Below are positions 1 through 64,000 of a stretch of DNA of 64,000 bases, piece by piece. The notes under the pieces are model-generated. The model did no database searches. It was not told where the DNA came from and saw nothing but the letters and a program-made list of their open reading frames with translations. Source of the stretch: Moorella humiferrea. GTDB lineage: Bacteria; Bacillota; DSM-521; Neomoorellales; Neomoorellaceae. The position numbers and the translations under genes were made by a program. The first letter of the stretch is position 1. Each line of letters opens with the position of its first letter. Location: positions 284,001-348,000 of the forward strand of contig NZ_CP136419.1 of assembly GCF_039233145.1 (NCBI RefSeq). Direction: 5' to 3'.

Positions 1-41
1 AGGGCCGGGGAGCAATCCCTTGACCTGCTATTGGGCAAAGG

Positions 42-80
42 AAGGTACTCTTAATTTTAGGGAGTACCTTCTTGTTGTTT
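42..80 (+). terminator. Probable intrinsic terminator of an upstream gene
   Basis: A 9-bp perfect stem (AAGGTACTC at 42-50 with GAGTACCTT at 62-70) is followed by a T-rich stretch (CTTGTTGTTTT). It would end transcription of whatever lies left of the window, so the ferredoxin operon that follows probably starts from its own promoter, which I could not place. Confidence 0.55.
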
Positions 81-165
81 TGAGCCCTGAAAAATAAAAG
101 GAGGTGGGGTAAGAAGGGAGAAGGGAAATCGAATTTTGCTAAAAAACCTGAAAGGAGGAAGTATT

Positions 166-645
166 TTGGCTAAAGTATTGATTGTCGATCAGGACAAGTG
201 CACTGCCTGCCGGCGCTGTGAACTAGCCTGTTCCTTTAAACATACCGACACCTTTAATCCGGCGGCGGCCCGCCTGTCGGTGGCTGCCTTCCTTGATGAC
301 GACTACTATCTACCTGTTGTCTGCCAGCACTGCGACGAGCCTGTCTGCCAGGCCGTATGTCCGGCAGGGGCCATCAGCCGCGATGAAAAAACAAATGCCG
401 TGATAATCAATGAAGATCGTTGCATAGGCTGTCGTATGTGCATCATGGCCTGCCCCTTCGGCGGTGTCGATTATTCCGTGGCCGAGCATAGAGTTGTTAA
501 ATGCGACCTCTGCGGAGGAGAGCCGGAATGTGTCCTGAATTGTCCCTGGGGGGCTCTGGAATACAAAGAACCGGCCGGTCAGGCATTAAGTAAGCGGCAG
601 CAAATGGCCCGCAAGGTCCAGGCGGCGTTAAGGGAGGTGGTTTAG
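166..645 (+). CDS. 4Fe-4S polyferredoxin, electron-transfer subunit of aldehyde oxidoreductase (AorA-like)
   Basis: About 159 aa with 16 cysteines in four cluster motifs: C12-x2-C-x2-C-x3-C22, C53-x2-C-x4-C-x3-C65, C86-x2-C-x2-C-x3-C96 and C113-x2-C-x5-C-x3-C126. This is the HycB/DmsB-like four-cluster pattern. I chose the TTG at 166 rather than an upstream TTG at 136 because AAAGGAGG (151-158) sits 7 nt before it and the protein then begins directly with the ferredoxin fold. It ends 1 nt before the aldehyde oxidoreductase, so the two are surely co-translated. By analogy with AorABC of Aromatoleum it should carry electrons between the tungsten subunit and the FAD subunit encoded downstream. 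Cytoplasmic; no signal peptide or membrane segment. Confidence 0.85.
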   Translation: MAKVLIVDQDKCTACRRCELACSFKHTDTFNPAAARLSVAAFLDDDYYLPVVCQHCDEPVCQAVCPAGAISRDEKTNAVIINEDRCIGCRMCIMACPFGGVDYSVAEHRVVKCDLCGGEPECVLNCPWGALEYKEPAGQALSKRQQMARKVQAALREVV

Positions 646-646
646 G

Positions 647-2446
647 ATGTACGGTTGGGTCGGACAGTTGCTGCGGGTGGATTTAAGCAGCGGCAAGTGC
701 AAAGTAGAAAAAATCGACCCCCTTCTGGCCCGGGATTATGTCGGCGCCCGCGGGCTGGCCAGCAAAATCCTTTACGATGAGGTGGATCCCGGTGTCGACC
801 CTTTGGCGCCGGAGAACAAACTGATCTTTATGACCGGTCCTTTAACGGGTACGGCGGCCATTTCCGGCAGCCGCTACAACGTCGTTACCAAGTCGCCCCT
901 TACGGGAGCCATTGCCGCCTCCAGCTCCGGCGGCTATTTCGGCGGCGAGCTGAAGTATGCCGGCTTTGATGGGATTATTTTTGAAGGCAAGGCGGCCGAG
1001 CCCGTCTACCTGTGGATCGAAGACGGAAATTGCGAAATACGGCCGGCCGGGGATTTATGGGGGAAAAACACCCGCGATACAGAGGAGGCCATCAAAGCCG
1101 CGACCTGCCCTAACGCCAAAGTGGCGTGCATCGGTCCGGCGGGGGAAAAGCTGGTGCGTTTTGCCTGTATTATCAATGAAAAACACCGTGCCGCCGGCCG
1201 TTCTGGCGTCGGTGCCGTCATGGGCTCCAAAAACTTAAAGGCCGTTGCCGTCCGCGGCCACGGCGGCATAAAGGTTGCCGACGGTCCGGCCTTCAGGGAG
1301 GCGGTGCTGGCGGCCTTGGCCAAAATTAAAGCCAACGACGTCACCCATGGCGGCCTGCCGACCTACGGGACCGCCGTCCTGGTAAATATCATCAACGCCC
1401 ACGGCGGCCTGCCAACCCGCAACTTCCAGACGGGCGTCTTCCCCGGTGCGTCCAAAATCAGCGGTGAGGCCCTGGCCGCAAATTACCTGATACGTAAAAA
1501 AGGCTGCCTGGCCTGTCCCATCGCCTGCGGCCGCGCCACCCTGGTCCCCTCCGGACCCTATGCCGGTCACGGCGAAGGCCCGGAATATGAGGCCCTTTGG
1601 TCCCTAGGCGCCGACTGCGGCATCGACGACCTGGCGGCGGTGACCAAGGCCAATTACCTGGCCAACGAGCTGGGTTATGACCCTATTACCTTCGGCGCCA
1701 CCCTGGCCTGCGCCATGGAGCTTTACGAAAAAGGGTACCTGCCGGCGCAGGATACCGAACTGCCCCTGGAATTTGGCAACGCCGCCGTCCTGGTGGAGGC
1801 GGCCCGTAAGGTAGGTTACCGCGAGGGTATCGGCGACCTCCTGGCCGAAGGTTCCTACCGCCTGGCCGAGCGTTACGGGCACGCGGAACTGTCCATGAGC
1901 AGCAAGAAACAGGAATACCCGGCCTATGATCCCCGGGCCATCCAGGGCATCGGTCTGAACTACGCCACTTCCAACCGCGGCGGTTGCCACGTGCGGGGCT
2001 ATACCGTCGCCGCCGAGGTAATGGGTATACCCGTTCAGGCGGATCCCCTCGTTGCTGAAGGCAAGGCGGCTCTGGTAAAAGCCTTCCAGGACCTCACCGC
2101 CCTGGTGGACGCCAGCGGCATGTGCCTCTTTACAACCTTTGCCCTGGGAGCGGCGGACATCGTCGCCATGCTGGCACCGGCCACCGGCGTGCCCTACACA
2201 GAAGAGGGCGGCCTTCTCGCCGGCGAACGCATCTTTAACCTGGAACGGCTCTTCAACTTCGACGCAGGGCTGACTAAGGCCGACGATACCCTGGCCCCAC
2301 GCCTTCTGATGGAACCCATGCCCGAAGGGCCGGCGCGGGGCAAGACCTCTTCCCTGGCCCAGATGCTGGCCGAGTACTACACCCTGCGCGGCTGGGACGA
2401 TGAAGGCCGGGTGACGGCGGCCACCCGGGAGCGGTTGGGACTTTAA
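647..2446 (+). CDS. aor: Tungsten-dependent aldehyde:ferredoxin oxidoreductase
   Basis: 599 aa, the normal length for the AOR family. It interconverts aldehydes and carboxylic acids using a tungsten bis-pyranopterin cofactor and one 4Fe-4S cluster. The cluster ligands are visible as C287-x2-C290-x3-C294 (CLACPIAC) and a distant C493 (DASGMC). The N-terminal domain has the typical YGWVGQLLRVDL opening and a GAIAASSSGGYFGGE pterin-domain segment. It starts 1 nt after the polyferredoxin stop and is followed by a MoaD-like protein and an FAD/NAD oxidoreductase. That arrangement resembles the multisubunit AorABC enzymes rather than the single-gene archaeal type. The substrate cannot be told from sequence; in acetogens such enzymes reduce acids to aldehydes or detoxify aldehydes. 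Confidence 0.95.
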   Translation: MYGWVGQLLRVDLSSGKCKVEKIDPLLARDYVGARGLASKILYDEVDPGVDPLAPENKLIFMTGPLTGTAAISGSRYNVVTKSPLTGAIAASSSGGYFGGELKYAGFDGIIFEGKAAEPVYLWIEDGNCEIRPAGDLWGKNTRDTEEAIKAATCPNAKVACIGPAGEKLVRFACIINEKHRAAGRSGVGAVMGSKNLKAVAVRGHGGIKVADGPAFREAVLAALAKIKANDVTHGGLPTYGTAVLVNIINAHGGLPTRNFQTGVFPGASKISGEALAANYLIRKKGCLACPIACGRATLVPSGPYAGHGEGPEYEALWSLGADCGIDDLAAVTKANYLANELGYDPITFGATLACAMELYEKGYLPAQDTELPLEFGNAAVLVEAARKVGYREGIGDLLAEGSYRLAERYGHAELSMSSKKQEYPAYDPRAIQGIGLNYATSNRGGCHVRGYTVAAEVMGIPVQADPLVAEGKAALVKAFQDLTALVDASGMCLFTTFALGAADIVAMLAPATGVPYTEEGGLLAGERIFNLERLFNFDAGLTKADDTLAPRLLMEPMPEGPARGKTSSLAQMLAEYYTLRGWDDEGRVTAATRERLGL

Positions 2447-2508
2447 TCTAACTATTCTCCTGGGGAGCAGGCTGAAGTACCTTTCCGTATACGGAGGTTT
2501 AACGGTAA

Positions 2509-2778
2509 ATGGAAGTAGAACTCCTCGGTTTGTTACAGCGGGCGGCCGGAGCGAGCCGGATAGAGGTGGAGGCATCTACCGTCGGGCAGCTCCTGGCTGC
2601 CCTTCTTTCCCGCTTCGGTGCGAATTTGCGTCAGGAGCTCATGACGCCGGAAGAAAAACTGAAAACCGGCATCGCCATTCTGGTGAACGGCCGCAACATA
2701 AATTTTCTTCAGGGGTTGGAAACGCCCCTAAATCCCGGAGATAAAGTAACCATCATTCCCCCGGCCGCCGGGGGATAA
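2509..2778 (+). CDS. MoaD/ThiS-family small sulfur carrier
   Basis: 89 aa beta-grasp protein ending in Gly-Gly (PPAAGG), the C-terminus that is adenylated and thiocarboxylated in MoaD. ATG at 2509 follows GGAGG at 2492-2496. It lies between the tungsten oxidoreductase and its FAD subunit. The likely job is sulfur donation for the pyranopterin dithiolene of the tungsten cofactor, possibly as a dedicated MoaD paralogue. The fold assignment rests on length, the hydrophobic pattern (VTIIPPAAGG) and the Gly-Gly tail. A dedicated role for this enzyme is inferred from position only. Confidence 0.85.
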   Translation: MEVELLGLLQRAAGASRIEVEASTVGQLLAALLSRFGANLRQELMTPEEKLKTGIAILVNGRNINFLQGLETPLNPGDKVTIIPPAAGG

Positions 2779-2864
2779 CGGCTTCAACAGGGGGCGGTAT
2801 TTTCTAGCACGCCCACTGGGGCGTAATAAACGAATAATAGAAAGAGAGAGTTGGTGTCTTAAAC

Positions 2865-4118
2865 ATGCGCTATTTAATCCTGGGCAACAGTGCCGCCGGG
2901 GTTACCGCGGCCGGAGCCATTCGTCGCGTCGATCCTTCCGGTGAAATTACCATTGTCGGCGACGAACCCTACCCATATTACGCCCGCGTCCTAACGTCTT
3001 ATTACCTGGGCGGTCTGGTCACCCGGGATGGCCTCTGGCTGGCGGATGAAAATTGGTATCGCCGGCAGGGCATACGGCTGCTCACCGGGCGGCGGGCTGT
3101 AGCGGTTGATGGCGCAAGCCGCCGGGTGGGCCTGGACGACGGCAGGGAGATTCCCTTTGACCGCCTGCTGGTGGCCACAGGGGCTGCCCCCCAGCAGATT
3201 AATATACCGGGCAGCAACCTGCCCGGAGTCTTTACCCTGCGCACTTTGGATGACGCTGCCGCCATCCGCAAGTTCGCCCGGCCCGGCGGACGGGCCCTCG
3301 TTGTCGGCGGCGGCCTTGTGGGCATTAAAGCGGCCGAGGGGCTTCATGCCAGAGGCCTCAATGTTCGCCTAGTAGTCTCCTCCGCCCGCCTTCTTTCCCA
3401 GGTTTTAGATGATACCAGCGCTGAGCTGGTGCATCGGGTTATGACCGACGCCGGTTTTACCATCCACCTCCAGGAGGATGTGGTGGCCCTGGAAGGCCGG
3501 GAGAAAGTGACGGCCGCCGTCCTGCGCTCTGGTGTTACCGTACCGGCGGATGTCGTGGTCGTAGGCAAAGGGGTACAGCCCAACGTGGCCTTCCTGGAAG
3601 GCAGCGGTTTAGAGGTGGACCGGGGTATTCTGGTAGACGAGTACCTGGGCACCAGCATTCAAGGCGTCTACGCCGCCGGTGATGTGGCTCAGGCCTACGA
3701 CTATGCCCGCCAGGAGCGGCGTATAAACGCCATCTGGGGCAACGCCGTGGAGCAGGGCCGCCTGGCCGGGTTCAATATGGCCGGGCGCCGCACGCCTTAC
3801 CGCGGCGGCATCGGGCGCAATTCCCTGGTGGTGAACGGTTTGGGGGTTATCAGCGGCGGCATCGTCGACCCTCCGCGGGAAGGCCAAGATAAATCGGGCG
3901 CTTCGGATGGAGATTACTATGTGGTGAGTCGTGTTGATAAAAAACGCCTTTATTACCGCAAAGCCGTTCTTAAAGGCCGGCGGTTGGTCGGTATGGTCGC
4001 CATCGGTCCACCGGAAGGCGCCGGGGGGTTCCAATCCCTTATCGGCCGGGAGGTAAAGGAAAAATATATCGTCAGTTTCCTGGACGGCAGCTTCACCTGG
4101 GCCATGGTGGGGCGGTGA
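2865..4118 (+). CDS. FAD-dependent pyridine nucleotide oxidoreductase, NAD-reactive subunit of aldehyde oxidoreductase (AorC-like)
   Basis: 417 aa, two-dinucleotide-domain flavoprotein of the pyridine nucleotide-disulfide oxidoreductase superfamily. The N-terminal FAD loop reads LGNSAAGVTAAG, the NAD(P) loop VVGGGLVGIKAAE lies near residues 145-158, and the second FAD motif is GVYAAGDVAQ. There is no redox-active CxxxxC pair, so it resembles rubredoxin or nitrite-reductase type reductases rather than disulfide reductases. As the last gene of the operon it probably links the tungsten enzyme and polyferredoxin to NAD(H). The last 29 bases of the gene recur exactly 876 bp downstream (see the repeat entries). 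A strong terminator follows. Confidence 0.85.
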   Translation: MRYLILGNSAAGVTAAGAIRRVDPSGEITIVGDEPYPYYARVLTSYYLGGLVTRDGLWLADENWYRRQGIRLLTGRRAVAVDGASRRVGLDDGREIPFDRLLVATGAAPQQINIPGSNLPGVFTLRTLDDAAAIRKFARPGGRALVVGGGLVGIKAAEGLHARGLNVRLVVSSARLLSQVLDDTSAELVHRVMTDAGFTIHLQEDVVALEGREKVTAAVLRSGVTVPADVVVVGKGVQPNVAFLEGSGLEVDRGILVDEYLGTSIQGVYAAGDVAQAYDYARQERRINAIWGNAVEQGRLAGFNMAGRRTPYRGGIGRNSLVVNGLGVISGGIVDPPREGQDKSGASDGDYYVVSRVDKKRLYYRKAVLKGRRLVGMVAIGPPEGAGGFQSLIGREVKEKYIVSFLDGSFTWAMVGR

Positions 4119-4155
4119 CTTACGAGAGCGGGGTTGGTCCCGCTCTCAGTTTTTA
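4084..4155 (+). repeat. Copy 1 of duplicated gene end plus terminator
   Basis: The last bases of the FAD oxidoreductase gene (4084-4112) are identical to 4960-4988. In both copies the block is followed by a similar hairpin terminator. The two copies bracket the small coiled-coil gene and the mntA/hepT remnant, so they look like the scar of an insertion or a recombination event. Confidence 0.75.
4124..4155 (+). terminator. Intrinsic terminator of the aldehyde oxidoreductase operon
   Basis: Nine-bp GC-rich stem GAGAGCGGG (4124-4132) with CCCGCTCTC (4139-4147), followed by AGTTTTTATGTTTTATT. Confidence 0.85.
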
Positions 4156-4211
4156 TGTTTTATTCAGCTAGAAATTTTGCTAAACTAAAATAAAGGGGCG
4201 TGATAGATTGT

Positions 4212-4463
4212 ATGAGTATTGTATTGCTCCCAGAAATTTTACGGCAAAATTTAAACCTTTTAAATGCCAGCGCGAAAAATAATAAAGAGGACACTCTGGA
4301 ATTTGTCGCTGAGCGGATAGAACGCCGGCTGGCAGAAACTAAAGCTGATATTGAGGCTAGAATTTCAGCCATGGAAACACGACTGACGTGGAGGTTATTC
4401 GCCTTCTGGATAGGCCAGGCGGCTTTTTTCTACGGATTGGTGAAAGTATTTCTGGCTAAATAG
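4212..4463 (+). CDS. Small coiled-coil protein with a C-terminal membrane anchor
   Basis: 83 aa from the ATG at 4212. A GTG 12 nt earlier is also open, but it lies only 1 nt after AAAGGGG and is less likely. The sequence has an N-terminal leucine-rich segment (LLPEILRQNLNLLNA), a charged helix rich in Glu/Arg/Lys that is probably coiled coil (about residues 25-60), and a final hydrophobic segment (LFAFWIGQAAFFYGLVKVFL). Proteins of this shape (coiled coil plus tail anchor, Bdr/DUF1640-like) are common as small orphan genes. No function can be assigned. It sits inside the segment bracketed by the duplicated terminator. Confidence 0.6.
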   Translation: MSIVLLPEILRQNLNLLNASAKNNKEDTLEFVAERIERRLAETKADIEARISAMETRLTWRLFAFWIGQAAFFYGLVKVFLAK

Positions 4464-4506
4464 GGCGGGTATAACAGGGCTTCCTTTACACTGTAAGGTG
4501 ACCAGT

Positions 4507-4902
4507 ATGGATAAAAAAATCTATAAACAATTAAAAAGCTACTTTAATGAGCAACAAAATATACAGATGGCCTTTTTATTTGGTTCGCGGGCCAAAGGCC
4601 GGGCCCGGCCGGGGTCAGATGCAGATGTGGGAATATATCTCGAGCCAGGCTATACCAGGCAGGATATTTACCGGATATGGAATGAACTTGAGGATATGCT
4701 GGGCCTTAAAGTGGATCTCCTGGTTCTAAATGAAGCAACGCCCTCTCTGGTATGGACGGCTTTAAAGGGGAAGCCCCTCTTTATCCGGGATCAAAGTTTT
4801 TATATCCGTTATATGCTGGATATTTCCCGTGAAGCCGAAGATTTCCAGCAGTTTTTACTTGACTGGTGGCGCTGGCGGATGAAAATCAGGGGGTCGGTAT
4901 AA
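4507..4902 (+). CDS. mntA: MntA-like nucleotidyltransferase (antitoxin of an MNT/HEPN pair)
   Basis: 131 aa minimal nucleotidyltransferase. The catalytic signature GSRAKG followed by SDADVGI (GSx10DxD) is present near residues 27-43. I took ATG at 4507, preceded by AAGGTG, rather than the GTG at 4498, which has no ribosome binding site. In intact pairs this protein AMPylates and neutralises the HepT HEPN ribonuclease encoded just downstream. Here the partner starts 1 nt after the stop but is cut short, so the enzyme has lost its toxin partner. The last 30 residues are an atypical tail. Confidence 0.8.
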   Translation: MDKKIYKQLKSYFNEQQNIQMAFLFGSRAKGRARPGSDADVGIYLEPGYTRQDIYRIWNELEDMLGLKVDLLVLNEATPSLVWTALKGKPLFIRDQSFYIRYMLDISREAEDFQQFLLDWWRWRMKIRGSV

Positions 4903-4998
4903 ATGGCACCTATTATCGATGAGCAGGTGATTTCCATCATTCGCCGCCTCAGCCAGGCCACGGCAGCTTCACCTGGGCCATGGTGGGGTGGTAATTAA
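4903..4998 (+). pseudogene. Truncated hepT (HEPN toxin) start fused to a duplicated gene end
   Basis: ATG at 4903 directly follows the mntA stop and opens a frame beginning MAPIIDEQVISIIRRLSQ, which resembles the start of a HEPN/DUF86 toxin. After about 19 codons the sequence changes into the copy of the FAD-oxidoreductase 3' end (4960-4988), and the frame stops after 31 codons. A working HepT is about 140 aa with an RxxxxH site, all of which is missing. Confidence 0.6.
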
Positions 4999-5030
4999 TA
5001 GAGCGGGTTAGTACCCGCTCTCAAATTTTT
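4960..5030 (+). repeat. Copy 2 of duplicated gene end plus terminator
   Basis: Bases 4960-4988 are identical to 4084-4112. They are followed by a hairpin of the same design (GAGCGGGT 5001-5008 with ACCCGCTC 5013-5020, then TCAAATTTTT) that should act as an intrinsic terminator. The hairpin arms have drifted between copies while keeping pairing. Confidence 0.75.
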
Positions 5031-5039
5031 ATCTACGGG

Positions 5040-5621
5040 TTAACTGTTCGTCTCCGGCCAAAGTGCCTCTATATTAATTATTAATCCTGGCAGCAAAGGG
5101 GAGGTTATCGTGCCCTGTTCTTCGTATTCTGCCTCCTTAACTAAACGGTTTTCAGCGTCGCGGCGGTAAATTTCCACTTCCTGCAACTCCGGGTCAAAGA
5201 GCCAGTACTCAAGCACATCGTAACGGGCATAGAGGTTGCGCTTTAGTTTTTTATCCAGACGGCGAGAAGCCTCGGAAATTATTTCAACTACCAGATCGGG
5301 TGCCCCCTGTACGTTTTTAGGTGTCAGACGGTGGCGACGGTCGTTGCTGATAAAAATCAGGTCGGGCTGGACTACGTCCTGGGGCGATAGGACTACATCG
5401 ACGGGAGCAAAGAACACCTGGCCCAAACGATTTGCCGTTACATGCTGGTAAAGCACATGGAACAATTTAGCCAGAAATCCTTGATGAACAGTGGTTGGTG
5501 CCGGTGTCATATAATGTTCCCCTCCGATTAACTCATGCCGTCGCCCATCTTCCGGGAAAAGGACATAATCGTCATAAGTTAAATTGCCGGCAACAGCCAC
5601 TTCTTTAAAGGCCAGACTCAT
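5040..5621 (-). CDS. Uma2-family (DUF820) putative endonuclease
   Basis: 193 aa. The Uma2 core motifs are visible: the N-terminal MTYDDY-like segment (LTYDDYVLFPEDGRRHELIGG), then VVQPDLIFIS and APDLVVEIIS..SRR..K, the acidic and lysine residues of a PD-(D/E)XK nuclease fold. The start at 5621 has AAAGGAGG 7-8 nt upstream. Such genes occur in many paralogous copies in Firmicutes and Cyanobacteria and have no firmly established role. It is a single gene with an extended -10 promoter, convergent with the mntA segment. Confidence 0.85.
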   Translation of the reverse strand: MSLAFKEVAVAGNLTYDDYVLFPEDGRRHELIGGEHYMTPAPTTVHQGFLAKLFHVLYQHVTANRLGQVFFAPVDVVLSPQDVVQPDLIFISNDRRHRLTPKNVQGAPDLVVEIISEASRRLDKKLKRNLYARYDVLEYWLFDPELQEVEIYRRDAENRLVKEAEYEEQGTITSPLLPGLIINIEALWPETNS

Positions 5622-5644
5622 GGGAACCCCTCCTTTCCAGGTTT

Positions 5645-5653
5645 ATTATACCA
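5645..5653 (-). promoter_or_regulatory. Extended -10 promoter for the Uma2 gene
   Basis: On the minus strand the sequence reads TGG TATAAT (a TGnTATAAT extended -10) 24 nt before the start codon. No good -35 is seen. Confidence 0.45.
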
Positions 5654-5829
5654 TAACAGGGATAAAATAAGAGTTCTTTCCTTAATAATAGCGATAATAG
5701 CGCATTTAGCTATCAACGCCGAGATCCACTTTACGGGAGAAGAAGCGCATCGGGGCGTTTAACTTTTCATGGACATTGGAACATAGACTTGCTAAAATGA
5801 GAATAAAAAGTTATTAGTGCCGTAGAAGT

Positions 5830-5859
5830 AGGCAATACTTAAGGGTATAGGCGATACTT
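5830..5859 (+). repeat. Short direct repeat upstream of the MBL hydrolase
   Basis: AGGCAATACTT (5830-5840) and AGGCGATACTT (5849-5859) repeat with 19-bp spacing, roughly two helical turns, 37-66 bp before the start codon. They could be an operator for a dimeric regulator. The rest of this 274-bp gap holds nothing I can identify. Confidence 0.35.
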
Positions 5860-5895
5860 GAAATCTAAAAATTATGTATTAAGGAGGCATTGATA

Positions 5896-6567
5896 ATGCG
5901 CTGGTTGGGACACGCAAGTTTTTATCTGGAAACACCGGCGGGGGTGCGGCTGGTAACCGACCCTTATGGACCGCAGGTTTCGCCGGCGGCGCCGGTGGTC
6001 ACGGCCGATGTGGTGACCATATCCCACGAGCACTTCGACCATAACTATCTGGACAATATCAAAGGTAATCCGGTAATCTGGCGGGGTTTGACGCCGGAAG
6101 GCGATTGGGCGAAAATTGATGTAAACTTTAAAGACATCCATGCCTATACGGTGCCTACATATCACGACGACGCCGCCGGAGCCAAGCGGGGGAAGAACGC
6201 CGTTTTCGTCCTGGAGATAGGCAATTTACGCCTGGCCCATCTGGGTGACCTGGGGCATGTATTAAATGATGAACAAATAGAGAAAATCGGCAGGCTCGAT
6301 GTTTTAATGATCCCTGTGGGAGGGTACTTTACCATCAACGCGACCCAGGCCTGGCAGGTGGTGGAGGCGTTAAAGCCGCGGGTGGTCCTGCCCATGCATT
6401 ATCTTGTACCGGGCATGCAGGGATTCCCCATTGCCGTGGTTGATGAGTTTACGGCCGGTCGGGCCAACGTACGCCGCTTTGGTGAGGGCCAGATCGACCT
6501 TAAGGCGGAAAACCTACCGCAGGAAACGGAAGTCTGGGTCCTGGCCGCCAGCCAGCCGCGTATTTAA
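5896..6567 (+). CDS. MBL-fold metal-dependent hydrolase (UlaG/UPF0173-like)
   Basis: 223 aa. The metal-binding motif SHEHFDH lies near residues 42-48, with further metal-binding positions LAHLGDLGH and LPMHYL. ATG at 5896 is chosen because AAGGAGG (5881-5887) lies 8 nt before it; a TTG at 5890 is too close. The opening MRWLGHASFYLET is typical of the UPF0173/UlaG branch of metallo-beta-lactamase fold proteins. These are usually cytoplasmic hydrolases with unknown substrates. Monocistronic, followed by a terminator. Confidence 0.85.
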   Translation: MRWLGHASFYLETPAGVRLVTDPYGPQVSPAAPVVTADVVTISHEHFDHNYLDNIKGNPVIWRGLTPEGDWAKIDVNFKDIHAYTVPTYHDDAAGAKRGKNAVFVLEIGNLRLAHLGDLGHVLNDEQIEKIGRLDVLMIPVGGYFTINATQAWQVVEALKPRVVLPMHYLVPGMQGFPIAVVDEFTAGRANVRRFGEGQIDLKAENLPQETEVWVLAASQPRI

Positions 6568-6600
6568 CCTGACAGGATTACCTGATAAATGTGACACCAG

Positions 6601-6645
6601 ATCCCCACTTGGATTTGTTATTTCCCATCCGGTGGGGATTTTATA
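6601..6645 (+). terminator. Terminator after the MBL hydrolase
   Basis: ATCCCCAC (6601-6608) pairs with GTGGGGAT (6632-6639), followed by TTTTATAT. The 23-nt loop is long, so it may be a moderate terminator. Confidence 0.5.
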
Positions 6646-6651
6646 TACCAC

Positions 6652-6679
6652 TTGATCTTTACAGGGGAAATGTTAGAAT
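6652..6679 (+). promoter_or_regulatory. Probable sigma-A promoter for the mazEF-yigZ operon
   Basis: TTGATC (6652-6657), 16-nt spacer, TAGAAT (6674-6679). The start codon of the antitoxin is 33 nt downstream. Confidence 0.45.
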
Positions 6680-6712
6680 GAAAGTAACGGCAGACAAGAG
6701 GGAGGCAATAAC

Positions 6713-6973
6713 ATGGAGCAATTGCGTACGACAATTAGGATGCCCGCAGAGCTGCTCAAAGCTATTGAAGCAGTACGGGACCCGGAAGAGTTTCCGACCT
6801 TGAGCGATTTTGTGCGTAAGGCAGTTGAGAAATATGTACGGGAATTAAGGCGGGCAAAAATCGCAGCCGAGTGTAAGCGGCTGGCAGAAGGAGAAAACCT
6901 GGTTAACTTTGCCGAAGCCGATCTGGCCGACTATGCCGGGCGTATGGCGCAGGCCGAAAGGGGTGAAATTTGA
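6713..6973 (+). CDS. Ribbon-helix-helix antitoxin (MazE/CopG-like)
   Basis: 86 aa. Residues 1-45 form a typical RHH DNA-binding unit (LRTTIRMPAELLKAIEAV then LSDFVRKAVEKYV). The C-terminal half is acidic (about residues 50-86), as in antitoxins that wrap a toxin. Its stop TGA overlaps the MazF start (TGATG), which suggests translational coupling. It should repress its own promoter as the toxin-antitoxin complex. Confidence 0.8.
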   Translation: MEQLRTTIRMPAELLKAIEAVRDPEEFPTLSDFVRKAVEKYVRELRRAKIAAECKRLAEGENLVNFAEADLADYAGRMAQAERGEI

Positions 6974-7302
6974 TGCCCGGTGAAGTACCACGTCCAGGGG
7001 ATATTTTTAGGATAAGCTTGGAAGGAACCGGCCACGTTTTACGAGGACCGCATTTTGGCGTAGTTGTATCCGATGAACCATTTAACTACCTTTCGACGAT
7101 AGTTATCGTACCACTTTCAACCGGCGCTAAACCTGCTACCTTCCGGCCGGAAATATCTTTTCACGGAAAGGTAACCAGGGCTCTGCCAGACCAGCTCCGG
7201 GCTGTGGATAAACGTCGGCTCAAAGAATACCAGGGCAGTGTGGCAGGCACTTCCTTTTTTTATGCCCTGCAAGAGGCGCTTAGGGAGTTATTTGCCTTAT
7301 GA
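6973..7302 (+). CDS. mazF: MazF/PemK-family endoribonuclease toxin
   Basis: 109 aa from ATG 6973; a TTG one codon earlier is less likely. Family landmarks are PRPGDIFRI at the N-terminus, GPHFGVVVS, STIVIVPLST, and LPDQLRAVDKRRL near residues 75-87, covering the usual SH3-like fold. It cleaves single-stranded mRNA in known relatives. It overlaps the antitoxin stop by 1 nt and its own stop overlaps the start of the YigZ gene (ATGA), so three genes are translationally linked. Confidence 0.88.
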   Translation: MPGEVPRPGDIFRISLEGTGHVLRGPHFGVVVSDEPFNYLSTIVIVPLSTGAKPATFRPEISFHGKVTRALPDQLRAVDKRRLKEYQGSVAGTSFFYALQEALRELFAL

Positions 7303-7916
7303 AGAAAGAAGAAGATCAATGCAGCTTATCTGCCGAAAGTGGCGCATCCTACCTTACCGTCGCCCGGGAAGCCACGGTCGAAATTAAAATCGAGCGTTCC
7401 CTGTTTATCGGACATACCCGTGAGGTGGAAAGTGAAGACGCGGCCCGGGAATTCATTGCCAGGATTCAGGCCGCGCACCGCCAGGCGACCCATAATTGCT
7501 TTGCCTACCGGGTGGGAATGGGGAAGCAAGAGGTAACTTATTACAGCGATGCCGGCGAGCCCAGCGGTACGGCCGGGCGGCCGATTTTAGGCGCCATTAC
7601 CAGCCTGGGACTGACCAACGTAGCGGTAGTGGTGACACGTTATTTTGGCGGTAAGAAACTGGGGGTGCGGGGGCTCATCAATGCCTATGGCCAGACAGCC
7701 CGGCGCGTCCTGGAAGAGGCGGGGAGCATTCGACGGGTCGTTACCCGCGAGGTAGATTTAACCTGCAGCTACGCTGAACTGGACCGACTGCTCTACCTGG
7801 TTCACAGTCACGGGGGTAGTGTGGTAACAGCCGAATACGGCAGCGAGGTCCGGTTAAAGATTGCTGTGCCCCTGGCAGCATGGGCAAAAATACAGGGGAT
7901 GCTTAACAGCGAGTAA
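7299..7916 (+). CDS. yigZ: YigZ/IMPACT family protein
   Basis: 205 aa. The IMPACT N-terminal domain signature is clear: SLFIGHTREVESEDAAREF, HNCFAYRVG, DAGEPSGTAGRPIL, VVVTRYFGGKKLGVRGLINAY. A DUF1949-like C-terminal domain follows (residues 140-205). The eukaryotic homologue regulates GCN2 and the bacterial members interact with ribosomes or tRNA. The exact role is unknown. The ATG overlaps the mazF stop by 4 nt. Pairing with a toxin-antitoxin module may be chance, but expression will be linked. Confidence 0.88.
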   Translation: MKKEEDQCSLSAESGASYLTVAREATVEIKIERSLFIGHTREVESEDAAREFIARIQAAHRQATHNCFAYRVGMGKQEVTYYSDAGEPSGTAGRPILGAITSLGLTNVAVVVTRYFGGKKLGVRGLINAYGQTARRVLEEAGSIRRVVTREVDLTCSYAELDRLLYLVHSHGGSVVTAEYGSEVRLKIAVPLAAWAKIQGMLNSE

Positions 7917-8011
7917 TTGCCTCCAAATATGAAATGTAATACCCCCTTATGCAAGTCTGCCGCCCTTCCTGCAAAAACTATACTTAAAACCCACTAAGGA
8001 AGGGTAGAGAA

Positions 8012-8677
8012 ATGGCCCGGGGGTTCAGGTGGGGCCGATCCTTGCAGGAAAGCAAGCGGTGGTTAAAAGAGTTTATAGCGGCCCGACTGTTACCAAGCTT
8101 TATTAAGGCCTCCGCGGCGTGGACAAAAGCGTTCGGGCAGGCCACATGGCGCGAAATGCAACGCGCTTGGCAAAACCTCAAGCCGCTGTACCTGCCCGAA
8201 GGTTGGCAGTCCCGCCTTTTACTAGGGCTGTTATTCCTTGCGATTTTAATTCCTGGTGTATATTCATATTCCATGAAGGTCCTGCCACCGCCGGCTGCCC
8301 AGCCCCTGCCACCGGGTGTGCATTCCGACGATACCAATCTTTTAGCCCGCCTTGTAGCCGCCGAAGCGGAGGACGAACCCTATGTCGGCAAGGTGGCCGT
8401 GGTGGCCGTAGTTTTAAATCGCCTTAAAGATCCTGCCTTTCCTAAGACCATTCCTGATATCATTTTTGAACCCTGGGCCTTTGAAAGTGTGGCTAACGGC
8501 CACTACTGGGAAGCAAGGGTTCGTCCCCAGGATTATGCGGCCACCCAGGACGCCCTGAGTGACTGGGACCCCAGCAACGGCGCCCTATATTTTTTTAACC
8601 CCGCTACGTCAACCAGTGCGTGGATCTGGACGCGTCCCCAGATAACCCGGATAGGCAACCATATTTTCGCCCGCTAA
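8012..8677 (+). CDS. SleB-like cell wall hydrolase, membrane anchored
   Basis: 221 aa. An N-terminal basic helix (residues 1-68) is followed by one membrane segment (about 70-90, LLLGLLFLAILIPGVYSY). The SleB/Hydrolase_2 lytic domain covers residues 110-221 (LLARLVAAEAEDEPYVGKVAVVAVVLNR, ending YFFNPATS). The catalytic Glu of the family falls in the AAEAEDE segment. There is no peptidoglycan-binding repeat, unlike classical SleB, so the helix and anchor probably position it. The role is likely spore cortex lysis or wall remodelling. It converges on cinA; the two stop codons overlap by 4 bp. Confidence 0.85.
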   Translation: MARGFRWGRSLQESKRWLKEFIAARLLPSFIKASAAWTKAFGQATWREMQRAWQNLKPLYLPEGWQSRLLLGLLFLAILIPGVYSYSMKVLPPPAAQPLPPGVHSDDTNLLARLVAAEAEDEPYVGKVAVVAVVLNRLKDPAFPKTIPDIIFEPWAFESVANGHYWEARVRPQDYAATQDALSDWDPSNGALYFFNPATSTSAWIWTRPQITRIGNHIFAR

Positions 8678-9921
8678 GGGGAACAAAACTGCCGTATATG
8701 GCGCCACAAAAGATATAAGGCTCCCTGAGTTGCCTGCCATTTAATGTTTTCCCGCTCACCCACAAAGAACTCTCGTTGTACCTCGACTAAATCCTGGACA
8801 TCCAGCCCTATATAGACCAGCCCTACCGGTTTGGCCGGCGTCCCCCCGCCCGGCCCGGCAATACCCGTTATACCGACGCCGATAGCGGCGGAGAAGGCCC
8901 GGCGTACGCCCCGGGCCATGGCTGCGGCAACTTCGCGACTGACGGCTCCGTGGGCGGCGAGGGTTTCCGGGGCCACCCCCAGAAACTTTATTTTGGCTTC
9001 GTTGCTGTAGGCGACAACGCCTCCAAGGAAATAATCAGAACTGCCGGGAATATTGGTAATGCGGTGGGCCAGCAGGCCGCCGGTACAAGATTCCGCCACG
9101 GCAAGGCTGAGGCGGCGTTCGGCCAGGATGGAACCTACAACTCCTTCCAGGGTATCTTCGTCGCTGCCGAATATGTAGTCATTTAAACGGCGGCGAATGT
9201 TTTCTTCCAGGGGGCGAATCATTTGTTGGGCTTTTTCAGTATCGGCAGCCCTGGCCGTTAAACGTAAAGTTACTTCACCAGGTTTGGCCAGGGGCGCCAG
9301 GGTGGGGTTGGTACCGTGAAGCAGATCTTTTAAGGCTTCTTCCACCGCCGACTCCCCTAGCCCTGCGATTTTCAGCACCCGGGAAAAAATAACTTCCCGC
9401 CGGGCGCCGTAAGGTTCCAGGAGGGGCAAGAGCTGTTCCCTCACCATGGGTTCGAACTCCCGGGGCGGTCCGGGCAGCAGGACAAAGATTTTGCCTTCAT
9501 GTTCCAGAAAAACCCCGGCGGCCGTTCCATAAGGGTTGTCCAGGGCCCGGCCTCCGGCAGGAATCAGTGCCTGTTTTAAGTTGCTGGACGGCATGGGGCG
9601 CTGCCTGGCGGCGAAATACCGGGTGACGTTTTCCCGCGCCTTCTGGTCCTCTACCAACGGTAAATGCAGGGCGGCGGCCAGGGCTTCCCGTGAGAGGTCG
9701 TCTTCCGTCGGCCCTAACCCTCCGCTGACAATGATGAGATCTGCCCGCCGGCGGGCGTCGTCGATGGCTTCCCGCAGGCGTTCCAGGTTGTCACCCACTA
9801 CTACCTGGCGGTAAAGGCTGATGCCGGCCGCGGCAAGTTGTTTGCTTAAAAACGCGGCATTGGTATTGACTATCTGGCCCAATAGCAGTTCCGTACCGGT
9901 GAAAATGGCTTCGGCGAGCAA
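8674..9921 (-). CDS. cinA: CinA-like nicotinamide mononucleotide deamidase / damage-inducible protein
   Basis: 415 aa full-length two-domain CinA. The N-terminal MoCF-like COG1058 domain has GTELLLGQIVNTN, IVSGGLGPTEDDLSREA and LLPGPPREFEPM. The C-terminal NMN amidohydrolase domain has AVAESCTGGLLAHRITNIPGSS, GVVAYSN, and GITGIAGPGGGTPAKPVGLVYIG. The start is TTG at 9921 behind AGGAGGGAG. It may recycle NMN to NAMN in pyridine nucleotide salvage. It lies alone, downstream of the terminator of a small membrane-protein gene on the same strand. Confidence 0.93.
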   Translation of the reverse strand: MLAEAIFTGTELLLGQIVNTNAAFLSKQLAAAGISLYRQVVVGDNLERLREAIDDARRRADLIIVSGGLGPTEDDLSREALAAALHLPLVEDQKARENVTRYFAARQRPMPSSNLKQALIPAGGRALDNPYGTAAGVFLEHEGKIFVLLPGPPREFEPMVREQLLPLLEPYGARREVIFSRVLKIAGLGESAVEEALKDLLHGTNPTLAPLAKPGEVTLRLTARAADTEKAQQMIRPLEENIRRRLNDYIFGSDEDTLEGVVGSILAERRLSLAVAESCTGGLLAHRITNIPGSSDYFLGGVVAYSNEAKIKFLGVAPETLAAHGAVSREVAAAMARGVRRAFSAAIGVGITGIAGPGGGTPAKPVGLVYIGLDVQDLVEVQREFFVGERENIKWQATQGALYLLWRHIRQFCSP

Positions 9922-9942
9922 AAGGAACTCCCTCCTAATTAA

Positions 9943-9968
9943 AAAAGCGCCCGGGTGCCGGCGCTGTA
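9943..9968 (-). terminator. Terminator of the small membrane-protein gene
   Basis: Minus strand: GCGCC(GGCACCC)GGGCGC stem (9947-9964) followed by TTTTTTAATT. It separates the small gene from cinA. Confidence 0.7.
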
Positions 9969-9974
9969 CGAAAT

Positions 9975-10115
9975 TTAATGGGCGGTTTCAACGGCGGCGG
10001 TAGTAGGACCGTGCTCTCCATGTTCTGCAGCAGCTCCTAAATTGTTGACGGCGGTAACAAAAATTCCTAGTACCAGCCATCCCACCAGGAAAAGCACCAA
10101 TTGCCATTTTTTCAT
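9975..10115 (-). CDS. Small single-pass membrane protein, unknown function
   Basis: 46 aa from the ATG at 10115 (MKKWQLVLFLVGWLVLG...). A longer open frame to 10166 exists but lacks a ribosome binding site; AAAGG precedes the chosen ATG. There is one membrane segment near residues 5-25, then a short His/Glu/Ala-rich tail (AEHGEHGP). I do not recognise a family. A terminator follows immediately. Confidence 0.5.
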   Translation of the reverse strand: MKKWQLVLFLVGWLVLGIFVTAVNNLGAAAEHGEHGPTTAAVETAH

Positions 10116-10324
10116 ATGCCCACAACCTTTCCGGGCGTTGTAAATTCTTATCAAGAAGTATAACAAAGGATTTTTTCCATTGCAACGGCCTTAAGGCAGT
10201 TATATAATGCTAAATGGAAAATAATAATTGAAAACAATTTCTTATGTTATTCTCAGCCTCCCTTAAAGTTTTTTTAAACTTTCTCTTTTATAATTACAAT
10301 CAGGAAGAAGAGGAGGTATGAAGG

Positions 10325-11488
10325 ATGTGGCGCAATAACGGAAAGGCCAGGATTACCGTTTTGGCGGTTCTTTTGATTTTTCTGGCCGGCGTGGCGGCTA
10401 CGGTAGGATTTTACCAAATTACCGGCGCGGCGGCCGGTTCTCCGCAACCCGCCTACCAGCATGCGGTGGCCGCCAGTGATTCTATTTCCGCAGAGATTCC
10501 TGCAGGATTGGGGCCGGAGGCCATAGCCGACATAGTGGAAAAGGCCGGGCCGGCGGTAGTACGCATCGATACAATCGCGGAAACGCGGATATCAAGTCCC
10601 TTTAACGACCCTTTTTTCCGGCAGTTTTTCGGCGATCAGTTTAATATGGGACCCCAGGAACAGCGGGGCCTGGGTTCCGGTTTCATTATCTCCCCGGACG
10701 GTTACATCCTCACCAACCAGCACGTTATTGAAGGGGCAAAACAGGTAAAGGTAACTGTCGTCGGTTACGACAAACCCTTTAACGCCAAGGTGGTAGGCGC
10801 AGATGCGACTCTGGATTTGGCCGTTTTAAAAATTGATGCCGGCAAAGCCCTGCCCTATTTGACCCTGGGAGACGCCGACAAAGTAAGGGTCGGCGAGTGG
10901 GCCATCGCCATCGGCAACCCCGACGGCCTGGATCATACAGTGACAGTGGGCGTAATCAGCGCCAAAGGACGTCCCATAGACGTCCAGGACCGTCATTATG
11001 AGAACCTGCTGCAGACAGACGCCTCCATTAACCCCGGCAACAGTGGCGGTCCCCTGTTGAACTTGAAGGGAGAAGTTATAGGTATCAACACCGCCGTCAA
11101 CGCCAGCGCCCAGGGCATCGGTTTTGCCATACCGAGCAGTACGGTAAAACCCGTTCTCAATGATTTGATGACCAGGGGTAAAATAGCCCGACCCTGGCTG
11201 GGTGTGGCTTTAACATCCGTAACGCCTGATATAGCCGAAATGCTGGGCCTGGAAAATGCCGAAGGCGCCCTCGTGGGTCAGGTGGTCGACGGCAGTCCGG
11301 CCGCCAAAGCAGGCATTCAGAAATATGACGTGATACTTCAACTTGAGGGCCAAAAAATCAAGGACGCCAATGACCTGGTGAACAAAGTTCAGGCTTTAAA
11401 GATAGGCCAGCAGGTAAACCTCCAAATTTACCGCCGCGGCCAGCTTGTGGAAATCAGCGTGGTTCTGGGCGAAAAACCGGCCCAATAA
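10325..11488 (+). CDS. htrA: HtrA/DegP-family membrane-anchored serine protease
   Basis: 387 aa. N-terminal anchor at about residues 9-29, then a trypsin-like domain with the catalytic triad H133 (TNQHVIEG), D164 (TLDLAVL) and S240 (NPGNSGGP). One PDZ domain covers residues 285-385 (PWLGVAL...AKAGIQKYDVILQ). It acts on misfolded proteins at the outer face of the membrane. An AGGAGG lies 6 nt upstream of a short 7-codon frame (ATG 10318) that overlaps the start. The ATG at 10325 is the only one giving the full anchor. A TATAAT at 10289-10294 is a possible -10. Confidence 0.93.
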   Translation: MWRNNGKARITVLAVLLIFLAGVAATVGFYQITGAAAGSPQPAYQHAVAASDSISAEIPAGLGPEAIADIVEKAGPAVVRIDTIAETRISSPFNDPFFRQFFGDQFNMGPQEQRGLGSGFIISPDGYILTNQHVIEGAKQVKVTVVGYDKPFNAKVVGADATLDLAVLKIDAGKALPYLTLGDADKVRVGEWAIAIGNPDGLDHTVTVGVISAKGRPIDVQDRHYENLLQTDASINPGNSGGPLLNLKGEVIGINTAVNASAQGIGFAIPSSTVKPVLNDLMTRGKIARPWLGVALTSVTPDIAEMLGLENAEGALVGQVVDGSPAAKAGIQKYDVILQLEGQKIKDANDLVNKVQALKIGQQVNLQIYRRGQLVEISVVLGEKPAQ

Positions 11489-11505
11489 AGAAGAAAACCA
11501 ATTTT

Positions 11506-11533
11506 AACCCCGGGAAATTCCCGGGGTTTTATT
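11506..11533 (+). terminator. Terminator of htrA
   Basis: Nine-bp stem AACCCCGGG / CCCGGGGTT with a 5-nt loop followed by TTATTATGTTTTTT. On the other strand it is also A/T flanked, so it may serve the convergent permease gene too. Confidence 0.85.
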
Positions 11534-11543
11534 ATGTTTTTTC

Positions 11544-13046
11544 TTATTTACGTCGCCGCAGCATACGGAGACGCAGAGTTAAGGGGGCCGAGAGAGGACG
11601 TGGGAAAAACAGGGGCTTAAAAGGAAATTTAGGAAGAAAGTCCGGCCGGGCGGGGGGATTTTCCTCACTTTTGGCAAGGAGGCTGTGGTGACGGCTATAG
11701 AGAAAATAAACGATGAGCCCCAAGACCATCCAGACAGCGAAGCGCAGCCAGGTCAGGGGAGGTAGATTGAAAAAGAGATAGATGGTACAGGCCATTGTTG
11801 CCAGGGAAGTCCAGGGCATAAAGGGTACTTTAAAGGGCCGTTCCAGTTCAGGCCTGGTATACCTTAAAATGAGTACGCCCAGGGCTACGGTAAAGAAAGC
11901 CGACAGGGTACCGACGTTGGCCAGTTCGGCAATAATACCGATAGGGAGGAACCCGCCGATGATGGCTACAAAGGTGCCGACCAAGATGGTTGTCAACCAT
12001 GGTGTATGGAAACGTGGATGCACACGGGCGAAAAATGAGGGGAGAAGGCCGTCGCGCCCCATGGCCAAAAAGACCCTGCTCTGGGCAAAGATGGTTACCA
12101 GGAGGACGCTGGTCAATCCGGCCAGAGCACCGCTGCCGACGATGAAGGAAGCTCCCCGTACTCCGGCGGCCATAAGGGCGGTAGTAACCGGGGAAGGGGT
12201 ATTGAGGCTGGTGTAGCTTACCAATCCGGTTAAAACTATTGTTACGGCAATATATAGCAAGGTGGAGATGGCCAGTGACCCGATAATTCCCCTGGGCAGG
12301 TTTTTATTGGGATCGCGCACCTCTTCGGCGGCCGTCGAGACGGCGTCAAAGCCGATGTAAGCAAAGAAGATAATTGCCGCCCCGTGGATGATACCGCTGA
12401 CACCGAAGGGGAGAAACGGACGCCAGTTGGCGGGATTGACACGGGGAATGCCCAGGGCCAAAAAGGCGAGTATAGCCAGGATTTTTACGGCCACAATTAT
12501 CTTATTGGTCTTTGCGCTGGTAGTGGTTCCCCTGACGGCCACAAGGGTCATCAGGGCGGTAATTAATACGGCGGGTAGGTTTATAAGTCCACCGTTATAG
12601 GGGGAATTGACCAGAGAAGCAGGAAGGGTAATGCCTGCCGACCTCAGGATATCGGTAATATAGCCGCTCCAGCCGGCGGCCACCGCCCCTGAAGCCACAG
12701 TATATTCCAGTATTATGTTCCATCCGATAATCCAGGCGATAATTTCCCCCAGAGAGGCATAGGCATAAGTATAAGCGCTACCAGCTACAGGAATCATGGC
12801 GGCCATTTCCGTATAAACGAGGGCGGCCAGTCCGGCGGTAATGCCCGAAAGGATAAAGGAGAAAGTAAGGGCCGGCCCGGCATAATTGGCCGCAGCCACC
12901 CCGGTCAGGACAAAAATGCCGGAGCCGATTATGGCCCCCACCCCCAGGGCGATTAATTCCGGCGTACCGATGCTGCGCTTAAGCTTTTCATTGTCCCGGG
13001 CTTCTTGTTGTAGTTCTTGGATACTTTTGACTCGAAAAATATTCAC
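11544..13046 (-). CDS. Cationic amino acid transporter-like APC permease
   Basis: About 500 aa with roughly 12 to 14 hydrophobic segments. The family opening is clear: LIALGVGAIIGSGIFVLTG, then AGPALTFSFILSGITAGLAAL and YTEMAAMIPVAGSAYTYAY. I prefer the GTG at 13046 (protein MNIFRVKSIQEL), which is 10 nt from GGAGG; the GTG at 13055 overlaps the ribosome binding site. It probably imports a cationic or branched amino acid by proton symport. Divergent from the M1 peptidase gene, with which it could share a physiological role in peptide use. Confidence 0.9.
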   Translation of the reverse strand: MNIFRVKSIQELQQEARDNEKLKRSIGTPELIALGVGAIIGSGIFVLTGVAAANYAGPALTFSFILSGITAGLAALVYTEMAAMIPVAGSAYTYAYASLGEIIAWIIGWNIILEYTVASGAVAAGWSGYITDILRSAGITLPASLVNSPYNGGLINLPAVLITALMTLVAVRGTTTSAKTNKIIVAVKILAILAFLALGIPRVNPANWRPFLPFGVSGIIHGAAIIFFAYIGFDAVSTAAEEVRDPNKNLPRGIIGSLAISTLLYIAVTIVLTGLVSYTSLNTPSPVTTALMAAGVRGASFIVGSGALAGLTSVLLVTIFAQSRVFLAMGRDGLLPSFFARVHPRFHTPWLTTILVGTFVAIIGGFLPIGIIAELANVGTLSAFFTVALGVLILRYTRPELERPFKVPFMPWTSLATMACTIYLFFNLPPLTWLRFAVWMVLGLIVYFLYSRHHSLLAKSEENPPARPDFLPKFPFKPLFFPRPLSAPLTLRLRMLRRRK

Positions 13047-13154
13047 CGGGTTCACACCTCCCGACGGTAAACTTAGTATGCGTCTCGTTTTTTTAACTAT
13101 ACGCTGGAGGATTAGGTCAGATGCCGTCGAATTAATGGGCAGGGCGGTGTAGCA

Positions 13155-14840
13155 ATGGCCAAAAAGGTCCTGATTGGGGTTCTACTTACCATCCTGGCCT
13201 TTTCTTTTACCGGAACGCGCGAGATTAAGGGAAACCCTTTTTATAACGTTCCCTTCAAACAGGTAGTCCTGGAACAGCCTCCTCTAGAGGCGGAAGGTCA
13301 TATTCTGGTGGCGGCCCAGGAGTTCTTTTCCTTGATGGGGGGCAGTGTCGACTGGTACAGGAACAGGGGGGTGTTGCGGGGAAAAAAGGTCGCCGTTGTG
13401 ACTGTCGGCAGCCCTACGGCTGAAATCGACGGCACAACCCGGCGGCTGGAAACGGCTCCTGTCCTGGTCGACGACAGGCTCTACATACCGCTAACCCTGG
13501 CTCTGGAAGTCCTGGACCAACCCGGGCGGGGGGACGAAGATACGTACCTGCCATCCCTTCAAGGCGGGAAGGGGCTGCATTTTCGTTATTATCCCGTCTA
13601 CGACCTCCAGGCATCATATGATCCCAATCTGGGCCAGCTGGCAGGCAGACTTTTTCTGGCCTACCAAAACCCCAACCTTCTATCCCTGGAAAAACTGTAT
13701 TTCAACCTTCCCGCCAATGCCCCCTATGGCAAGGGCAGTCAGATAACAGTTAGCAGAGTGAGCGTAAACAATCGACCAGTTACCTTTAACACTAAAGGCA
13801 GTACCCTGGAAGTATTCCTGCCGGCCGTTCTTGCACCGCAGGAAACCATCTTCGTGGCCATTTCCTTTACTACAAAGATACAAGACGGCGCTTCCGGGCG
13901 CCTCGGGCGGACGGGGGCTACCTTGATGGCGGCAGGATGGTATCCTATACTTGCTCCTTATGTCGCGGGCAGTTGGCAGGGGATGGCCTCCGCCTATTTT
14001 GGTGAACCTTATTTTGCCGGTTCCGCTTATTATCGCGTCCGCCTGACGGTACCTACCGGTTACCAGGTTTTGGCCTCTGGACGGGAAACGGGAAAATGGG
14101 AAGAAAAAGGCCAGGTCATCTGGACCTTTAACAGCGACCAACCCATCCGCGAGTTTGCTTTTACGGCCGCTGCCGGTTGGGATTTTATCACACGTCAGGC
14201 GGGTCTGGTGCAGCTGGTGATGGCCGCCAGGGATGAGCCGGCGATGGCGGCCCTCGACGCGGCAGAACGGGCTTTAGATTTTTTCCAGCGCGTCTTCGGA
14301 ACTTACCCCTACAGTTACCTGCATCTGGCCTTTGTTCCCCTCGATGACCTGGCAGGTATGGAATACCCCGGCTTTATTATTATCAGCAACCGCAAAGGTT
14401 TTAATCCCGCCACCGTCGTCCACGAAGTCGCCCATCAGTGGTGGTACAATCTGGTGGGCAACGACAGCGTCCGTTCCGCCTGGATTGACGAAGGCCTTGC
14501 CGAGTACAGCACCCTTATGTTTTACCGTAACTTTAACACCGCCCTTTATCAGACCAAACTGGACGAAATCAAACGTCTGGGGGCCCTGACAGGGCAACCC
14601 GTTGATTTATCCTTGGAGGAATACGGCGACGAACAGGCATACCGTCGGGCCGTGTATAATCGCGGCGCCCTTTTCTGGCTGGAAATGGAACAGGCCGTCG
14701 GCGGGGAAGTACTGCGGCAGGCCCTATCTTATATCCAGCGCTATTATCGTTATGAGATCCTCACTCAGAAGGCCCTGCTCACTATTTTAAAATACTACGG
14801 GGCGACGGCCTTTAATTTTCACTCATATCTACGGAACTAA
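13155..14840 (+). CDS. Secreted M1-family metallopeptidase with an N-terminal stalk domain
   Basis: 561 aa. A signal sequence or anchor (residues 4-22) is followed by a copper-amine-oxidase-N/stalk-like domain (about 28-115: EGHILVAAQEFFSLMGG, APVLVDDRLYIPL). An M1 gluzincin region follows. The zinc site is H423-E424-x2-H427 (HEVAHQWW) with E446 18 residues later (WIDEGLAEYS), and the exopeptidase loop is GMEYPG. It is a surface or extracellular peptidase, probably an aminopeptidase. The combination of stalk and M1 domains is unusual but both parts are plain. The upstream ribosome binding site is weak (GGGCGGTG). Confidence 0.85.
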   Translation: MAKKVLIGVLLTILAFSFTGTREIKGNPFYNVPFKQVVLEQPPLEAEGHILVAAQEFFSLMGGSVDWYRNRGVLRGKKVAVVTVGSPTAEIDGTTRRLETAPVLVDDRLYIPLTLALEVLDQPGRGDEDTYLPSLQGGKGLHFRYYPVYDLQASYDPNLGQLAGRLFLAYQNPNLLSLEKLYFNLPANAPYGKGSQITVSRVSVNNRPVTFNTKGSTLEVFLPAVLAPQETIFVAISFTTKIQDGASGRLGRTGATLMAAGWYPILAPYVAGSWQGMASAYFGEPYFAGSAYYRVRLTVPTGYQVLASGRETGKWEEKGQVIWTFNSDQPIREFAFTAAAGWDFITRQAGLVQLVMAARDEPAMAALDAAERALDFFQRVFGTYPYSYLHLAFVPLDDLAGMEYPGFIIISNRKGFNPATVVHEVAHQWWYNLVGNDSVRSAWIDEGLAEYSTLMFYRNFNTALYQTKLDEIKRLGALTGQPVDLSLEEYGDEQAYRRAVYNRGALFWLEMEQAVGGEVLRQALSYIQRYYRYEILTQKALLTILKYYGATAFNFHSYLRN

Positions 14841-14907
14841 CTTGCTGGAAAAACGTCTAATTATGTAGAAGGACGAAAGACTTGCGGGCGGGAAGGCGGT
14901 CCGAGAA

Positions 14908-15813
14908 ATGGGACAGGCAGGGAAAATTGTTGAGGAGCGCTGGCTTCGGGCGGAGGGTGTCGGCAGGCATGCCAGGGCGGTTTGGGCCGAGGTATTGCTG
15001 CGGCTATGTTACGTGATTACCCTGGCGGCCTTAATGTCAGTCGTCGCTACTATCGCCGGTGCGTCCTGGTACCGGGAAGACGGCGTATTTCCATACGTTT
15101 TTATGGAGGCATTGCCGGAAACCTCCCCTCCGGGGTTATCCAATGGACCGGAAGGGTTAAAACCTTATCCTACGGAAACTCATCCTGCAGAACGTGTAGA
15201 ACCGTCCCGGCCCCTGCGCCAGGTACCAAATGCCGGACGCCGGGTGGCCCTCACCTTTGACGACGGCCCTTTTCCTCGATGGACGGAGCGCTATTTAGCA
15301 GTGCTGGCAGCCACCAAAACCCCGGCGACCTTTTTCCTGGTCGGGCGGCAGGCGCAGGCCTTTCCCCAGCTGGTGCAGGCGGTTCTTACCGGGGGGCACG
15401 AAGTAGCCAGCCATTCGTGGCGCCACGCCAACTTAAGCAAGGTTCCCTTTAAAGAGGCCCAAGCCGACTTGAGGCAGGCCGCCTTTGTCCTGGAGGAAAT
15501 AAGCGGCGGGCAGATTAAATATTTTCGCCCTCCCTATGGAGCCTTAAGTGACGATCTGCTTACCGCGGCTACGGAATTAAAATTAAAAACGGTGACCTGG
15601 AACATCGACCCCCGCGACTGGTCCAACCCTGGTCCGGACGCCATCGTCAAAAACGTCATGAATAATGTGCGGGACGGGAGCATCATCCTTCTCCACGAAG
15701 GTCATCCCGGAACTCTGGCGGCCCTCCCCCTCCTGGTAAAAAGGCTTAGGGAAAAGGGGTACGAGCTGGTGACGGTTTCCGAGTTAATGGCGGCAGGAGG
15801 CATGGAAGAATAG
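14908..15813 (+). CDS. Polysaccharide deacetylase (NodB homology), membrane anchored
   Basis: 301 aa. Membrane segment about residues 35-52, a Pro-rich linker, then a NodB domain (112-295). The metal and catalytic residues are visible: D118-D119 in TFDDGP, H169-x3-H173 in SHSWRH, FRPPYG, and LLHEG near the end. It deacetylates N-acetylglucosamine in peptidoglycan or another glycan outside the cell, as in the PdaA/PdaB group linked to sporulation or germination. Start ATG at 14908 has only a loose ribosome binding site (GGGAAGGCGG). Confidence 0.9.
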   Translation: MGQAGKIVEERWLRAEGVGRHARAVWAEVLLRLCYVITLAALMSVVATIAGASWYREDGVFPYVFMEALPETSPPGLSNGPEGLKPYPTETHPAERVEPSRPLRQVPNAGRRVALTFDDGPFPRWTERYLAVLAATKTPATFFLVGRQAQAFPQLVQAVLTGGHEVASHSWRHANLSKVPFKEAQADLRQAAFVLEEISGGQIKYFRPPYGALSDDLLTAATELKLKTVTWNIDPRDWSNPGPDAIVKNVMNNVRDGSIILLHEGHPGTLAALPLLVKRLREKGYELVTVSELMAAGGMEE

Positions 15814-15838
15814 CAAAGAAATTCTTAATTGGCATATC

Positions 15839-15867
15839 TTGCATAATGCCGCCCCCTGGGGTATAAT
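15839..15867 (+). promoter_or_regulatory. Sigma-A promoter for the c-di-GMP riboswitch and chemotaxis protein
   Basis: TTGCAT (15839-15844), 17-nt spacer, TATAAT (15862-15867). The transcript would begin about 25 nt before the riboswitch. Confidence 0.75.
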
Positions 15868-15897
15868 TTAAGGCGAAAATAGAAAAAATTCCCCGAA

Positions 15898-15978
15898 AAA
15901 AGGCAAACCTGTCGAAAGGCAGGGGCGCAAAGCTACAGGGTCTAAAGCCCGGTAAGGGCCAGGACAGCCAGTTGCCGC
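15898..15978 (+). ncRNA. Cyclic di-GMP-I (GEMM) riboswitch
   Basis: The conserved GEMM core is readable: AGGCAAACC, a stem capped by a GAAA tetraloop (TCGAAAGG), GGGGCGCAAAGC, GGGTCTAAAGCCC, and the closing GCCAGTTGCC strand that pairs with GGCAA. This matches the GNRA tetraloop/receptor design of class I. It lies between a sigma-A promoter and an intrinsic terminator in front of a chemoreceptor, so c-di-GMP probably controls receptor expression by termination. The direction (on or off) cannot be read safely. Confidence 0.9.
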
Positions 15979-15989
15979 GGGTGGAACGG

Positions 15990-16020
15990 GGCTACCCAGG
16001 GGGTGGCCTTTATTATTTTA
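15990..16020 (+). terminator. Expression-platform terminator of the c-di-GMP riboswitch
   Basis: GGCTACCC (15990-15997) pairs with GGGTGGCC (16001-16008) as an 8-bp stem with one G-U, followed by TTTATTATTTTA. The start codon of the regulated gene is 26 nt further on. Confidence 0.8.
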
Positions 16021-16045
16021 ACAACCGGAGGGGAGCTGCAAGTAT

Positions 16046-17839
16046 ATGGGCCGATTATTAAGGAAAAAGAAGGAGGAAAAGGGACAGAGAGGCGGCGAAA
16101 CGCCCGGGGCATTCCCGAGTCTTAAGGCTAAAGGCGGAGGGGGATATTTTAGCCGCGTTCGATTGGGCGCGAAATTGTTGGCCGGATTTTCCCTTGTGAT
16201 TTTGATATTTGTTGCCGTGGTGGCCTATGTAAACTTCAGCCTGCAGGAAATTGACGCTATTTCTCGGGAAGTCATTCAGACCCACGAAGAAAACATGCTT
16301 TTTAATGAGATGAGCAATGCCGTCTGGGATGCTTACCGCCGGGCCACCGATTACATAATCAATGGCTCCGCGACACATATCAATGCTTTTGACGAGGCCA
16401 TGCAGCGTTTCAACGACGCCCGCGCCGCCCTTGAAGGACGGCAGCTCGACGGGCAAACAGCCGGGTACCTTGCGGCCATGACCCAGGCCGCCAAGAGCTT
16501 CAACGATACCTTTAAAAACAGCATCGTCAATACCAGCCAGGCCGACCGCCTGGCAGCCTTGCCCATATTAAGCTTCCAGATGGGGGCCTCCCTGGACAAC
16601 CTCAATAATATTGGCAACCATTTGGCTAAAGAGATGGGCGATCAAAATAAAACGGCCGAAGAACGGCTGGCCGCAGCCGTCACCGCGGCGCGTTCCGCCC
16701 TCATCAGCGGCCTCATTCTGGCCCTTCTATTGGCCCTGGCGGTGGCCTGGCTCATCAGCCGCATGATTTCCAGGGCTCTAGGCAGATTGGCCGCCTACGC
16801 TGCGCGCATTGCGGAAGGGGACCTCACCGCCGAACCCCTCAAGATTTTCGCCAATGACGAAGTGGGCAAATTGTCCGCGGCCTTCAACGCCATGGGCGAC
16901 AACCTGCGCCGGCTCATCGGCCGGGTGCGCACAATGACGGAACAGGTGACTGCGGCCAGCCGGGATTTGGCGCGTATGTCTCAGGAACTGGGAGAGGCCG
17001 CCCGCCAGGTGGCGGCCACCACCCAGGAAATGGCCAAAGGTGCCGAAGACCAGGCCCGCCATGTCAGCGAGACAGCGGCGGCGACCGACGCCCAGGTGGC
17101 CCGGGTAGAAGAAGTGCACCGCAATGCCGAGGAGATGGCCGCCGCTTCCGAACAGGCAGCGGCGAAGGCCGCCGAAGGCGAACTGGCGGTGAAAGAGGCC
17201 ACCCGTCAAATGGAGGCCATTACCAGCAGGATGAAAGAGCTGGCTGCAGCCATTGAAGAATTGGGCAGCCGTTCCCGGCAGATAGGCCAGATTGTCGGCG
17301 TTATCTCCGGCATCGCCGAGCAGACCAATCTCCTGGCCCTCAACGCTGCCATTGAAGCGGCCAGGGCCGGGGAGCAGGGCCGCGGCTTTGCCGTAGTGGC
17401 CGAAGAGGTACGCAAGCTGGCCGAGCAGGCGGCGGGTGCCGCCAAAGAGATCGTCGGCCTGATTGCCGAAATTCAGCGCGAGACAGAGCGCGTCGTGGCC
17501 GGCATGGCCGAAGGCACCGCCGACGTTCGCCGGGGGGCGGAAGTGGTAGGCCAGACAGGCACGGCCTTCGCGGCCATTGCCGAAGCCGTCGCCACCCTGG
17601 TAGGTAAAATTAAAAACGTGGCGTCCAAGTCCGAAGAAATGTACGCCGGCTCCCGGCAGGTAAAGGGCCGGGTGGAGAGCATAGCCGCCGGTATAGAAGA
17701 GATGGCCGCCAGCACCCAGGAGGTTTCCGCTTCCACCGAAGAGCAGACGGCGGCTGTAGACCAGATCAGCCAGGCGGCCCGGCAGCTGGCGACGGCCGCC
17801 GGTGAGCTGGAAAGGGCGGTGGCCAGTTTCAAACTTTAA
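16046..17839 (+). CDS. Methyl-accepting chemotaxis protein
   Basis: 597 aa. A basic N-tail of about 40 residues precedes TM1 (about 44-63). A four-helix-bundle type sensor follows (64-214), then TM2 (about 216-237), HAMP (238-290) and the signalling domain. The hairpin tip reads [49 protein letters not shown] precedes the ATG. Expression is placed under the c-di-GMP riboswitch. The ligand is unknown; the sensor is small and variable. cheW, cheA and cheB follow downstream after an oppositely oriented DUF1540 gene. Confidence 0.93.
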
Positions 17840-17848
17840 AGGACCGCC

Positions 17849-18010
17849 TCATGCCCGGGCCTGGAAGGTTTCGCATTCGGTGTCGCGATCGTTTTTGGCG
17901 CTGGAGTTATTGGGCGTTCCTTGAACGGCCACGGTTATGCTTTCGGCGCCGCAGGTGCCGTCCTGCCAGTAGATGCAATTGGCTACCCGACATTTAATGC
18001 GCGGAGGCAT
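17849..18010 (-). CDS. DUF1540 domain small cysteine protein
   Basis: 53 aa, read by hand on the minus strand. ATG at 18010 is preceded by GAAGGATG, and TGA ends at 17849. The cysteine layout C7-x4-C12-x7-C20 and a final C46-E-T-F is the DUF1540 pattern (CxVxNCxYWxxGxCxAxxI ... TxCxTF). Probably a small metal-binding protein; many are found in spore formers. It lies opposite to and between the chemoreceptor and cheW. Confidence 0.8.
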   Translation of the reverse strand: MPPRIKCRVANCIYWQDGTCGAESITVAVQGTPNNSSAKNDRDTECETFQARA

Positions 18011-18137
18011 ATTTTCCACATCCTTCAAGCGGTCTAATCTATTTTTAGCCTGACCCGGAAAGATAAAAATATACTTTTTTTGCAGGAATTAAACTCTATA
18101 TGCGGAAATAACCATCATAAAGAGAGGTGAGCTATAA

Positions 18138-18626
18138 GTGGCAAACGGAACGGCGGCCGAAGTGCAGCTGGTAGTTTTTCAGCTGGCCGGCGAAACATAT
18201 GGCGTCGACATCAACTACGTCCAGGAAATCATTCGCATGCAGAACATTACTCCGATTCCGCGAACCCCGGCCTTTATAGAAGGGGTAATAAACCTGCGCG
18301 GTCGCATCATCCCCGTGATCGACCTTCACAAACGCTTCCATTTGCCCCAGGGCGAGGTCACGAATAACACGAGGATCATGGTGGTAGAGATGGGGCGGGT
18401 AACCGTCGGCATGATCGTCGATTCCGTTTCTGAAGTTCTACGCCTGCCGGTGGCCAGCATTGAACCGCCTCCTTCCATGATCAGCGGTATTGATGTGGCC
18501 TATTTAAAAGGCGTGGGGAAATGGAATGAACGGTTGATTATCCTTTTAGATCTGGAACGGGTTCTACAGGAAAGCGAACAGCGTCAGCTAGAACAGGGTA
18601 TGGCGGCCGGAGTGGATGGACAATGA
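18138..18626 (+). CDS. cheW: Chemotaxis coupling protein CheW
   Basis: 162 aa. Typical CheW fold: FQLAGETYGVDINYVQEII, then PAFIEGVINLRGRIIPVIDL, and VGMIVDSVSEVLRLP. The start is GTG at 18138 behind AGAGAGGTGAG. It links chemoreceptors to CheA. Its stop overlaps the cheA start (ATGA). Confidence 0.95.
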   Translation: MANGTAAEVQLVVFQLAGETYGVDINYVQEIIRMQNITPIPRTPAFIEGVINLRGRIIPVIDLHKRFHLPQGEVTNNTRIMVVEMGRVTVGMIVDSVSEVLRLPVASIEPPPSMISGIDVAYLKGVGKWNERLIILLDLERVLQESEQRQLEQGMAAGVDGQ

Positions 18627-20671
18627 GCGAACTGGATATGTCCCAGTATCTGGGCATTTTCCTTGACGAAGCAGAAGAACAGCTGCAGCAGCTGGATGAA
18701 GCTATTGTCAAGCTGGAGCAGTCCCCAGACGACATTGAATTGTTGAATACCATTTTCCGGGCGGCCCACACCCTCAAAGGTTCCTCGGCTTCTATGGGTT
18801 TTAACCGCCTGGCCACCCTGACCCATCGTATGGAAAACGTCCTTGACCTACTCCGTCAGGGCAAAATGGCCGTTAACCGGGAAATAATCGACGTTCTGCT
18901 GGCCAGTCTGGATAGACTGCGGTTGTTAAAAGACGGCCTGGCCGCCGGCAGTGGCGAATCCGGGGAAATAGACGATGTCGTTGCCCGCCTGGAGAGCGTT
19001 TTAGCCCCCCAAAAGGCGGCGGGGGATGCCGCGGAAAAGGGCGGCGGGCACAACTTAACATTAGATGATATAGAGGAAAATGTCATTCGCGCCGCCCAGG
19101 TGAAAGGGTTCAATCCTTATGAGATCCAGGTGCGCCTGGAGCAAGGATGCCAGATGAAGGGGGCGCGGGCCTACCTCGTTTTCAACAATCTTAAGGATGT
19201 CGGTGAGATAATCAAAAGCATACCCCATACCCAGGATTTAGAAGCCGAACGGTTTGACGACACCTTTACCCTGGTTCTGGTGAGCCGCGAAGACGCCGAC
19301 ACCCTGGCGAACATCGTCAAGTCCATATCGGAAATTCAAGAAGTAGTTGTGCGTCCTATAAGACTTGCCGAAGACATGGAAAAAACGACCCGGAAAGCGC
19401 CTGCGGCGGGGGGCGGCGAGGGTCCCATTTCCCAGGCGGAAGGACGGGGAGGAGAGAACCGGATAACCCAAACGGTGCGGGTAGACGTTCAGCGCCTGGA
19501 AAACCTTATGAATCTGGTGGGGGAACTGGTAATCGACCGCACCAGGCTGGCGGAGGTAGGCAACGGTTTAAAGGCCCGGCTGGGCAGCGAAGAATTGCTG
19601 GAAACCCTTGAGGAAGTATCCATGCACATAGGCCGCATTACCTCCGACCTCCAGGAAGAGATCATGAAGGCGCGCATGTTCCCCATTGACCAGGTTTTCA
19701 ACCGCTTTCCCCGTATGGTGAGGGATCTGGCCCGCAAGGCCGGAAAAGAGATCGACTTTATTGTTGAAGGTCGGGAAACCGAGCTGGACCGTACAGTAAT
19801 CGAAGAGATAGGCGATCCCCTCATTCATTTACTGCGCAACGCCATCGATCATGGCATAGAAGATCCGGCAGAGCGGTTGAAGGCCGGTAAACCGCGTCGC
19901 GGGACGGTGCGGCTGCGCGCCTTTCACCAGGAAAACCAGATCGTCATCACCGTGGAAGACGACGGCGCCGGTATGGATCCAGAAAAGATTAAGGCCAAGG
20001 CGGTAGAGAAAGGTTTGATCAGCCGCGAGGCCGCCGCCCGCTTGCATCCCCGGGAGGCTCTGGACCTCATCTTTCAACCGGGATTTTCCACAGCTGATAA
20101 GGTTACAGACGTCTCCGGCCGCGGGGTAGGTATGGACATTGTCCGTGCCCATTTAGAAAAAATTAACGGCACCATTGACATACGCACCACCCCGGGCAAA
20201 GGCACCTGCTTTACCATCAAGCTTCCCCTTACCCTGGCCATTAACCGTTCCCTTTTGGTCCAGAACGGCGGCCAGGTATATGCCTTTCCCCTGGCCAACG
20301 TCATTGAAATCATCAGCATTACCCCCGCCGAAATCCAGTACGTCCATCGCCAGCAGGTAGTAGTAGTACGCGGGCGCGTCCTGCCCCTTGTATATCTTGG
20401 GCATGCCTTGGGGCAGGCCCGCGAACTGCCGCCCGGAGAAAGCTATGCCGTCGTAATTGTCGGCCTGGCGGAAAAACAAATTGGCTTTATCGTCGAAAAT
20501 TTAATCGGCGAGCAGGAAATCGTAATCAAGTCCCTGGGCAATTTTATCGGCAAGATACCGGGCATTGCCGGTGCGACGATCATGGGCGACGGCAGTGTGG
20601 CCCTAATACTCGATGTTAGGAGCCTAATTGACGGCCTGGGAGTGGAAGCAAACCGTGAACTTGCCAGTTAA
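18623..20671 (+). CDS. cheA: Chemotaxis histidine kinase CheA
   Basis: 682 aa. HPt domain with the phosphorylated H49 (AAHTLKGSSASMGF), a P2-like response-regulator-binding region (about 150-260), the dimerisation helices (about 290-355), the ATPase with LLRNAIDHGIEDP, DDGAGMDPEKI and GRGVGMDIVR, and a CheW-like C-terminal domain (about 545-675). Cytoplasmic kinase that passes phosphate to CheY and to CheB encoded next. It overlaps cheW by 4 nt and cheB by 17 nt. Confidence 0.96.
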   Translation: MSELDMSQYLGIFLDEAEEQLQQLDEAIVKLEQSPDDIELLNTIFRAAHTLKGSSASMGFNRLATLTHRMENVLDLLRQGKMAVNREIIDVLLASLDRLRLLKDGLAAGSGESGEIDDVVARLESVLAPQKAAGDAAEKGGGHNLTLDDIEENVIRAAQVKGFNPYEIQVRLEQGCQMKGARAYLVFNNLKDVGEIIKSIPHTQDLEAERFDDTFTLVLVSREDADTLANIVKSISEIQEVVVRPIRLAEDMEKTTRKAPAAGGGEGPISQAEGRGGENRITQTVRVDVQRLENLMNLVGELVIDRTRLAEVGNGLKARLGSEELLETLEEVSMHIGRITSDLQEEIMKARMFPIDQVFNRFPRMVRDLARKAGKEIDFIVEGRETELDRTVIEEIGDPLIHLLRNAIDHGIEDPAERLKAGKPRRGTVRLRAFHQENQIVITVEDDGAGMDPEKIKAKAVEKGLISREAAARLHPREALDLIFQPGFSTADKVTDVSGRGVGMDIVRAHLEKINGTIDIRTTPGKGTCFTIKLPLTLAINRSLLVQNGGQVYAFPLANVIEIISITPAEIQYVHRQQVVVVRGRVLPLVYLGHALGQARELPPGESYAVVIVGLAEKQIGFIVENLIGEQEIVIKSLGNFIGKIPGIAGATIMGDGSVALILDVRSLIDGLGVEANRELAS

Positions 20672-21743
20672 GGTGCTGGTCGTCGACGATTCCGCCTTTA
20701 TCCGGCGCGTGGTCGGCGATATTTTGGCTAATGATCCCGAAATCCAGGTGGTGGGGACCGCCCGCAACGGCAAGGAGGCTTTAGAGAAGGCCTCTCTCCT
20801 GGCCCCCGACGTAATAACCCTGGATGTGGAAATGCCGGTTATGGATGGCCTGGAAACCCTGGAAAAACTTATGGCCCAAAAACCGGTGGCCGTAATCATG
20901 CTTTCCGCCCACACCGAAGCCGGGGCGGTAGTAACCTTAAGGGCTCTAGAGCTGGGGGCCGTCGATTTCGTTTTAAAACCGCAAAAAACAGTAGAAGTAA
21001 AAGAGCTGGCGCAAATATTGCCGGAAAAAGTAAAGGCCGCGGCCCGCATCCCACCGCGGCGTCTCTGTCTGGGCAAACCTTGCCGGGAGATCGTCCCGGC
21101 ACCTTTATTATCCGCGGGCATGGGCCGCTTTGATGTCGTAGCCGTCGGCACTTCTACGGGTGGCCCGGCGGCGCTACAGCAGGTCCTCACCAGGCTTCCC
21201 GCCGATTTTCCCATCGGCATCGTAATTGTTCAGCATATGCCTCCCGGTTTCACCGCAGCCCTGGCCCGCCGCTTAAACGAGCTTTCCGCCCTGGAAATCA
21301 GGGAAGCGCAGGAAGGTGATGTCGTAGGTCCTGGCGTGGTTCTCATTGCTCCAGCGGGAAAACAAATGGTCGTTGAAAGAAAGGGAAGCGTGGTTAGGAC
21401 GCATCTCACGGAAGACGCCGGCATACCTACCATTTTTAAACCGTCGGCCGACGTGCTTTTCCTTTCGGTTGCCACCGTATACGGCAAACGCAGCCTGGGA
21501 GTGATACTTACAGGTATGGGAAACGATGGATTGCGCGGGCTCAGGGCCATTAAAGAACAAGGCGGTATGGTTTTAGCCCAGGATGAAGAAACGTCCATTG
21601 TATACGGCATGCCCCGGGCGGCGGTGGAAGCCGGCCTGGCCGATCTAGTTTTACCGCTGCCGGCCATTGCCGGCGAGATAGTATCCCTTGTTACTTCTGG
21701 CCCTCCTTACAGTAAAGGAGAGAACACCCAATGGAGGTTCTAG
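20655..21743 (+). CDS. cheB: Chemotaxis response regulator protein-glutamate methylesterase CheB
   Basis: 362 aa from GTG 20655 (VNLPVKVLVVDDSAF). An upstream in-frame start at 20628 would add nine residues not typical of the family. The receiver domain has phosphorylation site D57 (LDVEMPVMDG). The C-terminal methylesterase has the catalytic triad S167 (GTSTGGP), H194 (VQHMPPGFT) and D291 (GMGNDG). It removes methyl groups from chemoreceptors. No cheR, cheY, cheC or cheD is in the window, so the system is completed elsewhere. Confidence 0.94.
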   Translation: MNLPVKVLVVDDSAFIRRVVGDILANDPEIQVVGTARNGKEALEKASLLAPDVITLDVEMPVMDGLETLEKLMAQKPVAVIMLSAHTEAGAVVTLRALELGAVDFVLKPQKTVEVKELAQILPEKVKAAARIPPRRLCLGKPCREIVPAPLLSAGMGRFDVVAVGTSTGGPAALQQVLTRLPADFPIGIVIVQHMPPGFTAALARRLNELSALEIREAQEGDVVGPGVVLIAPAGKQMVVERKGSVVRTHLTEDAGIPTIFKPSADVLFLSVATVYGKRSLGVILTGMGNDGLRGLRAIKEQGGMVLAQDEETSIVYGMPRAAVEAGLADLVLPLPAIAGEIVSLVTSGPPYSKGENTQWRF

Positions 21744-22612
21744 AACACTGCACCCTTTGTCCCCGGTCCTGCGGTGTAAACCGCCTAGCCGGTGAACGCG
21801 GTTTTTGCCGCGCCGGGGCCCTGCCGAAGGTGGCCAGGGCCTTCCTGCACAAGTGGGAAGAACCCTGTCTGAGCGGCACCAGGGGATCGGGAACGGTGTT
21901 TTTTTCCCACTGCAACATGCGCTGCATTTACTGTCAGAACTATCGCATCAGCTGGCAGGGTAGAGGGCGGGAAATAACTGTAGCCGATTTAAATGGGATT
22001 TTTCTCGACCTTCAGGCCAGTGGTGCCCACAACATAAATTTAGTTTCGCCGACACCCTATATACCCGTGATCATCCCCGCCCTTATCGAAGCGAAAGAAG
22101 AAGGGCTTAACATCCCGGTGGTTTATAACAGCAATGCCTATGAAACCGTTGCTGCTTTACGCTCTCTGGAAGGCCTGGTAGATATCTATCTCCCGGATCT
22201 CAAATATATCGACGCCGCCACCGCCGGTCGTTATAGCCATGCCCCGGATTATTTCAGCGCGGCGACGGCGGCTATACTGGAAATGTACAGGCAGGTAGGC
22301 ACCCTGACCTTCGATGAAGGGGGCATGGCCAGGCGCGGTCTTTTAATTCGTCATCTACTGTTACCTGGTCAGGTAAAAGCCGCCTGCCGGATCCTCGACT
22401 GGATCAGGGACAACCTGCCCAGGGAAACTTATGTCAGCCTGATGGCCCAGTACGTTCCCGTCTGGCAGGCAGGACGATGCCCCGAGATTAATCGCCCCAT
22501 AACGGCCGCCGAATATGAAGCCTTCCTTGATTATTTTGAGGCCTTAGGCTTAGAAAATGGTTATTGTCAGGGATTGGAAGCCTCTACAACGGCTTATATC
22601 CCTGAATTCTAG
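21731..22612 (+). CDS. Radical SAM protein, PflX/COG1313-like (putative activating enzyme)
   Basis: 293 aa. A cysteine-rich start (CTLCPRSCGVNR ... GFC) precedes the radical SAM cluster C61-x3-C65-x2-C68 (CNMRCIYC). LVSPTPYIPVIIPAL and LPDLKYID are typical of the group. It uses a 4Fe-4S cluster and S-adenosylmethionine. The family is called pyruvate formate-lyase activating-like but its true substrate is not established. It overlaps cheB by 13 nt, so it may be transcribed with the chemotaxis genes, with no obvious functional link. Confidence 0.85.
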   Translation: MEVLEHCTLCPRSCGVNRLAGERGFCRAGALPKVARAFLHKWEEPCLSGTRGSGTVFFSHCNMRCIYCQNYRISWQGRGREITVADLNGIFLDLQASGAHNINLVSPTPYIPVIIPALIEAKEEGLNIPVVYNSNAYETVAALRSLEGLVDIYLPDLKYIDAATAGRYSHAPDYFSAATAAILEMYRQVGTLTFDEGGMARRGLLIRHLLLPGQVKAACRILDWIRDNLPRETYVSLMAQYVPVWQAGRCPEINRPITAAEYEAFLDYFEALGLENGYCQGLEASTTAYIPEF

Positions 22613-22633
22613 GATAAACGGCATATAAGGAAG

Positions 22634-22662
22634 TTGCAAAATTATAGGATTTACGGTATACT
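22634..22662 (+). promoter_or_regulatory. Sigma-A promoter for the zinc-ribbon gene leader
   Basis: TTGCAA (22634-22639), 17-nt spacer, TATACT (22657-22662). It leaves a leader of about 115 nt before the start codon. Confidence 0.7.
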
Positions 22663-22702
22663 AACATTGCCTCTAAAGAACGTCGGCTTGGCCTACACCT
22701 AA

Positions 22703-22768
22703 CTATCTCCCCTGGGATAGTCTTGGGAAGTATGGTACTTGTCCGTTGGCTTTAGGGAGACTATCTTT
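22703..22768 (+). promoter_or_regulatory. Structured 5' leader with two competing hairpins
   Basis: GGGATAG (22714-22720), within GATAGTCT (22716-22723), can pair with the preceding CTATCTCCC (22703-22711) or with AGACTATC (22758-22765), which is followed by TTTTGGGG. The two pairings exclude each other, the layout of an attenuator or a structured regulatory leader. It does not match a riboswitch class I know. Confidence 0.5.
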
Positions 22769-22782
22769 TGGGGAGAAGCAAG

Positions 22783-23100
22783 ATGTTTTATCAAGACAAG
22801 ATCCTGACCTGCAAAGAGTGTGGAAGCGAGTTTGTCTTTACTGCCGGTCAGCAGGAATTTTTCGCCGAAAAGGGTTTTACCAATGAACCTTCACGTTGTC
22901 CCGAGTGCCGGGCGGCCCGCAAGGCCCGCCAGGGCAACGGCCAGCGGCGTCATGACTTCCGCTCCGGGCCGCGGCAGATGTACAGGGCCGTATGTAGCCA
23001 GTGTGGTATGGTAACAGAAGTGCCCTTTGAACCCCGGGGCGACAGGCCGGTATACTGCCGCGACTGTTACAATTCAATGAAGGTGCGGAGCTACCGCTAG
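22783..23100 (+). CDS. Zinc-ribbon protein (zf-trcl type)
   Basis: 105 aa from ATG 22783, behind GGGGAGAAG. It contains two probable zinc sites. The N-terminal one is TCKECGSEFVFTAGQQEFF with SRCPECRAARK, the zf-trcl pattern. The C-terminal one is CSQCG with CRDCY, the CxxC-x17-CxxC pattern. A basic, Gly/Arg-rich linker lies between them. Such proteins are probably nucleic-acid or protein binding; function unknown. It is transcribed alone behind an unusually long structured leader. Confidence 0.8.
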   Translation: MFYQDKILTCKECGSEFVFTAGQQEFFAEKGFTNEPSRCPECRAARKARQGNGQRRHDFRSGPRQMYRAVCSQCGMVTEVPFEPRGDRPVYCRDCYNSMKVRSYR

Positions 23101-23128
23101 CTTGGGAAGCCTGTAAAGGGCTATTTAT

Positions 23129-23163
23129 AAAACCCGGCGAATATTATTGACGCCGGGTTTTAT
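23129..23163. terminator. Bidirectional terminator
   Basis: An 11-bp stem AAAACCCGGCG / CGCCGGGTTTT (23129-23161) is flanked by A and T tracts on both sides. It serves the zinc-ribbon gene on plus and the coiled-coil gene on minus. Confidence 0.88.
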
Positions 23164-23166
23164 ATT

Positions 23167-24249
23167 TTATCTCCTTAGAGTAAGGAGCATCCTTCCGGAC
23201 AGAAGGGTGATATTTTGAAACTGCAACCCATAATAGGGAGGGGGAAGGTTCAGGATTAGCTTCTCCTGGGGTAGAAGCACGGCCCAGGTGGAAGGCTCGA
23301 GGAGGAAACCGGAAAAGGTCACATTCTGGGGATTAAATAAAAGCTGGCTGGGGCCGTAGACGGCCAGGGTCCCCTGAATTTCAAAATCCGGACCGGCAAT
23401 TTTTATGCCCCCGTCCTCCAGAATTAGCTGTATATTTTCCAGCTCCTTCTGCGGAGCAAAAATAGTCTTATAAATATTCTGCTGGCTGAAGGTGGCCATT
23501 ACCTCACCGCGCCCCAGAACCAACTGAACGGCGTCCGGTCTTAGGCTCTGCCAGGGTAGGGAAGGTAGTGACTGCAAGAGGTACTGCAAAGTGGGCAGGG
23601 CGCCGGCCCAGGCCTTTTCCAGGGCCAGTAGATCCCGCGACCAGACGCTGTTCTGCCGTCGCAGGGAGTCCAGCCTTTCTTCCTGCTGCTTTTTTAATGC
23701 CAAAATGGTTTCCTGATTTGCCTGAACGGCCTGCCGGGCCTCTTCCAGCTGTCGTTCTTTGGCTGCGGCAAGGTTACTTTTTTCCCGGGCCATATCCGCC
23801 AGGGCCAGGTTGTGGCGCACGATACCCCAAAAATAATCAGCAAGGTATTTCAATAATTCCCAGCGAATAAAAAAATCAGAAGGATTTTCGCTTAAACAGG
23901 CGGCTGCTAGGAAGGAAGAAGAACCGTGAAGGTAAAAAAAGCGCAGGCTGCGTTCAAAGTCGCGCCTTCCCGCAGCCAGGCTGTTTTCCGCCTGCGCCTG
24001 GGCCGCCCGGGCCGCATCGAGTTCTTTTTGAACGAGCAGCAGGCGTTGTTCCAGCTTTTGCTGTTCGGCGGCGGCATTTTGCAAGCGGGCGTCGAGGCGC
24101 AGGATTTCCTGCAGGAGGCGGCTTTCTTCGTTCTGGCTGTTCTGAAGGCGCTGCCTTAGAACCTCTTTTACATCGTTTGCCTTAGAGGCGGGAATGTTTA
24201 CCATCAAAAGAAAGAAAAAAACAACAAATACGAGGACCCGCCGCTTCAT
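23167..24249 (-). CDS. Secreted coiled-coil protein with a possible LmeA/DUF2993-like C-terminal domain
   Basis: 360 aa from ATG 24249, 6 nt after GGGAGGG; the ATG two codons earlier is too close. Signal peptide about residues 1-23 (VLVFVVFFFLLMVNIPASKA). A long coiled coil follows (about 28-105 and 155-205), as in EnvC/CwlO/PcsB. The last 110 residues are beta-rich and end in LPPPYYGLQFQNITLLSGRMLLTL, which resembles the end of LmeA/DUF2993 lipid-binding proteins. There is no LytM or NlpC domain. It may regulate wall hydrolysis or bind lipids. The C-terminal assignment is my inference. Confidence 0.6.
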   Translation of the reverse strand: MKRRVLVFVVFFFLLMVNIPASKANDVKEVLRQRLQNSQNEESRLLQEILRLDARLQNAAAEQQKLEQRLLLVQKELDAARAAQAQAENSLAAGRRDFERSLRFFYLHGSSSFLAAACLSENPSDFFIRWELLKYLADYFWGIVRHNLALADMAREKSNLAAAKERQLEEARQAVQANQETILALKKQQEERLDSLRRQNSVWSRDLLALEKAWAGALPTLQYLLQSLPSLPWQSLRPDAVQLVLGRGEVMATFSQQNIYKTIFAPQKELENIQLILEDGGIKIAGPDFEIQGTLAVYGPSQLLFNPQNVTFSGFLLEPSTWAVLLPQEKLILNLPPPYYGLQFQNITLLSGRMLLTLRR

Positions 24250-24343
24250 GGCCATCCCTCCCTGTGTAAAATATTCGCCGGGATGATGATAACTCCTGCT
24301 TTATTGGAAAAAAATGTTAAAAATAAGATGCCTCCGGTTTGCC

Positions 24344-24372
24344 TTGACAGATCTAGGGGAAAAGTTTATAAT
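24344..24372 (+). promoter_or_regulatory. Consensus sigma-A promoter for the tRNA pair
   Basis: TTGACA (24344-24349), 17-nt spacer, TATAAT (24367-24372): an exact consensus match 20 nt before tRNA-Ala. Confidence 0.92.
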
Positions 24373-24391
24373 AAATTTGCATTGTTGACAA

Positions 24392-24467
<76 letters not shown>

Positions 24468-24480
24468 AAAAGGTATATAA

Positions 24481-24555
24481 GGGCGCGTAGCTCAGTGGGA
24501 GAGCGCTTGACTCACATTCAAGAGGTCGCAGGTTCAATCCCTGCCGTGCCCACCA
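24481..24555 (+). tRNA. tRNA-Val (anticodon CAC)
   Basis: A 75-nt cloverleaf with encoded CCA. Acceptor GGGCGCG/CGTGCCC, anticodon stem CTTGA/TCAAG, loop CTCACAT giving CAC, T-loop TTCAATC. It lies 13 nt after tRNA-Ala, so the two are co-transcribed. Confidence 0.95.
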
Positions 24556-24590
24556 GGGAAAACAAGGTATCGCAAGGGTTTAAAGCATCA

Positions 24591-24640
24591 TGAACAGCTT
24601 CCTGTAGGGAGAAACAGGAAGCTGTTCACATTTTGTTCAC
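24591..24640 (+). terminator. Hairpin terminator after the tRNA pair
   Basis: Perfect 15-bp inverted repeat (24591-24605 with 24614-24628) around an 8-nt loop, followed by CATTTTGTTC. Confidence 0.7.
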
Positions 24641-24657
24641 CTATAGTCTTCAATAGT

Positions 24658-24755
24658 CTCCAACGCTGGCAGTTGCTAACTGCCGGCTTTTTTTGTGTCG
24701 CTGATGCCGAAGAGGAAGGAGTTGAGCCGTTCCGCCTTCCGGTCGTCAAGTCTTT
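24658..24755 (+). repeat. Terminator-like block shared with 38238-38325
   Basis: CAACGCTGGCAG / CTGCCGGC hairpin plus T7, followed by TGATGCCGAAGAGGAAGGA and a CCGGTCG segment. A diverged copy of the same order of elements lies at 38238-38325. Both copies sit next to IS3-type transposase remnants, one at each side of the taurine island. Confidence 0.5.
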
Positions 24756-24764
24756 CAGGAAAAT

Positions 24765-25235
24765 TAAAGTTGCTGATAATCGTAGCTGGCATACTGGCTG
24801 CCTCGGTCAGAATGGATGATCAATCCCCGGCGAGGACGGCGGTTGGTGATGTCCATATAGCTAGGTATAGCCACCCTTCCTCGGTATTGATATACGTGAT
24901 ATACGTTAGCCAGCTTTTATTGGGGATATTAGCAGTAAACTCCCTGTTTGAGATGTTTTCGGCCACCAGAAGGTTGTGCCTGGAGACGGTGGTCACCTTG
25001 AATTTGCGTTTTTGGATGGCCTGGATCCCTGCTTCTCGCATCAGCCGCTCAGCCCTCTTTTTGCCGCAGTGGATACCAACCCTGCCCAGATGCTTATGGA
25101 TGCGGGGACTGCCGTATGTTTTACGGCTCTTGTTGCTCGTTCCTCCTGGACGATTGCCACCTCCTTTTTCAAGCGGCGGTTTTCCTCTTTCAGATCGGTG
25201 CCGGCATCTGCTTCCCTATGCCGGGGAAGGCTTGT
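24765..25235 (-). mobile_element. Decayed IS3-family transposase remnant
   Basis: On the minus strand this region parallels the intact element at 55228-56503: [18 protein letters not shown] from the OrfA end, then [11 protein letters not shown] and [30 protein letters not shown] and EEGWLYLA from OrfB, ending with the segment around [10 protein letters not shown]. At least two internal deletions join distant parts of the parent (OrfA end to the OrfB YGSPRIHK part, and YLA to the NRR part), and frames are broken. Not functional. Confidence 0.85.
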
Positions 25236-25291
25236 TAGCTGTATAAGTGAACACAATTAACCCTTTTTAGATTATTATTCACGCAGATAAT

Positions 25292-25394
25292 TTAAGTCAA
25301 ATATAAATTATATAATTCTAAAATGACTTTAAGAAATAGTGAAATAAAAACAAGCCAAGAAAATAGATGCTAAATTAAGTTAAAGATGACTTAA
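25292..25394 (+). promoter_or_regulatory. Upstream activator sites for the tpa-ald sigma54 promoter
   Basis: Inverted half-sites TTAAGTCA (25292-25299) with TGACTTTA (25324-25331), and TTAAGTTA (25375-25382) with TGACTTAA (25387-25394). The first pair and its interior (AAA-ATAAA, TAATTCT) recur upstream of xsc at 29752-29790. They lie 64-166 bp before the -24 element, the usual place for enhancers of sigma54 activators. Confidence 0.7.
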
Positions 25395-25457
25395 AAGTGG
25401 GGTTATTTGTTTTAGGGTTGCGTTTGAGTAAAGCGATATAATAAAGCTTTTATAGGC

Positions 25458-25472
25458 TGGCATAAAAATTGC
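25458..25472 (+). promoter_or_regulatory. Sigma54 (-24/-12) promoter of tpa-ald
   Basis: TGGCATAAAAATTGC: GG at 25459-25460 and GC at 25471-25472 with exactly 10 nt between, matching TGGCAC-N5-TTGC. It lies 84 nt before the tpa start. The nearly identical element before xsc supports it. Confidence 0.85.
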
Positions 25473-25555
25473 TATTTTAACGTAGTTAGAATTTTAATAA
25501 GCCTGGTATTTATTTACCGGGACAAAACATGGGATAGGAAGAAGGGGGAAGAAAG

Positions 25556-26932
25556 ATGCCTCAGGATAATTGGCTGAACAAGGCTGAATTAACAAAAATG
25601 CATAAGGAACATTTATGGCTCCACCTTACAAATCATAAGATTTTTGAACAACAGGAGCCACAAATTATGGTAAAAGGGAAGGGATGTTATGTAAAAGATA
25701 TTGATGGTAATGAATACCTGGATGCCTTATCAGGTGGGGTATGGTGTGTAAACGTTGGTTATGGCCGGGAGAAAATAGCAAAAGCAGTATATGAACAATT
25801 AATAGAGCTAGCGTACTATGCCGGCACTGCGGCTACGCCCCCGTATATTATGCTGGCTACAAAGCTTGCCTCATTAACTGGCTTGCCGAAAGCTTTCTTC
25901 TCCAACAGCGGTTCTGAGGCAAATGAAAAAGCATTTAAGATGGCCCGGCAGTATTTTCATAAAAAATATCCTGGCAAGAACAAGTATAAAATTGTTTATC
26001 GTTATCGTGATTATCATGGTACCACTTTTGCAGCCATGAGTGCTACCGGCCAACCCGAAAGAAGGCTGGGATATGAACCATTGCTTGAAGGCTTTGTGGA
26101 AATACCCCATGCTTTATGTTATCGTTGTCACTTTAACAAAACATATCCAAGCTGCGATATAGATTGCGCACGTGCCCTCGAAGATTTAATTAAGAAAGAA
26201 ACTCCGGAGGCAATCGCTGCCGTTATAGTCGAACCCATTACGGCAGGTGGAGGTATTATACCACCGGTAGCTGAGTACTATCAAGTACTACAGGAGATAT
26301 GCAAGAAATATGAAATACTCCTTATTATGGATGAAGTAGTGAACGGCTTTGGCCGTACGGGCAAGATGTTTGGGCATCAGCACTATAACGTAGAACCTGA
26401 TATGATTACTATGGCCAAAGGCATAGCCAGTTCATATATACCGCTTTCTGCTACAATGGCTTCCCAAGAGATATTTGATGAATTTGTAGTAGATCTAAGT
26501 GATAAGCTGGGGTATTTCCGTGATATAAGCACATATGGCGGGTGCACTGCAGCGTTTGCAGCGGCATTAGAAAACATAAAGATTATAGAAGAAGAAAATC
26601 TGGTCGAGAACAGCGCCAAGATGGGTGAATACCTACTTGGAGAATTAAAGGAATTGGAAAGCCTACCCATGGTTGGTGAGGTCAGGGGTAAAGGTCTTTT
26701 TGCCGGCATTGAGATTGTAAGTGACAAGAAGACAAAAGAGCCGGCTTCTGAAGATTACGTAGCTCGGATAGTAGCAGAAGTCAAAAAACAGGGCGTTCTT
26801 ATCGGTAAGATGAACAGAAGCATTCCTTCCCTCAATAATGTTCTTACCATGGCTCCGCCATTGATAATCAATAAAGATGAGGTTAACAGGATCGTTACAG
26901 CGATACGGAATGCATTAGAAAAAGTTAAATAA
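25556..26932 (+). CDS. tpa: Taurine:pyruvate aminotransferase (class III PLP aminotransferase)
   Basis: 458 aa class III aminotransferase. The PLP-binding lysine is K288 in TMAKGIASSYIPLSA; other family motifs are FFSNSGSEANEKAFKMARQY, YHGTTFAAMSATG and LIMDEVVNGFGRTGKMFG. The family also covers beta-alanine and other omega-amino-acid transaminases. Linkage to alanine dehydrogenase and sulfoacetaldehyde acetyltransferase makes taurine + pyruvate to sulfoacetaldehyde + alanine the best call. GAAGGGGGAAG precedes the ATG. It is driven by the sigma54 promoter at 25458 and is visibly more AT-rich than the core genes to its left. Confidence 0.82.
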   Translation: MPQDNWLNKAELTKMHKEHLWLHLTNHKIFEQQEPQIMVKGKGCYVKDIDGNEYLDALSGGVWCVNVGYGREKIAKAVYEQLIELAYYAGTAATPPYIMLATKLASLTGLPKAFFSNSGSEANEKAFKMARQYFHKKYPGKNKYKIVYRYRDYHGTTFAAMSATGQPERRLGYEPLLEGFVEIPHALCYRCHFNKTYPSCDIDCARALEDLIKKETPEAIAAVIVEPITAGGGIIPPVAEYYQVLQEICKKYEILLIMDEVVNGFGRTGKMFGHQHYNVEPDMITMAKGIASSYIPLSATMASQEIFDEFVVDLSDKLGYFRDISTYGGCTAAFAAALENIKIIEEENLVENSAKMGEYLLGELKELESLPMVGEVRGKGLFAGIEIVSDKKTKEPASEDYVARIVAEVKKQGVLIGKMNRSIPSLNNVLTMAPPLIINKDEVNRIVTAIRNALEKVK

Positions 26933-26960
26933 AGACAGAAAATAAGGGGGCTTAATCATA

Positions 26961-28070
26961 ATGATAATTGGTGTTCCTAAAGAGATAAAAGATAAAGAAG
27001 GCAGAGTATCCCTTACACCGGCAGGTTGTAAGATGCTGGTCAAGATGGGTCATAAAGTTATAGTTGAAGCTGGAGCTGGTAACATTAGCGGTTTTTCTGA
27101 CGCCGAATACCAAGCAGCAGGGGCAATAATGGAAGAAAGCCCAGCAAAGATTTTTTCAGAAGCGGATTTAATACTCAAAGTTAAAGAGCCACTTCCCCCC
27201 GAATACTCATTATTAAAAGAAGGACAGGTCCTTTTCACTTACCTCCACTTGGCGGCTGATAAAGAGCTTACCGAGGTTCTTTTAAAGAAAAAAATTGTCG
27301 GTATTGCTTATGAAACGGTAGAACTAAAGGATGGCAGCCTGCCGCTTTTAAAACCCATGAGTGAAATTGCAGGCAAGATGTCTGTCCAGATCGGGGCTAG
27401 GTTACTTGAAAAACCCTTTGGTGGCAAAGGCGTTCTCCTTGGTGGGGTACCAGGCGTTGCTCCGGGGGTAGTAGTTATAGTTGGGGCTGGAGTTGTAGGC
27501 ACATCTGCGGCCAAGATAGCTGTGGGATTAGGGGCCGAAGTCTATGTACTAGATATCAATGCTGAGCGACTGCGCTATCTAGATGATATATTTGGTGGCC
27601 GGGTTAAGACCCTGATTTCAAATGAATATAATCTAGAATATGCAATAAGCAAGGCGGATTTATTGATAGGCGGGGTCCTGGTGCCAGGGTATAAAGCCCC
27701 TCGCATAGTAACTGAAGAAATGATCAAGAAGATGGCGCCTGGTTCTGTGGTAATAGATGTAGCCATTGACCAGGGCGGATGCATTGAAACAGTAGACCGG
27801 GTGACAACGCACAGCAATCCTACTTTTGAGAAGTTTGGTGTTATCCATTACAGCGTTGCAAATATTCCCGGTTCGGTACCACGGACGTCAACTCTAGCTT
27901 TAACCAGCGCAACTCTTCCGTACCTTTTAGAGATTGTGAACAAGGGTTGGGAGAGGGCAATAAGAGAAAATCAATACCTGGCCAAAGGCGTAAATACATT
28001 TGATGGCAAGCTTACAAATAAAGGTGTGGCGGAAGCTCACGATATGCCATATTACCCGTTAGTATTGTAA
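26961..28070 (+). CDS. ald: Alanine dehydrogenase
   Basis: 369 aa. The N-terminal catalytic domain has MIIGVPKEIKDKEGRVSLTP, the substrate lysine in LKVKEPLP and the catalytic histidine in LFTYLHLA. The Rossmann domain has VVIVGAGVVGTSAAKIA, then IDQGGCIET. It converts alanine + NAD to pyruvate + ammonium + NADH and so regenerates the amino acceptor for the aminotransferase 28 nt upstream. The pair is almost certainly one transcript. AAGGGGG is the ribosome binding site. Confidence 0.94.
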   Translation: MIIGVPKEIKDKEGRVSLTPAGCKMLVKMGHKVIVEAGAGNISGFSDAEYQAAGAIMEESPAKIFSEADLILKVKEPLPPEYSLLKEGQVLFTYLHLAADKELTEVLLKKKIVGIAYETVELKDGSLPLLKPMSEIAGKMSVQIGARLLEKPFGGKGVLLGGVPGVAPGVVVIVGAGVVGTSAAKIAVGLGAEVYVLDINAERLRYLDDIFGGRVKTLISNEYNLEYAISKADLLIGGVLVPGYKAPRIVTEEMIKKMAPGSVVIDVAIDQGGCIETVDRVTTHSNPTFEKFGVIHYSVANIPGSVPRTSTLALTSATLPYLLEIVNKGWERAIRENQYLAKGVNTFDGKLTNKGVAEAHDMPYYPLVL

Positions 28071-28208
28071 CCCGATATAATTTACTCAAAAACAGCTTAA
28101 TGCACAAAATAAGTAACTAATTCTATTTTCTTAATGGGGGTGGGGGGATATCCTGGTATACCCTCACCCCGCTTAGAGATAAGACTAATGCCGACAAAAA
28201 TGCCAACA

Positions 28209-29663
28209 TTAATCAGAAATAGAAGCGGTCTTATCTGTTTGCGAGATATACTTGCGGATTTTCCTGCTTGCCTTACTCTGGGATATATTTAGAGCTTTTG
28301 CCACCTTATAAGTGCTACCAAATTGCTTGTAAGCTTTAATTATTATTTCCCGTTCAACCTTTTCCAAAATCTCATCTAGTGAATTTTTCTCATTGAATGT
28401 AAGGTTATATAGAGAATTTGGCGCTGGGTGGAGGTTAGCAGATAGATGCTTTGGCTGGATAATTTTTTCATTTACAGTAACTACCAGCCGTTCGACTAGG
28501 TGCTGTAGTTCTCTTATATTCCCAGGCCAGTTATATCTTAGTAAAATATCCAGAGTATCACGAGAGAATTGGTGAGAAACCTTATACTGCGCATTATACT
28601 TATCTAAAAAGAGGTTGAGGAGGGGAAGCACATCTTCGGGTCTTTCCCTTAAAGGTGGGATTTCAATATCAAACACCTTTAACCTGTAATAAAGATCCTC
28701 ACGGAATTTCTTTTCATTTACCAGTTTATTTAAATCACGATTAGTGGCGGCGATAATTCTAACATCTATATTTTTCCAGGTAGTACTCCCAACAGGAAGA
28801 AAATGACGATTTTGAATAAGTTCGAGGAGTTTAGCCTGGATAGTGAAGGGGACTTCTCCAATCTCATCTAAAAACAGGGTCCCGCCGTGGGCCAGTTCTA
28901 TAAGCCCTATCTTGCCGCCTTTACATGCACCAGTAAAAGCTCCAGTACTGTACCCAAAAAGCTCAGATTCAAACAAAGATTCGGGTATAGTGGCACAATT
29001 GATAGTAATAAATGGGCCGTCTTTTCGCCCGCTTATGCTGTGAATATACCTAGCCAGAACGCTTTTACCCGTTCCCGTCTCGCCTAGAAGCAAGATAGTA
29101 GAATCTGTTTGAGCTATACGTTGTAATGTATTAAGTAAAATTTTCATTTTTTTGCTGTGAAATAAGAGATCGCCAATGACCAGGTCTTTTTTGCGTAGCA
29201 TTTTAATTTCTTGCTGATATTTTTCCAGCAGCCGCCGCGTTTCTTCTAAATTATGTTTAATTGAAGTTAGTTCTGTGATGTCACGACAATTTTCTACTAT
29301 ATATTCAATTTCTCCTTCCTCGTTAAATATAGGCGTTGCTGTTACAATAAGTTTATTACCGGTTGCTGTTTCTTGCTCGATGGTGAATTCCTTTTTCTCG
29401 GCTATTACCAGGGGTATAGGAGAAGCGGAACATAGTCCTTTTTCTGCTAATTGCCAAGCTTTCTTGCCGATGATTTCATGAACCTTGACCCCGTAATGTT
29501 TTTCAAAGGCTTTATTAGCGTAAAGGGTGGTACCGGTGCTATCAGTTATAAATATTTCGTCTTGACAGCTATCTAGGATTTTAGCTAACAGAGAAAAATC
29601 AAAATCGATATGTTTTATATTGCAAAGAGGTAATTCTTTCTCTTGGGTTGCCTTTTTAGCCAT
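28209..29663 (-). CDS. Sigma54-dependent transcriptional activator with PAS domain
   Basis: 484 aa. PAS sensor domain about residues 22-130 ([33 protein letters not shown]) and a coiled linker. The AAA+ domain (about 165-400) has Walker A GETGTGKS (194-201), the sigma54-contacting GAFTGA (241-246) and [11 protein letters not shown] Fis-type helix-turn-helix lies at the C-terminus ([21 protein letters not shown]). It lies between ald and xsc, divergent from xsc. Both flanking operons carry sigma54 promoters with shared upstream repeats, so it is very probably their direct activator. The PAS ligand may be taurine or a metabolite; this is not visible. Confidence 0.93.
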
Positions 29664-29751
29664 TTACTTTTCTCCTCCTTAAAGCACTGAAAGAATTTAT
29701 ATTTTTGCTATTCGCTATTAAGTGTTTATTTCCTGCCGGTGTTAATATTAA

Positions 29752-29836
29752 TTAAGTCAAAAATAAAACAGTAATTCTTAGATGACTTAGACAATATTAA
29801 TGTGTTAAAGAATGAATTATAGGTGAGCTTAAGTCA
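29752..29836 (+). promoter_or_regulatory. Upstream activator sites for the xsc sigma54 promoter
   Basis: TTAAGTCA (29752-29759) with TGACTTAG (29783-29790), plus a further TTAAGTCA at 29829-29836. The first pair matches 25292-25331 in both half-sites and in the AT-rich interior. It also lies about 90-130 bp upstream of the activator gene on the other strand, so autoregulation is possible. Confidence 0.7.
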
Positions 29837-29921
29837 AAAATGGTTTATTCTACGTTTGGATTTAGGCTACAAAATAAAAGTTTGTAACAAAAAAGACAAA
29901 GGAATAAGGTTTAAATTATTA

Positions 29922-29936
29922 TGGCATAAAATTTGC
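29922..29936 (+). promoter_or_regulatory. Sigma54 (-24/-12) promoter of xsc
   Basis: TGGCATAAAATTTGC with GG (29923-29924) and GC (29935-29936) separated by 10 nt. The leader to the xsc start is about 135 nt. Confidence 0.85.
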
Positions 29937-30084
29937 TTTAATAGTATTAAGGGGGGATGAGGTAATAAATTGCACACACAAAGAAATGAGTTTTTATATC
30001 TAGTTTAATATCTATCTGGGAATGGTAAGCGGAAATGGTTTTCCATTGTTTCTCTATCATAATCATATGAGGAGGTAATAATTG

Positions 30085-31815
30085 ATGGCAAAAGTAAAAA
30101 TGTCAGTTAGTGAGGCCATAGTAGAGCAGCTGTTAGCTGAAGGCGTAGAATATATGGCGGGTATTGTCGGGTCAGCTTTTATGGATTTACTCGACCTCTT
30201 GCCGGCGGCAGGGATCAAGTTTATCCCGGTACGTGATGAGCACACGGCGGGGCACATGATGGATGCTTACGGCAGGATAACCGGCAAAATCGGGGTGTGC
30301 ATAGGACAAAACGGCCCTGGCATCACCAACCTCGTCACCAGCGTAGCGACCGCGAACCACGCGCATACTCCCATGTTAGTGCTTGGACCTTCTGCGGGAA
30401 CACCCACTGTAGGATGGGACGGTTTCCAGGAGGTAGACCAGGTACCTATTTTTAAGCCCATTACCAAAGCTGCTTTCAGGATCCCTCACCCCGGACGGGC
30501 TGCAGATTGTATTCGTACGGCCATACGCATAGCATATGCCGAGCGAGGGGTTGTATATCTAGATATTCCCAGAGATTATTTTTACGGTGAATTAGAGGAC
30601 GAAATCCTGCCACCACAAAAATATCGTTCGATAACACCTACAGTTCCTGACCCGGAAAGTTTAAACAGAGCTGCTGCTATCCTGGCAGAGGCTAAAAAAC
30701 CAGTAATAATTTCAGGCCGGGGTGTAGTCGACGCTGACGCCGTAGAAGTGGTCGCTAAAATAGCCGAGTATTTGACCGCGCCGGTAGCCATGTCTTACCT
30801 GCATAACGACGCATTCCCGGCCAAACATGAATTATGGGTAGGCCCGATTGGTTACATGGGTTCCAAAGCTGCCATGTATGCAGTTAAAGATGCTGATGTA
30901 ATCCTGGCGATTGGTTGTCGCCTGTCCGTTTTCGGAACTCTGCCTCAATACGATATAGAGTACTTTACTGGCAACCAGAGGATAATACAAATCGATGTCA
31001 ACCCTAAACAGATCGGGCGCCGTCACCCGGTGGAACTGGGTATTGTGGGTGATGCTCGCATAGCTGCCCAAGAAATCCTTGCCAGGTTAATGGCTAAGGG
31101 AGAACGCAAGCCTGACGAGGCTCGCTTGGCAGAAATCCGTAAATTAAAAGCCGACTGGGAAGAGGAGATCAAATCTCTTGCAATGAAAGAAGGCAATCCT
31201 ATTAACCCGCGTCGGGCCTTGTATGAAATAGCCAACGCCCTTCCCGAAGATTGTATAGTCACCACAGACATCGGCAATGTATCATCCACAGCCAACAGCT
31301 ATTTAAAATTTAACAAAGCACGCAAGCATATCGCGTGCCTGACAATGGGCAATACCGGCTTTGCTTATCAAGCGGGATTGGGAGCCAAGCTTGCCGCGCC
31401 TGAGTGTCCAGTACTTGCCATTGTTGGTGATGGTGCCTGGGGCATGAGTTTTTATGAAGTCATGACGGCGGTAGAGCAGAACCTGCCCGTAATTGCCTGC
31501 GTATTCAACAACGGCTGCTGGGGTGCTGAGAAAAAGAACCAAGTTGATTTTTATAATAATCGTTTTTATGGTGTAGACATTAAAGAACCCAGCTGGGCCG
31601 AACTAGCCAGGGTAATGGGCGCCAAGGGGATAAGGATTGATAAGCCTGAGGAGATTAGGGAGGCTTTAGATGAGGCCTTTAAATCTGAACAACCGGTTGT
31701 ATTGGAGTTTATGGTAGACGGAACACAGTTGGCTCCTCCTTTCAGGAAAGATGCGCTGGCTTTGCCAAAACGTTACCTTCCCAAATATGCCAATCTTGAC
31801 TACCGTAACTGGTAA
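30085..31815 (+). CDS. xsc: Sulfoacetaldehyde acetyltransferase (TPP enzyme)
   Basis: 576 aa thiamine diphosphate enzyme of the acetolactate synthase superfamily. The start [17 protein letters not shown] followed by [19 protein letters not shown] is characteristic of Xsc rather than acetolactate synthase. The TPP-activating glutamate is E52 (RDEHTAGHM). The TPP/Mg motif is [10 protein letters not shown] ... NNGCWG near residues 446-477. ATG 30085 follows AGGAGG; a TTG one codon earlier is less likely. It converts sulfoacetaldehyde + phosphate to acetyl phosphate + sulfite. Acetyl phosphate can feed acetate kinase or phosphotransacetylase, not encoded here. Confidence 0.88.
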
Positions 31816-31826
31816 ATGAGTTTACT

Positions 31827-31863
31827 CACAAGTGGGATAAGCATTAGTCTTATCCCACTTGTG
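31827..31863 (+). terminator. Strong hairpin between xsc and the transporter genes
   Basis: A perfect 15-bp stem (31827-31841 with 31849-31863) with a 7-nt loop. It is not followed by a T-run (AAATACTATTATA), so it may be a processing or partial termination signal rather than a full stop. Confidence 0.55.
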
Positions 31864-32007
31864 AAATACTATTATATAGATTTTAATATCTTGAGATATA
31901 TGAAACGAGATATATAAAAAATATATACAACTAGTAGGAAAAAACATTTTAGGCGAATGGTTATAGAGGCTCAAAAGTATTTAGGGACATGTAATGGGGT
32001 GTAAAAT

Positions 32008-32763
32008 GTGAGTGAGGTTGCCAACAAAAAGCCAAAAGTTGTAGTAAAAAATTTAACAAAAAAATTCGGCGAGCTTCTTGTTTTAAATGATATTTCTTTT
32101 AGTGTTTATGAGGGAGAATTTCTTTGCATAGTAGGTCCTACTGGATGTGGCAAGACAACCTTTTTAAACTGCCTATCAAAATTATATGCGCCAACGAAAG
32201 GGAACATTTATATTGATGGTGAAGTGGCCGATCCCAAAAAGCACAATATTTCTTTCGTATTCCAGGAACCATCTTGTATGCCTTGGCGTACTGTTAAACA
32301 GAATGTTGCATATGGTATGGAGATAAAAAAAGTCCCAAAGGAAGAATTAGAAGAACGTTTGGAGAAGATTTTGGAACTGGTAGGCTTGACTAGTTGTGCT
32401 GACCTATATCCCAATCAGATATCCGCCAGTATGGAGCAGCGGGTTGCTATTGCCAGGGCTTTTGTAGTCAATCCTGATATCTTATTAATGGATGAACCCT
32501 ACGGCCAGCTTGATATAAAGTTGCGTTATTATTTGGAAGACGAGCTTATCCGTATATGGAAGGAGCTAAAATCTACTGTTATTTTTGTAACCCATAATAT
32601 TGAGGAAGCAGTCTACCTCGCTGAACGCATTCTTGTACTCACTAATAAACCCACGACTATCAAAGAGGAGGTGATAGTTGATCTTCCGCGCCCAAGGGAC
32701 TTTAGAGACCCGCAATTTGTGGCCATTAGAAAGAGGGTAACGGATCTTATTAAATGGTGGTAA
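32008..32763 (+). CDS. ABC transporter ATPase, NitT/TauT type, with degenerate signature motif
   Basis: 251 aa. Walker A GPTGCGKTT, Walker B ILLMDEPYGQLD and the H-loop VTHNIEEAV are intact. The ABC signature reads ISASMEQR instead of LSGGMKQR as found in the second ATPase of this cluster (35633-36409). The start is GTG 32008 behind GGGGTG. With two permease genes and another ATPase downstream, this is probably one half of a heterodimeric nucleotide-binding pair with one weakened site. Likely taurine or sulfonate import. Confidence 0.85.
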   Translation: MSEVANKKPKVVVKNLTKKFGELLVLNDISFSVYEGEFLCIVGPTGCGKTTFLNCLSKLYAPTKGNIYIDGEVADPKKHNISFVFQEPSCMPWRTVKQNVAYGMEIKKVPKEELEERLEKILELVGLTSCADLYPNQISASMEQRVAIARAFVVNPDILLMDEPYGQLDIKLRYYLEDELIRIWKELKSTVIFVTHNIEEAVYLAERILVLTNKPTTIKEEVIVDLPRPRDFRDPQFVAIRKRVTDLIKWW

Positions 32764-32839
32764 GAGGGTAAGTAATGGATAGCAGGAGAGGATATTTATT
32801 ATACTTGAATGTGAATTTAATAACAGGAGGAGAGAAGTT

Positions 32840-33955
32840 ATGATAAAAAAGATATTTAAATTGATGTGTCTGGGGTTATTTTTAATTCTTGCTGTAATAT
32901 TATTTGCTGGCTGTGGTGGAAGCCAACAAAAGCAGAGTAACCAACAACAAGAAAATAAGTTGACAGTCGTACGTGTTAGCCATCAACCAGAATTTGAATC
33001 ATTTTTAACATATAATGCTATCAAAGAAGGATTAGATAAGAAAAATGGCCTTGAGCTGAAGATGGTTTACTTTGATTCTGGTATGCCCCAGATTGAAGCC
33101 CTTCCCGCCAACCAGTGGGATGTGGGAGCTGCTGGTGCTACACCGGCTATAATGGCTGCCTTGCGTTATGGTACCTATTCAATTGGTATTGGTGACGATG
33201 AATCGATGGCCAATGTTGTCATGGTAAGACCTGATAGCCCAATACTTAAGGTTAAAGGAGCAAATCCAAAATATCCCGATATATATGGTTCCGCTGAGTT
33301 GGTAAAAGGTAAAACTATTCTTGTAACTACTGTTTCCGGTGGTCACTATTGTTTGTCTAGATATTTAAAGGCCCTTGGACTGACAGAAGCTGATGTAAAA
33401 ATACAGAATTTAGAACAGGCGCAGGCAGTTGCTGCTTTTGAGTCAGGTGCTGGAGACATGGTTGTATTATGGGCACCTTTTACCTATACCGGACTTCGTA
33501 AAGGATGGAAGGTAGTAGCTACTGCCCAACAGGTAGATGCTATTTTCCCAATCATTATAATGGCTAACAAGAAATTTGCTGATGAGCATCCGGACCTGGT
33601 AGTGAAATTCCTTGATATTTACTTCCAGCAGATTGACAAAATAAAGAAGGAAGGTAAAGGGTTAGCAGATCTTTATAAAGCTTTCCTCAACGATTGGGGT
33701 GGACTGGATATATCTAAAGAAGATGCGGCAATGGATATAGAGCTCCACCCGGTGTATGACTTGAAAGAGCAATTAGCAATGTTTGATAGCTCTAACGGGC
33801 CTAGTAAGATGGAGAAATTAATGGGAGATATAGCCGAATTCTTTGCCTCTCAAGGCAAATTCACCATGGAAGAAAAAGATAAAGTAATGAAGAGTGGTTT
33901 TATTACCGATAAGTTTATAAAAGAGCTGGCAAAGCAAAAAGGGTTAATTAAATAA
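32840..33955 (+). CDS. ABC transporter substrate-binding lipoprotein, TauA/SsuA-like
   Basis: 371 aa. Lipoprotein signal peptide with lipobox LFAGC, the lipidated cysteine being C25, then a Gln/Ser-rich linker and an NMT1/TauA-like periplasmic-binding fold (VVRVSHQPEFESFLTYNAIKEG, AAGATPAIMAALRYG, AFESGAGDMVVLWAPF). It should capture taurine or a related sulfonate at the outer face of the membrane. GGAGGAG precedes the ATG. It lies between the two ABC ATPases of the cluster, followed by two permeases. Confidence 0.87.
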   Translation: MIKKIFKLMCLGLFLILAVILFAGCGGSQQKQSNQQQENKLTVVRVSHQPEFESFLTYNAIKEGLDKKNGLELKMVYFDSGMPQIEALPANQWDVGAAGATPAIMAALRYGTYSIGIGDDESMANVVMVRPDSPILKVKGANPKYPDIYGSAELVKGKTILVTTVSGGHYCLSRYLKALGLTEADVKIQNLEQAQAVAAFESGAGDMVVLWAPFTYTGLRKGWKVVATAQQVDAIFPIIIMANKKFADEHPDLVVKFLDIYFQQIDKIKKEGKGLADLYKAFLNDWGGLDISKEDAAMDIELHPVYDLKEQLAMFDSSNGPSKMEKLMGDIAEFFASQGKFTMEEKDKVMKSGFITDKFIKELAKQKGLIK

Positions 33956-34028
33956 AAAGTAAGAGCCATATAGGGTAGCGCCTTTAAACAAAGGCGCTAC
34001 CCTGTATAAAGGGGATTGGAGGGTTAAA

Positions 34029-34817
34029 ATGGTAAATCAAGAAAACAATTCTGGGGTTGTAAAGTATTTGCCTGTAATTAGTATTATTTCAGTAATTATT
34101 CTGTGGGAGCTACTTGTTGATACCGGCATAATTCCAAATACCTTACTTGCCACCCCTTTACAAGTGATAAAATTATTTATCTATAAATTGAATCATCCTG
34201 ATCCTGATGGCGCTCTTTTGATTACACATGTACTTGTTAGCGTCAGTGAGGCTTTGTTGGGATATGTTTTAGCTCTTGCTATCGGAATACCTTTAGGGCT
34301 TTTAATGGGTTGGTTTGTAGTGGCAGAAGGGCTAGCGCGGCCAATATTTGAAATGATAAGACCAATTCCTCCGGTTGCCTGGATACCGCTAGCAATATTC
34401 TGGTTTGGCATTGGGATGTCTGGCAAAGTGTTTATTATTTGGGCTTCAGGAATAGTTCCTTGCGTAATTAACTCCTTTGTAGGTGTGAAAATGACAGCAC
34501 CTGTTTATATTCGCATGGCCCGCACCTATGGGGCAAGCAACTGGGAGATTTTTAAGACGGTCTGCGTTCCTTCAGCCTTACCTATGGTTTTTGGGGGATT
34601 GCAGGTTGCTCTTGCCGCTTCCTGGACTGCTCTGGTAGCTGCTGAACTTATAGCTGCTGATACAGGTTTGGGCTTTATGATTACAATGGGCCGGAGATTA
34701 TTAATGCCGGATATGATTATCCTTGGCATGATTATGGTTGGCCTTACAGGCTTTATATTGGGCATCATTATCGATAAGATTGAGAAGAAGCTAACTGCTG
34801 GTATGATAAGGAGGTAA
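34029..34817 (+). CDS. ABC transporter permease, TauC/SsuC-like (first)
   Basis: 262 aa with about six membrane segments. The cytoplasmic EAA-type loop is MARTYGASNWEIFKTVCVPSALPMVFGG. The family landmark IRPIPPVAWIPLAIFWFGIG is clear. It pairs with the second permease 6 nt downstream to form the translocation pore. GATTGGAGGG lies before the ATG. Confidence 0.88.
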   Translation: MVNQENNSGVVKYLPVISIISVIILWELLVDTGIIPNTLLATPLQVIKLFIYKLNHPDPDGALLITHVLVSVSEALLGYVLALAIGIPLGLLMGWFVVAEGLARPIFEMIRPIPPVAWIPLAIFWFGIGMSGKVFIIWASGIVPCVINSFVGVKMTAPVYIRMARTYGASNWEIFKTVCVPSALPMVFGGLQVALAASWTALVAAELIAADTGLGFMITMGRRLLMPDMIILGMIMVGLTGFILGIIIDKIEKKLTAGMIRR

Positions 34818-34823
34818 AAGCAA

Positions 34824-35654
34824 TTGAGCATGCAACTCCCGGCAGAAAGCGCCCCTGTAACTCAAGAAAAAAAAGGTATACTTTATTTTATATACAATAA
34901 GTATACTTTTTACGTAATCTCAATTGTTGGGTTTCTTTTAGTTTGGGATTTGATTGCTGTAAAACAAGTATTTGGTAATTATATGCCAAGGCCAATAGAA
35001 GTTGGGAAATATCTTATATATATGTTAACTCATCCCCTGGCCGGTAAAACCCTACCTTTACATTTATGGTTTAGTTTGAGGCGTGTTTTAATAGGTTTTG
35101 TTATTGCCGTGGTTATAGGTGTTCCCATAGGATTGGCGATGGCACTAAATAAATATATTAACGGTTTGGTCAAGCCGGTTTTCGATCTATTTAAACCAAT
35201 GCCGCCAATCTCGTGGATTTCTCTGGCAATTTTGTGGTTCGGTATTGGTGAAACCTCGAAAGTATTTATAATCATTATCGGGGCAATTGTACCGTGTGTA
35301 ATAAACTCCTTTAATGGCATACGTCTAGTTGATCCAGAGCTATATGACTGTATCAGAATGCTTGGCGCAAATCGCAGGCAGGAGTTTTTTGATCTCACGT
35401 TACCCGCTGCTTTTCCGGCCATTTTTGCTGGTATACAGATATCCCTGAGCATGGCCTGGACTACCGTACTCGCAGCCGAATTAGTTGGGGCTCGTGAAGG
35501 TATGGGCTTCCTTATCATCAACGGGATGACTTTATCGAGGCCTGCCCAGATTATCTCCGGTATGATTATAATCGCTTTAACAGCTTGGCTATTATCAGTT
35601 TTAGTAAACTGGTTGGAAAGGTGGGTTTGCCCTTGGAAAACGGAACTGGAGTAA
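34824..35654 (+). CDS. ABC transporter permease, TauC/SsuC-like (second)
   Basis: 276 aa, six predicted membrane segments. The family landmark is FKPMPPISWISLAILWFGIGE and the EAA loop is IRMLGANRRQEFFDLTLPAAFPAIFAG. The start is TTG at 34824 (TTGAGCATGCAACTC), 8 nt after AGGAGG; the ATG two codons later is an alternative. It is related to but clearly different from the first permease, so the pore is probably a heterodimer. Confidence 0.87.
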   Translation: MSMQLPAESAPVTQEKKGILYFIYNKYTFYVISIVGFLLVWDLIAVKQVFGNYMPRPIEVGKYLIYMLTHPLAGKTLPLHLWFSLRRVLIGFVIAVVIGVPIGLAMALNKYINGLVKPVFDLFKPMPPISWISLAILWFGIGETSKVFIIIIGAIVPCVINSFNGIRLVDPELYDCIRMLGANRRQEFFDLTLPAAFPAIFAGIQISLSMAWTTVLAAELVGAREGMGFLIINGMTLSRPAQIISGMIIIALTAWLLSVLVNWLERWVCPWKTELE

Positions 35655-36409
35655 AAAAGGTTAAAATAGAGTGCGTTAATATTAGCAAGTATTTCGGTGA
35701 AGGCAAAGATAGAATTCACGTCTTGGATAATATTAGCATTTCGGTATATGAAAATGAATTCATTGTGGTACTGGGACCTGGACAATCAGGAAAGACAACC
35801 TTATTAAAGATTATTGCCGGGCTTTATAAGCCTAGCAGTGGGAAGGTTTATCTAGAAGGAAAAGAAGTAGAAGGTCCAGGCCCGGATCGAGGTATTGTTT
35901 TCCAAAGGTATACCCTTTTTCCGTGGAAGACTGTTCTGGGTAATGTGGAGATAGGTCTGAAACTACGGGGTGTACCTAAAGAGGAAAGAAGGAAAATAGC
36001 CTCCTATTATATTAATCTTGTTGGTCTTAGTGGTTTTGAAAATCATTACCCACATCAGTTGAGCGGCGGCATGAAGCAGAGGGTAGGTATTGCCAGAGCA
36101 TACGCTATCAATCCTAAGGTTATGCTTCTGGACGAGCCATTTGGACAGCTTGATGCCCAGACGAGGTATTTGATGGAACAGGAGACGCAGCGTATCTGGC
36201 AACAGGAAAAAAGAACCGTGATATTTGTAACCAACAATATCGAGGAAGCTGTTTATTTGGGTGATAGGATTGTTGTTCTGGATGGAAAATTGCCCGGACG
36301 AATGAAAAAAGTTTATAAAATTGATCTTCCCAGGCCGCGTGACTATACGGACCCAGCCTTTTTAGAGCTGCGACATAGTATTACGGAGGATACTCAACTC
36401 TTGCTTTAA
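35633..36409 (+). CDS. ABC transporter ATPase, NitT/TauT type, with canonical signature
   Basis: 258 aa from TTG 35633, which has GGAAAGGTGG 8 nt upstream and overlaps the permease end by 22 nt; the open frame extends further left. Walker A is GPGQSGKTT, the signature LSGGMKQR is intact, Walker B is VMLLDEPFGQLD. The loop that is usually VTHN reads VTNNIEEAV, with the switch histidine replaced by Asn. It is the last gene of the taurine cluster. Together with 32008-32763 it would form an asymmetric ATPase pair. Confidence 0.85.
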   Translation: MENGTGVKKVKIECVNISKYFGEGKDRIHVLDNISISVYENEFIVVLGPGQSGKTTLLKIIAGLYKPSSGKVYLEGKEVEGPGPDRGIVFQRYTLFPWKTVLGNVEIGLKLRGVPKEERRKIASYYINLVGLSGFENHYPHQLSGGMKQRVGIARAYAINPKVMLLDEPFGQLDAQTRYLMEQETQRIWQQEKRTVIFVTNNIEEAVYLGDRIVVLDGKLPGRMKKVYKIDLPRPRDYTDPAFLELRHSITEDTQLLL

Positions 36410-36860
36410 GATGGACTGTGGCTTTCTCCTTACATCCCTTGTTTGTTAAAAATTTATTGTTAGTAATGAACTAAAATTAGTTGTAAATAAAGGCTATAAA
36501 CTGACAGCGGGGAGATCGATAAAGGAATTGTTTAAAATCAATGCGATTTAGTTAATTGATATTTTTACAAGGATGTTATGATGTTTTTTGTCGCAGTATT
36601 TGTTTTTAGGAAGGGGTTTAAAAAAGCGGGCTGATTAATACAATTCCCTGAGGAAGTAGGGATGGGAAACTGGCTTTAGTTAGGTTACCCATACCTACTT
36701 CATTATATTTACTTCAAAACCCGGTATCTCTACCTTATCAGTTTCAGTATTTCGGGGCAGTACGTATGATTGAGGATTTCCTTATCGTGCATAAAGTTTT
36801 GAGCCATATCCCGATATTATACTAAATGTTGTAAGGGAATCATACGAAAAAGGAAGGAGG
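36410..36860. other. 450-bp AT-rich gap with no clear gene
   Basis: Only an 18-codon frame (MMFFVAVFVFRKG...) behind AAGGATG and scattered AT-rich repeats are visible. It marks the transition from the AT-rich island to the GC-richer pdxS. A weak -10 (TATACT, 36818-36823) lies before pdxS without a good -35. Confidence 0.4.
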
Positions 36861-36871
36861 GCAAATCAAAG

Positions 36872-37762
36872 ATGGAAGCAGCAGAAAAAGGAACATGGAC
36901 GGTAAAGAAAGGCCTGGCGGAGATGCTTAAAGGCGGCGTCATTATGGACGTAACCACTCCGGAACAGGCAAAAATAGCCGAAGAAGCCGGCGCCTGCGCC
37001 GTCATGGCCCTGGAACGGGTACCGGCCGATATCCGTGCCGCCGGCGGGGTGGCCCGCATGGCCGACCCGACGGTTATCCTGCGCATTATGGACGCCGTAA
37101 CCATCCCGGTGATGGCCAAAGCTAGAATCGGCCACTTCGTAGAAGCCCAGATTTTAGAGGCCCTGGGTGTCGATTACATTGACGAAAGCGAAGTTTTAAC
37201 TCCGGCCGACGAAGAGTTCCATATCAATAAACATGAATTCAAGGTGCCCTTTGTCTGCGGCGCCCGTAACCTCGGCGAAGCCTTAAGGAGAATCGGCGAA
37301 GGGGCGGCCATGATCCGCACGAAGGGCGAGCCCGGCACCGGCAACGTCGTAGAGGCCGTGCGGCATATGCGCCGGGTGATGAGCGAGATCCGGCGGGTGC
37401 AGAACCTACCCGACGAAGAGTTGATGACCTTTGCTAAAGAAATCCAGGCCCCCTATGAACTGGTCAAGCAAGTCAAGGAACTGGGGCGGCTGCCGGTAGT
37501 CAACTTTGCCGCCGGCGGCATCGCCACCCCGGCCGACGCCGCATTAATGATGCAGCTAGGGGCCGACGGCATTTTTGTAGGTTCCGGCATCTTTAAATCC
37601 AGCGACCCCATGAAACGGGCGCGGGCAATAGTTGCGGCCACCACCCACTTCCGGGAACCGGAAGTCCTGGCCGAGATATCGAAGGACCTGGGGGAAGCCA
37701 TGCCGGGTCTGGATATTGCCACCATCAGAAAAGAAGAACGCATGCAGGAACGAGGTTGGTAA
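36872..37762 (+). CDS. pdxS: Pyridoxal 5'-phosphate synthase lyase subunit PdxS
   Basis: 296 aa, full length. It has the typical opening [16 protein letters not shown], the ribose-phosphate Schiff-base lysine K83 (VMAKARIGH), the second catalytic lysine K151 ([10 protein letters not shown]), and [19 protein letters not shown]. With PdxT it makes PLP from ribose 5-phosphate, glyceraldehyde 3-phosphate and glutamine. Here pdxT is reduced to 11 codons, so either free ammonia supplies nitrogen or pdxT lies elsewhere. AAGGAGGG precedes the ATG. Confidence 0.96.
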
Positions 37763-37786
37763 ATTAAACAGCGAGGCGAGATAAAA

Positions 37787-37822
37787 ATGAAGATCGGCGT
37801 ACTGGCCATGCAGGGCGCGTAA
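37787..37822 (+). pseudogene. pdxT stub, truncated after 11 codons
   Basis: Twenty-four nt after pdxS an ATG opens MKIGVLAMQGA and then stops. This equals the first residues of PdxT glutaminase (usually MKIGVLALQGAxxEH). The remaining roughly 180 codons are absent. The break coincides with the left arm of an inverted repeat at 37819. Confidence 0.85.
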
Positions 37823-37890
37823 GTGTAAAATAACCCCCACCTCAGGTGCAAGCAAATTATTGAGATAGGTGGGTTGTATTTAACGCTTAC
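37819..37890. repeat. 24-bp imperfect inverted repeat at the pdxT break
   Basis: Arms 37819-37842 and 37867-37890 begin GTAAG and end CCACCT when read inwards, with about 75-80% pairing, around a 24-nt centre. They look like two mobile-element ends brought close together, or the ends of a small non-autonomous element. The left arm starts exactly where pdxT stops. Confidence 0.6.
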
Positions 37891-37895
37891 GGCCC

Positions 37896-38219
37896 AATCA
37901 ACTCTGGGAAACAGATATAAAATACGTCTATATAGCCGGCGAGGACCGGTTCTTTTATGTTCTTTCCATAATTGACGTCTTTGACCGTTACATTATCGAC
38001 TATCATGTAGGTTTAAGATGTGAAGCCAGACATGCCGTTTACACCTTGAAATCAGCGTTATGGTATCGCCGGCTGGATAAAATGCTACAAAACCGGTTAT
38101 AAGGACAGATAATGGTTCCCAGTTTACCAGTCTTTTTGAAGAAACCTGCAAGGATCTAGGGGGTAGAGCATGAGCTTATCCCCTATAAAACACCCAATAA
38201 GAATATTTTGTCCACCTTG
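37896..38219 (+). pseudogene. Decayed transposase fragment (rve/DDE integrase core)
   Basis: Translation of the plus strand gives QLWETDIKYVYIAGEDRFF, then IIDVFDRYIIDYHVG and, after a stop and frame change, TDNGSQFTS, EHELIPYKTPN-like pieces with further stops. These are the first two catalytic Asp regions of an IS3-type integrase core. Both ends of the element are missing. Confidence 0.8.
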
Positions 38220-38237
38220 AGCTGAGAATCTTAGAGC

Positions 38238-38325
38238 CTTCAACGCCGGCAGTTATGACCTGTCGGCTTTTTTGTTTCGCTGTTGCCGAAGAGGGAGGAA
38301 TAAACATCCGTTTGCCGGTCGCCGG
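38238..38325 (+). repeat. Terminator-like block shared with 24658-24755
   Basis: GCCGGCAG (38245-38252) / CTGTCGGC (38260-38267) hairpin with T6, then GTTGCCGAAGAGGGAGGA and a CCGGTCG segment, in the same order as at 24658. The hairpin could work as a terminator. Confidence 0.5.
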
Positions 38326-38362
38326 TTTTTTCGGAACTAGGGTTTATCAACCTGCCCACGGT

Positions 38363-38506
38363 ACTGGCATAGACGTGCTTGCCGGCGCTTACTACGGTGA
38401 GGACGAGATTCCGGAAGAGTGGAGGAAGAAAATTGCCATGCGGGAGCCTATCGAGATGCTGGCAGAAAAAATATTTGCCCTTGCCGGGAATATGACTGAG
38501 GTTTAG
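38363..38506 (+). pseudogene. C-terminal fragment of an ADP-ribosylglycohydrolase-like protein
   Basis: The frame reads TGIDVLAGAYYGEDEIPEEW and then RKKIAMREPIEMLAEKIF. This fits the C-terminal end of ADP-ribosylglycohydrolases, where a (D)TD-x-IAGALAGAYYG metal-binding segment is followed by IPxxW. No start codon or upstream catalytic part is present, and it abuts the shared terminator-like block. Confidence 0.5.
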
Positions 38507-38660
38507 TAAGATATTGTCCTTGACCATAACACTACAGGATGGTGCATGAAAAATATTTTCGACCAACAAAGCAGGAAAAGGTAATAATTTGTTGAAACCC
38601 AAGTTACAAAGATAAATAATTAACTTGTCAGCAAGGTGCAGAAAGGAAGGGAAATAAAAG

Positions 38661-40712
38661 ATGCGTGTCGCTACCGACATTGGTGGCACCTTTACCGACC
38701 TGGTTTACTTAGATGAAAATACAGGTCGGGTAGGGGTAACCAAAACAGATACCACCCCGCCGGAGTTTGAGCAGGGGGTAATCAACGCTATCAAGAAAGC
38801 CGGCTTAACAGAGACGGAGATTAATTTTTTTGTTCACGGTACTACCGTTATAATCAATGCCCTTACGGAACGTAAAGGGGCCAAGACCGGCCTCATAACC
38901 ACCAAAGGCTTTCGCGATGTCCTCGAACTGGGACGCTCCAATCGAGCGGATATTTACAATGTATACTATAAAAAACCGGTTCCCTTTGTGCCCCGTTACC
39001 TGCGGTTGGAGGTAGAAGAGCGAGTAAATTACAAGGGTGAGGTTCTCGTTCCTTTAAATGAAGAAGACGTACGGCGCTGTATCGCCCAGTTTAAAAAAGA
39101 AGGCGTGGAGGCTATTGGTATTTGTTTCCTCCATTCTTATGCCAATCCCGAGCATGAACGCCGCTGCGCGGAGATAATCCGCCGCGAGTGGCCGGAAGTA
39201 TATATCACCGTTTCCCATGAGATCACCAAAGAATGGCGCGAGTATGAGCGCACTAGTACCGCCGTCCTAAACAGTTATGTGCAACCCGTAGCCGCCAGGT
39301 ATATCGATTCCCTGGACCGGGAACTAAATAAACTTAAGGTCAGCAACAGGCGCTACATCATGCAGTCCAACGGTGGCACCACTACCTTTGCCCGGGCGAA
39401 GAAAGCGCCCATTAACATGGTTGAGTCCGGGCCTGTGGCCGGTGTTTTTGGTGCAGCCGTTCTAGGGAAGATGGTCGGGGAAAAGAATATTATAGCTCTG
39501 GATATTGGCGGTACCACCGCTAAGTGTTCCCTGATTGAAAACGGCGAGATGAAGGTGACTACCGACTACAAGATCGAGTGGTCGCGAGAGTCCGCTGGGT
39601 ATCCCATTAAAGTACCGGTAGTGGACATTATAGAAATCGGCGCCGGCGGCGGCAGCATCGCCTGGATTGATGAAGCAGGCTCCTTACACGTTGGCCCCCA
39701 GAGCGCCGGTGCCCTTCCCGGTCCAGTAGCCTACGGCCGCGGCGGCACCGAACCTACGGTCACCGATGCCAACCTGATTGCCGGCCGGATTAACCCGGAG
39801 TACTTCCTGGGGGGAGAGATTAAAGTCGATCTGGCCGGGGCTAGGGAGGCCATGGCCAAAATCGCCGCCCCTTTCAAACTAACTGTTGAAGAGGCCGCCC
39901 TGGGCGTTATCCGCCTGGCAAACGCCAACATGATCAATGCCTTGAAACTCATCTCCGTCCGGCGGGGTTATGACCCTCGAGATTTTACCCTGGTGGCTTT
40001 TGGCGGCGGCGGTTCCATGCACGCCGCGGCCCTGGCCCGGGAGTTGAAGATCAAAAAAGTTTTAATTCCCGTAGCCACGTCCGTCTTCTCTGCCTGGGGC
40101 ATGCTGATGACCGATCTGCGGTACGATTTGATCCAGACGACCATTCGCCGCACGAATGACATCGACCCTGCAGAACTGCAGGCCATTTGGGATTCCCTGG
40201 AGAAAGAAGCGTTCAGGTACTTCCAACAGGAAAATATGGAAGCATCTGATTTAGTCTTCTCACGTTTTGTTGATATGCGTTATTTAGGCCAGGAACATAC
40301 AGTTAAAGTACCCGTACCCGGCGGCAGGCTCGATGCTGCGGCCATCAAGGAGATCGAAGAACGCTTCCATGCCCTCCACGAACAACACTATACCTTCCGG
40401 CTGGAAGATTCCCAGATGGAATTTGTGAATTTCCATCTGACTACCTTCGGCCGGGTAAAGAAGCCGGAACTGGCCCGGCTGCAGACAGGCTCCGCCGACG
40501 CCTCCAGGGCTTTAAAAGGCCATCGCCCTGTGCATTTCGATGCGGAAGGCTGGCAGGAGAGCGCCATTTATGAACGTAGCCTTTTAGGTGCGGGGGCGGT
40601 TATTACCGGACCGGCGGTGGTTGAAGAACCGGCTTCATCCACACTCGTTTTCCCGGGCCAAAAGCTAACTGTCGATCCTTACGGCAACTTGATTATTGAA
40701 ACGGAGGTGTAA
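38661..40712 (+). CDS. Hydantoinase/oxoprolinase subunit A (HyuA-like)
   Basis: 683 aa. The N-terminal Hydant_A_N domain starts RVATDIGGTFTDLVYLDE. The ASKHA-type ATPase domain has FVHGTTVIINALTERKGAKTG, ALDIGGTTAKCSLI and GAGGGSIAWIDEAG. The family couples ATP hydrolysis to opening of hydantoin, 5-oxoproline or related rings, or to acetone/acetophenone carboxylation. It is followed 9 nt later by the B subunit. The substrate cannot be told. GGAAGGG precedes the ATG. Confidence 0.92.
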   Translation: MRVATDIGGTFTDLVYLDENTGRVGVTKTDTTPPEFEQGVINAIKKAGLTETEINFFVHGTTVIINALTERKGAKTGLITTKGFRDVLELGRSNRADIYNVYYKKPVPFVPRYLRLEVEERVNYKGEVLVPLNEEDVRRCIAQFKKEGVEAIGICFLHSYANPEHERRCAEIIRREWPEVYITVSHEITKEWREYERTSTAVLNSYVQPVAARYIDSLDRELNKLKVSNRRYIMQSNGGTTTFARAKKAPINMVESGPVAGVFGAAVLGKMVGEKNIIALDIGGTTAKCSLIENGEMKVTTDYKIEWSRESAGYPIKVPVVDIIEIGAGGGSIAWIDEAGSLHVGPQSAGALPGPVAYGRGGTEPTVTDANLIAGRINPEYFLGGEIKVDLAGAREAMAKIAAPFKLTVEEAALGVIRLANANMINALKLISVRRGYDPRDFTLVAFGGGGSMHAAALARELKIKKVLIPVATSVFSAWGMLMTDLRYDLIQTTIRRTNDIDPAELQAIWDSLEKEAFRYFQQENMEASDLVFSRFVDMRYLGQEHTVKVPVPGGRLDAAAIKEIEERFHALHEQHYTFRLEDSQMEFVNFHLTTFGRVKKPELARLQTGSADASRALKGHRPVHFDAEGWQESAIYERSLLGAGAVITGPAVVEEPASSTLVFPGQKLTVDPYGNLIIETEV

Positions 40713-40721
40713 CTTGTAACA

Positions 40722-42479
40722 ATGGAAGAGAAAAAACTAGCCAACGTCCTGGAAAATGTTGATCCCTTTACCGTGGAAATTATCAAGGATTCCCTGATAG
40801 CCATTGGCGATGAGATGTTTGTAGCCCTCCAACGCACCAGCAAGAGCACCATTATTTACGAGGTCCTTGATTATGCCTGCGGCTTAACTGATAACCAGGG
40901 CCGGTTAATTACCCAGGGCAACGGCGTGACCGGCTTTCTGGGCACTTTGGACTTTTCCGTCAAGGACACCATCAATAAATTTGCGGCCCGGGGCCTCTTA
41001 AACCCCGGGGACGTCATTATCACCAACGATCCTTACGGCGGTGGCGGTACCCACCTCTCCGACGTTTGCCTGGTCATGCCCATCTTCTATGATGGGGAAA
41101 TTGTGGCCTATTCGGCCAACAAAGCCCACTGGACCGAAGTGGGCGGCAAGGACCCGGGCAGCTGGACAACCGACTCCACCGAAATTTACCAGGAGGGTCT
41201 GCAATTTCCCTGCATCAAAATATTTGATGGCGGCAAGCCAATCCAGAGTCTGGTGGATCTCATCGCCGCCAACGTGCGCATGCCGGATATGACCCTGGGG
41301 GACCTCTGGGCCGGAGTCGCTGCCCTGCGGGTAGGCGAAAGACGGTTTGTTGAGCTCTGCGATAAATACGGCAAGGACCTGGTCCTGGCCAGCATCGAGC
41401 AGCTCCTGGACAACGGGGAACGGCTGGTGCGCCTGGAATTAGCCAAATTGCCCAAAGGCGTGTACGAGGCTGAAGACTACATCGACGATGACGGTCTGGG
41501 TAACGGACCATTCCGGGTCTGCGTCAAAGTGACCATTACTGACGACGAGTTCATCTGTGACTTCCGGGGCACCCATCCCCAGGTGCCCGGGCCGGTGAAT
41601 TGTAGCTATACCGGGCTGGTGGCCGGGGCGCGCTGCATCTTTAAAGCCATTACCAACCCGGCCATACCTGCCAATGAGGGGACTTTCCGGCCCCTGAAGA
41701 TCATTACCGAGCCCCGGACCATTTTTACGGCCGAGCGGCCTGCCGCCGTTTCCACCTACTGGGAGACTATGCTCTACGTCACCGATCTCATCTGGAAGGC
41801 CCTGGCGCCGGCTATACCGGAACGCTTAACTGCGGGGCACTTCCTCAGCGTCTGCGCCGATGTCCTGGCCAATATCCACCCCGATACCGGCGAACTGGCC
41901 CTCTTGGTAGAACCAACGGCCGGGGGCTGGGGTGCCGGCAAATATAAAGATGGCGAGAACGGTATGGTCTGCATCGGCGACGGTGAAACCTATATTATCC
42001 CTGTGGAGGTCGCCGAAACCCGTTACGGTTTTCTGGTTGACCGGTATGCTTTAAATACTGCCGGCGGCGGTGCCGGCGAGAACCGTGGCGGCGCCGGGGT
42101 CATCCGCGAATACCGCATCCTGGCTGAGGAAGCATACTTAACTGCCACATTCGGACGGCACAAGTACCTACCCTGGGGCATGAACGGCGGCAAACCGGGC
42201 ACGCGGAATGAAGTACGGGTTATTTCAGCCCACGGTGAACCGGAACGGGTTTTTGGCAAATGCGCCCGCCTGCGCCTGCGCCGCAATGATGTAGTCCGCC
42301 TGATTACCGGCTGCGGCGGCGGCTACGGCAACCCTTATCGGCGACCGGTGGAGAAGGTCCGGGAGGATGTCCGTAATGGGTATATCACCTTAACCCAGGC
42401 CTGGGAAGATTACGGCGTGCGCCTTAATCCAGAAACTCTGGCAGTTGAGGAACTGGCACCCCAACGACAAGATAATTAA
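40722..42479 (+). CDS. Hydantoinase/oxoprolinase subunit B (HyuB-like)
   Basis: 585 aa Hydantoinase_B domain over its whole length: DPFTVEIIKDSLIAIGDEMF, GDVIITNDPYGGGGTHLSD, CDFRGTHPQVPGPVNCS, and GGGAGENRGGAG. The ribosome binding site GGAGGTG overlaps the end of hyuA. It forms the heteromeric ATP-dependent enzyme with subunit A. Downstream is a strong terminator and then a BASS-family transporter gene that might carry the substrate. Confidence 0.92.
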   Translation: MEEKKLANVLENVDPFTVEIIKDSLIAIGDEMFVALQRTSKSTIIYEVLDYACGLTDNQGRLITQGNGVTGFLGTLDFSVKDTINKFAARGLLNPGDVIITNDPYGGGGTHLSDVCLVMPIFYDGEIVAYSANKAHWTEVGGKDPGSWTTDSTEIYQEGLQFPCIKIFDGGKPIQSLVDLIAANVRMPDMTLGDLWAGVAALRVGERRFVELCDKYGKDLVLASIEQLLDNGERLVRLELAKLPKGVYEAEDYIDDDGLGNGPFRVCVKVTITDDEFICDFRGTHPQVPGPVNCSYTGLVAGARCIFKAITNPAIPANEGTFRPLKIITEPRTIFTAERPAAVSTYWETMLYVTDLIWKALAPAIPERLTAGHFLSVCADVLANIHPDTGELALLVEPTAGGWGAGKYKDGENGMVCIGDGETYIIPVEVAETRYGFLVDRYALNTAGGGAGENRGGAGVIREYRILAEEAYLTATFGRHKYLPWGMNGGKPGTRNEVRVISAHGEPERVFGKCARLRLRRNDVVRLITGCGGGYGNPYRRPVEKVREDVRNGYITLTQAWEDYGVRLNPETLAVEELAPQRQDN

Positions 42480-42493
42480 AGCAAAGAATTAAC

Positions 42494-42530
42494 GCCCGGT
42501 GCCGGTTTTATCCGTCCACCGGGCTTTTAT
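42494..42530 (+). terminator. Terminator of hyuAB
   Basis: GCCCGGTG (42494-42501) with CACCGGGC (42517-42524), then TTTTATATT. Confidence 0.85.
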
Positions 42531-42719
42531 ATTAAAATACTGGTGAGGAAGAGATTAGCAGTCCTTTGAATAGAAAATGTTGCCGCGCCATGAAGCACTA
42601 TATATAATTTGTTTTTAGGGGTAAGATTTCTTCCAAGTATTTCGATGAAACTGGAGGAAACTCAAGACTTCTGGGGTTTTACAGGAGGCTACAATATATA
42701 AAAATTGGAGGGCTCAGTT

Positions 42720-43664
42720 ATGGCAGATAAACAAAAAACAACCGTCCTAGATTTTATACCCAAGTACTTTACCCTGTGGGTAATCGTCTTTGCCTTTCTG
42801 GCCATTCTCACCCCCAATACCTTTAAACCCTTGGGCGGTTATATCTCTTACTTTTTAGGAGTAGTTATGCTAGGCATGGGCATGACCCTTTCGGCGGAAG
42901 ATTTTGCTGCGGTTTTTAAACAACCCTTGAATGTTCTTATTGGTGTAATCCTACAGTTTGTTATTATGCCGGTCCTGGGTTTTTGTATCGCCCGTCTTCT
43001 GAATCTATCTCCGGAACTGGCCGCGGGGGTGGTTTTGGTAGGATGTGTACCTTCGGGCACTGCTTCCAACGTGATGACCTTTATTGCCAAAGGGGACGTC
43101 GCCCTGTCGGTGACCATTTCCTCTATCACGACCCTGATTGCCCCCTTTATTACCCCCTATCTCTACCTACTTTTGGGGGGGAGATTTATCCCAGTGGAAC
43201 CTTTGGCGCTGCTCGTTGATATTGCCAAGATTGTTTTGTTACCCATCATTGTTGGACTCCTCATCCGTCAGATCTTGGGTGGCGAAAGAGTCCGGGTAAT
43301 CAACCAGGTTATGCCTTCGGTCTCTGTTGTGGCCATTGTTCTTATTATCGCTGCAGTGGTTGCCGGAAGCGCCGCCAAGTTGACGAATGTAGCCGGTACC
43401 GTATTTTTAGCCGTGATCCTTCATAATGGCTTGGGCTATCTACTGGCCTATTCTGTAGCTCGTTACCTCTGCCGTATGACTGAGGCTCAAGCCAGAGCCG
43501 TTTCCTTTGAAGTAGGCATGCAGAATTCCGGCCTGGGGGCGGCTTTGGCTATTAAGTTTTTGACTCCAGTGGCGGCTTTGCCCAGCGCTATTTTCAGTGT
43601 TTGGCATAACCTCAGTGGTTCCTTCCTGGCCAACTACTGGGCCAGGCATACGCAGCGGCCCTAG
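42720..43664 (+). CDS. Bile acid:sodium symporter (BASS) family transporter
   Basis: 314 aa with about ten membrane segments and no signal peptide. ATG 42720 follows GGAGGG by 7 nt; an upstream TTG overlaps that site. The BASS sodium-site segments are recognisable as GVVLVGCVPSGTASNVMTFIAKGDVALSV and FEVGMQNSGLGAALA. Bacterial members carry pantoate, pyruvate or other organic acids with sodium. The role is not fixed by sequence; its position after hyuAB suggests a related organic acid. Confidence 0.88.
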   Translation: MADKQKTTVLDFIPKYFTLWVIVFAFLAILTPNTFKPLGGYISYFLGVVMLGMGMTLSAEDFAAVFKQPLNVLIGVILQFVIMPVLGFCIARLLNLSPELAAGVVLVGCVPSGTASNVMTFIAKGDVALSVTISSITTLIAPFITPYLYLLLGGRFIPVEPLALLVDIAKIVLLPIIVGLLIRQILGGERVRVINQVMPSVSVVAIVLIIAAVVAGSAAKLTNVAGTVFLAVILHNGLGYLLAYSVARYLCRMTEAQARAVSFEVGMQNSGLGAALAIKFLTPVAALPSAIFSVWHNLSGSFLANYWARHTQRP

Positions 43665-44005
43665 TTGAAAACACCCTCATCCCTTTGAGGGACGGAAAAC
43701 TATACCCCTTTGACATCCTCCGACCTTAAAATTACGCTAATTTCAAAGACCGGCTGAGGTTTTGATTAAGCTGGCCGGTCTTTCATATTTTCCGGCAGGG
43801 CCGTCTTCAGCCGATCCGGTCCTATGGCAGTTATCAGCCCTCCCCTGGGCACGTCCTTCCGCATCCAGGTGCAGACTGGAACCGATGCCGGAGGTTAACA
43901 AGCTGCAGGTATTCTGCATACATGGCGTAAATCCCTTGAAGAAACGTTTTTTTTATGATTAACTTATTTAAGTATGAACGATGAGGGCTATTACTATGAT
44001 TAAAT
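43665..44005. other. Intergenic region with two hairpins and a possible gene remnant
   Basis: Hairpin CCCTCA (43674-43679) / TGAGGG (43686-43691) has no T-run. Hairpin AAAGACCGGC (43745-43754) / GCCGGTCTTT (43774-43783) is terminator-like. At 43794-43898 one frame reads GPMAVISPPLG and QVQTGTDAGG before a stop, faintly like the end of an M42 aminopeptidase (GTDA motif), without a start. I would not call a gene here. Confidence 0.35.
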
Positions 44006-44018
44006 AGAGGTGACGGGA

Positions 44019-45041
44019 ATGGCTATGGAGCTGAAGGTGGATAGGCAAGATTTCCGCTTGCCACAGACCCTCGAAGTCATCCGGGGGAACATAGTTAAAT
44101 ACGGTAATCCCCTGGGGTTGAAGGGCGGCGAAATAGCCGGATGGGCCAGGGACCTCAACCTGCCACGTCAGGGAGACGTCCTTTTATATACCGGCGGTGA
44201 ATATCAGTTGGTCCCTTATATTGACGGCCTCGTGGATATGCTCATCAAAATGGATCAGGGAAGTGTTACCTTCTCCCTGATGATGGGCATGCGCAACCTG
44301 GTAAATAAAGTCGGGATAAACCCTGAGAAAATCGTTGCTGGCGTACGCTCAAAAGAACGGGAACGCTATCGGGATGTAAACCGCAAGGCCGCTTTAATCC
44401 TTCAAAAGTTAGGCGTCAAAATCTGTTACCTGGGTGAAGAAGAGCTTTACAGCGGGGCCCTTTTGTATGAGTTCGGGTTTGTGGAAGACCTGCGCCGCCA
44501 TGCCCGTAAGATGGCCGATTTGCTGAAGTCCACGGGAGCTCGGACTATTATATGCCTTTCGCCCCATGCGGCTGAAGTTTTTAAACTGGTATACCCCCAC
44601 CTGGTAGTAGATTTCAATTATCGCGTAATCACATTCCTTGAGGCGGTTTACGACATATATAAGAATGGCTCATGGAGACTGACCTCCGGCTTTACGGGCA
44701 AGGTGGCAATTCACGACTCCTGCCGGCTGGCCCGGGAATTAGGTATGACCGAGGAACCGCGGGAAATTTTGGCCGCCATGGAAGGAGTAACCCTGGTGGA
44801 ACCGGAATTCAACCGTCGCTGGACGACCTGCTGTGGCGGGCCGGGCAAAGTTCTTTTCCCGGAATTATCCGGGAAGATGGCCGTCCGTCGGGTGCAGGAG
44901 CTTGAAGCTGCCAAAGCAGACGTGGTCCTGACCTTCTGCCCTTACTGCCTGGCGGCCCTCGACAAAGGCCGGAGAGAATCCCAATCCAGCGTGCAGTTTG
45001 AAGATTTCATCGAGTTTCTATACAGGGGGATTGTCCAATGA
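44019..45041 (+). CDS. (Fe-S)-binding CCG-domain protein, LutA/HdrD-like
   Basis: 340 aa from ATG 44019 (AGAGGTGA upstream); the GTG at 44010 overlaps that site. The second CCG domain is complete: HDSC, TTCCGGPGKVLF and TFCPYC near residues 230-315. The first half has lost most cysteines (RTIICLSPHAAEVFK keeps one). It probably carries a non-cubane or 4Fe-4S cluster and passes electrons in an organic-acid dehydrogenase. It overlaps the LutB-like gene by 4 nt. Confidence 0.82.
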   Translation: MAMELKVDRQDFRLPQTLEVIRGNIVKYGNPLGLKGGEIAGWARDLNLPRQGDVLLYTGGEYQLVPYIDGLVDMLIKMDQGSVTFSLMMGMRNLVNKVGINPEKIVAGVRSKERERYRDVNRKAALILQKLGVKICYLGEEELYSGALLYEFGFVEDLRRHARKMADLLKSTGARTIICLSPHAAEVFKLVYPHLVVDFNYRVITFLEAVYDIYKNGSWRLTSGFTGKVAIHDSCRLARELGMTEEPREILAAMEGVTLVEPEFNRRWTTCCGGPGKVLFPELSGKMAVRRVQELEAAKADVVLTFCPYCLAALDKGRRESQSSVQFEDFIEFLYRGIVQ

Positions 45042-46255
45042 GTTCTTCTCTAGAGCGCCTGTTTCAAAAGTATACGGAGGAGCTAAATAAAGCGGCTAAT
45101 GATCCTCATATTCAATTAGCCCTTTCGCGAGGCGTTAAATCTTACCGGGAAAACACCGCGGCGGCCCTCAAGCGTTTCCCTCATACGGTAAAGCTCGCCG
45201 AAGAGGTTCGCGCCTTAAAGGAAGCTGCTATTGAACGCATGGACGACCTAGTGGCTCAGGCCAGAGAATCTATCGAAGCCAATCACGGCAAAACCTATCT
45301 GGCGCGGACCGGCGAAGAGGCGCTGAAAATAGCGGCTGACATCATCGGCACAGGGAAGATAGTTGTCAAAGGCAAAAGCATCGTCGGCGAAGAGCTGGAA
45401 GTAAGGGATTACCTCATTGAAAAAGGCAATGAAGTGTGGGAAACGGACCTGGGAGAATTTCTGCTGCAGCTACAAAACGGCAGGCCCATGCACATTGTCT
45501 CGCCATCTATCCATGTTCCCCGGGAAAAGGTGGCGGAGGTCTTCACGAAGTTTTTCGGCAGGGAAATTCCACCGGATATTGCTGCAGAAGTAGGGGCTGT
45601 CAGGGAATTCATGCGGGAAAAGTATTTCAGCGCCCACTTCGGCATCAGTGGGGCCAACGTGGTTGCCGCAGACTGCGGGGCCATGGTTATCATTGAGAAT
45701 GAAGGCAACGCGCGCCTGTGTACCGCCGTTCCCCCAGTGCATATAGTCATGGTGGGCATTGAAAAAATTGTACCAACCTTCCAAGATGCCATGAAGGTGG
45801 CCGAAGTTACCTGGCGTTATGCTAATTATACTGTACCTGGTTATATTAATATCATCAGCGGTCCCAGCAAAACGGGCGATATTGAAAAGGTAACCACCTA
45901 CGGTGCCCACGGTCCCAGGGAACTGCACGTTATTTTTGTAGACAACGGCCGCAGTGCAATGGCCGCCGATCCCCTCTTCAAGCAGGGCCTGTACTGTTTA
46001 AGATGCGGTGGATGTATGTATGAATGCCCCGTCTTTCAGCTGACCGCAGGATATTTCGGTTACCGCTACCTGGGAGGCATAGGAGCCATATGGACGGCCT
46101 TTGTGGCTGGTGGCCTGGAGAATGCCGCTCCCCTAATTTTTACCTGCCTGCGCTGCGGACGCTGTGTAGAACGCTGCCCGGTGAGCATCGACGTGCCTTC
46201 GATGATCGCCGAACTGCGCCGGCGGATAGTGGAGCTTTCCCAGAAGGCCGGCTAA
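45038..46255 (+). CDS. LutB/LldF-like LUD-domain iron-sulfur protein
   Basis: 405 aa. LUD domain about residues 60-300 (EEALKIAADIIGTGKIVVKGKSI, GANVVAADCGAMVIIENEGNARL, GPRELHVIFVDNGR), then two 4Fe-4S motifs, CLRCGGCMYECP (about 323-334) and CLRCGRCVERCP (about 369-380). Relatives form lactate oxidation complexes LutABC. LutC is not next door, so this may be a two-component version or may use another dehydrogenase. ATGA overlap with the upstream gene indicates coupling. Confidence 0.9.
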   Translation: MSSSLERLFQKYTEELNKAANDPHIQLALSRGVKSYRENTAAALKRFPHTVKLAEEVRALKEAAIERMDDLVAQARESIEANHGKTYLARTGEEALKIAADIIGTGKIVVKGKSIVGEELEVRDYLIEKGNEVWETDLGEFLLQLQNGRPMHIVSPSIHVPREKVAEVFTKFFGREIPPDIAAEVGAVREFMREKYFSAHFGISGANVVAADCGAMVIIENEGNARLCTAVPPVHIVMVGIEKIVPTFQDAMKVAEVTWRYANYTVPGYINIISGPSKTGDIEKVTTYGAHGPRELHVIFVDNGRSAMAADPLFKQGLYCLRCGGCMYECPVFQLTAGYFGYRYLGGIGAIWTAFVAGGLENAAPLIFTCLRCGRCVERCPVSIDVPSMIAELRRRIVELSQKAG

Positions 46256-46298
46256 TAGCGTGAAACCAGATGTAGTGACCCTGGAGGGATGAGGGAAA

Positions 46299-46739
46299 AT
46301 GAAAACCCGGCTGCAGCAAGATATGAAAGATGCCTTGAAAAACCACGATAAAATCAGGCTCCAAACCATTCGCATGGTGCTGGCCGCCATCAAAAACGCC
46401 GAGATCGAAAAAATGCATCCCCTGTCGGATGAAGAAATGGCGGCCGTTATCCAGAGGGAAATAAAGATAAGGCGAGAAGCCCTGGAGCAGTTTGCCCAGG
46501 GGGGCAGAGAAGATTTGGTACACCAGACCGAAGCGGAACTAAAGGTCCTTGAGGAATACCTCCCTAAGCAGCTGGACGATGATGAGTTAAAACAGATCAT
46601 CATAGCAACCATCGCGGAAGTAGGCGCCCAATCGGGCAAAGAAATAGGAAAAGTAATGGCCGCCCTGATGCCCAAAATACGCGGCCGGGCCGACGGTAAA
46701 AGGGCCAATGCGATGGTCAGAGAATTACTACGGGGCTGA
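46299..46739 (+). CDS. yqeY: GatB/YqeY domain protein
   Basis: 146 aa, the usual length of free YqeY. Family motifs: KTRLQQDMKDALKNHDKIRLQTIRMVLAAIKNAEIEK, EEYLPKQLDDDEL, and GKVMAALMPKIRGRADGKRAN. It resembles the tRNA-binding tail of GatB amidotransferase; its own role is not settled. GGAGGGATGAGGG precedes the ATG. Its 3' end overlaps the convergent thioesterase by 12 bp. Confidence 0.93.
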   Translation: MKTRLQQDMKDALKNHDKIRLQTIRMVLAAIKNAEIEKMHPLSDEEMAAVIQREIKIRREALEQFAQGGREDLVHQTEAELKVLEEYLPKQLDDDELKQIIIATIAEVGAQSGKEIGKVMAALMPKIRGRADGKRANAMVRELLRG

Positions 46740-47144
46740 TGGGGCCTCTTTATCCCGGCGGTAAACGGTACCGTGGACCACGGCGACGGTTACGCCGTCG
46801 CTATCGGTAACCGTAATGCGATAAAAGCCCGTCCTCTTGGTGAGGTGCTCTTCCCGGGCTTCGGCCATAAGGAGCGTACCAACCCGTCCCGGCCGCAGGT
46901 AATTGATGGTTACCGTCAGGGCGACGGCCGGGTTGCCGTGGGAATTGCTGGCAAGACCCAAAGCCGTATCGGCGAGGGTAAAAATGGCGCCGCCGTGGCC
47001 GATGCCGTGAAAGTTCACCATTTTCTCCGTCAAACACATGGCCACCCGCGCGTAGCCGGGTGCCAGTTCCAGGATTTCAATCCCTAAGGAACGGGGAAAG
47101 TTGTCAGCAGCATATTTTTCACGTAAGGCCTCAAGTTCTTCCAA
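46728..47144 (-). CDS. PaaI-family hotdog thioesterase
   Basis: 138 aa hotdog fold. The active-site region is MVNFHGIGHGGAIFTLADTALGLASNS, with the conserved NxxGxxHGG pattern and catalytic Asp. It hydrolyses acyl-CoA thioesters. The start is TTG 47144 behind AGGGGGG, 9 nt upstream. It is downstream of glycerate kinase on the same strand, separated by 121 bp that contain an odd open frame. Confidence 0.87.
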   Translation of the reverse strand: MEELEALREKYAADNFPRSLGIEILELAPGYARVAMCLTEKMVNFHGIGHGGAIFTLADTALGLASNSHGNPAVALTVTINYLRPGRVGTLLMAEAREEHLTKRTGFYRITVTDSDGVTVAVVHGTVYRRDKEAPSAP

Positions 47145-47158
47145 AAGATATAACCCCC

Positions 47159-47256
47159 CTAAGTCGCGTCGCGGCGACAGGCCACAATATGGTAAGTCTT
47201 GCCGTCGCCGTCGCCGCGACTTTGATAATCGAAATCGTGATCCTCTAAAAGCTTTA
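47159..47256 (-). other. Open frame without a standard start between glycerate kinase and thioesterase
   Basis: One minus-strand frame reads IDLLIKLLEDHDFDYQSR, then DGDGKTYHIVACRRDAT before TAG, which looks protein-like. No ATG, GTG or TTG opens it; upstream it runs inside the glycerate kinase gene in another frame. It holds an 11-bp inverted repeat GTCGCGGCGAC / GTCGCCGCGAC (47168-47178, 47210-47220). It could be a small gene with a rare start (CTG or ATA) or a remnant. Confidence 0.3.
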
Positions 47257-47265
47257 TTAACAGGT

Positions 47266-48423
47266 CTATCTGGTGGGCATCGGCGGCTTCAGCACCGTCA
47301 GCAGCCGCATCAGCCGTTCGGCGGCATCGGTAAGCAAGGTGGCGGCGTTTTCCAGGCAGTAGGCTAAAGGAAGCGGCCGGGGGACGATGCTCATAAATCC
47401 TTTAATGCCGTGGTCGTAAACGGTTGCGGCACCTTCCCCGATTGAACCGGCCAGGGCCACAACCGGGATGCCGTATTTACCGGCCAGGCGGGCGACGCCG
47501 GCGGGGACTTTGCCAAAGGCCGTCTGGTGGTTGATTTCTCCTTCGCCGGTAATGACCAGGTCGGCGCCTTTGGCCAGGATGCCGTCTAGATCCAGGGTTT
47601 CCATCACCAGGTCGATACCGCGGCGCAGGGTAGCGCCTAAGAAAGCTACCAGTCCGGCTCCCAGGCCGCCAGCGGCACCGGCTCCAGGCAGTTCCCGGAC
47701 GTCTTTACCGAGGTCGCGTTTAATGACATCCGCAAGTCTAGCCAGGGCGGCATCCAGACGGGGGATCATTTCCGGGGTGGCACCCTTCTGGGGTCCGTAA
47801 ATGGCCGACGCCCCCCTGGGGCCGCATAAAGGATTATCAACGTCGCAGGCTACAAGGATTTCCGTTTCCATTATTCTGGGATCGAGGCCCTCTATATCAA
47901 TACGATTTAGTTCCTCAAGACCTATAGCTCCGCGGCCGATGTCTTTCCCTTCAGCATTCAAAAGCCGAACGCCCAGGGCCTGGGCCATACCGGCGCCGCC
48001 GTCGTTGGTGGCGCTGCCGCCGATGCCCACAATGAGGCGCCGGCAGCCAGCGTCCAGGGCCTGGGCGATAAGCTCGCCGGTACCGTAAGTAGTGGTATAA
48101 AGGGGGTTGCGCTTTTCCCGCGGCACGAGGGGGAGGCCCGAGGCCTGGGCCATTTCTACCACTCCGGTAGTACCGTCGCCTAAGATGCCCCAGGTGGCCT
48201 GTACCGGCTGACCCAGGGGGCCGGTGACCGTGGTGGTAATGGTGCGGCCGCCAGTTGCCGCCACCATGGTGGAGGTTAAACCTTCACCGCCGTCGGCCAT
48301 CGGCACCATAACCGTCTCTGCGTCGGGGAACACCCTTTTAATACCCGCGGCGATGGCCGCCGCTACGGCGGGCGCATCCAGGCTTTCTTTAAAGGAATCC
48401 GGGGCAATGACGATGCGTTTCAT
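47266..48423 (-). CDS. Glycerate kinase (GlxK/GarK family)
   Basis: 385 aa. The start MKRIVIAPDSFKESLDAPAVA is diagnostic. MADGGEGL, IGGSATNDGGAGMAQALG, CDVDNPLCG and GEGEINHQT follow in order. It phosphorylates D-glycerate to 2-phosphoglycerate. GGAGG precedes the ATG. It could feed glycerate from glyoxylate, sugar-acid or serine degradation into glycolysis. Confidence 0.94.
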   Translation of the reverse strand: MKRIVIAPDSFKESLDAPAVAAAIAAGIKRVFPDAETVMVPMADGGEGLTSTMVAATGGRTITTTVTGPLGQPVQATWGILGDGTTGVVEMAQASGLPLVPREKRNPLYTTTYGTGELIAQALDAGCRRLIVGIGGSATNDGGAGMAQALGVRLLNAEGKDIGRGAIGLEELNRIDIEGLDPRIMETEILVACDVDNPLCGPRGASAIYGPQKGATPEMIPRLDAALARLADVIKRDLGKDVRELPGAGAAGGLGAGLVAFLGATLRRGIDLVMETLDLDGILAKGADLVITGEGEINHQTAFGKVPAGVARLAGKYGIPVVALAGSIGEGAATVYDHGIKGFMSIVPRPLPLAYCLENAATLLTDAAERLMRLLTVLKPPMPTR

Positions 48424-48496
48424 TTTCTGACCTCCATGGCAAGATGCTATTGTAAATATTCGCCGGGAAAGTAAAAATACCTACCATTCTTTATCC

Positions 48497-48525
48497 TTGA
48501 CACTTAAAAAATGCCTATTTATAAT
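48497..48525 (+). promoter_or_regulatory. Consensus sigma-A promoter before the M-box
   Basis: TTGACA (48497-48502), 17-nt spacer, TATAAT (48520-48525): exact consensus, 12 nt before the riboswitch. Confidence 0.92.
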
Positions 48526-48537
48526 TAAACTGACAAC

Positions 48538-48690
48538 CTTCGTTAGGTGAGGCTTCTGCATAGACAAACGCCACTGCCCGGAAACGTCGAAAGACGCCAA
48601 TGGGTCAACAGGTATTACCGGCTTAAGGTTTTACCTAATGTGGCTGAGAGTTTTTCTCTAGCTATGCACGTGCCAAAGCTCAACGAGTGG
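48538..48690 (+). ncRNA. M-box (ykoK) magnesium riboswitch
   Basis: The M-box core is plain: CTTCGTTAGGTGAGGC, CACTGCCCGGAAACGTCG, AAAGACGCCAATGGGTCAAC, ATTACCGGCTTAAGG, TGGCTGAGAG, and TGCCAAAGCTCAACGAGTGG. It senses Mg2+ and normally controls magnesium transporter genes by termination. Here it stands before an ABC transporter of the anion/NitT class, which is unexpected. Confidence 0.93.
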
Positions 48691-48720
48691 GGGTTAATAG
48701 AGTGTTTTTTTGATCTCTAT

Positions 48721-48749
48721 GTCTTCCCACTTGGGAAGACTATTTTATT
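48721..48749 (+). terminator. Expression-platform terminator of the M-box
   Basis: GTCTTCCC (48721-48728) with GGGAAGAC (48733-48740), 4-nt loop, then TATTTTATT. It is 19 nt before the permease start and is presumably formed when Mg2+ is bound. Confidence 0.85.
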
Positions 48750-48767
48750 GGTTGGGAGGTGAACCCC

Positions 48768-50486
48768 GTGGCGAGGGTAACAAACCTGGCATTAACGATG
48801 ATGATGACGGCCCTTTTAACTGCTTTTGCCTATTTTGCCTATCAAGGTCATCAGGCGGTAACCCTGACGGGCGGAACGGAACTGGTCACCGGCATTGGCA
48901 TTCTGCCGTATTACGCCTTCCGGTCCTTTTTAAGAATGCTGGGCGCTTACATCCTGTCTTTAACCTTCTCCCTTATTTATGGATACAAAGCAGGTACCGA
49001 TCCCCGAGCTGAACGGTGGCTAATCCCTGTTTTGGACATCCTCCAGTCGGTGCCCATCCTGGGGTTCTTCCCGGCCGCCGTTTATTTTTTTGTTTCATTA
49101 TTTAAGGGAAGTATTCTAGGCGTGGAATTGGCTTCCATATTTCTCATATTTACCAGCCAGGCCTGGAACATGGCTTTCGGTTTTTATGAATCGCTGACGA
49201 CGATACCGCGAGACATTAAGGAAGCGACCACCGCCTATGGAGTAACGGGATGGCGCCGCTTTTTCAAACTTTACTTACCGGCGGGCATACCCAAGCTGGT
49301 GTATAACAGCATCATGTCGTGGGCCGGCGGATGGTATTTCTTGATTGCCGCTGAAATTATTGCCCTGGGACCGGTGGAGTACTCCCTTCCCGGTTTGGGC
49401 AGTTACCTTGTTCGGACCACGGAGAGGGGTGAGCTCTTCCGTACCATGGTCGGGCTTTTAACCTTAATTACCTTGATCACATTAATGAACATCTTTATAT
49501 GGCGTCCCCTTTCTACGTGGGCGGAAAACTATAAATATGAATTTGGCGGCGGCGGCAACCATATCCCGGAAGGATGGGGTTACCGCCTCTGGTGGCAGGC
49601 TCCGGGTTTCCGAGAGGTAAGGCTCATTGTCTTAAAGGTCGGAGCCTATTTATCCCAGGCTGTCGAGGGCTGGGCCTTTAAGATAGAAAAGAGAACGGCA
49701 AATTGGCATTTCTACCGGCGCATGATGACGGGCGTACGAAGTCTGATTAACTGGATTTTATTACTGCTCGTGGCCTATGCCCTCATTCGCGGTCTCATCG
49801 CCCTGTTCGGCCTTTTGTTGCTCCCCTGGCAGCCGGAAATCTTCAGCATCCCCAAAGCTATATTTTTCTCCTTTTTACGCCTGCTTGCTGCTTATTTCAT
49901 TTCCCTGGGTTGGACGCTGCCGGTGGCCATATGGATCGGGCACAACGATAAGGCTTATAAAATCATGACGCCTATATTTGAGATTTTGGCTTCCGTTCCG
50001 GCAACGGCGCTTTTTCCCGTAATTGTTTTCTTTTTGGTCACCTTAACAGGCGGAATGAACCTGGCGGCAGTGTTGCTGGTGCTTACAGGAATGCAGTGGT
50101 ACCTGCTTTTTAACCTTGTGGCCGGCGTGAAGAGTTTGCCCAGGGATTTAAAGGAAGTTGCGGCGGCCTTTGGCCTTAAAGGTTTTCATTACCTGAGTCG
50201 CGTGGTTTTACCGGCCATGGTGCCGTCATTGATTACGGGCAGCATTACCGCCTGGGGCGGTGGCTGGAATGCCTTGATTGTGGCCGAATATGTTGTGTAT
50301 GCGGGACAAACTTACACGGCCTTCGGCATTGGTTCCCTGCTGGATACGGCTACTTACGGCACCGGTAATTTTCAGGTAATATGGTTCAGTCTGATAGCCA
50401 TGATGATCACGATTGTCTTCATTAACCGTTTCTTTTGGCGGCGCCTCTATGAAGAAGCTGTAACGCGCTTTAAAATTGAGACCTAA
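48768..50486 (+). CDS. Duplicated ABC permease (COG4986-like), M-box controlled
   Basis: 572 aa from GTG 48768, 8 nt after GGGAGG; the GTG at 48759 overlaps that site. It has two fused BPD_transp_1 units, about residues 10-250 and 320-570, each with an EAA loop (ATTAYGVTGWRRFFKLYLPAGIPK and AAAFGLKGFHYLSRVVLPAMVPS). A middle cytoplasmic stretch (about 255-310) joins them. This architecture is known as an anion-type duplicated permease. No substrate-binding protein gene is adjacent. Control by a Mg2+ riboswitch suggests a link to magnesium or another divalent cation. Confidence 0.87.
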   Translation: MARVTNLALTMMMTALLTAFAYFAYQGHQAVTLTGGTELVTGIGILPYYAFRSFLRMLGAYILSLTFSLIYGYKAGTDPRAERWLIPVLDILQSVPILGFFPAAVYFFVSLFKGSILGVELASIFLIFTSQAWNMAFGFYESLTTIPRDIKEATTAYGVTGWRRFFKLYLPAGIPKLVYNSIMSWAGGWYFLIAAEIIALGPVEYSLPGLGSYLVRTTERGELFRTMVGLLTLITLITLMNIFIWRPLSTWAENYKYEFGGGGNHIPEGWGYRLWWQAPGFREVRLIVLKVGAYLSQAVEGWAFKIEKRTANWHFYRRMMTGVRSLINWILLLLVAYALIRGLIALFGLLLLPWQPEIFSIPKAIFFSFLRLLAAYFISLGWTLPVAIWIGHNDKAYKIMTPIFEILASVPATALFPVIVFFLVTLTGGMNLAAVLLVLTGMQWYLLFNLVAGVKSLPRDLKEVAAAFGLKGFHYLSRVVLPAMVPSLITGSITAWGGGWNALIVAEYVVYAGQTYTAFGIGSLLDTATYGTGNFQVIWFSLIAMMITIVFINRFFWRRLYEEAVTRFKIET

Positions 50487-50499
50487 GGAGGTGGTGGGT

Positions 50500-51252
50500 A
50501 TGGCCGTTCTTCTCGAAGTAAACCATGTTTTTAAAACCTATGTGGATGCCAATCGTTCCCTCACAGTCCTAAACGATATATCTTTTACCATAAATAAAGG
50601 AGAGTTCGTGTGCCTGGTAGGTCCGTCGGGTTCGGGCAAGAGCACCCTCTTAAGGATGGTGGTGGGATTGGACCGGCCCACGCGGGGACAGATTTTCTAC
50701 CGCGGTCGGGAAGTTAACGGCGTGATGGAAAAGATGGCCATGGTCTTCCAATCTTTTGCCTTGCTGCCGTGGTTGACGGTCATGGAAAACGTAACCCTGG
50801 GCCTGGAAGCAAAAGGCCTACCCCGGCAGGAAAGGGAAACCATCGCCAAAAAATATATCGATAAAGTTGGACTGGACGGCTTTGAAGACGCCTACCCTAG
50901 AGAACTCTCCGGCGGTATGAAACAGCGGGTAGGTATTGCGCGGGCCTTAACTATGGAGCCAGAACTATTGTGTATGGATGAGCCTTTTTCTGCCCTAGAT
51001 GCCTTTACGGCCCAGAACTTACGCGAAGAACTCCTCGACCTGTGGCTGGACGTAACCCTGCCGGTTAAATCGGTTTTAATGGTGACCCACGGTATAGAAG
51101 AGGCCGTTTTCATGGCCGACCGCATAATCGTCCTGTCCAAACGACCGGCCCGGATCCTTGCCGACGTGAAAATCGACCTGCCGCGGCCGCGCAACATGAA
51201 GGACGAAGTTTTTGCCCAGGTAACGGACAAGATATATTCCCTTTTGTTTTAA
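50500..51252 (+). CDS. ABC transporter ATPase partner of the M-box permease
   Basis: 250 aa from ATG 50500 behind AAGGAGGTGG; an upstream TTG is inside the permease gene. Walker A GPSGSGKST, signature LSGGMKQR, Walker B LLCMDEPFSALD, H-loop VTHGIEEAV. NitT/TauT/SsuB class. It lacks the extra C-terminal AAA_assoc domain present in some relatives, but a stand-alone copy of that domain is encoded at 52898-53383 beyond citrate synthase. Confidence 0.9.
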   Translation: MAVLLEVNHVFKTYVDANRSLTVLNDISFTINKGEFVCLVGPSGSGKSTLLRMVVGLDRPTRGQIFYRGREVNGVMEKMAMVFQSFALLPWLTVMENVTLGLEAKGLPRQERETIAKKYIDKVGLDGFEDAYPRELSGGMKQRVGIARALTMEPELLCMDEPFSALDAFTAQNLREELLDLWLDVTLPVKSVLMVTHGIEEAVFMADRIIVLSKRPARILADVKIDLPRPRNMKDEVFAQVTDKIYSLLF

Positions 51253-51260
51253 AGAAATTA

Positions 51261-51282
51261 GGGGACGACAGCTCGTCCCCTT
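51261..51282. terminator. Shared terminator between the ABC ATPase and citrate synthase genes
   Basis: GGGGACGA (51261-51268) / TCGTCCCC (51273-51280), 4-nt loop. There are only weak T-tracts on either side. It abuts the citrate synthase stop. Confidence 0.6.
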
Positions 51283-52633
51283 ACCGTTGTTCAAGGGGGA
51301 TATATTTCCTTTTACCGATGACGTTCTTATAGGCCGGCCTGATAATCCTGCCCCCGCTTATCAATTCTTCCAGTAAGTGGGCGCACCATCCGGAAATCCT
51401 GGCGATGGCAAATATTGGCGTATAGAGTTCTATAGGAAGGTTAAGCATTTTATAGACAAAGCCGGAATAAAAATCAACATTGGGGGCCAGGATTTTATCG
51501 CTGCCCTTTATGGAAGCAAAGAGCTCCGGCCCTACCTTTTCTATGGTCAAATATAAGCCGAATTCGTCTTCCATATTTTTCTCTTTAGCCAGTTCCGCGG
51601 CCTTGGCTTTTAACAGCACGGCCCGGGGGTCGGAAAGGGTATAAACGGCATGGCCGAGGCCATAGATCAGCCCTTTGCGGTCAAAGGCCTCTCCATTGAG
51701 AATTTTGGTCAGGTAATATTTAACCTCGTCCTCGTCGGCCCAGTCTTTAACATTGTTCTTTATATCTTCCATCATTTCCATAACTTTAATGTTGGCGCCG
51801 CCGTGTTTGGGACCTTTAAGGGAACCGACGGCCGCCGCGATGACTGAGTAAATATCGGTCCCCGTAGAAGCGACAACGTGAACGGTAAAGGTTGAATTGT
51901 TGCCCCCGCCGTGTTCGGCATGTAACACCAGGGACAGGTCCAGAAGCTCGGCCTCCAGTCTGGTGTACTGGTTGTCGGGACGGATCATGTACAGGAAGTT
52001 TTCGGCCGTGCTTAAATCTGGTTGGGGCAGGTGAATATACAGACTCTGATTACCGTGATAATGGGCTTTCGCCTGGTAACCATAGGCCACCATCACGGGA
52101 AAACGGGCGATGAGCTCGATGCTCTGCCTGACGACATTGGGAATACTTAAATCATCGGGGTTTTTATCATAGGAATAAGAGGCCAGGACGCTACGGGCTA
52201 GTTTGTTCATTATATCGTTGCTGGGGGCTTTTAGGATCATATCTTCTATAAAGCCTTCGGGCAGATAGCGGTTTTCCCCCAACAGGCGGTTGAACTCCAC
52301 CAGCTCCTGCCGGGTGGGTAGCTGCCCAAATACTAAAAGGTAAGAAACCTCTTCAAAGCCGAACCGTCCTTCTTTCTGGAAATTTTTAACTATATCCCAG
52401 ACGTCTATTCCCCGGTAGAGAAGGCGCCCCTGATCGGGGATTCTTTCACCCTCGTCGAGGATGTAACCGTGGACTTCGCCGATATTTGTGAGCCCGACCA
52501 GTACGCCGGTACCATCGCTGTTGCGCAGGCCTCGCTTAACGTTGTAGCGCTCGTATAAAGAGGGCTCAATGAAGTTATTTTTTTCGGCCAATGCGGCTAA
52601 ACGTTCGATATAAGTCTTATCGTTCGTCTGCAT
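51281..52633 (-). CDS. Citrate synthase (citrate/2-methylcitrate family)
   Basis: 450 aa, Si-type. Catalytic regions: LHAEHGGGNNSTF, GSLKGPKHGG, GLGHAVYTLSDPRA and NVDFYSGFVY, containing the two catalytic histidines and Asp. It condenses acetyl-CoA with oxaloacetate; propionyl-CoA use is possible. It has an extended N-terminus typical of the long bacterial branch. The start ATG at 52633 has GAAAGGG upstream. It lies on the opposite strand between the ABC genes and the AAA_assoc protein. Confidence 0.92.
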   Translation of the reverse strand: MQTNDKTYIERLAALAEKNNFIEPSLYERYNVKRGLRNSDGTGVLVGLTNIGEVHGYILDEGERIPDQGRLLYRGIDVWDIVKNFQKEGRFGFEEVSYLLVFGQLPTRQELVEFNRLLGENRYLPEGFIEDMILKAPSNDIMNKLARSVLASYSYDKNPDDLSIPNVVRQSIELIARFPVMVAYGYQAKAHYHGNQSLYIHLPQPDLSTAENFLYMIRPDNQYTRLEAELLDLSLVLHAEHGGGNNSTFTVHVVASTGTDIYSVIAAAVGSLKGPKHGGANIKVMEMMEDIKNNVKDWADEDEVKYYLTKILNGEAFDRKGLIYGLGHAVYTLSDPRAVLLKAKAAELAKEKNMEDEFGLYLTIEKVGPELFASIKGSDKILAPNVDFYSGFVYKMLNLPIELYTPIFAIARISGWCAHLLEELISGGRIIRPAYKNVIGKRKYIPLEQR

Positions 52634-52831
52634 GTCGGTTCACCCTTTCTCCGCAAAATAAGGTTGAATATCCTCTATATATTCTTCACCTAAATTCAAT
52701 TTCCTGCAACCTTATTAAAGCCTGAAGGGCTTTGAACGAAAATACGGGAGCAGTTTCACGCTTAACGCCTTTTTGGGGCTGAATTTCGGCAATAAAAGTC
52801 CATATCCGGCACTGAAGTATGTTCTAAGATC

Positions 52832-52840
52832 TGGTATAAT
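52832..52840 (+). promoter_or_regulatory. Extended -10 promoter for the AAA_assoc_C gene
   Basis: TGGTATAAT fits TGnTATAAT; a loose -35 (CTGAAG) lies 17 nt upstream. A palindrome TCGTATCCTACGA follows before the gene and may be an operator. Confidence 0.55.
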
Positions 52841-52897
52841 ATGATACAATAATGATGCCAGAAACGTCGTATCCTACGATAGGGGGTCATAGCCACT

Positions 52898-53383
52898 GTG
52901 GACGCCGGGCCTTTACCCCAGGTAGGCATAGGGATGGTTATCGGCCTGCTGGAGATGCTGGAGGATGTCCGGGGCAAAGAAGATATATTTAAATTAGCCG
53001 GCAGCCTTTCTATGGAACTCGATGACATCGGTCCGGTCATAGAAGCGGCGAAGGTCTTAGGTTTTATAGAAACTACCAACGGCGATATTACCTTGACCGG
53101 TCTGGGCAATCAATTATTAAACGCCAACATAGATGAGCGAAAAGAAATAGTAGCCGGCCAGTTGCAGCAGCTGCCGGCCTTTAAAGAGATTCTCGACCTG
53201 ATTAATTCCAGGCGGGGACGTCAGGTGCGACGGGAGATGGTTGTCGACCGCTTTGCTAGGAGGATGTCCGACGAAGATGCCGAAGTGCTATTTAAAACCC
53301 TAGTGGACTGGGGCAGATACGCGGGGATCATAGGTTACGATACGAAGGGAGAAATTTTATATTTAGATGAAGACGGCCCTTGA
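52898..53383 (+). CDS. Stand-alone AAA_assoc_C (COG4754-like) protein
   Basis: 161 aa from GTG 52898. MVIGLLEMLEDVRGKEDIFKLA, DDIGPVIEAAKVLGFIET, and a C-terminal FKTLVDWGRYAGIIGYD match the AAA-associated C-terminal domain normally fused to NitT/TauT-type ABC ATPases. As a free protein it may regulate or complete the M-box ABC transporter 2.4 kb away. The stop codon TGA lies within the -35 box of the following tRNA promoter. Confidence 0.75.
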   Translation: MDAGPLPQVGIGMVIGLLEMLEDVRGKEDIFKLAGSLSMELDDIGPVIEAAKVLGFIETTNGDITLTGLGNQLLNANIDERKEIVAGQLQQLPAFKEILDLINSRRGRQVRREMVVDRFARRMSDEDAEVLFKTLVDWGRYAGIIGYDTKGEILYLDEDGP

Positions 53384-53408
53384 CAAACACGTTGGGGGCC
53401 AGTATAAT
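53380..53408 (+). promoter_or_regulatory. Consensus sigma-A promoter of tRNA-Ala(GGC)
   Basis: TTGACA (53380-53385), 17-nt spacer, TATAAT (53403-53408), 12 nt before the mature 5' end. Its -35 overlaps the upstream stop codon. Confidence 0.9.
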
Positions 53409-53420
53409 AGACAGTGCTGT

Positions 53421-53496
<76 letters not shown>

Positions 53497-53503
53497 AAAA
53501 AGA

Positions 53504-53536
53504 AAGCTTCCCGATTTTACCGGGAGGCTTTTTTGT
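53504..53536 (+). terminator. Terminator of tRNA-Ala(GGC)
   Basis: AAGCTTCCCG (53504-53513) / CGGGAGGCTT (53521-53530) with one G-U pair, followed by TTTTGTTTTT. Confidence 0.88.
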
Positions 53537-53779
53537 TTTTAAATCAGTGTTTCCGCTGGCCAATTGATGCCCAAAAGGAGCCGGGAAAACTCCCGCACCA
53601 CCCACGGTGCGATGGAAGCCGTCGACGCCTGCCGCTACATGGCGGCCGATGGTTCAATTTGCAAGGACCTACAGCTGCCGCATTTCGGGCATTCCCCTGG
53701 GGCCGGTTTCATGGTTACTTTGGGTTTCTTTTTGATAAGGGAAAACATTTGCATTTCAACCCTGGATTTTCTTATGTAG

Positions 53780-54775
53780 TTACCCTCCAAACGAAGGGCT
53801 CAACTCTTTTAAAAGATCTCTGACATCCTCATAATCGGTGTCCTCGGCATATATCTTGTAAAATTGCTTTAAAGCTTTCTCGGTTTCACCTAATTGTTTA
53901 TAAGTCAGTCCTAACAAATAACGGAACAACTTCATTTGTTCATTCATGGTTTTTCTACTACGAACAGGACCTTTTTCTAGAATCTCCAGCGCTAACTCGG
54001 GCTTATTTAAACCGAGAAAAGCAGAGGCTAATGCATTTATTACTACTAGTTCTTGTTTCATTTCGGTTGGTAGGCCTTGTAAGACTTCAATGGCCTTCTG
54101 GTATTGTCCGACAGTCCCTAACGTAACAGCATAATTCAACTTAGTTACGGCATCATCCGGATAATGTGCAAGATATTTTTCAAAGTATTTTATTGCCTCT
54201 TCCGGATTATCCAAGCGCCGATACAACAACGCTATCTCGCGATATAATGAATTAACTTCTGGTTTAACTTCCAAGACCTTCAAAAAGGCGTCTAAAGCTT
54301 GTTGCCATTCACCTTTTTGTAGGGCTATCTTACCCTGTTGAAAGTAATTTTTAGCCTTACCTGTGGGTGAATTTAAGGACTTGGCTGCCCATACTATTTG
54401 ACTTATAATGCCTACAACACCTAAGGGCCACCAAATAAAGAAAAATATTACGGATATTAAGAACCATAAGCAGCCAAGGGCAGAAGAAGTTGAATTACTG
54501 GCCAACTCTGGAGGAATCTCAAAATTAAAACCTTCACTTTCTGACTGATCAGAAGCCTTCTGCATGACTTTCGGCAATTCTCTGTTTTTCTGTTTCCCAA
54601 AATAGTTAATTGCATAAAGCCCTGTCCCTGGAATGCTTGTTGAGGTATAGGCGCCCCGAGGACCAATACCTACTCGAAAGCCTTTTCCTCCAACGCTTAC
54701 ACCAACGCCACGTTTGCTTAAGTTTAGACGAACCCCTTTTGCAATCCGAACGCTTTTTCGAAATCTCCAGCCCAA
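53780..54775 (-). CDS. DUF4236 domain protein with TPR repeats
   Basis: 331 aa. The N-terminal DUF4236 segment (residues 1-55) is MGWRFRKSVRIAKGVRLNLS with GPRGAYTSTSIPGTGLY. A linker and one or two membrane segments (about 98-130) follow, then four or five tetratricopeptide repeats (about 145-320: KGEWQQALDAFLKVLEVKP, NPEEAIKYFEKYLAHYPDD, KALKQFYKIYAED). The start is TTG 54775 behind AAAGGATGA. Probably a membrane-bound scaffold; function unknown. It borders a stretch of gene remnants. Confidence 0.8.
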   Translation of the reverse strand: MGWRFRKSVRIAKGVRLNLSKRGVGVSVGGKGFRVGIGPRGAYTSTSIPGTGLYAINYFGKQKNRELPKVMQKASDQSESEGFNFEIPPELASNSTSSALGCLWFLISVIFFFIWWPLGVVGIISQIVWAAKSLNSPTGKAKNYFQQGKIALQKGEWQQALDAFLKVLEVKPEVNSLYREIALLYRRLDNPEEAIKYFEKYLAHYPDDAVTKLNYAVTLGTVGQYQKAIEVLQGLPTEMKQELVVINALASAFLGLNKPELALEILEKGPVRSRKTMNEQMKLFRYLLGLTYKQLGETEKALKQFYKIYAEDTDYEDVRDLLKELSPSFGG

Positions 54776-54854
54776 TTACAGTCATCCTTTCTTTAAGTAT
54801 TGTTGGAGGAAATAAGTTTAAGGTTATTTAATTACTTTAACAGTAGCAGGTTTA

Positions 54855-54953
54855 TTATTTTTGCTTTCTTTTCTCGTTTTCTCTTCTCATGTTCTTACGG
54901 CTAATCTGTTTTTCTTCTCTTAATTCTTTAAGACGTTCTTTAAAGTCAGCCAC
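54855..54953 (-). pseudogene. Truncated XRE-type HTH regulator start (32 aa)
   Basis: Read by hand on the minus strand: GTG 54953, preceded by AGGTGAAG, opens MADFKERLKELREEKQIS and ends with a basic tail at TAA 54855. The start is typical of Cro/CI-type regulators, but the rest of the helix-turn-helix is missing. It may also be a genuine tiny basic protein. Confidence 0.4.
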
Positions 54954-55020
54954 AAACTTCACCTATCATAAATTTCCTATAAAGTTATTTTAGCACATAA
55001 TGTCCATATAAAAAACAATT

Positions 55021-55173
55021 TGGACTGAACGACTCTGGCGGGTCCAGGTAGGAGCCTTCGTCGAGAAGGAGAACGCTGAGACACTGGCGAAGAAACTGAG
55101 GAGCGAAGGTTATGATGTGTATATTATGCAGCTGAATACCATTTGCTCTCAAATAGATCCGGATGCAGGATAA
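55021..55173 (+). pseudogene. SPOR-domain gene fragment
   Basis: The frame reads LWRVQVGAFVEKENAETLAK, then KLRSEGYDVYIM before a stop. This is the SPOR peptidoglycan-binding domain (VQVGAF...A..L...L...G). There is no start codon, and an upstream stop lies just before. It is likely the tail of a lost cell-wall amidase. Confidence 0.7.
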
Positions 55174-55257
55174 TCCAGGAAACCGTAGAATTATTAACTA
55201 ATAATGACATTATAGACTTTACGTGGCTGGACTTCCCCCGATAAATAGGACACCAAC

Positions 55258-56133
55258 TTAAGCCACATTTCTCAGGTTCTCATAGTTTTTCTCGAATTCT
55301 TCCGGTGTCGCATACCCAAGGGAAGAATGTAACCTGAACCGGTTATAAAAAACCTCAATGTACTCAAAGATTTCCACTCTGGCTTCTGCCCGGGTTTTAA
55401 AACGGCGATGGTAGACGAGTTCCGTCTTCAATGTCTTGAAGAAACTTTCCATAGGGGAGTTGTCCCAGCAATCTCCCTTTCGGCTCATGGAACAGATAAA
55501 GCCATATTGCTGCAGCAATTGCTGATAATCATGGCTCGCATACTGGCTGCCGCGGTCGGAGTGGATTATTAGTCCCCGGCCCGGCCGGCGGTTGGTGACG
55601 GCATTGTTTAAGGCCTCAATCGCCAATTCCCGGGTTAGATATTTCTGCATTGAATAACCTGCAATCCTTCTGGAATAGAGGTCCATAACCGCCGCCAGGT
55701 ACAGCCAGCCTTCTTCGGTAGGGATATACGTTATATCCGTTACCCATCTCTTATTAGGGCTACTGGCGGTAAACTCCCTGTTTAAGATGTTTTCGGCTAC
55801 CGGCAGATTATGCCTGGAGTCGGTAGTCACCTTGAATTGGCGTTTTTGGATGGCCTGGATGCCCGCTTCGCGCATCAGCCGCTCTACCCTCTTTTTGCCG
55901 CAATGAATACCTTCCTTGCCGAGCTGTTTATGAATACGGGGACTGCCATAGGTTTTGCGGCTCTTGTTGTAGATATGCTCTGCTTTTTCTTTGATAATTT
56001 CATCCTGGATTTTACGCTGGCTTACGGGCTTTTTTAACCAGCGGTAATATCCTGTCCGGGACACCTTTAATACGCGGCACATCGTCTCGACACGGAAAGT
56101 TCCCGTGTGCTCCCGGATAAACCGATATTTCAT
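55258..56133 (-). CDS. IS3-family transposase OrfB (DDE integrase core)
   Basis: 291 aa. HTH_21-like start ([17 protein letters not shown]), [11 protein letters not shown], then the rve core with the catalytic Asp in [22 protein letters not shown], Asp in [11 protein letters not shown] and Glu in [16 protein letters not shown], ending with the usual [19 protein letters not shown]. All catalytic residues are present. It starts within the OrfA stop (ATGA), so it can be made by coupling or by frameshift as OrfAB. Confidence 0.95.
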
Positions 56134-56435
56134 CTCGGTGTTTTGGAGAAGATGGCCACTGCTTTTTTTAAGATGTCTCGTTCCTCCTGGACGATGGCCA
56201 GTTCTTTTTTCAGGCGGCGGTTTTCTTCTTCAAGTTCGGTGCCGCGCATCTGTTTCCCTAACCCGGGAAAAGCTCGTTCTCCATACTTTTCTTGTTCTCT
56301 GCGCCATCTGTTGAGCATGCTGCTGTTGATACCCAGGTCATAAGCAATCTGGCTGGCGGTTTTGTCGCTGGTGCGGCATAGCTCGACGGCATTGCGCTTG
56401 AACTCTTCGTCATATTTTCTTCTTTGCTCCCCCAT
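56130..56435 (-). CDS. IS3-family transposase OrfA (HTH protein)
   Basis: 101 aa from ATG 56435, behind AAGGAGG; a GTG two codons earlier is also possible. HTH_Tnp_1 domain: [36 protein letters not shown] leucine-zipper helix follows: [20 protein letters not shown]. It binds the element ends. Overlaps OrfB by 4 nt. Confidence 0.93.
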
Positions 56436-56638
56436 GGACACAACGCCTCCTTACTCTGATTATACACTCTTAACTCTGTGTCCTACAAATCGGGGGAGGG
56501 TCAGGCTGTCAGTTTCTAAAGAAGTCTCCATGAAGATCTGCAGCAACTGTCCCTGGTACGAACCTAGATGAGCCTTAAGGCAATAAGGTCCTAGCTTATA
56601 CGGTTTACCATTTTATTTCAATTTAAGGAGGTTTTTGT

Positions 56639-58336
56639 ATGGCTAATATTGAGGCAAGAGAAATATTAATTAAAGATTTATTGAGTGATAAATTTTTATT
56701 TCGTATACCGGGATATCAGAGGCCTTTTACTTGGAATAAGGACAATTTTGATGACCTATTTGAAGATATAAAGCAAAGTATGGAAAATAACGAGGAAAAT
56801 TATTTTTTAGGGAGTATTATCTTACAAACCGTTGAACAACATGCCGATGGTAGTGGCTTATATGATGTGGTAGATGGTCAACAACGAATCACTTCCCTTA
56901 TTATTCTTCTTGCAGTAATTAGAGATTTTTTAAGCAAGATAGAAAGAGATTATGCCAGTCAAATTCAAAGCTTGCTTTATCAGAAAGAGGCTAAGTTACT
57001 TGGCAAAAAAGAAGCTGTAAGGCTTTTGGTATGGGAAAAAGAACAGGACTTTTTTAAAGAGCATGTTCTTCAGGAAGGTGGTACTGAAAAAAGCCTTAAT
57101 AGCTTTAATGCTTTAAGTGAAGCCAAACAAAATATGCTAACAGCAGTTAACTTATTTAAGGATAAATTCAATCGTGACGGTAATCTTGATGAGCAATTAC
57201 TCGTTAATATGAGCAAATACATTCTTAATAATTGCGTATTTGCTTACGTAAAAACAGATAAATTAACTTCAGCGTTTAGGCTTTTTGCAGTTTTAAATAC
57301 CAGAGGTCTGCCGTTAGCAGCCTCTGATTTGCTTAAAAGCCATAATATAGCGGCTATACCTGATAATTTGCGCCCAAAATATATTCATATCTGGGAAAAT
57401 CTAGAAGAAGAATTAGGAAGAGATGAATTAGAACAATTAATAGCTTTTATTAGGGATATTTGGGTAAAAGAAAAGGCACAAAGAACTATGTTCGAGGAAT
57501 ATCAAGATAAAATATTTTCCAGTGGAGCAATTTCCTGGGGAGAAGAATTTATCAAGTATTTGCAGAAAATAGCTATCATTTATCAAGAACAAGTACTAAA
57601 CGGCCAAATAAATCTAAACTCTGATTTACAAGTACAATATCATAATCTAATATCGCTGATGCGCGATCATCTTCCATCTTCATATTGGATCCCGGCATTT
57701 TTGCATTTCAGCTCAAAGTTTACAAACGAGAGCAAGAAGGTGATTTTTCTCCAAAAACTAGAAAAGCGTTATGTTGTTGATTGGGTTATAGGTTATACAC
57801 CGACCCAACGCATGACAACTATTTATAACATAATTAAGCTAATTGATGCCTCTAGCAATGAAGATCAAGTTATTAATGATTCGATCTTTGATACCAGTGT
57901 CAGAAAAAGAGAATTTATTACTGCCATAGATGCAGTTGATTTTTACGTAAGAAGTTATTGCAAGTATATATTACTCAGGCTCGACTTATCTCTTTCTGAG
58001 AATGCTAATGTAGCTAAGAATTATAAAGGAATAATTACCGTTGAACATATACTACCAAGAAATCCAGATGAAAAAAGTGAATGGATGCAATTATTTGACC
58101 TGGATTCACGGAGGGAATGGACCAATAGGCTCGGGAATTTAGTATTATTGAGCCGGAAGAAAAATTCTTCCGCCAACAATCGTCCTTTCCAGGAGAAGAA
58201 GAAAAGCTATTTTGGCGGTAGTATGACCGATTTTCAACTCACTAAAGAGATTGATAAGTTTGATGTATGGGATTTACAAAGTGTTAAAAGTAGACATGAG
58301 GAATTGTTAAATAGGGCAATTAAGTTATGGCTATAA
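56639..58336 (+). CDS. DUF262/DUF1524 (GmrSD-like) nuclease
   Basis: 565 aa. N-terminal DUF262 ParB-like domain: FRIPGYQRPFTWNKDNFDDL, FLGSIIL, and VVDGQQRITSL near residues 80-90, the conserved DGQQR NTPase motif. The C-terminal DUF1524 HNH-like domain has VEHILPRNP, then RLGNLVLLSRKKNSSANNRPF. GmrSD enzymes cut glucosylated or modified phage DNA. AAGGAGG precedes the ATG. It directly precedes a large DUF1998 helicase gene, which suggests a defence locus. Visibly AT-richer than its neighbour. Confidence 0.88.
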   Translation: MANIEAREILIKDLLSDKFLFRIPGYQRPFTWNKDNFDDLFEDIKQSMENNEENYFLGSIILQTVEQHADGSGLYDVVDGQQRITSLIILLAVIRDFLSKIERDYASQIQSLLYQKEAKLLGKKEAVRLLVWEKEQDFFKEHVLQEGGTEKSLNSFNALSEAKQNMLTAVNLFKDKFNRDGNLDEQLLVNMSKYILNNCVFAYVKTDKLTSAFRLFAVLNTRGLPLAASDLLKSHNIAAIPDNLRPKYIHIWENLEEELGRDELEQLIAFIRDIWVKEKAQRTMFEEYQDKIFSSGAISWGEEFIKYLQKIAIIYQEQVLNGQINLNSDLQVQYHNLISLMRDHLPSSYWIPAFLHFSSKFTNESKKVIFLQKLEKRYVVDWVIGYTPTQRMTTIYNIIKLIDASSNEDQVINDSIFDTSVRKREFITAIDAVDFYVRSYCKYILLRLDLSLSENANVAKNYKGIITVEHILPRNPDEKSEWMQLFDLDSRREWTNRLGNLVLLSRKKNSSANNRPFQEKKKSYFGGSMTDFQLTKEIDKFDVWDLQSVKSRHEELLNRAIKLWL

Positions 58337-58365
58337 AAAAAGTGGTGAAACCGGGAGGCGGGCCT

Positions 58366-60621
58366 ATGTTTTCTTTAAGGGAGAATATTGTCCGGGATTA
58401 TGCAGAATATGTAAAGAGCTTCTTAAAGATAAGGGATGAAAGCATAGCCAGATTCGTCCAGGAAAAACTTGATGCCGGCGAGTTATGGCCGGATGCTTTG
58501 GTGCAGCTCAACCCTGCCTATGAGTACGGCCCCAGCATAAATGACTTAGTATCCCGGGGGCTGCTGCATCCATTATGTAAGGAAATATTTCATGGCTTCC
58601 GGCTTTACCAACACCAGTACCAGGCCATTGAAGTGGCTTTGCGCCGGGAAAATTACGTAGTAACTACCGGGACCGGATCAGGGAAAAGCATGACCTACCT
58701 GATCCCCATTATTGATCACGTTCTTAAACACAATCCTGAAGACGGCAGGGTGCGGGCTATAATTGTTTATCCCATGAATGCCTTCATCAATTCCCAACTC
58801 AATGCCATTGACAGTCTGGCTAAAAGCTTTAATGAACGCAATCCCGGAACCCAATTTCCCATAACTTATAATCGCTATACCGGCCAGGAAAGCGACGAGG
58901 AAAAGCGGAGCATCCGGGAAAACCCGCCCCACATACTCCTCACTAACTATGTTATGCTTGAGCTGATGCTAACCCGGCCAGAGGAGCGCCCCTTTGTCGA
59001 CCGTACGTTTACGGCACTGGAGTTTCTAGTCTTTGATGAACTCCATACCTACCGTGGGCGCCAGGGAGCAGACGTAGCCCTGTTGATAAGGCGCTTGCGG
59101 GAACGCTGCGGTAATCCCGATTTAATTCACATTGGCACCAGCGCCACTATGATTACTGGTGGAAATCTATCCGATCAGCAACAGGTTGTAGCCAGCGTGG
59201 CCAGGAAGATCTTTGGTGTTGACGTCAAACCTGAGAATATAATTACCGAAACCTTGAAGCCCGTCTTCTCTATATCCTACACCCGGCAACAACTGGCGGC
59301 AGCAGTTTTAGGGCCTCTACCGCAGAATGAAGCCGAGTTTCTGCAGTCGCCCCTGGCAGCCTGGATTGAAAGGACCTTTGGTCTAGAAGAAATCGGAGGT
59401 TATTTAAAACGCCGCGTTCCCATAACCCTGCAGGAGGGTGCCGCCCGGCTTGCCGCGGAAACCGGTATTGAGATAGAGACCTGTGCCCGGCGCCTGCAGG
59501 ATATGCTTCTTTTTGGAAGTAAAATTAAACTCCCCGACGGCAACCCTCTTTTTGCCTTTAAGTTGCACCAGTTTATTTCCCAGGGCGGCTCGGTTTATGC
59601 TACGCTGGAAACCAAAGCCAAGCGTCAACTCACCCTGGTAGCCCAGCATTACGCCCCAGACGGCCAGAAACTTTTATTTCCCTTGGTCTTTTGCCGCGAA
59701 TGCGGGCAGGAGTATTACTTGGTGGAATTGCATGCCCAAGAGAAAAGGGTGATACCCCGACCGCCGGAAACCGGAGCTACCAGCGAAGAGGCGGAAGATG
59801 GTTACCTGCTCCTGGATGAAGAAGGTATTTGGACGGATGACCTCGACCTGCTACCGGAGAATTGGTTTAATATAACTAACCGGGGCGAGAAACGCCTAAA
59901 AAGGGAGTATCAACCCTTTGTCCCCCGGCGCCTTTTTATCCAGCCAGACGGCATAATTGTTGAGGAACCGGGGGCTGATAATGTACCCTGCTGGTTTTTG
60001 CCGCGTCCTTTCCTGCTCTGCTTGACCTGTGGTGAAGTATATACGCGTCGAAACCGGAATGAATTTCGGAAACTCGCCCATCTTTCCAGTGAGGGCCGGA
60101 GTACCGCTACCACCCTTCTTAGCATTTCAGCTATTACCAACATCCGGCGGCGGAACCTTTTTCCCGAAAATGCTCAGAAGCTGTTGAGTTTTACCGATAA
60201 CCGCCAGGACGCTTCCCTGCAGGCAGGTCACTTTAATGATTTTGTTGAGGTTGCTCTGCTGCGTTCTTCTATCTACAAGGCTTTGGAAGAGAATCAAGCC
60301 CTTGACCATACCAATATTGCCATGAAGGTGACCGACGCCCTGGCCCTCGATCAAGCCGCCTACGCCCGGGAAGTTGGTACTTACGGCAGTCTGGCCCGCC
60401 GCAACCGGGAAATCCTTGAGGCTTTAATTGAATACCGCATTTATGAGGATTTACGGCGCGGATGGAGGGTGGTGCAGCCCAACCTGGAGCAGTGCGGTCT
60501 TTTACGTATCGACTACGATGGTTTAGAAGATCTTGCCGGGATAACTTCTCCTGGCAGAACCATCCGGTCCTGGCCCAATCTTCATCAGAAATACGGTTTA
60601 AGGCCATCTATGCCTTTTTAA
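58366..60621 (+). pseudogene. Large DEAD/DEAH helicase with DUF1998, part 1 (before frameshift)
   Basis: I chose ATG 58366 behind GGGAGG; the frame also opens at 58327 inside the DUF262 gene. SF2 helicase core: YQHQYQAIEVAL (Q-motif region), Walker A TGTGSGKS (about 101-108), YPMNAFINSQ, FDELHTYRGRQGADVALL (motif II), IGTSATM (motif III). Later comes a zinc-ribbon-like insert CRECGQEYYL and LCLTCGEVYTRRNRNEF. The true frame leaves this one at the GGG of 60538-60540; the residues after that to 60621 are out of frame. It resembles DruE/DrmA-type and YprA-like helicases of phage defence loci. Confidence 0.82.
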
Positions 60622-62063
60622 ACTACCTGCGGCGCAAGCTGGCTATCCATGCCGATTGCCTGCAGCCCCGCTATCAAGAGAGCCTGCGGCGCCGGGTAAG
60701 GGAGGCTTTAAAAGAGCCTTGGACCTTTGAAGAGAATGAACGGTTAAGGCAGGCTGCTTGTTTTGTTTTGCCGGGTTACCAGACGGCAGGGCAAGAAATT
60801 GAATTCAGCCTGGGGCCGCGCAGCAGTTTGGGCCGTTTTTTGCGTGATAAGAGGACCTTGGGTTTGGCTACCAACCTTTCGGAAGCGTCCTATCAGGAAT
60901 TCCTGGAAGCGCTATTGGCGGTGCTTAGAGGGGCAGGCTTTATAACGTATATAGATGGTTCAGAAGGCAGGGCTATACAGCTCAGGAGCGACTGCCTGAT
61001 CTGGCGGTTGGGGGATGGTACCCCGCTAGAGCCAGATCCCGTTTGGAGCCGGCGTATTGAGACGGCAACCAGCTCCCAGGTAAGCCGCACCGTTAATGCT
61101 TTTTTCCGCGATTTTTACCAGCACACAGCCTGGCACCTGCGCGATCTCCAGGCCCGGGAGCATACCGGCCAGGTTTCTATAAAAGACCGGCAGGAGAGGG
61201 AGAAACTTTTCAAAGAGGGTAAACTGAGTTGCCTTTTCTGTTCACCAACAATGGAACTAGGCATAGATATTGCCGATCTCAACCTGGTGCACTTGCGTAA
61301 TATACCGCCCACGCCGGCCAATTACGCCCAGCGTAGCGGCCGGGCCGGTCGGAGTGGGCAGCCGGCCTTAGTTTTAAGTTACTGCGGCGCCAGCAGTGGT
61401 CACGACCAGTATTTCTTCCGCCAACCCCATCTGATGGTAGCCGGGGCCGTGGCACCGCCGCGACTGGATCTAGGCAACGAAGAGCTGGTAAAAGCCCATG
61501 TTCATGCCATCTGGCTGGCTTATACCGGTCTTTCCCTGGAGAGGGCTATACCGGATATCTTAGATGCCGAAAACGCTGCGGCGAATTATCCCCTCCGGGA
61601 TAATGTCCAGGCCCAGTTAAACTTTTCCCAGCAACGTTTTAAGGAGTGTTTTACCTCCTGCCGCGAGGTGCTGGCTTCCTGTGGCGAAGAGTTGAGCGCT
61701 GCAGAGTGGTATTCCGAGGAATGGCTGGAAATGGTTTTGCGTCAGGCCCCTGCGGAGTTCGACCGCGCCTTTGACCGCTGGCGCCAGATGTTTGCCACTG
61801 CCAATCGCCAGCTTCAAGAGGCGCGGGCTATTATCGATCGTTCGCACGTTAGCAGGGCGATCCCCCGGGAGCAAGTCGAAGAGGCTCGCCAGCGGGAACA
61901 GGAGGCTTTACGCCAAAAAGACCTGCTCTGTTGCAAAAACACCCGTCCAGAAGAATCCGACTTTTATCCCTATCGTTATCTGGCCAGTGAAGGCTTTTTG
62001 CCTGGCTATAATTTCCCCCGTCTGCCGTTAAGGGCCTATATACCTAAGGGTGCAGAACACTAG
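60541..62063 (+). pseudogene. Large helicase, part 2 (after frameshift, up to the IS4 insertion)
   Basis: Continues in the next frame: DNFSWQNHPVLAQSSSEIRF, KAIYAFLNYLRRKLAI. Helicase motifs V and VI follow: SCLFCSPTMELGIDIADLNL and NYAQRSGRAGRSGQP, then a long alpha-helical region. One added G at 60538-60540 would join it smoothly to part 1 (LEDLAG-DNFSWQN). The stop at 62061 is provided by the inserted IS, not by the gene. The frameshift could be real or a sequencing error in a G run. Confidence 0.82.
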
Positions 62064-63633
62064 CGTTGCATAAAAATTTTTAGCACAGTGCAAGGCAATA
62101 TATGGAAGGCAGAATATGTTATATAATAACATTAATGGTGTATACAACCATGCATTTTCTTCCTTCACTGGCCAAAGGACTTAGGTTATCAGGGGTAGTC
62201 CTTATCCACATATTGCCATATAAAGTTGCTTAAAGAACTAAGGGGTCATAAGTTACGTCGTTTAAATAATCAGCTTCGCCAGCTAAAACTTGCTTTACTA
62301 AATCCTGATAGATGCCTTCATAGTCTATCTTGTGCCGCCCATAAGACCTTCGTTTGGGTTTACGGTGCAGGCTTTGGACGAAGAAGGTAAAGGGCTCATA
62401 TAGACAGGTGCGGATTAAACGTTTAATAGTGAGCAATGGTCCTTGATAGCCGGCCTTTAATTGCAGCATAACCATCAGGCAGTAGGTTATTAGCGCTATG
62501 AAGAGCTGGTTTTCTACAGCCTGTTCGCTTTTACCATAAAAATGTTTCACCTGCAGGTGTTGTTTCATCCATTTGAAGAAGAGTTCTATCTGCCAGCGCT
62601 TACGATAAATCTCGCTTAATTCTTCCGCCGGTAACTCGAAATCATTGGTGACTATAATTACCGGTTGCCCTTGGGTATCTTCGGTTGTTATCAGCCGTAA
62701 AGGGTGCTTCATTTTGGTAACTCCATCTTTGCCAAGGTAAACAAGCTGTTCCTTTTTAACCTTGCTGTCAGGGTTTACCGGCAACTCGGCGATTATTTCT
62801 ACCAGAGCATTACCCTTTAAGCGGCTGGCAAAGCGGACGCCTTCTTCACAGTATCTGTCAAACTTCTTGTAATCGACATAGCCGCGGTCAAAGACGTTTA
62901 AGGCTTCTTCTTCCTCTACTACGAGGGTATCCATCTGGGTTTTATCTGCCTTCCGGGCCGGGGTGACAATTGCTTTATCAGGTAGAACCTCTTCTTCACA
63001 GAACTTTAAGCGCAGGTGGAGTTTTATCCCGCTTTTAGTCCTACGAAACTCGGCCCAGAGGTACTGGGTAAAACAGAGACTAATGATAGTGGAATCGATG
63101 AGGTAAATACGTCCTGCGGTATTTCTTAAGTTTTCAAAGCCGATTTCCCGGCCTATCCGGGTGGTGAGATGGCTGAATAATAGCCGGATGAATTGCGGCG
63201 ATAAATCCCTTAAACGGCGCGCTATCTGGGAGAAACTGATACTCTCTAAATTGATAGCCAGGCTAAATTGCGGGTCATTGAAGCTATTGCTGATATCCCG
63301 CAAGCCATTAAGTTGTTCCAGCTGAGCGAAGGCTATTAGTTTAATGAGTTGAAGGGAATTTAGCTTCTTAGCGTACTTATCGACCCCCATACCGGCGGTT
63401 AACTGCCAAAAATAGTCGTTAGAAACTGGAGCAAACAGTTGATGAAATGTGGATAATGTGGTATCCTTACCTTGCATTTGGGCCTCCTTATGTTAGAGGT
63501 TGGGGCAAGGACTACCCTCAATCTCTAGTATAAGGAGTTTTTTCTTGCAAGGCTAGGTTATTTCAGGAATTTGGCTGTTTTTTGGGCGTTATTTCCCTTG
63601 ACAAGTTTATTTTTTCTTTATGCAACGCTAGTG
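62058..63633 (-). mobile_element. IS4-family insertion sequence inside the helicase gene
   Basis: 1576 bp with perfect 17-bp terminal inverted repeats (CACTAGCGTTGCATAAA at the left, its complement at the right). It is flanked by a 9-bp target duplication GGTGCAGAA (62049-62057 and 63634-63642). It encodes one transposase on the minus strand. The exact repeats suggest a recent insertion. Confidence 0.95.
62230..63477 (-). CDS. IS4-family transposase
   Basis: 415 aa DDE transposase. First Asp in IYLIDSTIISLC, second in NVFDRGYVDYKKFD, and the IS4 YREK signature Y-x2-R-x3-E-x6-K in YRKRWQIELFFKWMKQHL. The N-terminal DUF4372-like part begins TTLSTFHQLFAPVSNDYF. The catalytic residues are intact, so the element is probably active. 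ATG 63477 follows AGGAGG on the minus strand. Confidence 0.95.
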   Translation of the reverse strand: MQGKDTTLSTFHQLFAPVSNDYFWQLTAGMGVDKYAKKLNSLQLIKLIAFAQLEQLNGLRDISNSFNDPQFSLAINLESISFSQIARRLRDLSPQFIRLLFSHLTTRIGREIGFENLRNTAGRIYLIDSTIISLCFTQYLWAEFRRTKSGIKLHLRLKFCEEEVLPDKAIVTPARKADKTQMDTLVVEEEEALNVFDRGYVDYKKFDRYCEEGVRFASRLKGNALVEIIAELPVNPDSKVKKEQLVYLGKDGVTKMKHPLRLITTEDTQGQPVIIVTNDFELPAEELSEIYRKRWQIELFFKWMKQHLQVKHFYGKSEQAVENQLFIALITYCLMVMLQLKAGYQGPLLTIKRLIRTCLYEPFTFFVQSLHRKPKRRSYGRHKIDYEGIYQDLVKQVLAGEADYLNDVTYDPLVL

Positions 63634-64000
63634 GGTGCAGAAGGGGAATTTGTCGTCCGGCCCCGGTTCCTGGCCTTAAAGGAATTTGGACCGCGCAACA
63701 TTATTTATCACGAAGGCAACAAGTATAAAGTAGTCAGGAGCCTGTTGCCGCCGGGAACCATTGAAAGCCGTTTCTTGCGTGCCAAGCTCTGCAAAGTATG
63801 TGGTTACTTCCACGAAGGCGACGATATAAATTTAGACCTTTGTTGCAATTGTGGTACGCGCTTTGACGGTCAGACGAGTGAGTATATTGCCCGCCTTTTT
63901 GAAATGACCACCGTGGCTACCCGGCGGGTAGAGCGCATTACCAGCGATGAAGAAGAGCGGGTGCGTGAAGGTTATGAAGTGACCACCCATTACCGTTTTG
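63634..64000 (+). pseudogene. Large helicase, part 3 (DUF1998 region, runs off the window)
   Basis: After the IS the original frame resumes (GAEGEFVVRPRFLALKEFGP, HEGNKYKVVRSLLPPG). The zinc-binding pairs CKVCGYFHEGDD and CCNCGTRFDG follow, the four-cysteine cluster of DUF1998/MZB domains. Then TTVATRRVERITSDEEERVR and the frame is open to the last base. The gene continues beyond the window. Confidence 0.85.

Follow-up and report, generated by a model that had tools for sequence, protein, structure and literature searches.

The window analysed here is a stretch of 64,000 nucleotides of the Moorella humiferrea genome, and positions are counted from its first letter. Its forward strand carries a promoter, an M-box leader with an intrinsic terminator and a two-gene operon encoding a fused ABC importer permease and an ATPase, flanked by a divergent glycerate kinase gene and a convergent citrate synthase gene. 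A sequence-only reading of this DNA had claimed a consensus promoter, a full M-box, a terminator, a fused permease and an ATPase, and all of these claims held on the strength of the promoter match, the Rfam score and the domain matches given below.

The M-box leader

The sigma-70 promoter TTGACA-17-TATAAT (48497..48525, +) agrees with the consensus at 12/12 positions. Shuffled sequences contain, on average, 2.8 weaker sites each; the weight of the assignment rests on the perfect match and on its position. The promoter is followed by an M-box (ykoK-type) Mg2+ riboswitch aptamer (48532..48698, +), which cmscan matches to Rfam family RF00380 over the full length of the model (positions 1-169) with 151.3 bits against a gathering score of 44 (E 1.7e-34). 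All 23 columns that are invariant among 32 M-boxes, a set that includes M-boxes before CorA, MgtE, Nramp and P-type ATPase genes, are present in this aptamer, the sole M-box of the 2.67 Mb genome. An aptamer of another class, a c-di-GMP-I riboswitch scoring 81.6 bits, is located elsewhere in the window (15892-15979, +).

In the aptamer fold, the 3′ strand of the P1 pairing is CGAGTGGGGG (48684..48693, +), which is also the alternative partner of the 5′ arm of the terminator. The intrinsic terminator (48721..48750, +) consists of the 8-bp hairpin GTCTTCCC-ACTT-GGGAAGAC at 48721-48740 and a T-rich tail; its 5′ arm CTTCCCACTTG (48723-48733) doubles as one half of the antiterminator. The CGAGTGGGGG/CTTCCCACTTG duplex is assigned -15.5 kcal/mol versus about -13 kcal/mol for the terminator. 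The leader has an expression platform built on competition between the P1 3′ strand and the terminator, as in the usual OFF switch of M-boxes. The CGAGTGGGGG strand is unchanged in 12 leaders of the family, and a terminator-like hairpin occurs in 20 of the 22 leaders compared, with a 5′ arm able to pair with the P1 strand in most. That Mg2+ is the driver of this platform is inferred from the family, and Mg2+-dependent folding and gene control of this particular leader are inferred from sequence alone. Regulation of the operon by the M-box is nevertheless highly probable.

The Shine-Dalgarno sequence of the permease, GGGAGG, was read at 48754..48759 (+). An in-frame GTG at 48759, upstream of the GTG at 48768, overlaps this element, which makes 48768 the likelier start.

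The permease and the ATPase

The first gene (48768..50486, +) encodes a fused two-unit ABC importer permease of 572 aa with two BPD_transp_1 stretches. The second (50500..51252, +) encodes an ABC ATPase of the NitT/TauT type, 250 aa long, with an ABC_tran domain (PF00005). EAA-type loops are retained in both halves of the permease (DIKEATTAYG and DLKEVAAAFG). The operon thus has two marks of a NitT/TauT-type importer, namely BPD_transp_1 membrane units that carry EAA loops and an ATPase resembling those of NitT/TauT systems. The structural model of the permease (pLDDT 88, pTM 0.85) has two type I importer membrane units, and residues 40-254 and 313-569 match OpuA, CmpB, NrtB, MetI and the fused ferric importer FbpB, with Z about 21-22 and rmsd 1.8-4.5 for the best rows. 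This common fold does not reveal the substrate.

By sequence, the closest solved permeases are NrtB and CmpB (nitrate and bicarbonate), and the nearest families of known substrate are carriers of nitrate, bicarbonate, sulfonates, taurine or choline/betaine. The closest NCBIfam models, those of SaoP/SaoA, nitrate and taurine systems, all score far below their cut-offs (e.g. 80.3 vs 295 and 234.9 vs 360); for the ATPase, the best are SaoA and the taurine and nitrate ATPases, each under its cut-off. The NitT/TauT anion label of the sequence-only reading holds as homology only. As an annotation, anion importer is the closest by homology but was rejected, with every curated model far under cut-off and homologous operons adjoining Mg2+ genes. 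Searching the operon proteins for homology to the CorA, MgtE and Nramp/NrmT families returned nothing, their matches being to BPD_transp_1 and ABC/AAA-type models only.

No cation-specific residues stand out in the permease. For each of its conserved acidic residues (120, 196 and 507) a counterpart exists in ordinary single-unit permeases of the NitT/TauT type, and for this reason the substrate cannot be read from the sequence. The same counterparts led us to reject the conserved acidic residues as candidates for separating the duplicated family from single-unit permeases.

Neither in the window nor in the scanned M-box loci is a substrate-binding protein gene adjacent to the transporter. The claim that the system lacks a binding protein therefore held for adjacency at the locus; five NMT1-type proteins are encoded elsewhere in the genome, one of them in a separate operon. 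A transporter without a dedicated binding protein is likely, and a binding protein borrowed from elsewhere in the genome remains possible. The separate operon (32008-36409, +) is a complete conventional NitT/TauT operon comprising an ATPase, a binding protein, two single-unit permeases and a second ATPase, and contrasts with the M-box operon.

Conservation and exchange at the locus

The full-length duplicated permease is found in 14/101 related genomes, and an M-box lies directly upstream of it in 14/14. M-boxes occur in 46 of the 101 genomes, the remaining ones mostly before MgtE, CorA, PRC-barrel and Nramp pairs or P-type ATPases. Chance or mis-assembly as the origin of the juxtaposition of M-box and operon is all but excluded: no support for it was found, and it is refuted by the conservation of the pair in all 14 relatives and in further lineages.

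Ten Moorella genomes, including that of the window, share the order thioesterase, glycerate kinase, M-box, permease, ATPase. Citrate synthase comes next in the window and in those Moorella genomes whose fetched stretch reaches that far. In one congener (G008), the thioesterase, glycerate kinase and citrate synthase neighbours enclose an M-box followed by CorA; in a second (G007), the M-box and CorA are followed by citrate synthase; and in a sister genus of the same family (G015), glycerate kinase is followed by an M-box and MgtE. Aligned leaders before ABC, CorA and MgtE genes of this family are nearly identical, and each genome of the exchange keeps a single M-box. G007 and G008 are only 84% and 58% complete, leaving the absence of the ABC genes elsewhere in these genomes uncertain, but the gene behind their M-box is certain. 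This in situ replacement by CorA or MgtE is the strongest single argument for equivalent function. Alternation at one locus, with one M-box per genome, is as expected if the ABC transporter is interchangeable in function with CorA and MgtE, without being proof of it.

The genome of the window has one CorA, which lacks an M-box, and therefore the ABC transporter need not be the only Mg2+ route; neither MgtE nor Nramp was found in this genome. Strict mutual exclusion with all other Mg2+ importers was considered and rejected, most ABC-bearing genomes having CorA and two having MgtE. One genome of family f23 (G084, 92% complete) has the M-box ABC operon with no CorA and no MgtE over cut-off, and here the ABC transporter may possibly be the main Mg2+ importer.

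A third component

The sequence-only reading missed a component of the system that lies outside the region it described. In the window, 1.6 kb past the ATPase and beyond the inverted citrate synthase that separates the two in Moorella, there is a gene for a stand-alone AAA_assoc_C protein (PF09821, 113 bits; 52898..53383, +), modelled as two tandem winged helices (pLDDT 93). Fold search with this protein returned winged-helix matches alone (MarR-like, FokI recognition domain) and no functional lead. When the 101 related genomes were searched whole, the set with PF09821 was exactly the set of 14 with the permease. The domain also occurs in Synechococcus elongatus. In three sister genera (G011, G014 and G017) the free gene directly follows the ATPase, the ATPases of family f23 have the domain at their end, and in most lineages the two are fused; across 80 scanned loci the domain is present at 72, either fused to the ATPase or encoded by the next gene. 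Judged by sequence, the PF09821 protein belongs to the ABC system. That it regulates the ATPase is a guess from the fusion, and no more than possible. The locus thereby has the full make-up of a PF09821-type ABC system, i.e. a tandem-TMD permease, an ATPase, a winged-helix component and no adjacent binding protein, with PF09821 as a separate gene in the window.

Such a component raises the alternative that the system does not act as an importer: it could be an ABC-type exporter or sensor, or serve as an accessory by which another Mg2+ transporter is tuned via the winged-helix protein. The lack of a binding protein and the conservation of a winged-helix component, a fold often seen in DNA binding, speak for it. 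Against it, both permease halves match type I importers and keep their EAA-type loops, the fusion of PF09821 to the ATPase, seen in most lineages, makes a free-standing transcription factor less plausible, and G084 has the ABC transporter but no CorA and no MgtE. We consider this alternative very unlikely and retain the importer reading.

Distribution and genomic neighbours

Scanning of genome contigs yielded 80 loci, with homologs in Cyanobacteria, Nitrospirota, Myxococcota, Caldisericota, Bdellovibrionota, Chloroflexota, Actinomycetota, Acidobacteriota and others. Using a covariance model built for this analysis to detect M-boxes beyond the relatives, we found one directly before the permease in Pelosinus, Lucifera, four Paenibacillus, Citrifermentans bremense (Geobacteraceae) and two more Bacillota families; in Nocardia seriolae (L185) the M-box precedes mgtC, which overlaps the permease. 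For Pelosinus, the four Paenibacillus, Citrifermentans and Nocardia, the only M-box found in the genome serves the permease operon. Mapped onto a tree of 100 permeases, the M-box label has to change 7 times, and starred branches force 6 of these changes; the tree comes from a quick search, and gain of an M-box cannot be distinguished from loss or transfer.

Many permease homologs are without an M-box, some in genomes with M-boxes elsewhere (Alicyclobacillus, Mycolicibacterium). No second permease copy was found beside the other M-boxes of Mycolicibacterium, Alicyclobacillus and similar genomes, which precede P-type ATPase, Nramp, MgtC or unidentified genes. The M-box directly before a P-type ATPase in two Mycolicibacterium loci (L224, L225) accompanies a protein 54% identical to a clostridial M-box-controlled one. 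The search for other riboswitches at M-box-free loci gave just a T-box and a SAM riboswitch, both on the opposite strand; the SAM riboswitch (Alicyclobacillus, L144:4536-4651, -) is just upstream of a permease homolog. Plasmid search with the leader retrieved other M-boxes alone, at 74-81% identity.

M-box-free permeases adjoin MgtE in five Microcoleus-type genomes, CorA in two Chloroflexota and a P-type cation ATPase in Fischerella and a Mycobacterium. In Mycolicibacterium and Amycolatopsis (L156, L164, L166), a P-type cation ATPase, mgtC, the duplicated permease and an ATPase-PF09821 fusion form an apparent operon. CorA lies upstream of the permease in one Paenibacillus and Nramp in Lucifera, the M-box being present in both as well. 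By a rough Poisson estimate, 4 clades have a CorA, MgtE or Nramp neighbour versus 0.2 expected (P 6e-5); the base rate was taken from Bacillota and the number of clades set by eye, making this an order of magnitude only. The cation specificity of the neighbouring P-type ATPases is an untested label, and MgtC is a low-Mg2+ gene but not an importer. Genomic context of this kind shows shared regulation, not substrate.

Two further alternatives bear on the cargo. The transporter could belong to a low-Mg2+ stimulon and carry a counter-ion or chelate (phosphate, citrate, sulfate or a Mg-anion complex), or else K+ or a polyamine, as an aid to the cell under low Mg2+. NrtB and CmpB as the closest solved relatives favour this view, as does the actinobacterial operon with mgtC and the P-type ATPase, MgtC illustrating that low-Mg2+ genes are not always importers. 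It is, however, unlikely, because the ABC transporter alternates at one locus with the dedicated Mg2+ importers CorA and MgtE behind a single M-box per genome and has no adjacent binding protein, which NitT/TauT anion importers need. Alternatively, the system could import another divalent metal (Mn2+, Co2+, Ni2+ or Fe2+) with its M-box being a variant that responds to the metal in question. Such a doubt also arose for M-box-controlled Nramp genes, where it had to be put to the test (PMC4072509), and a fused-permease type I ferric ion importer is among the structural matches (9j4r). Yet, within this bacterial family, the M-boxes heading the ABC genes match those heading CorA and MgtE almost letter for letter, and the neighbours in other phyla are Mg2+ genes, the Nramp of Lucifera notwithstanding. 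We regard this second alternative as very improbable.

Proposed function

A role in Mg2+ or other divalent-metal homeostasis, as the sequence-only reading had suggested, is supported by the M-box co-occurrence in every permease-bearing relative, the exchange with CorA and MgtE, the recurrence in separate lineages and the Mg2+-gene neighbours. On this comparative evidence we consider a role of the ABC transporter in Mg2+ homeostasis very likely. That Mg2+ itself is the substrate is inferred from regulation, locus exchange and context, without any transport or regulation assay, and is favoured only by a modest margin. With the same reserve, the best explanation of the locus appears to be an ABC uptake system for Mg2+ induced when Mg2+ is low, and a probable new type of Mg2+ importer, given that relatives place CorA and MgtE behind the same switch at the same locus.

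Under this proposal, plentiful Mg2+ would dock the M-box so that P1 holds CGAGTGGGGG and the terminator can fold, ending transcription. Under Mg2+ shortage, CGAGTGGGGG would instead pair with the 5′ arm of the terminator and the operon would be read. The permease, with both membrane units in one chain, and an ATPase dimer would then import Mg2+, free or complexed, without a dedicated binding protein. The winged-helix protein would act on the ATPase, most likely as a regulator, and this is the least certain step.

A bolder reading, which we lean towards without being able to press it, is that bacteria have a further class of Mg2+ importer beside CorA, MgtE, MgtA/B and NrmT: a fused-permease ABC importer with no binding protein and a PF09821 regulatory component, present in many phyla and labelled 'nitrate/sulfonate/bicarbonate transporter'. 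Should the inference prove right, a widespread family annotated as anion importer would gain a function, the part played by PF09821 could be tested and the Mg2+ importers would gain one class. Since CorA and MgtE take the place of the ABC genes at one locus, CorA doing so inside one genus, Mg2+-transport mutants that already exist offer a direct test of the hypothesis.

Comparison with known systems

We found no ABC-type Mg2+ importer in the literature searched, nor a paper that joins the M-box, the ABC architecture and PF09821 or tests the function; subscription papers, including the original M-box surveys, were outside this search. The pairing of M-box and ABC transporter is not wholly unreported. 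In Bifidobacterium breve UCC2003, an M-box was described in the 5′ UTR before the ABC transporter Bbr_0406-07, whose permease is COG4986, and metal-ion homeostasis was suggested (2017, PMC5746004). The two systems share an M-box before an ABC transporter with a duplicated COG4986 permease, the window permease being placed in COG4986 by inference from its architecture, but the description is one sentence in a transcriptome paper and gives no conservation, locus exchange or third component. The 'possible novel ABC system' of Ca. Liberibacter asiaticus (2012, PMC3688454), with substrate left open, has the same architecture of tandem-TMD permease, ATPase, PF09821 and no binding protein. It differs in having no M-box or Mg2+ link, and in that its winged-helix domain is an extension of the ATPase whereas PF09821 is free in the window.

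NrtBCD and CmpBCD contain the closest solved permeases by sequence, also among the best fold matches, but have separate permease subunits and a binding protein; in the window the permease is a single fused chain with a PF09821 partner, and no binding protein is encoded next to it. CorA and MgtE genes behind M-boxes in the same bacterial family have this M-box in common with the ABC operon and, in G007, G008 and G015, its gene neighbours as well, although their products are unrelated proteins, channels with no ATPase. The nearest precedent in reasoning is NrmT, discovered through M-boxes before Nramp-like genes and shown by complementation to import Mg2+ (PMC4072509). NrmT is a secondary carrier of a superfamily other than ABC, and its function is proven whereas that of the window transporter is inferred. 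Both are transporters from families of other reputation found behind M-boxes, and in the case of NrmT the same reasoning reached a proven Mg2+ importer.
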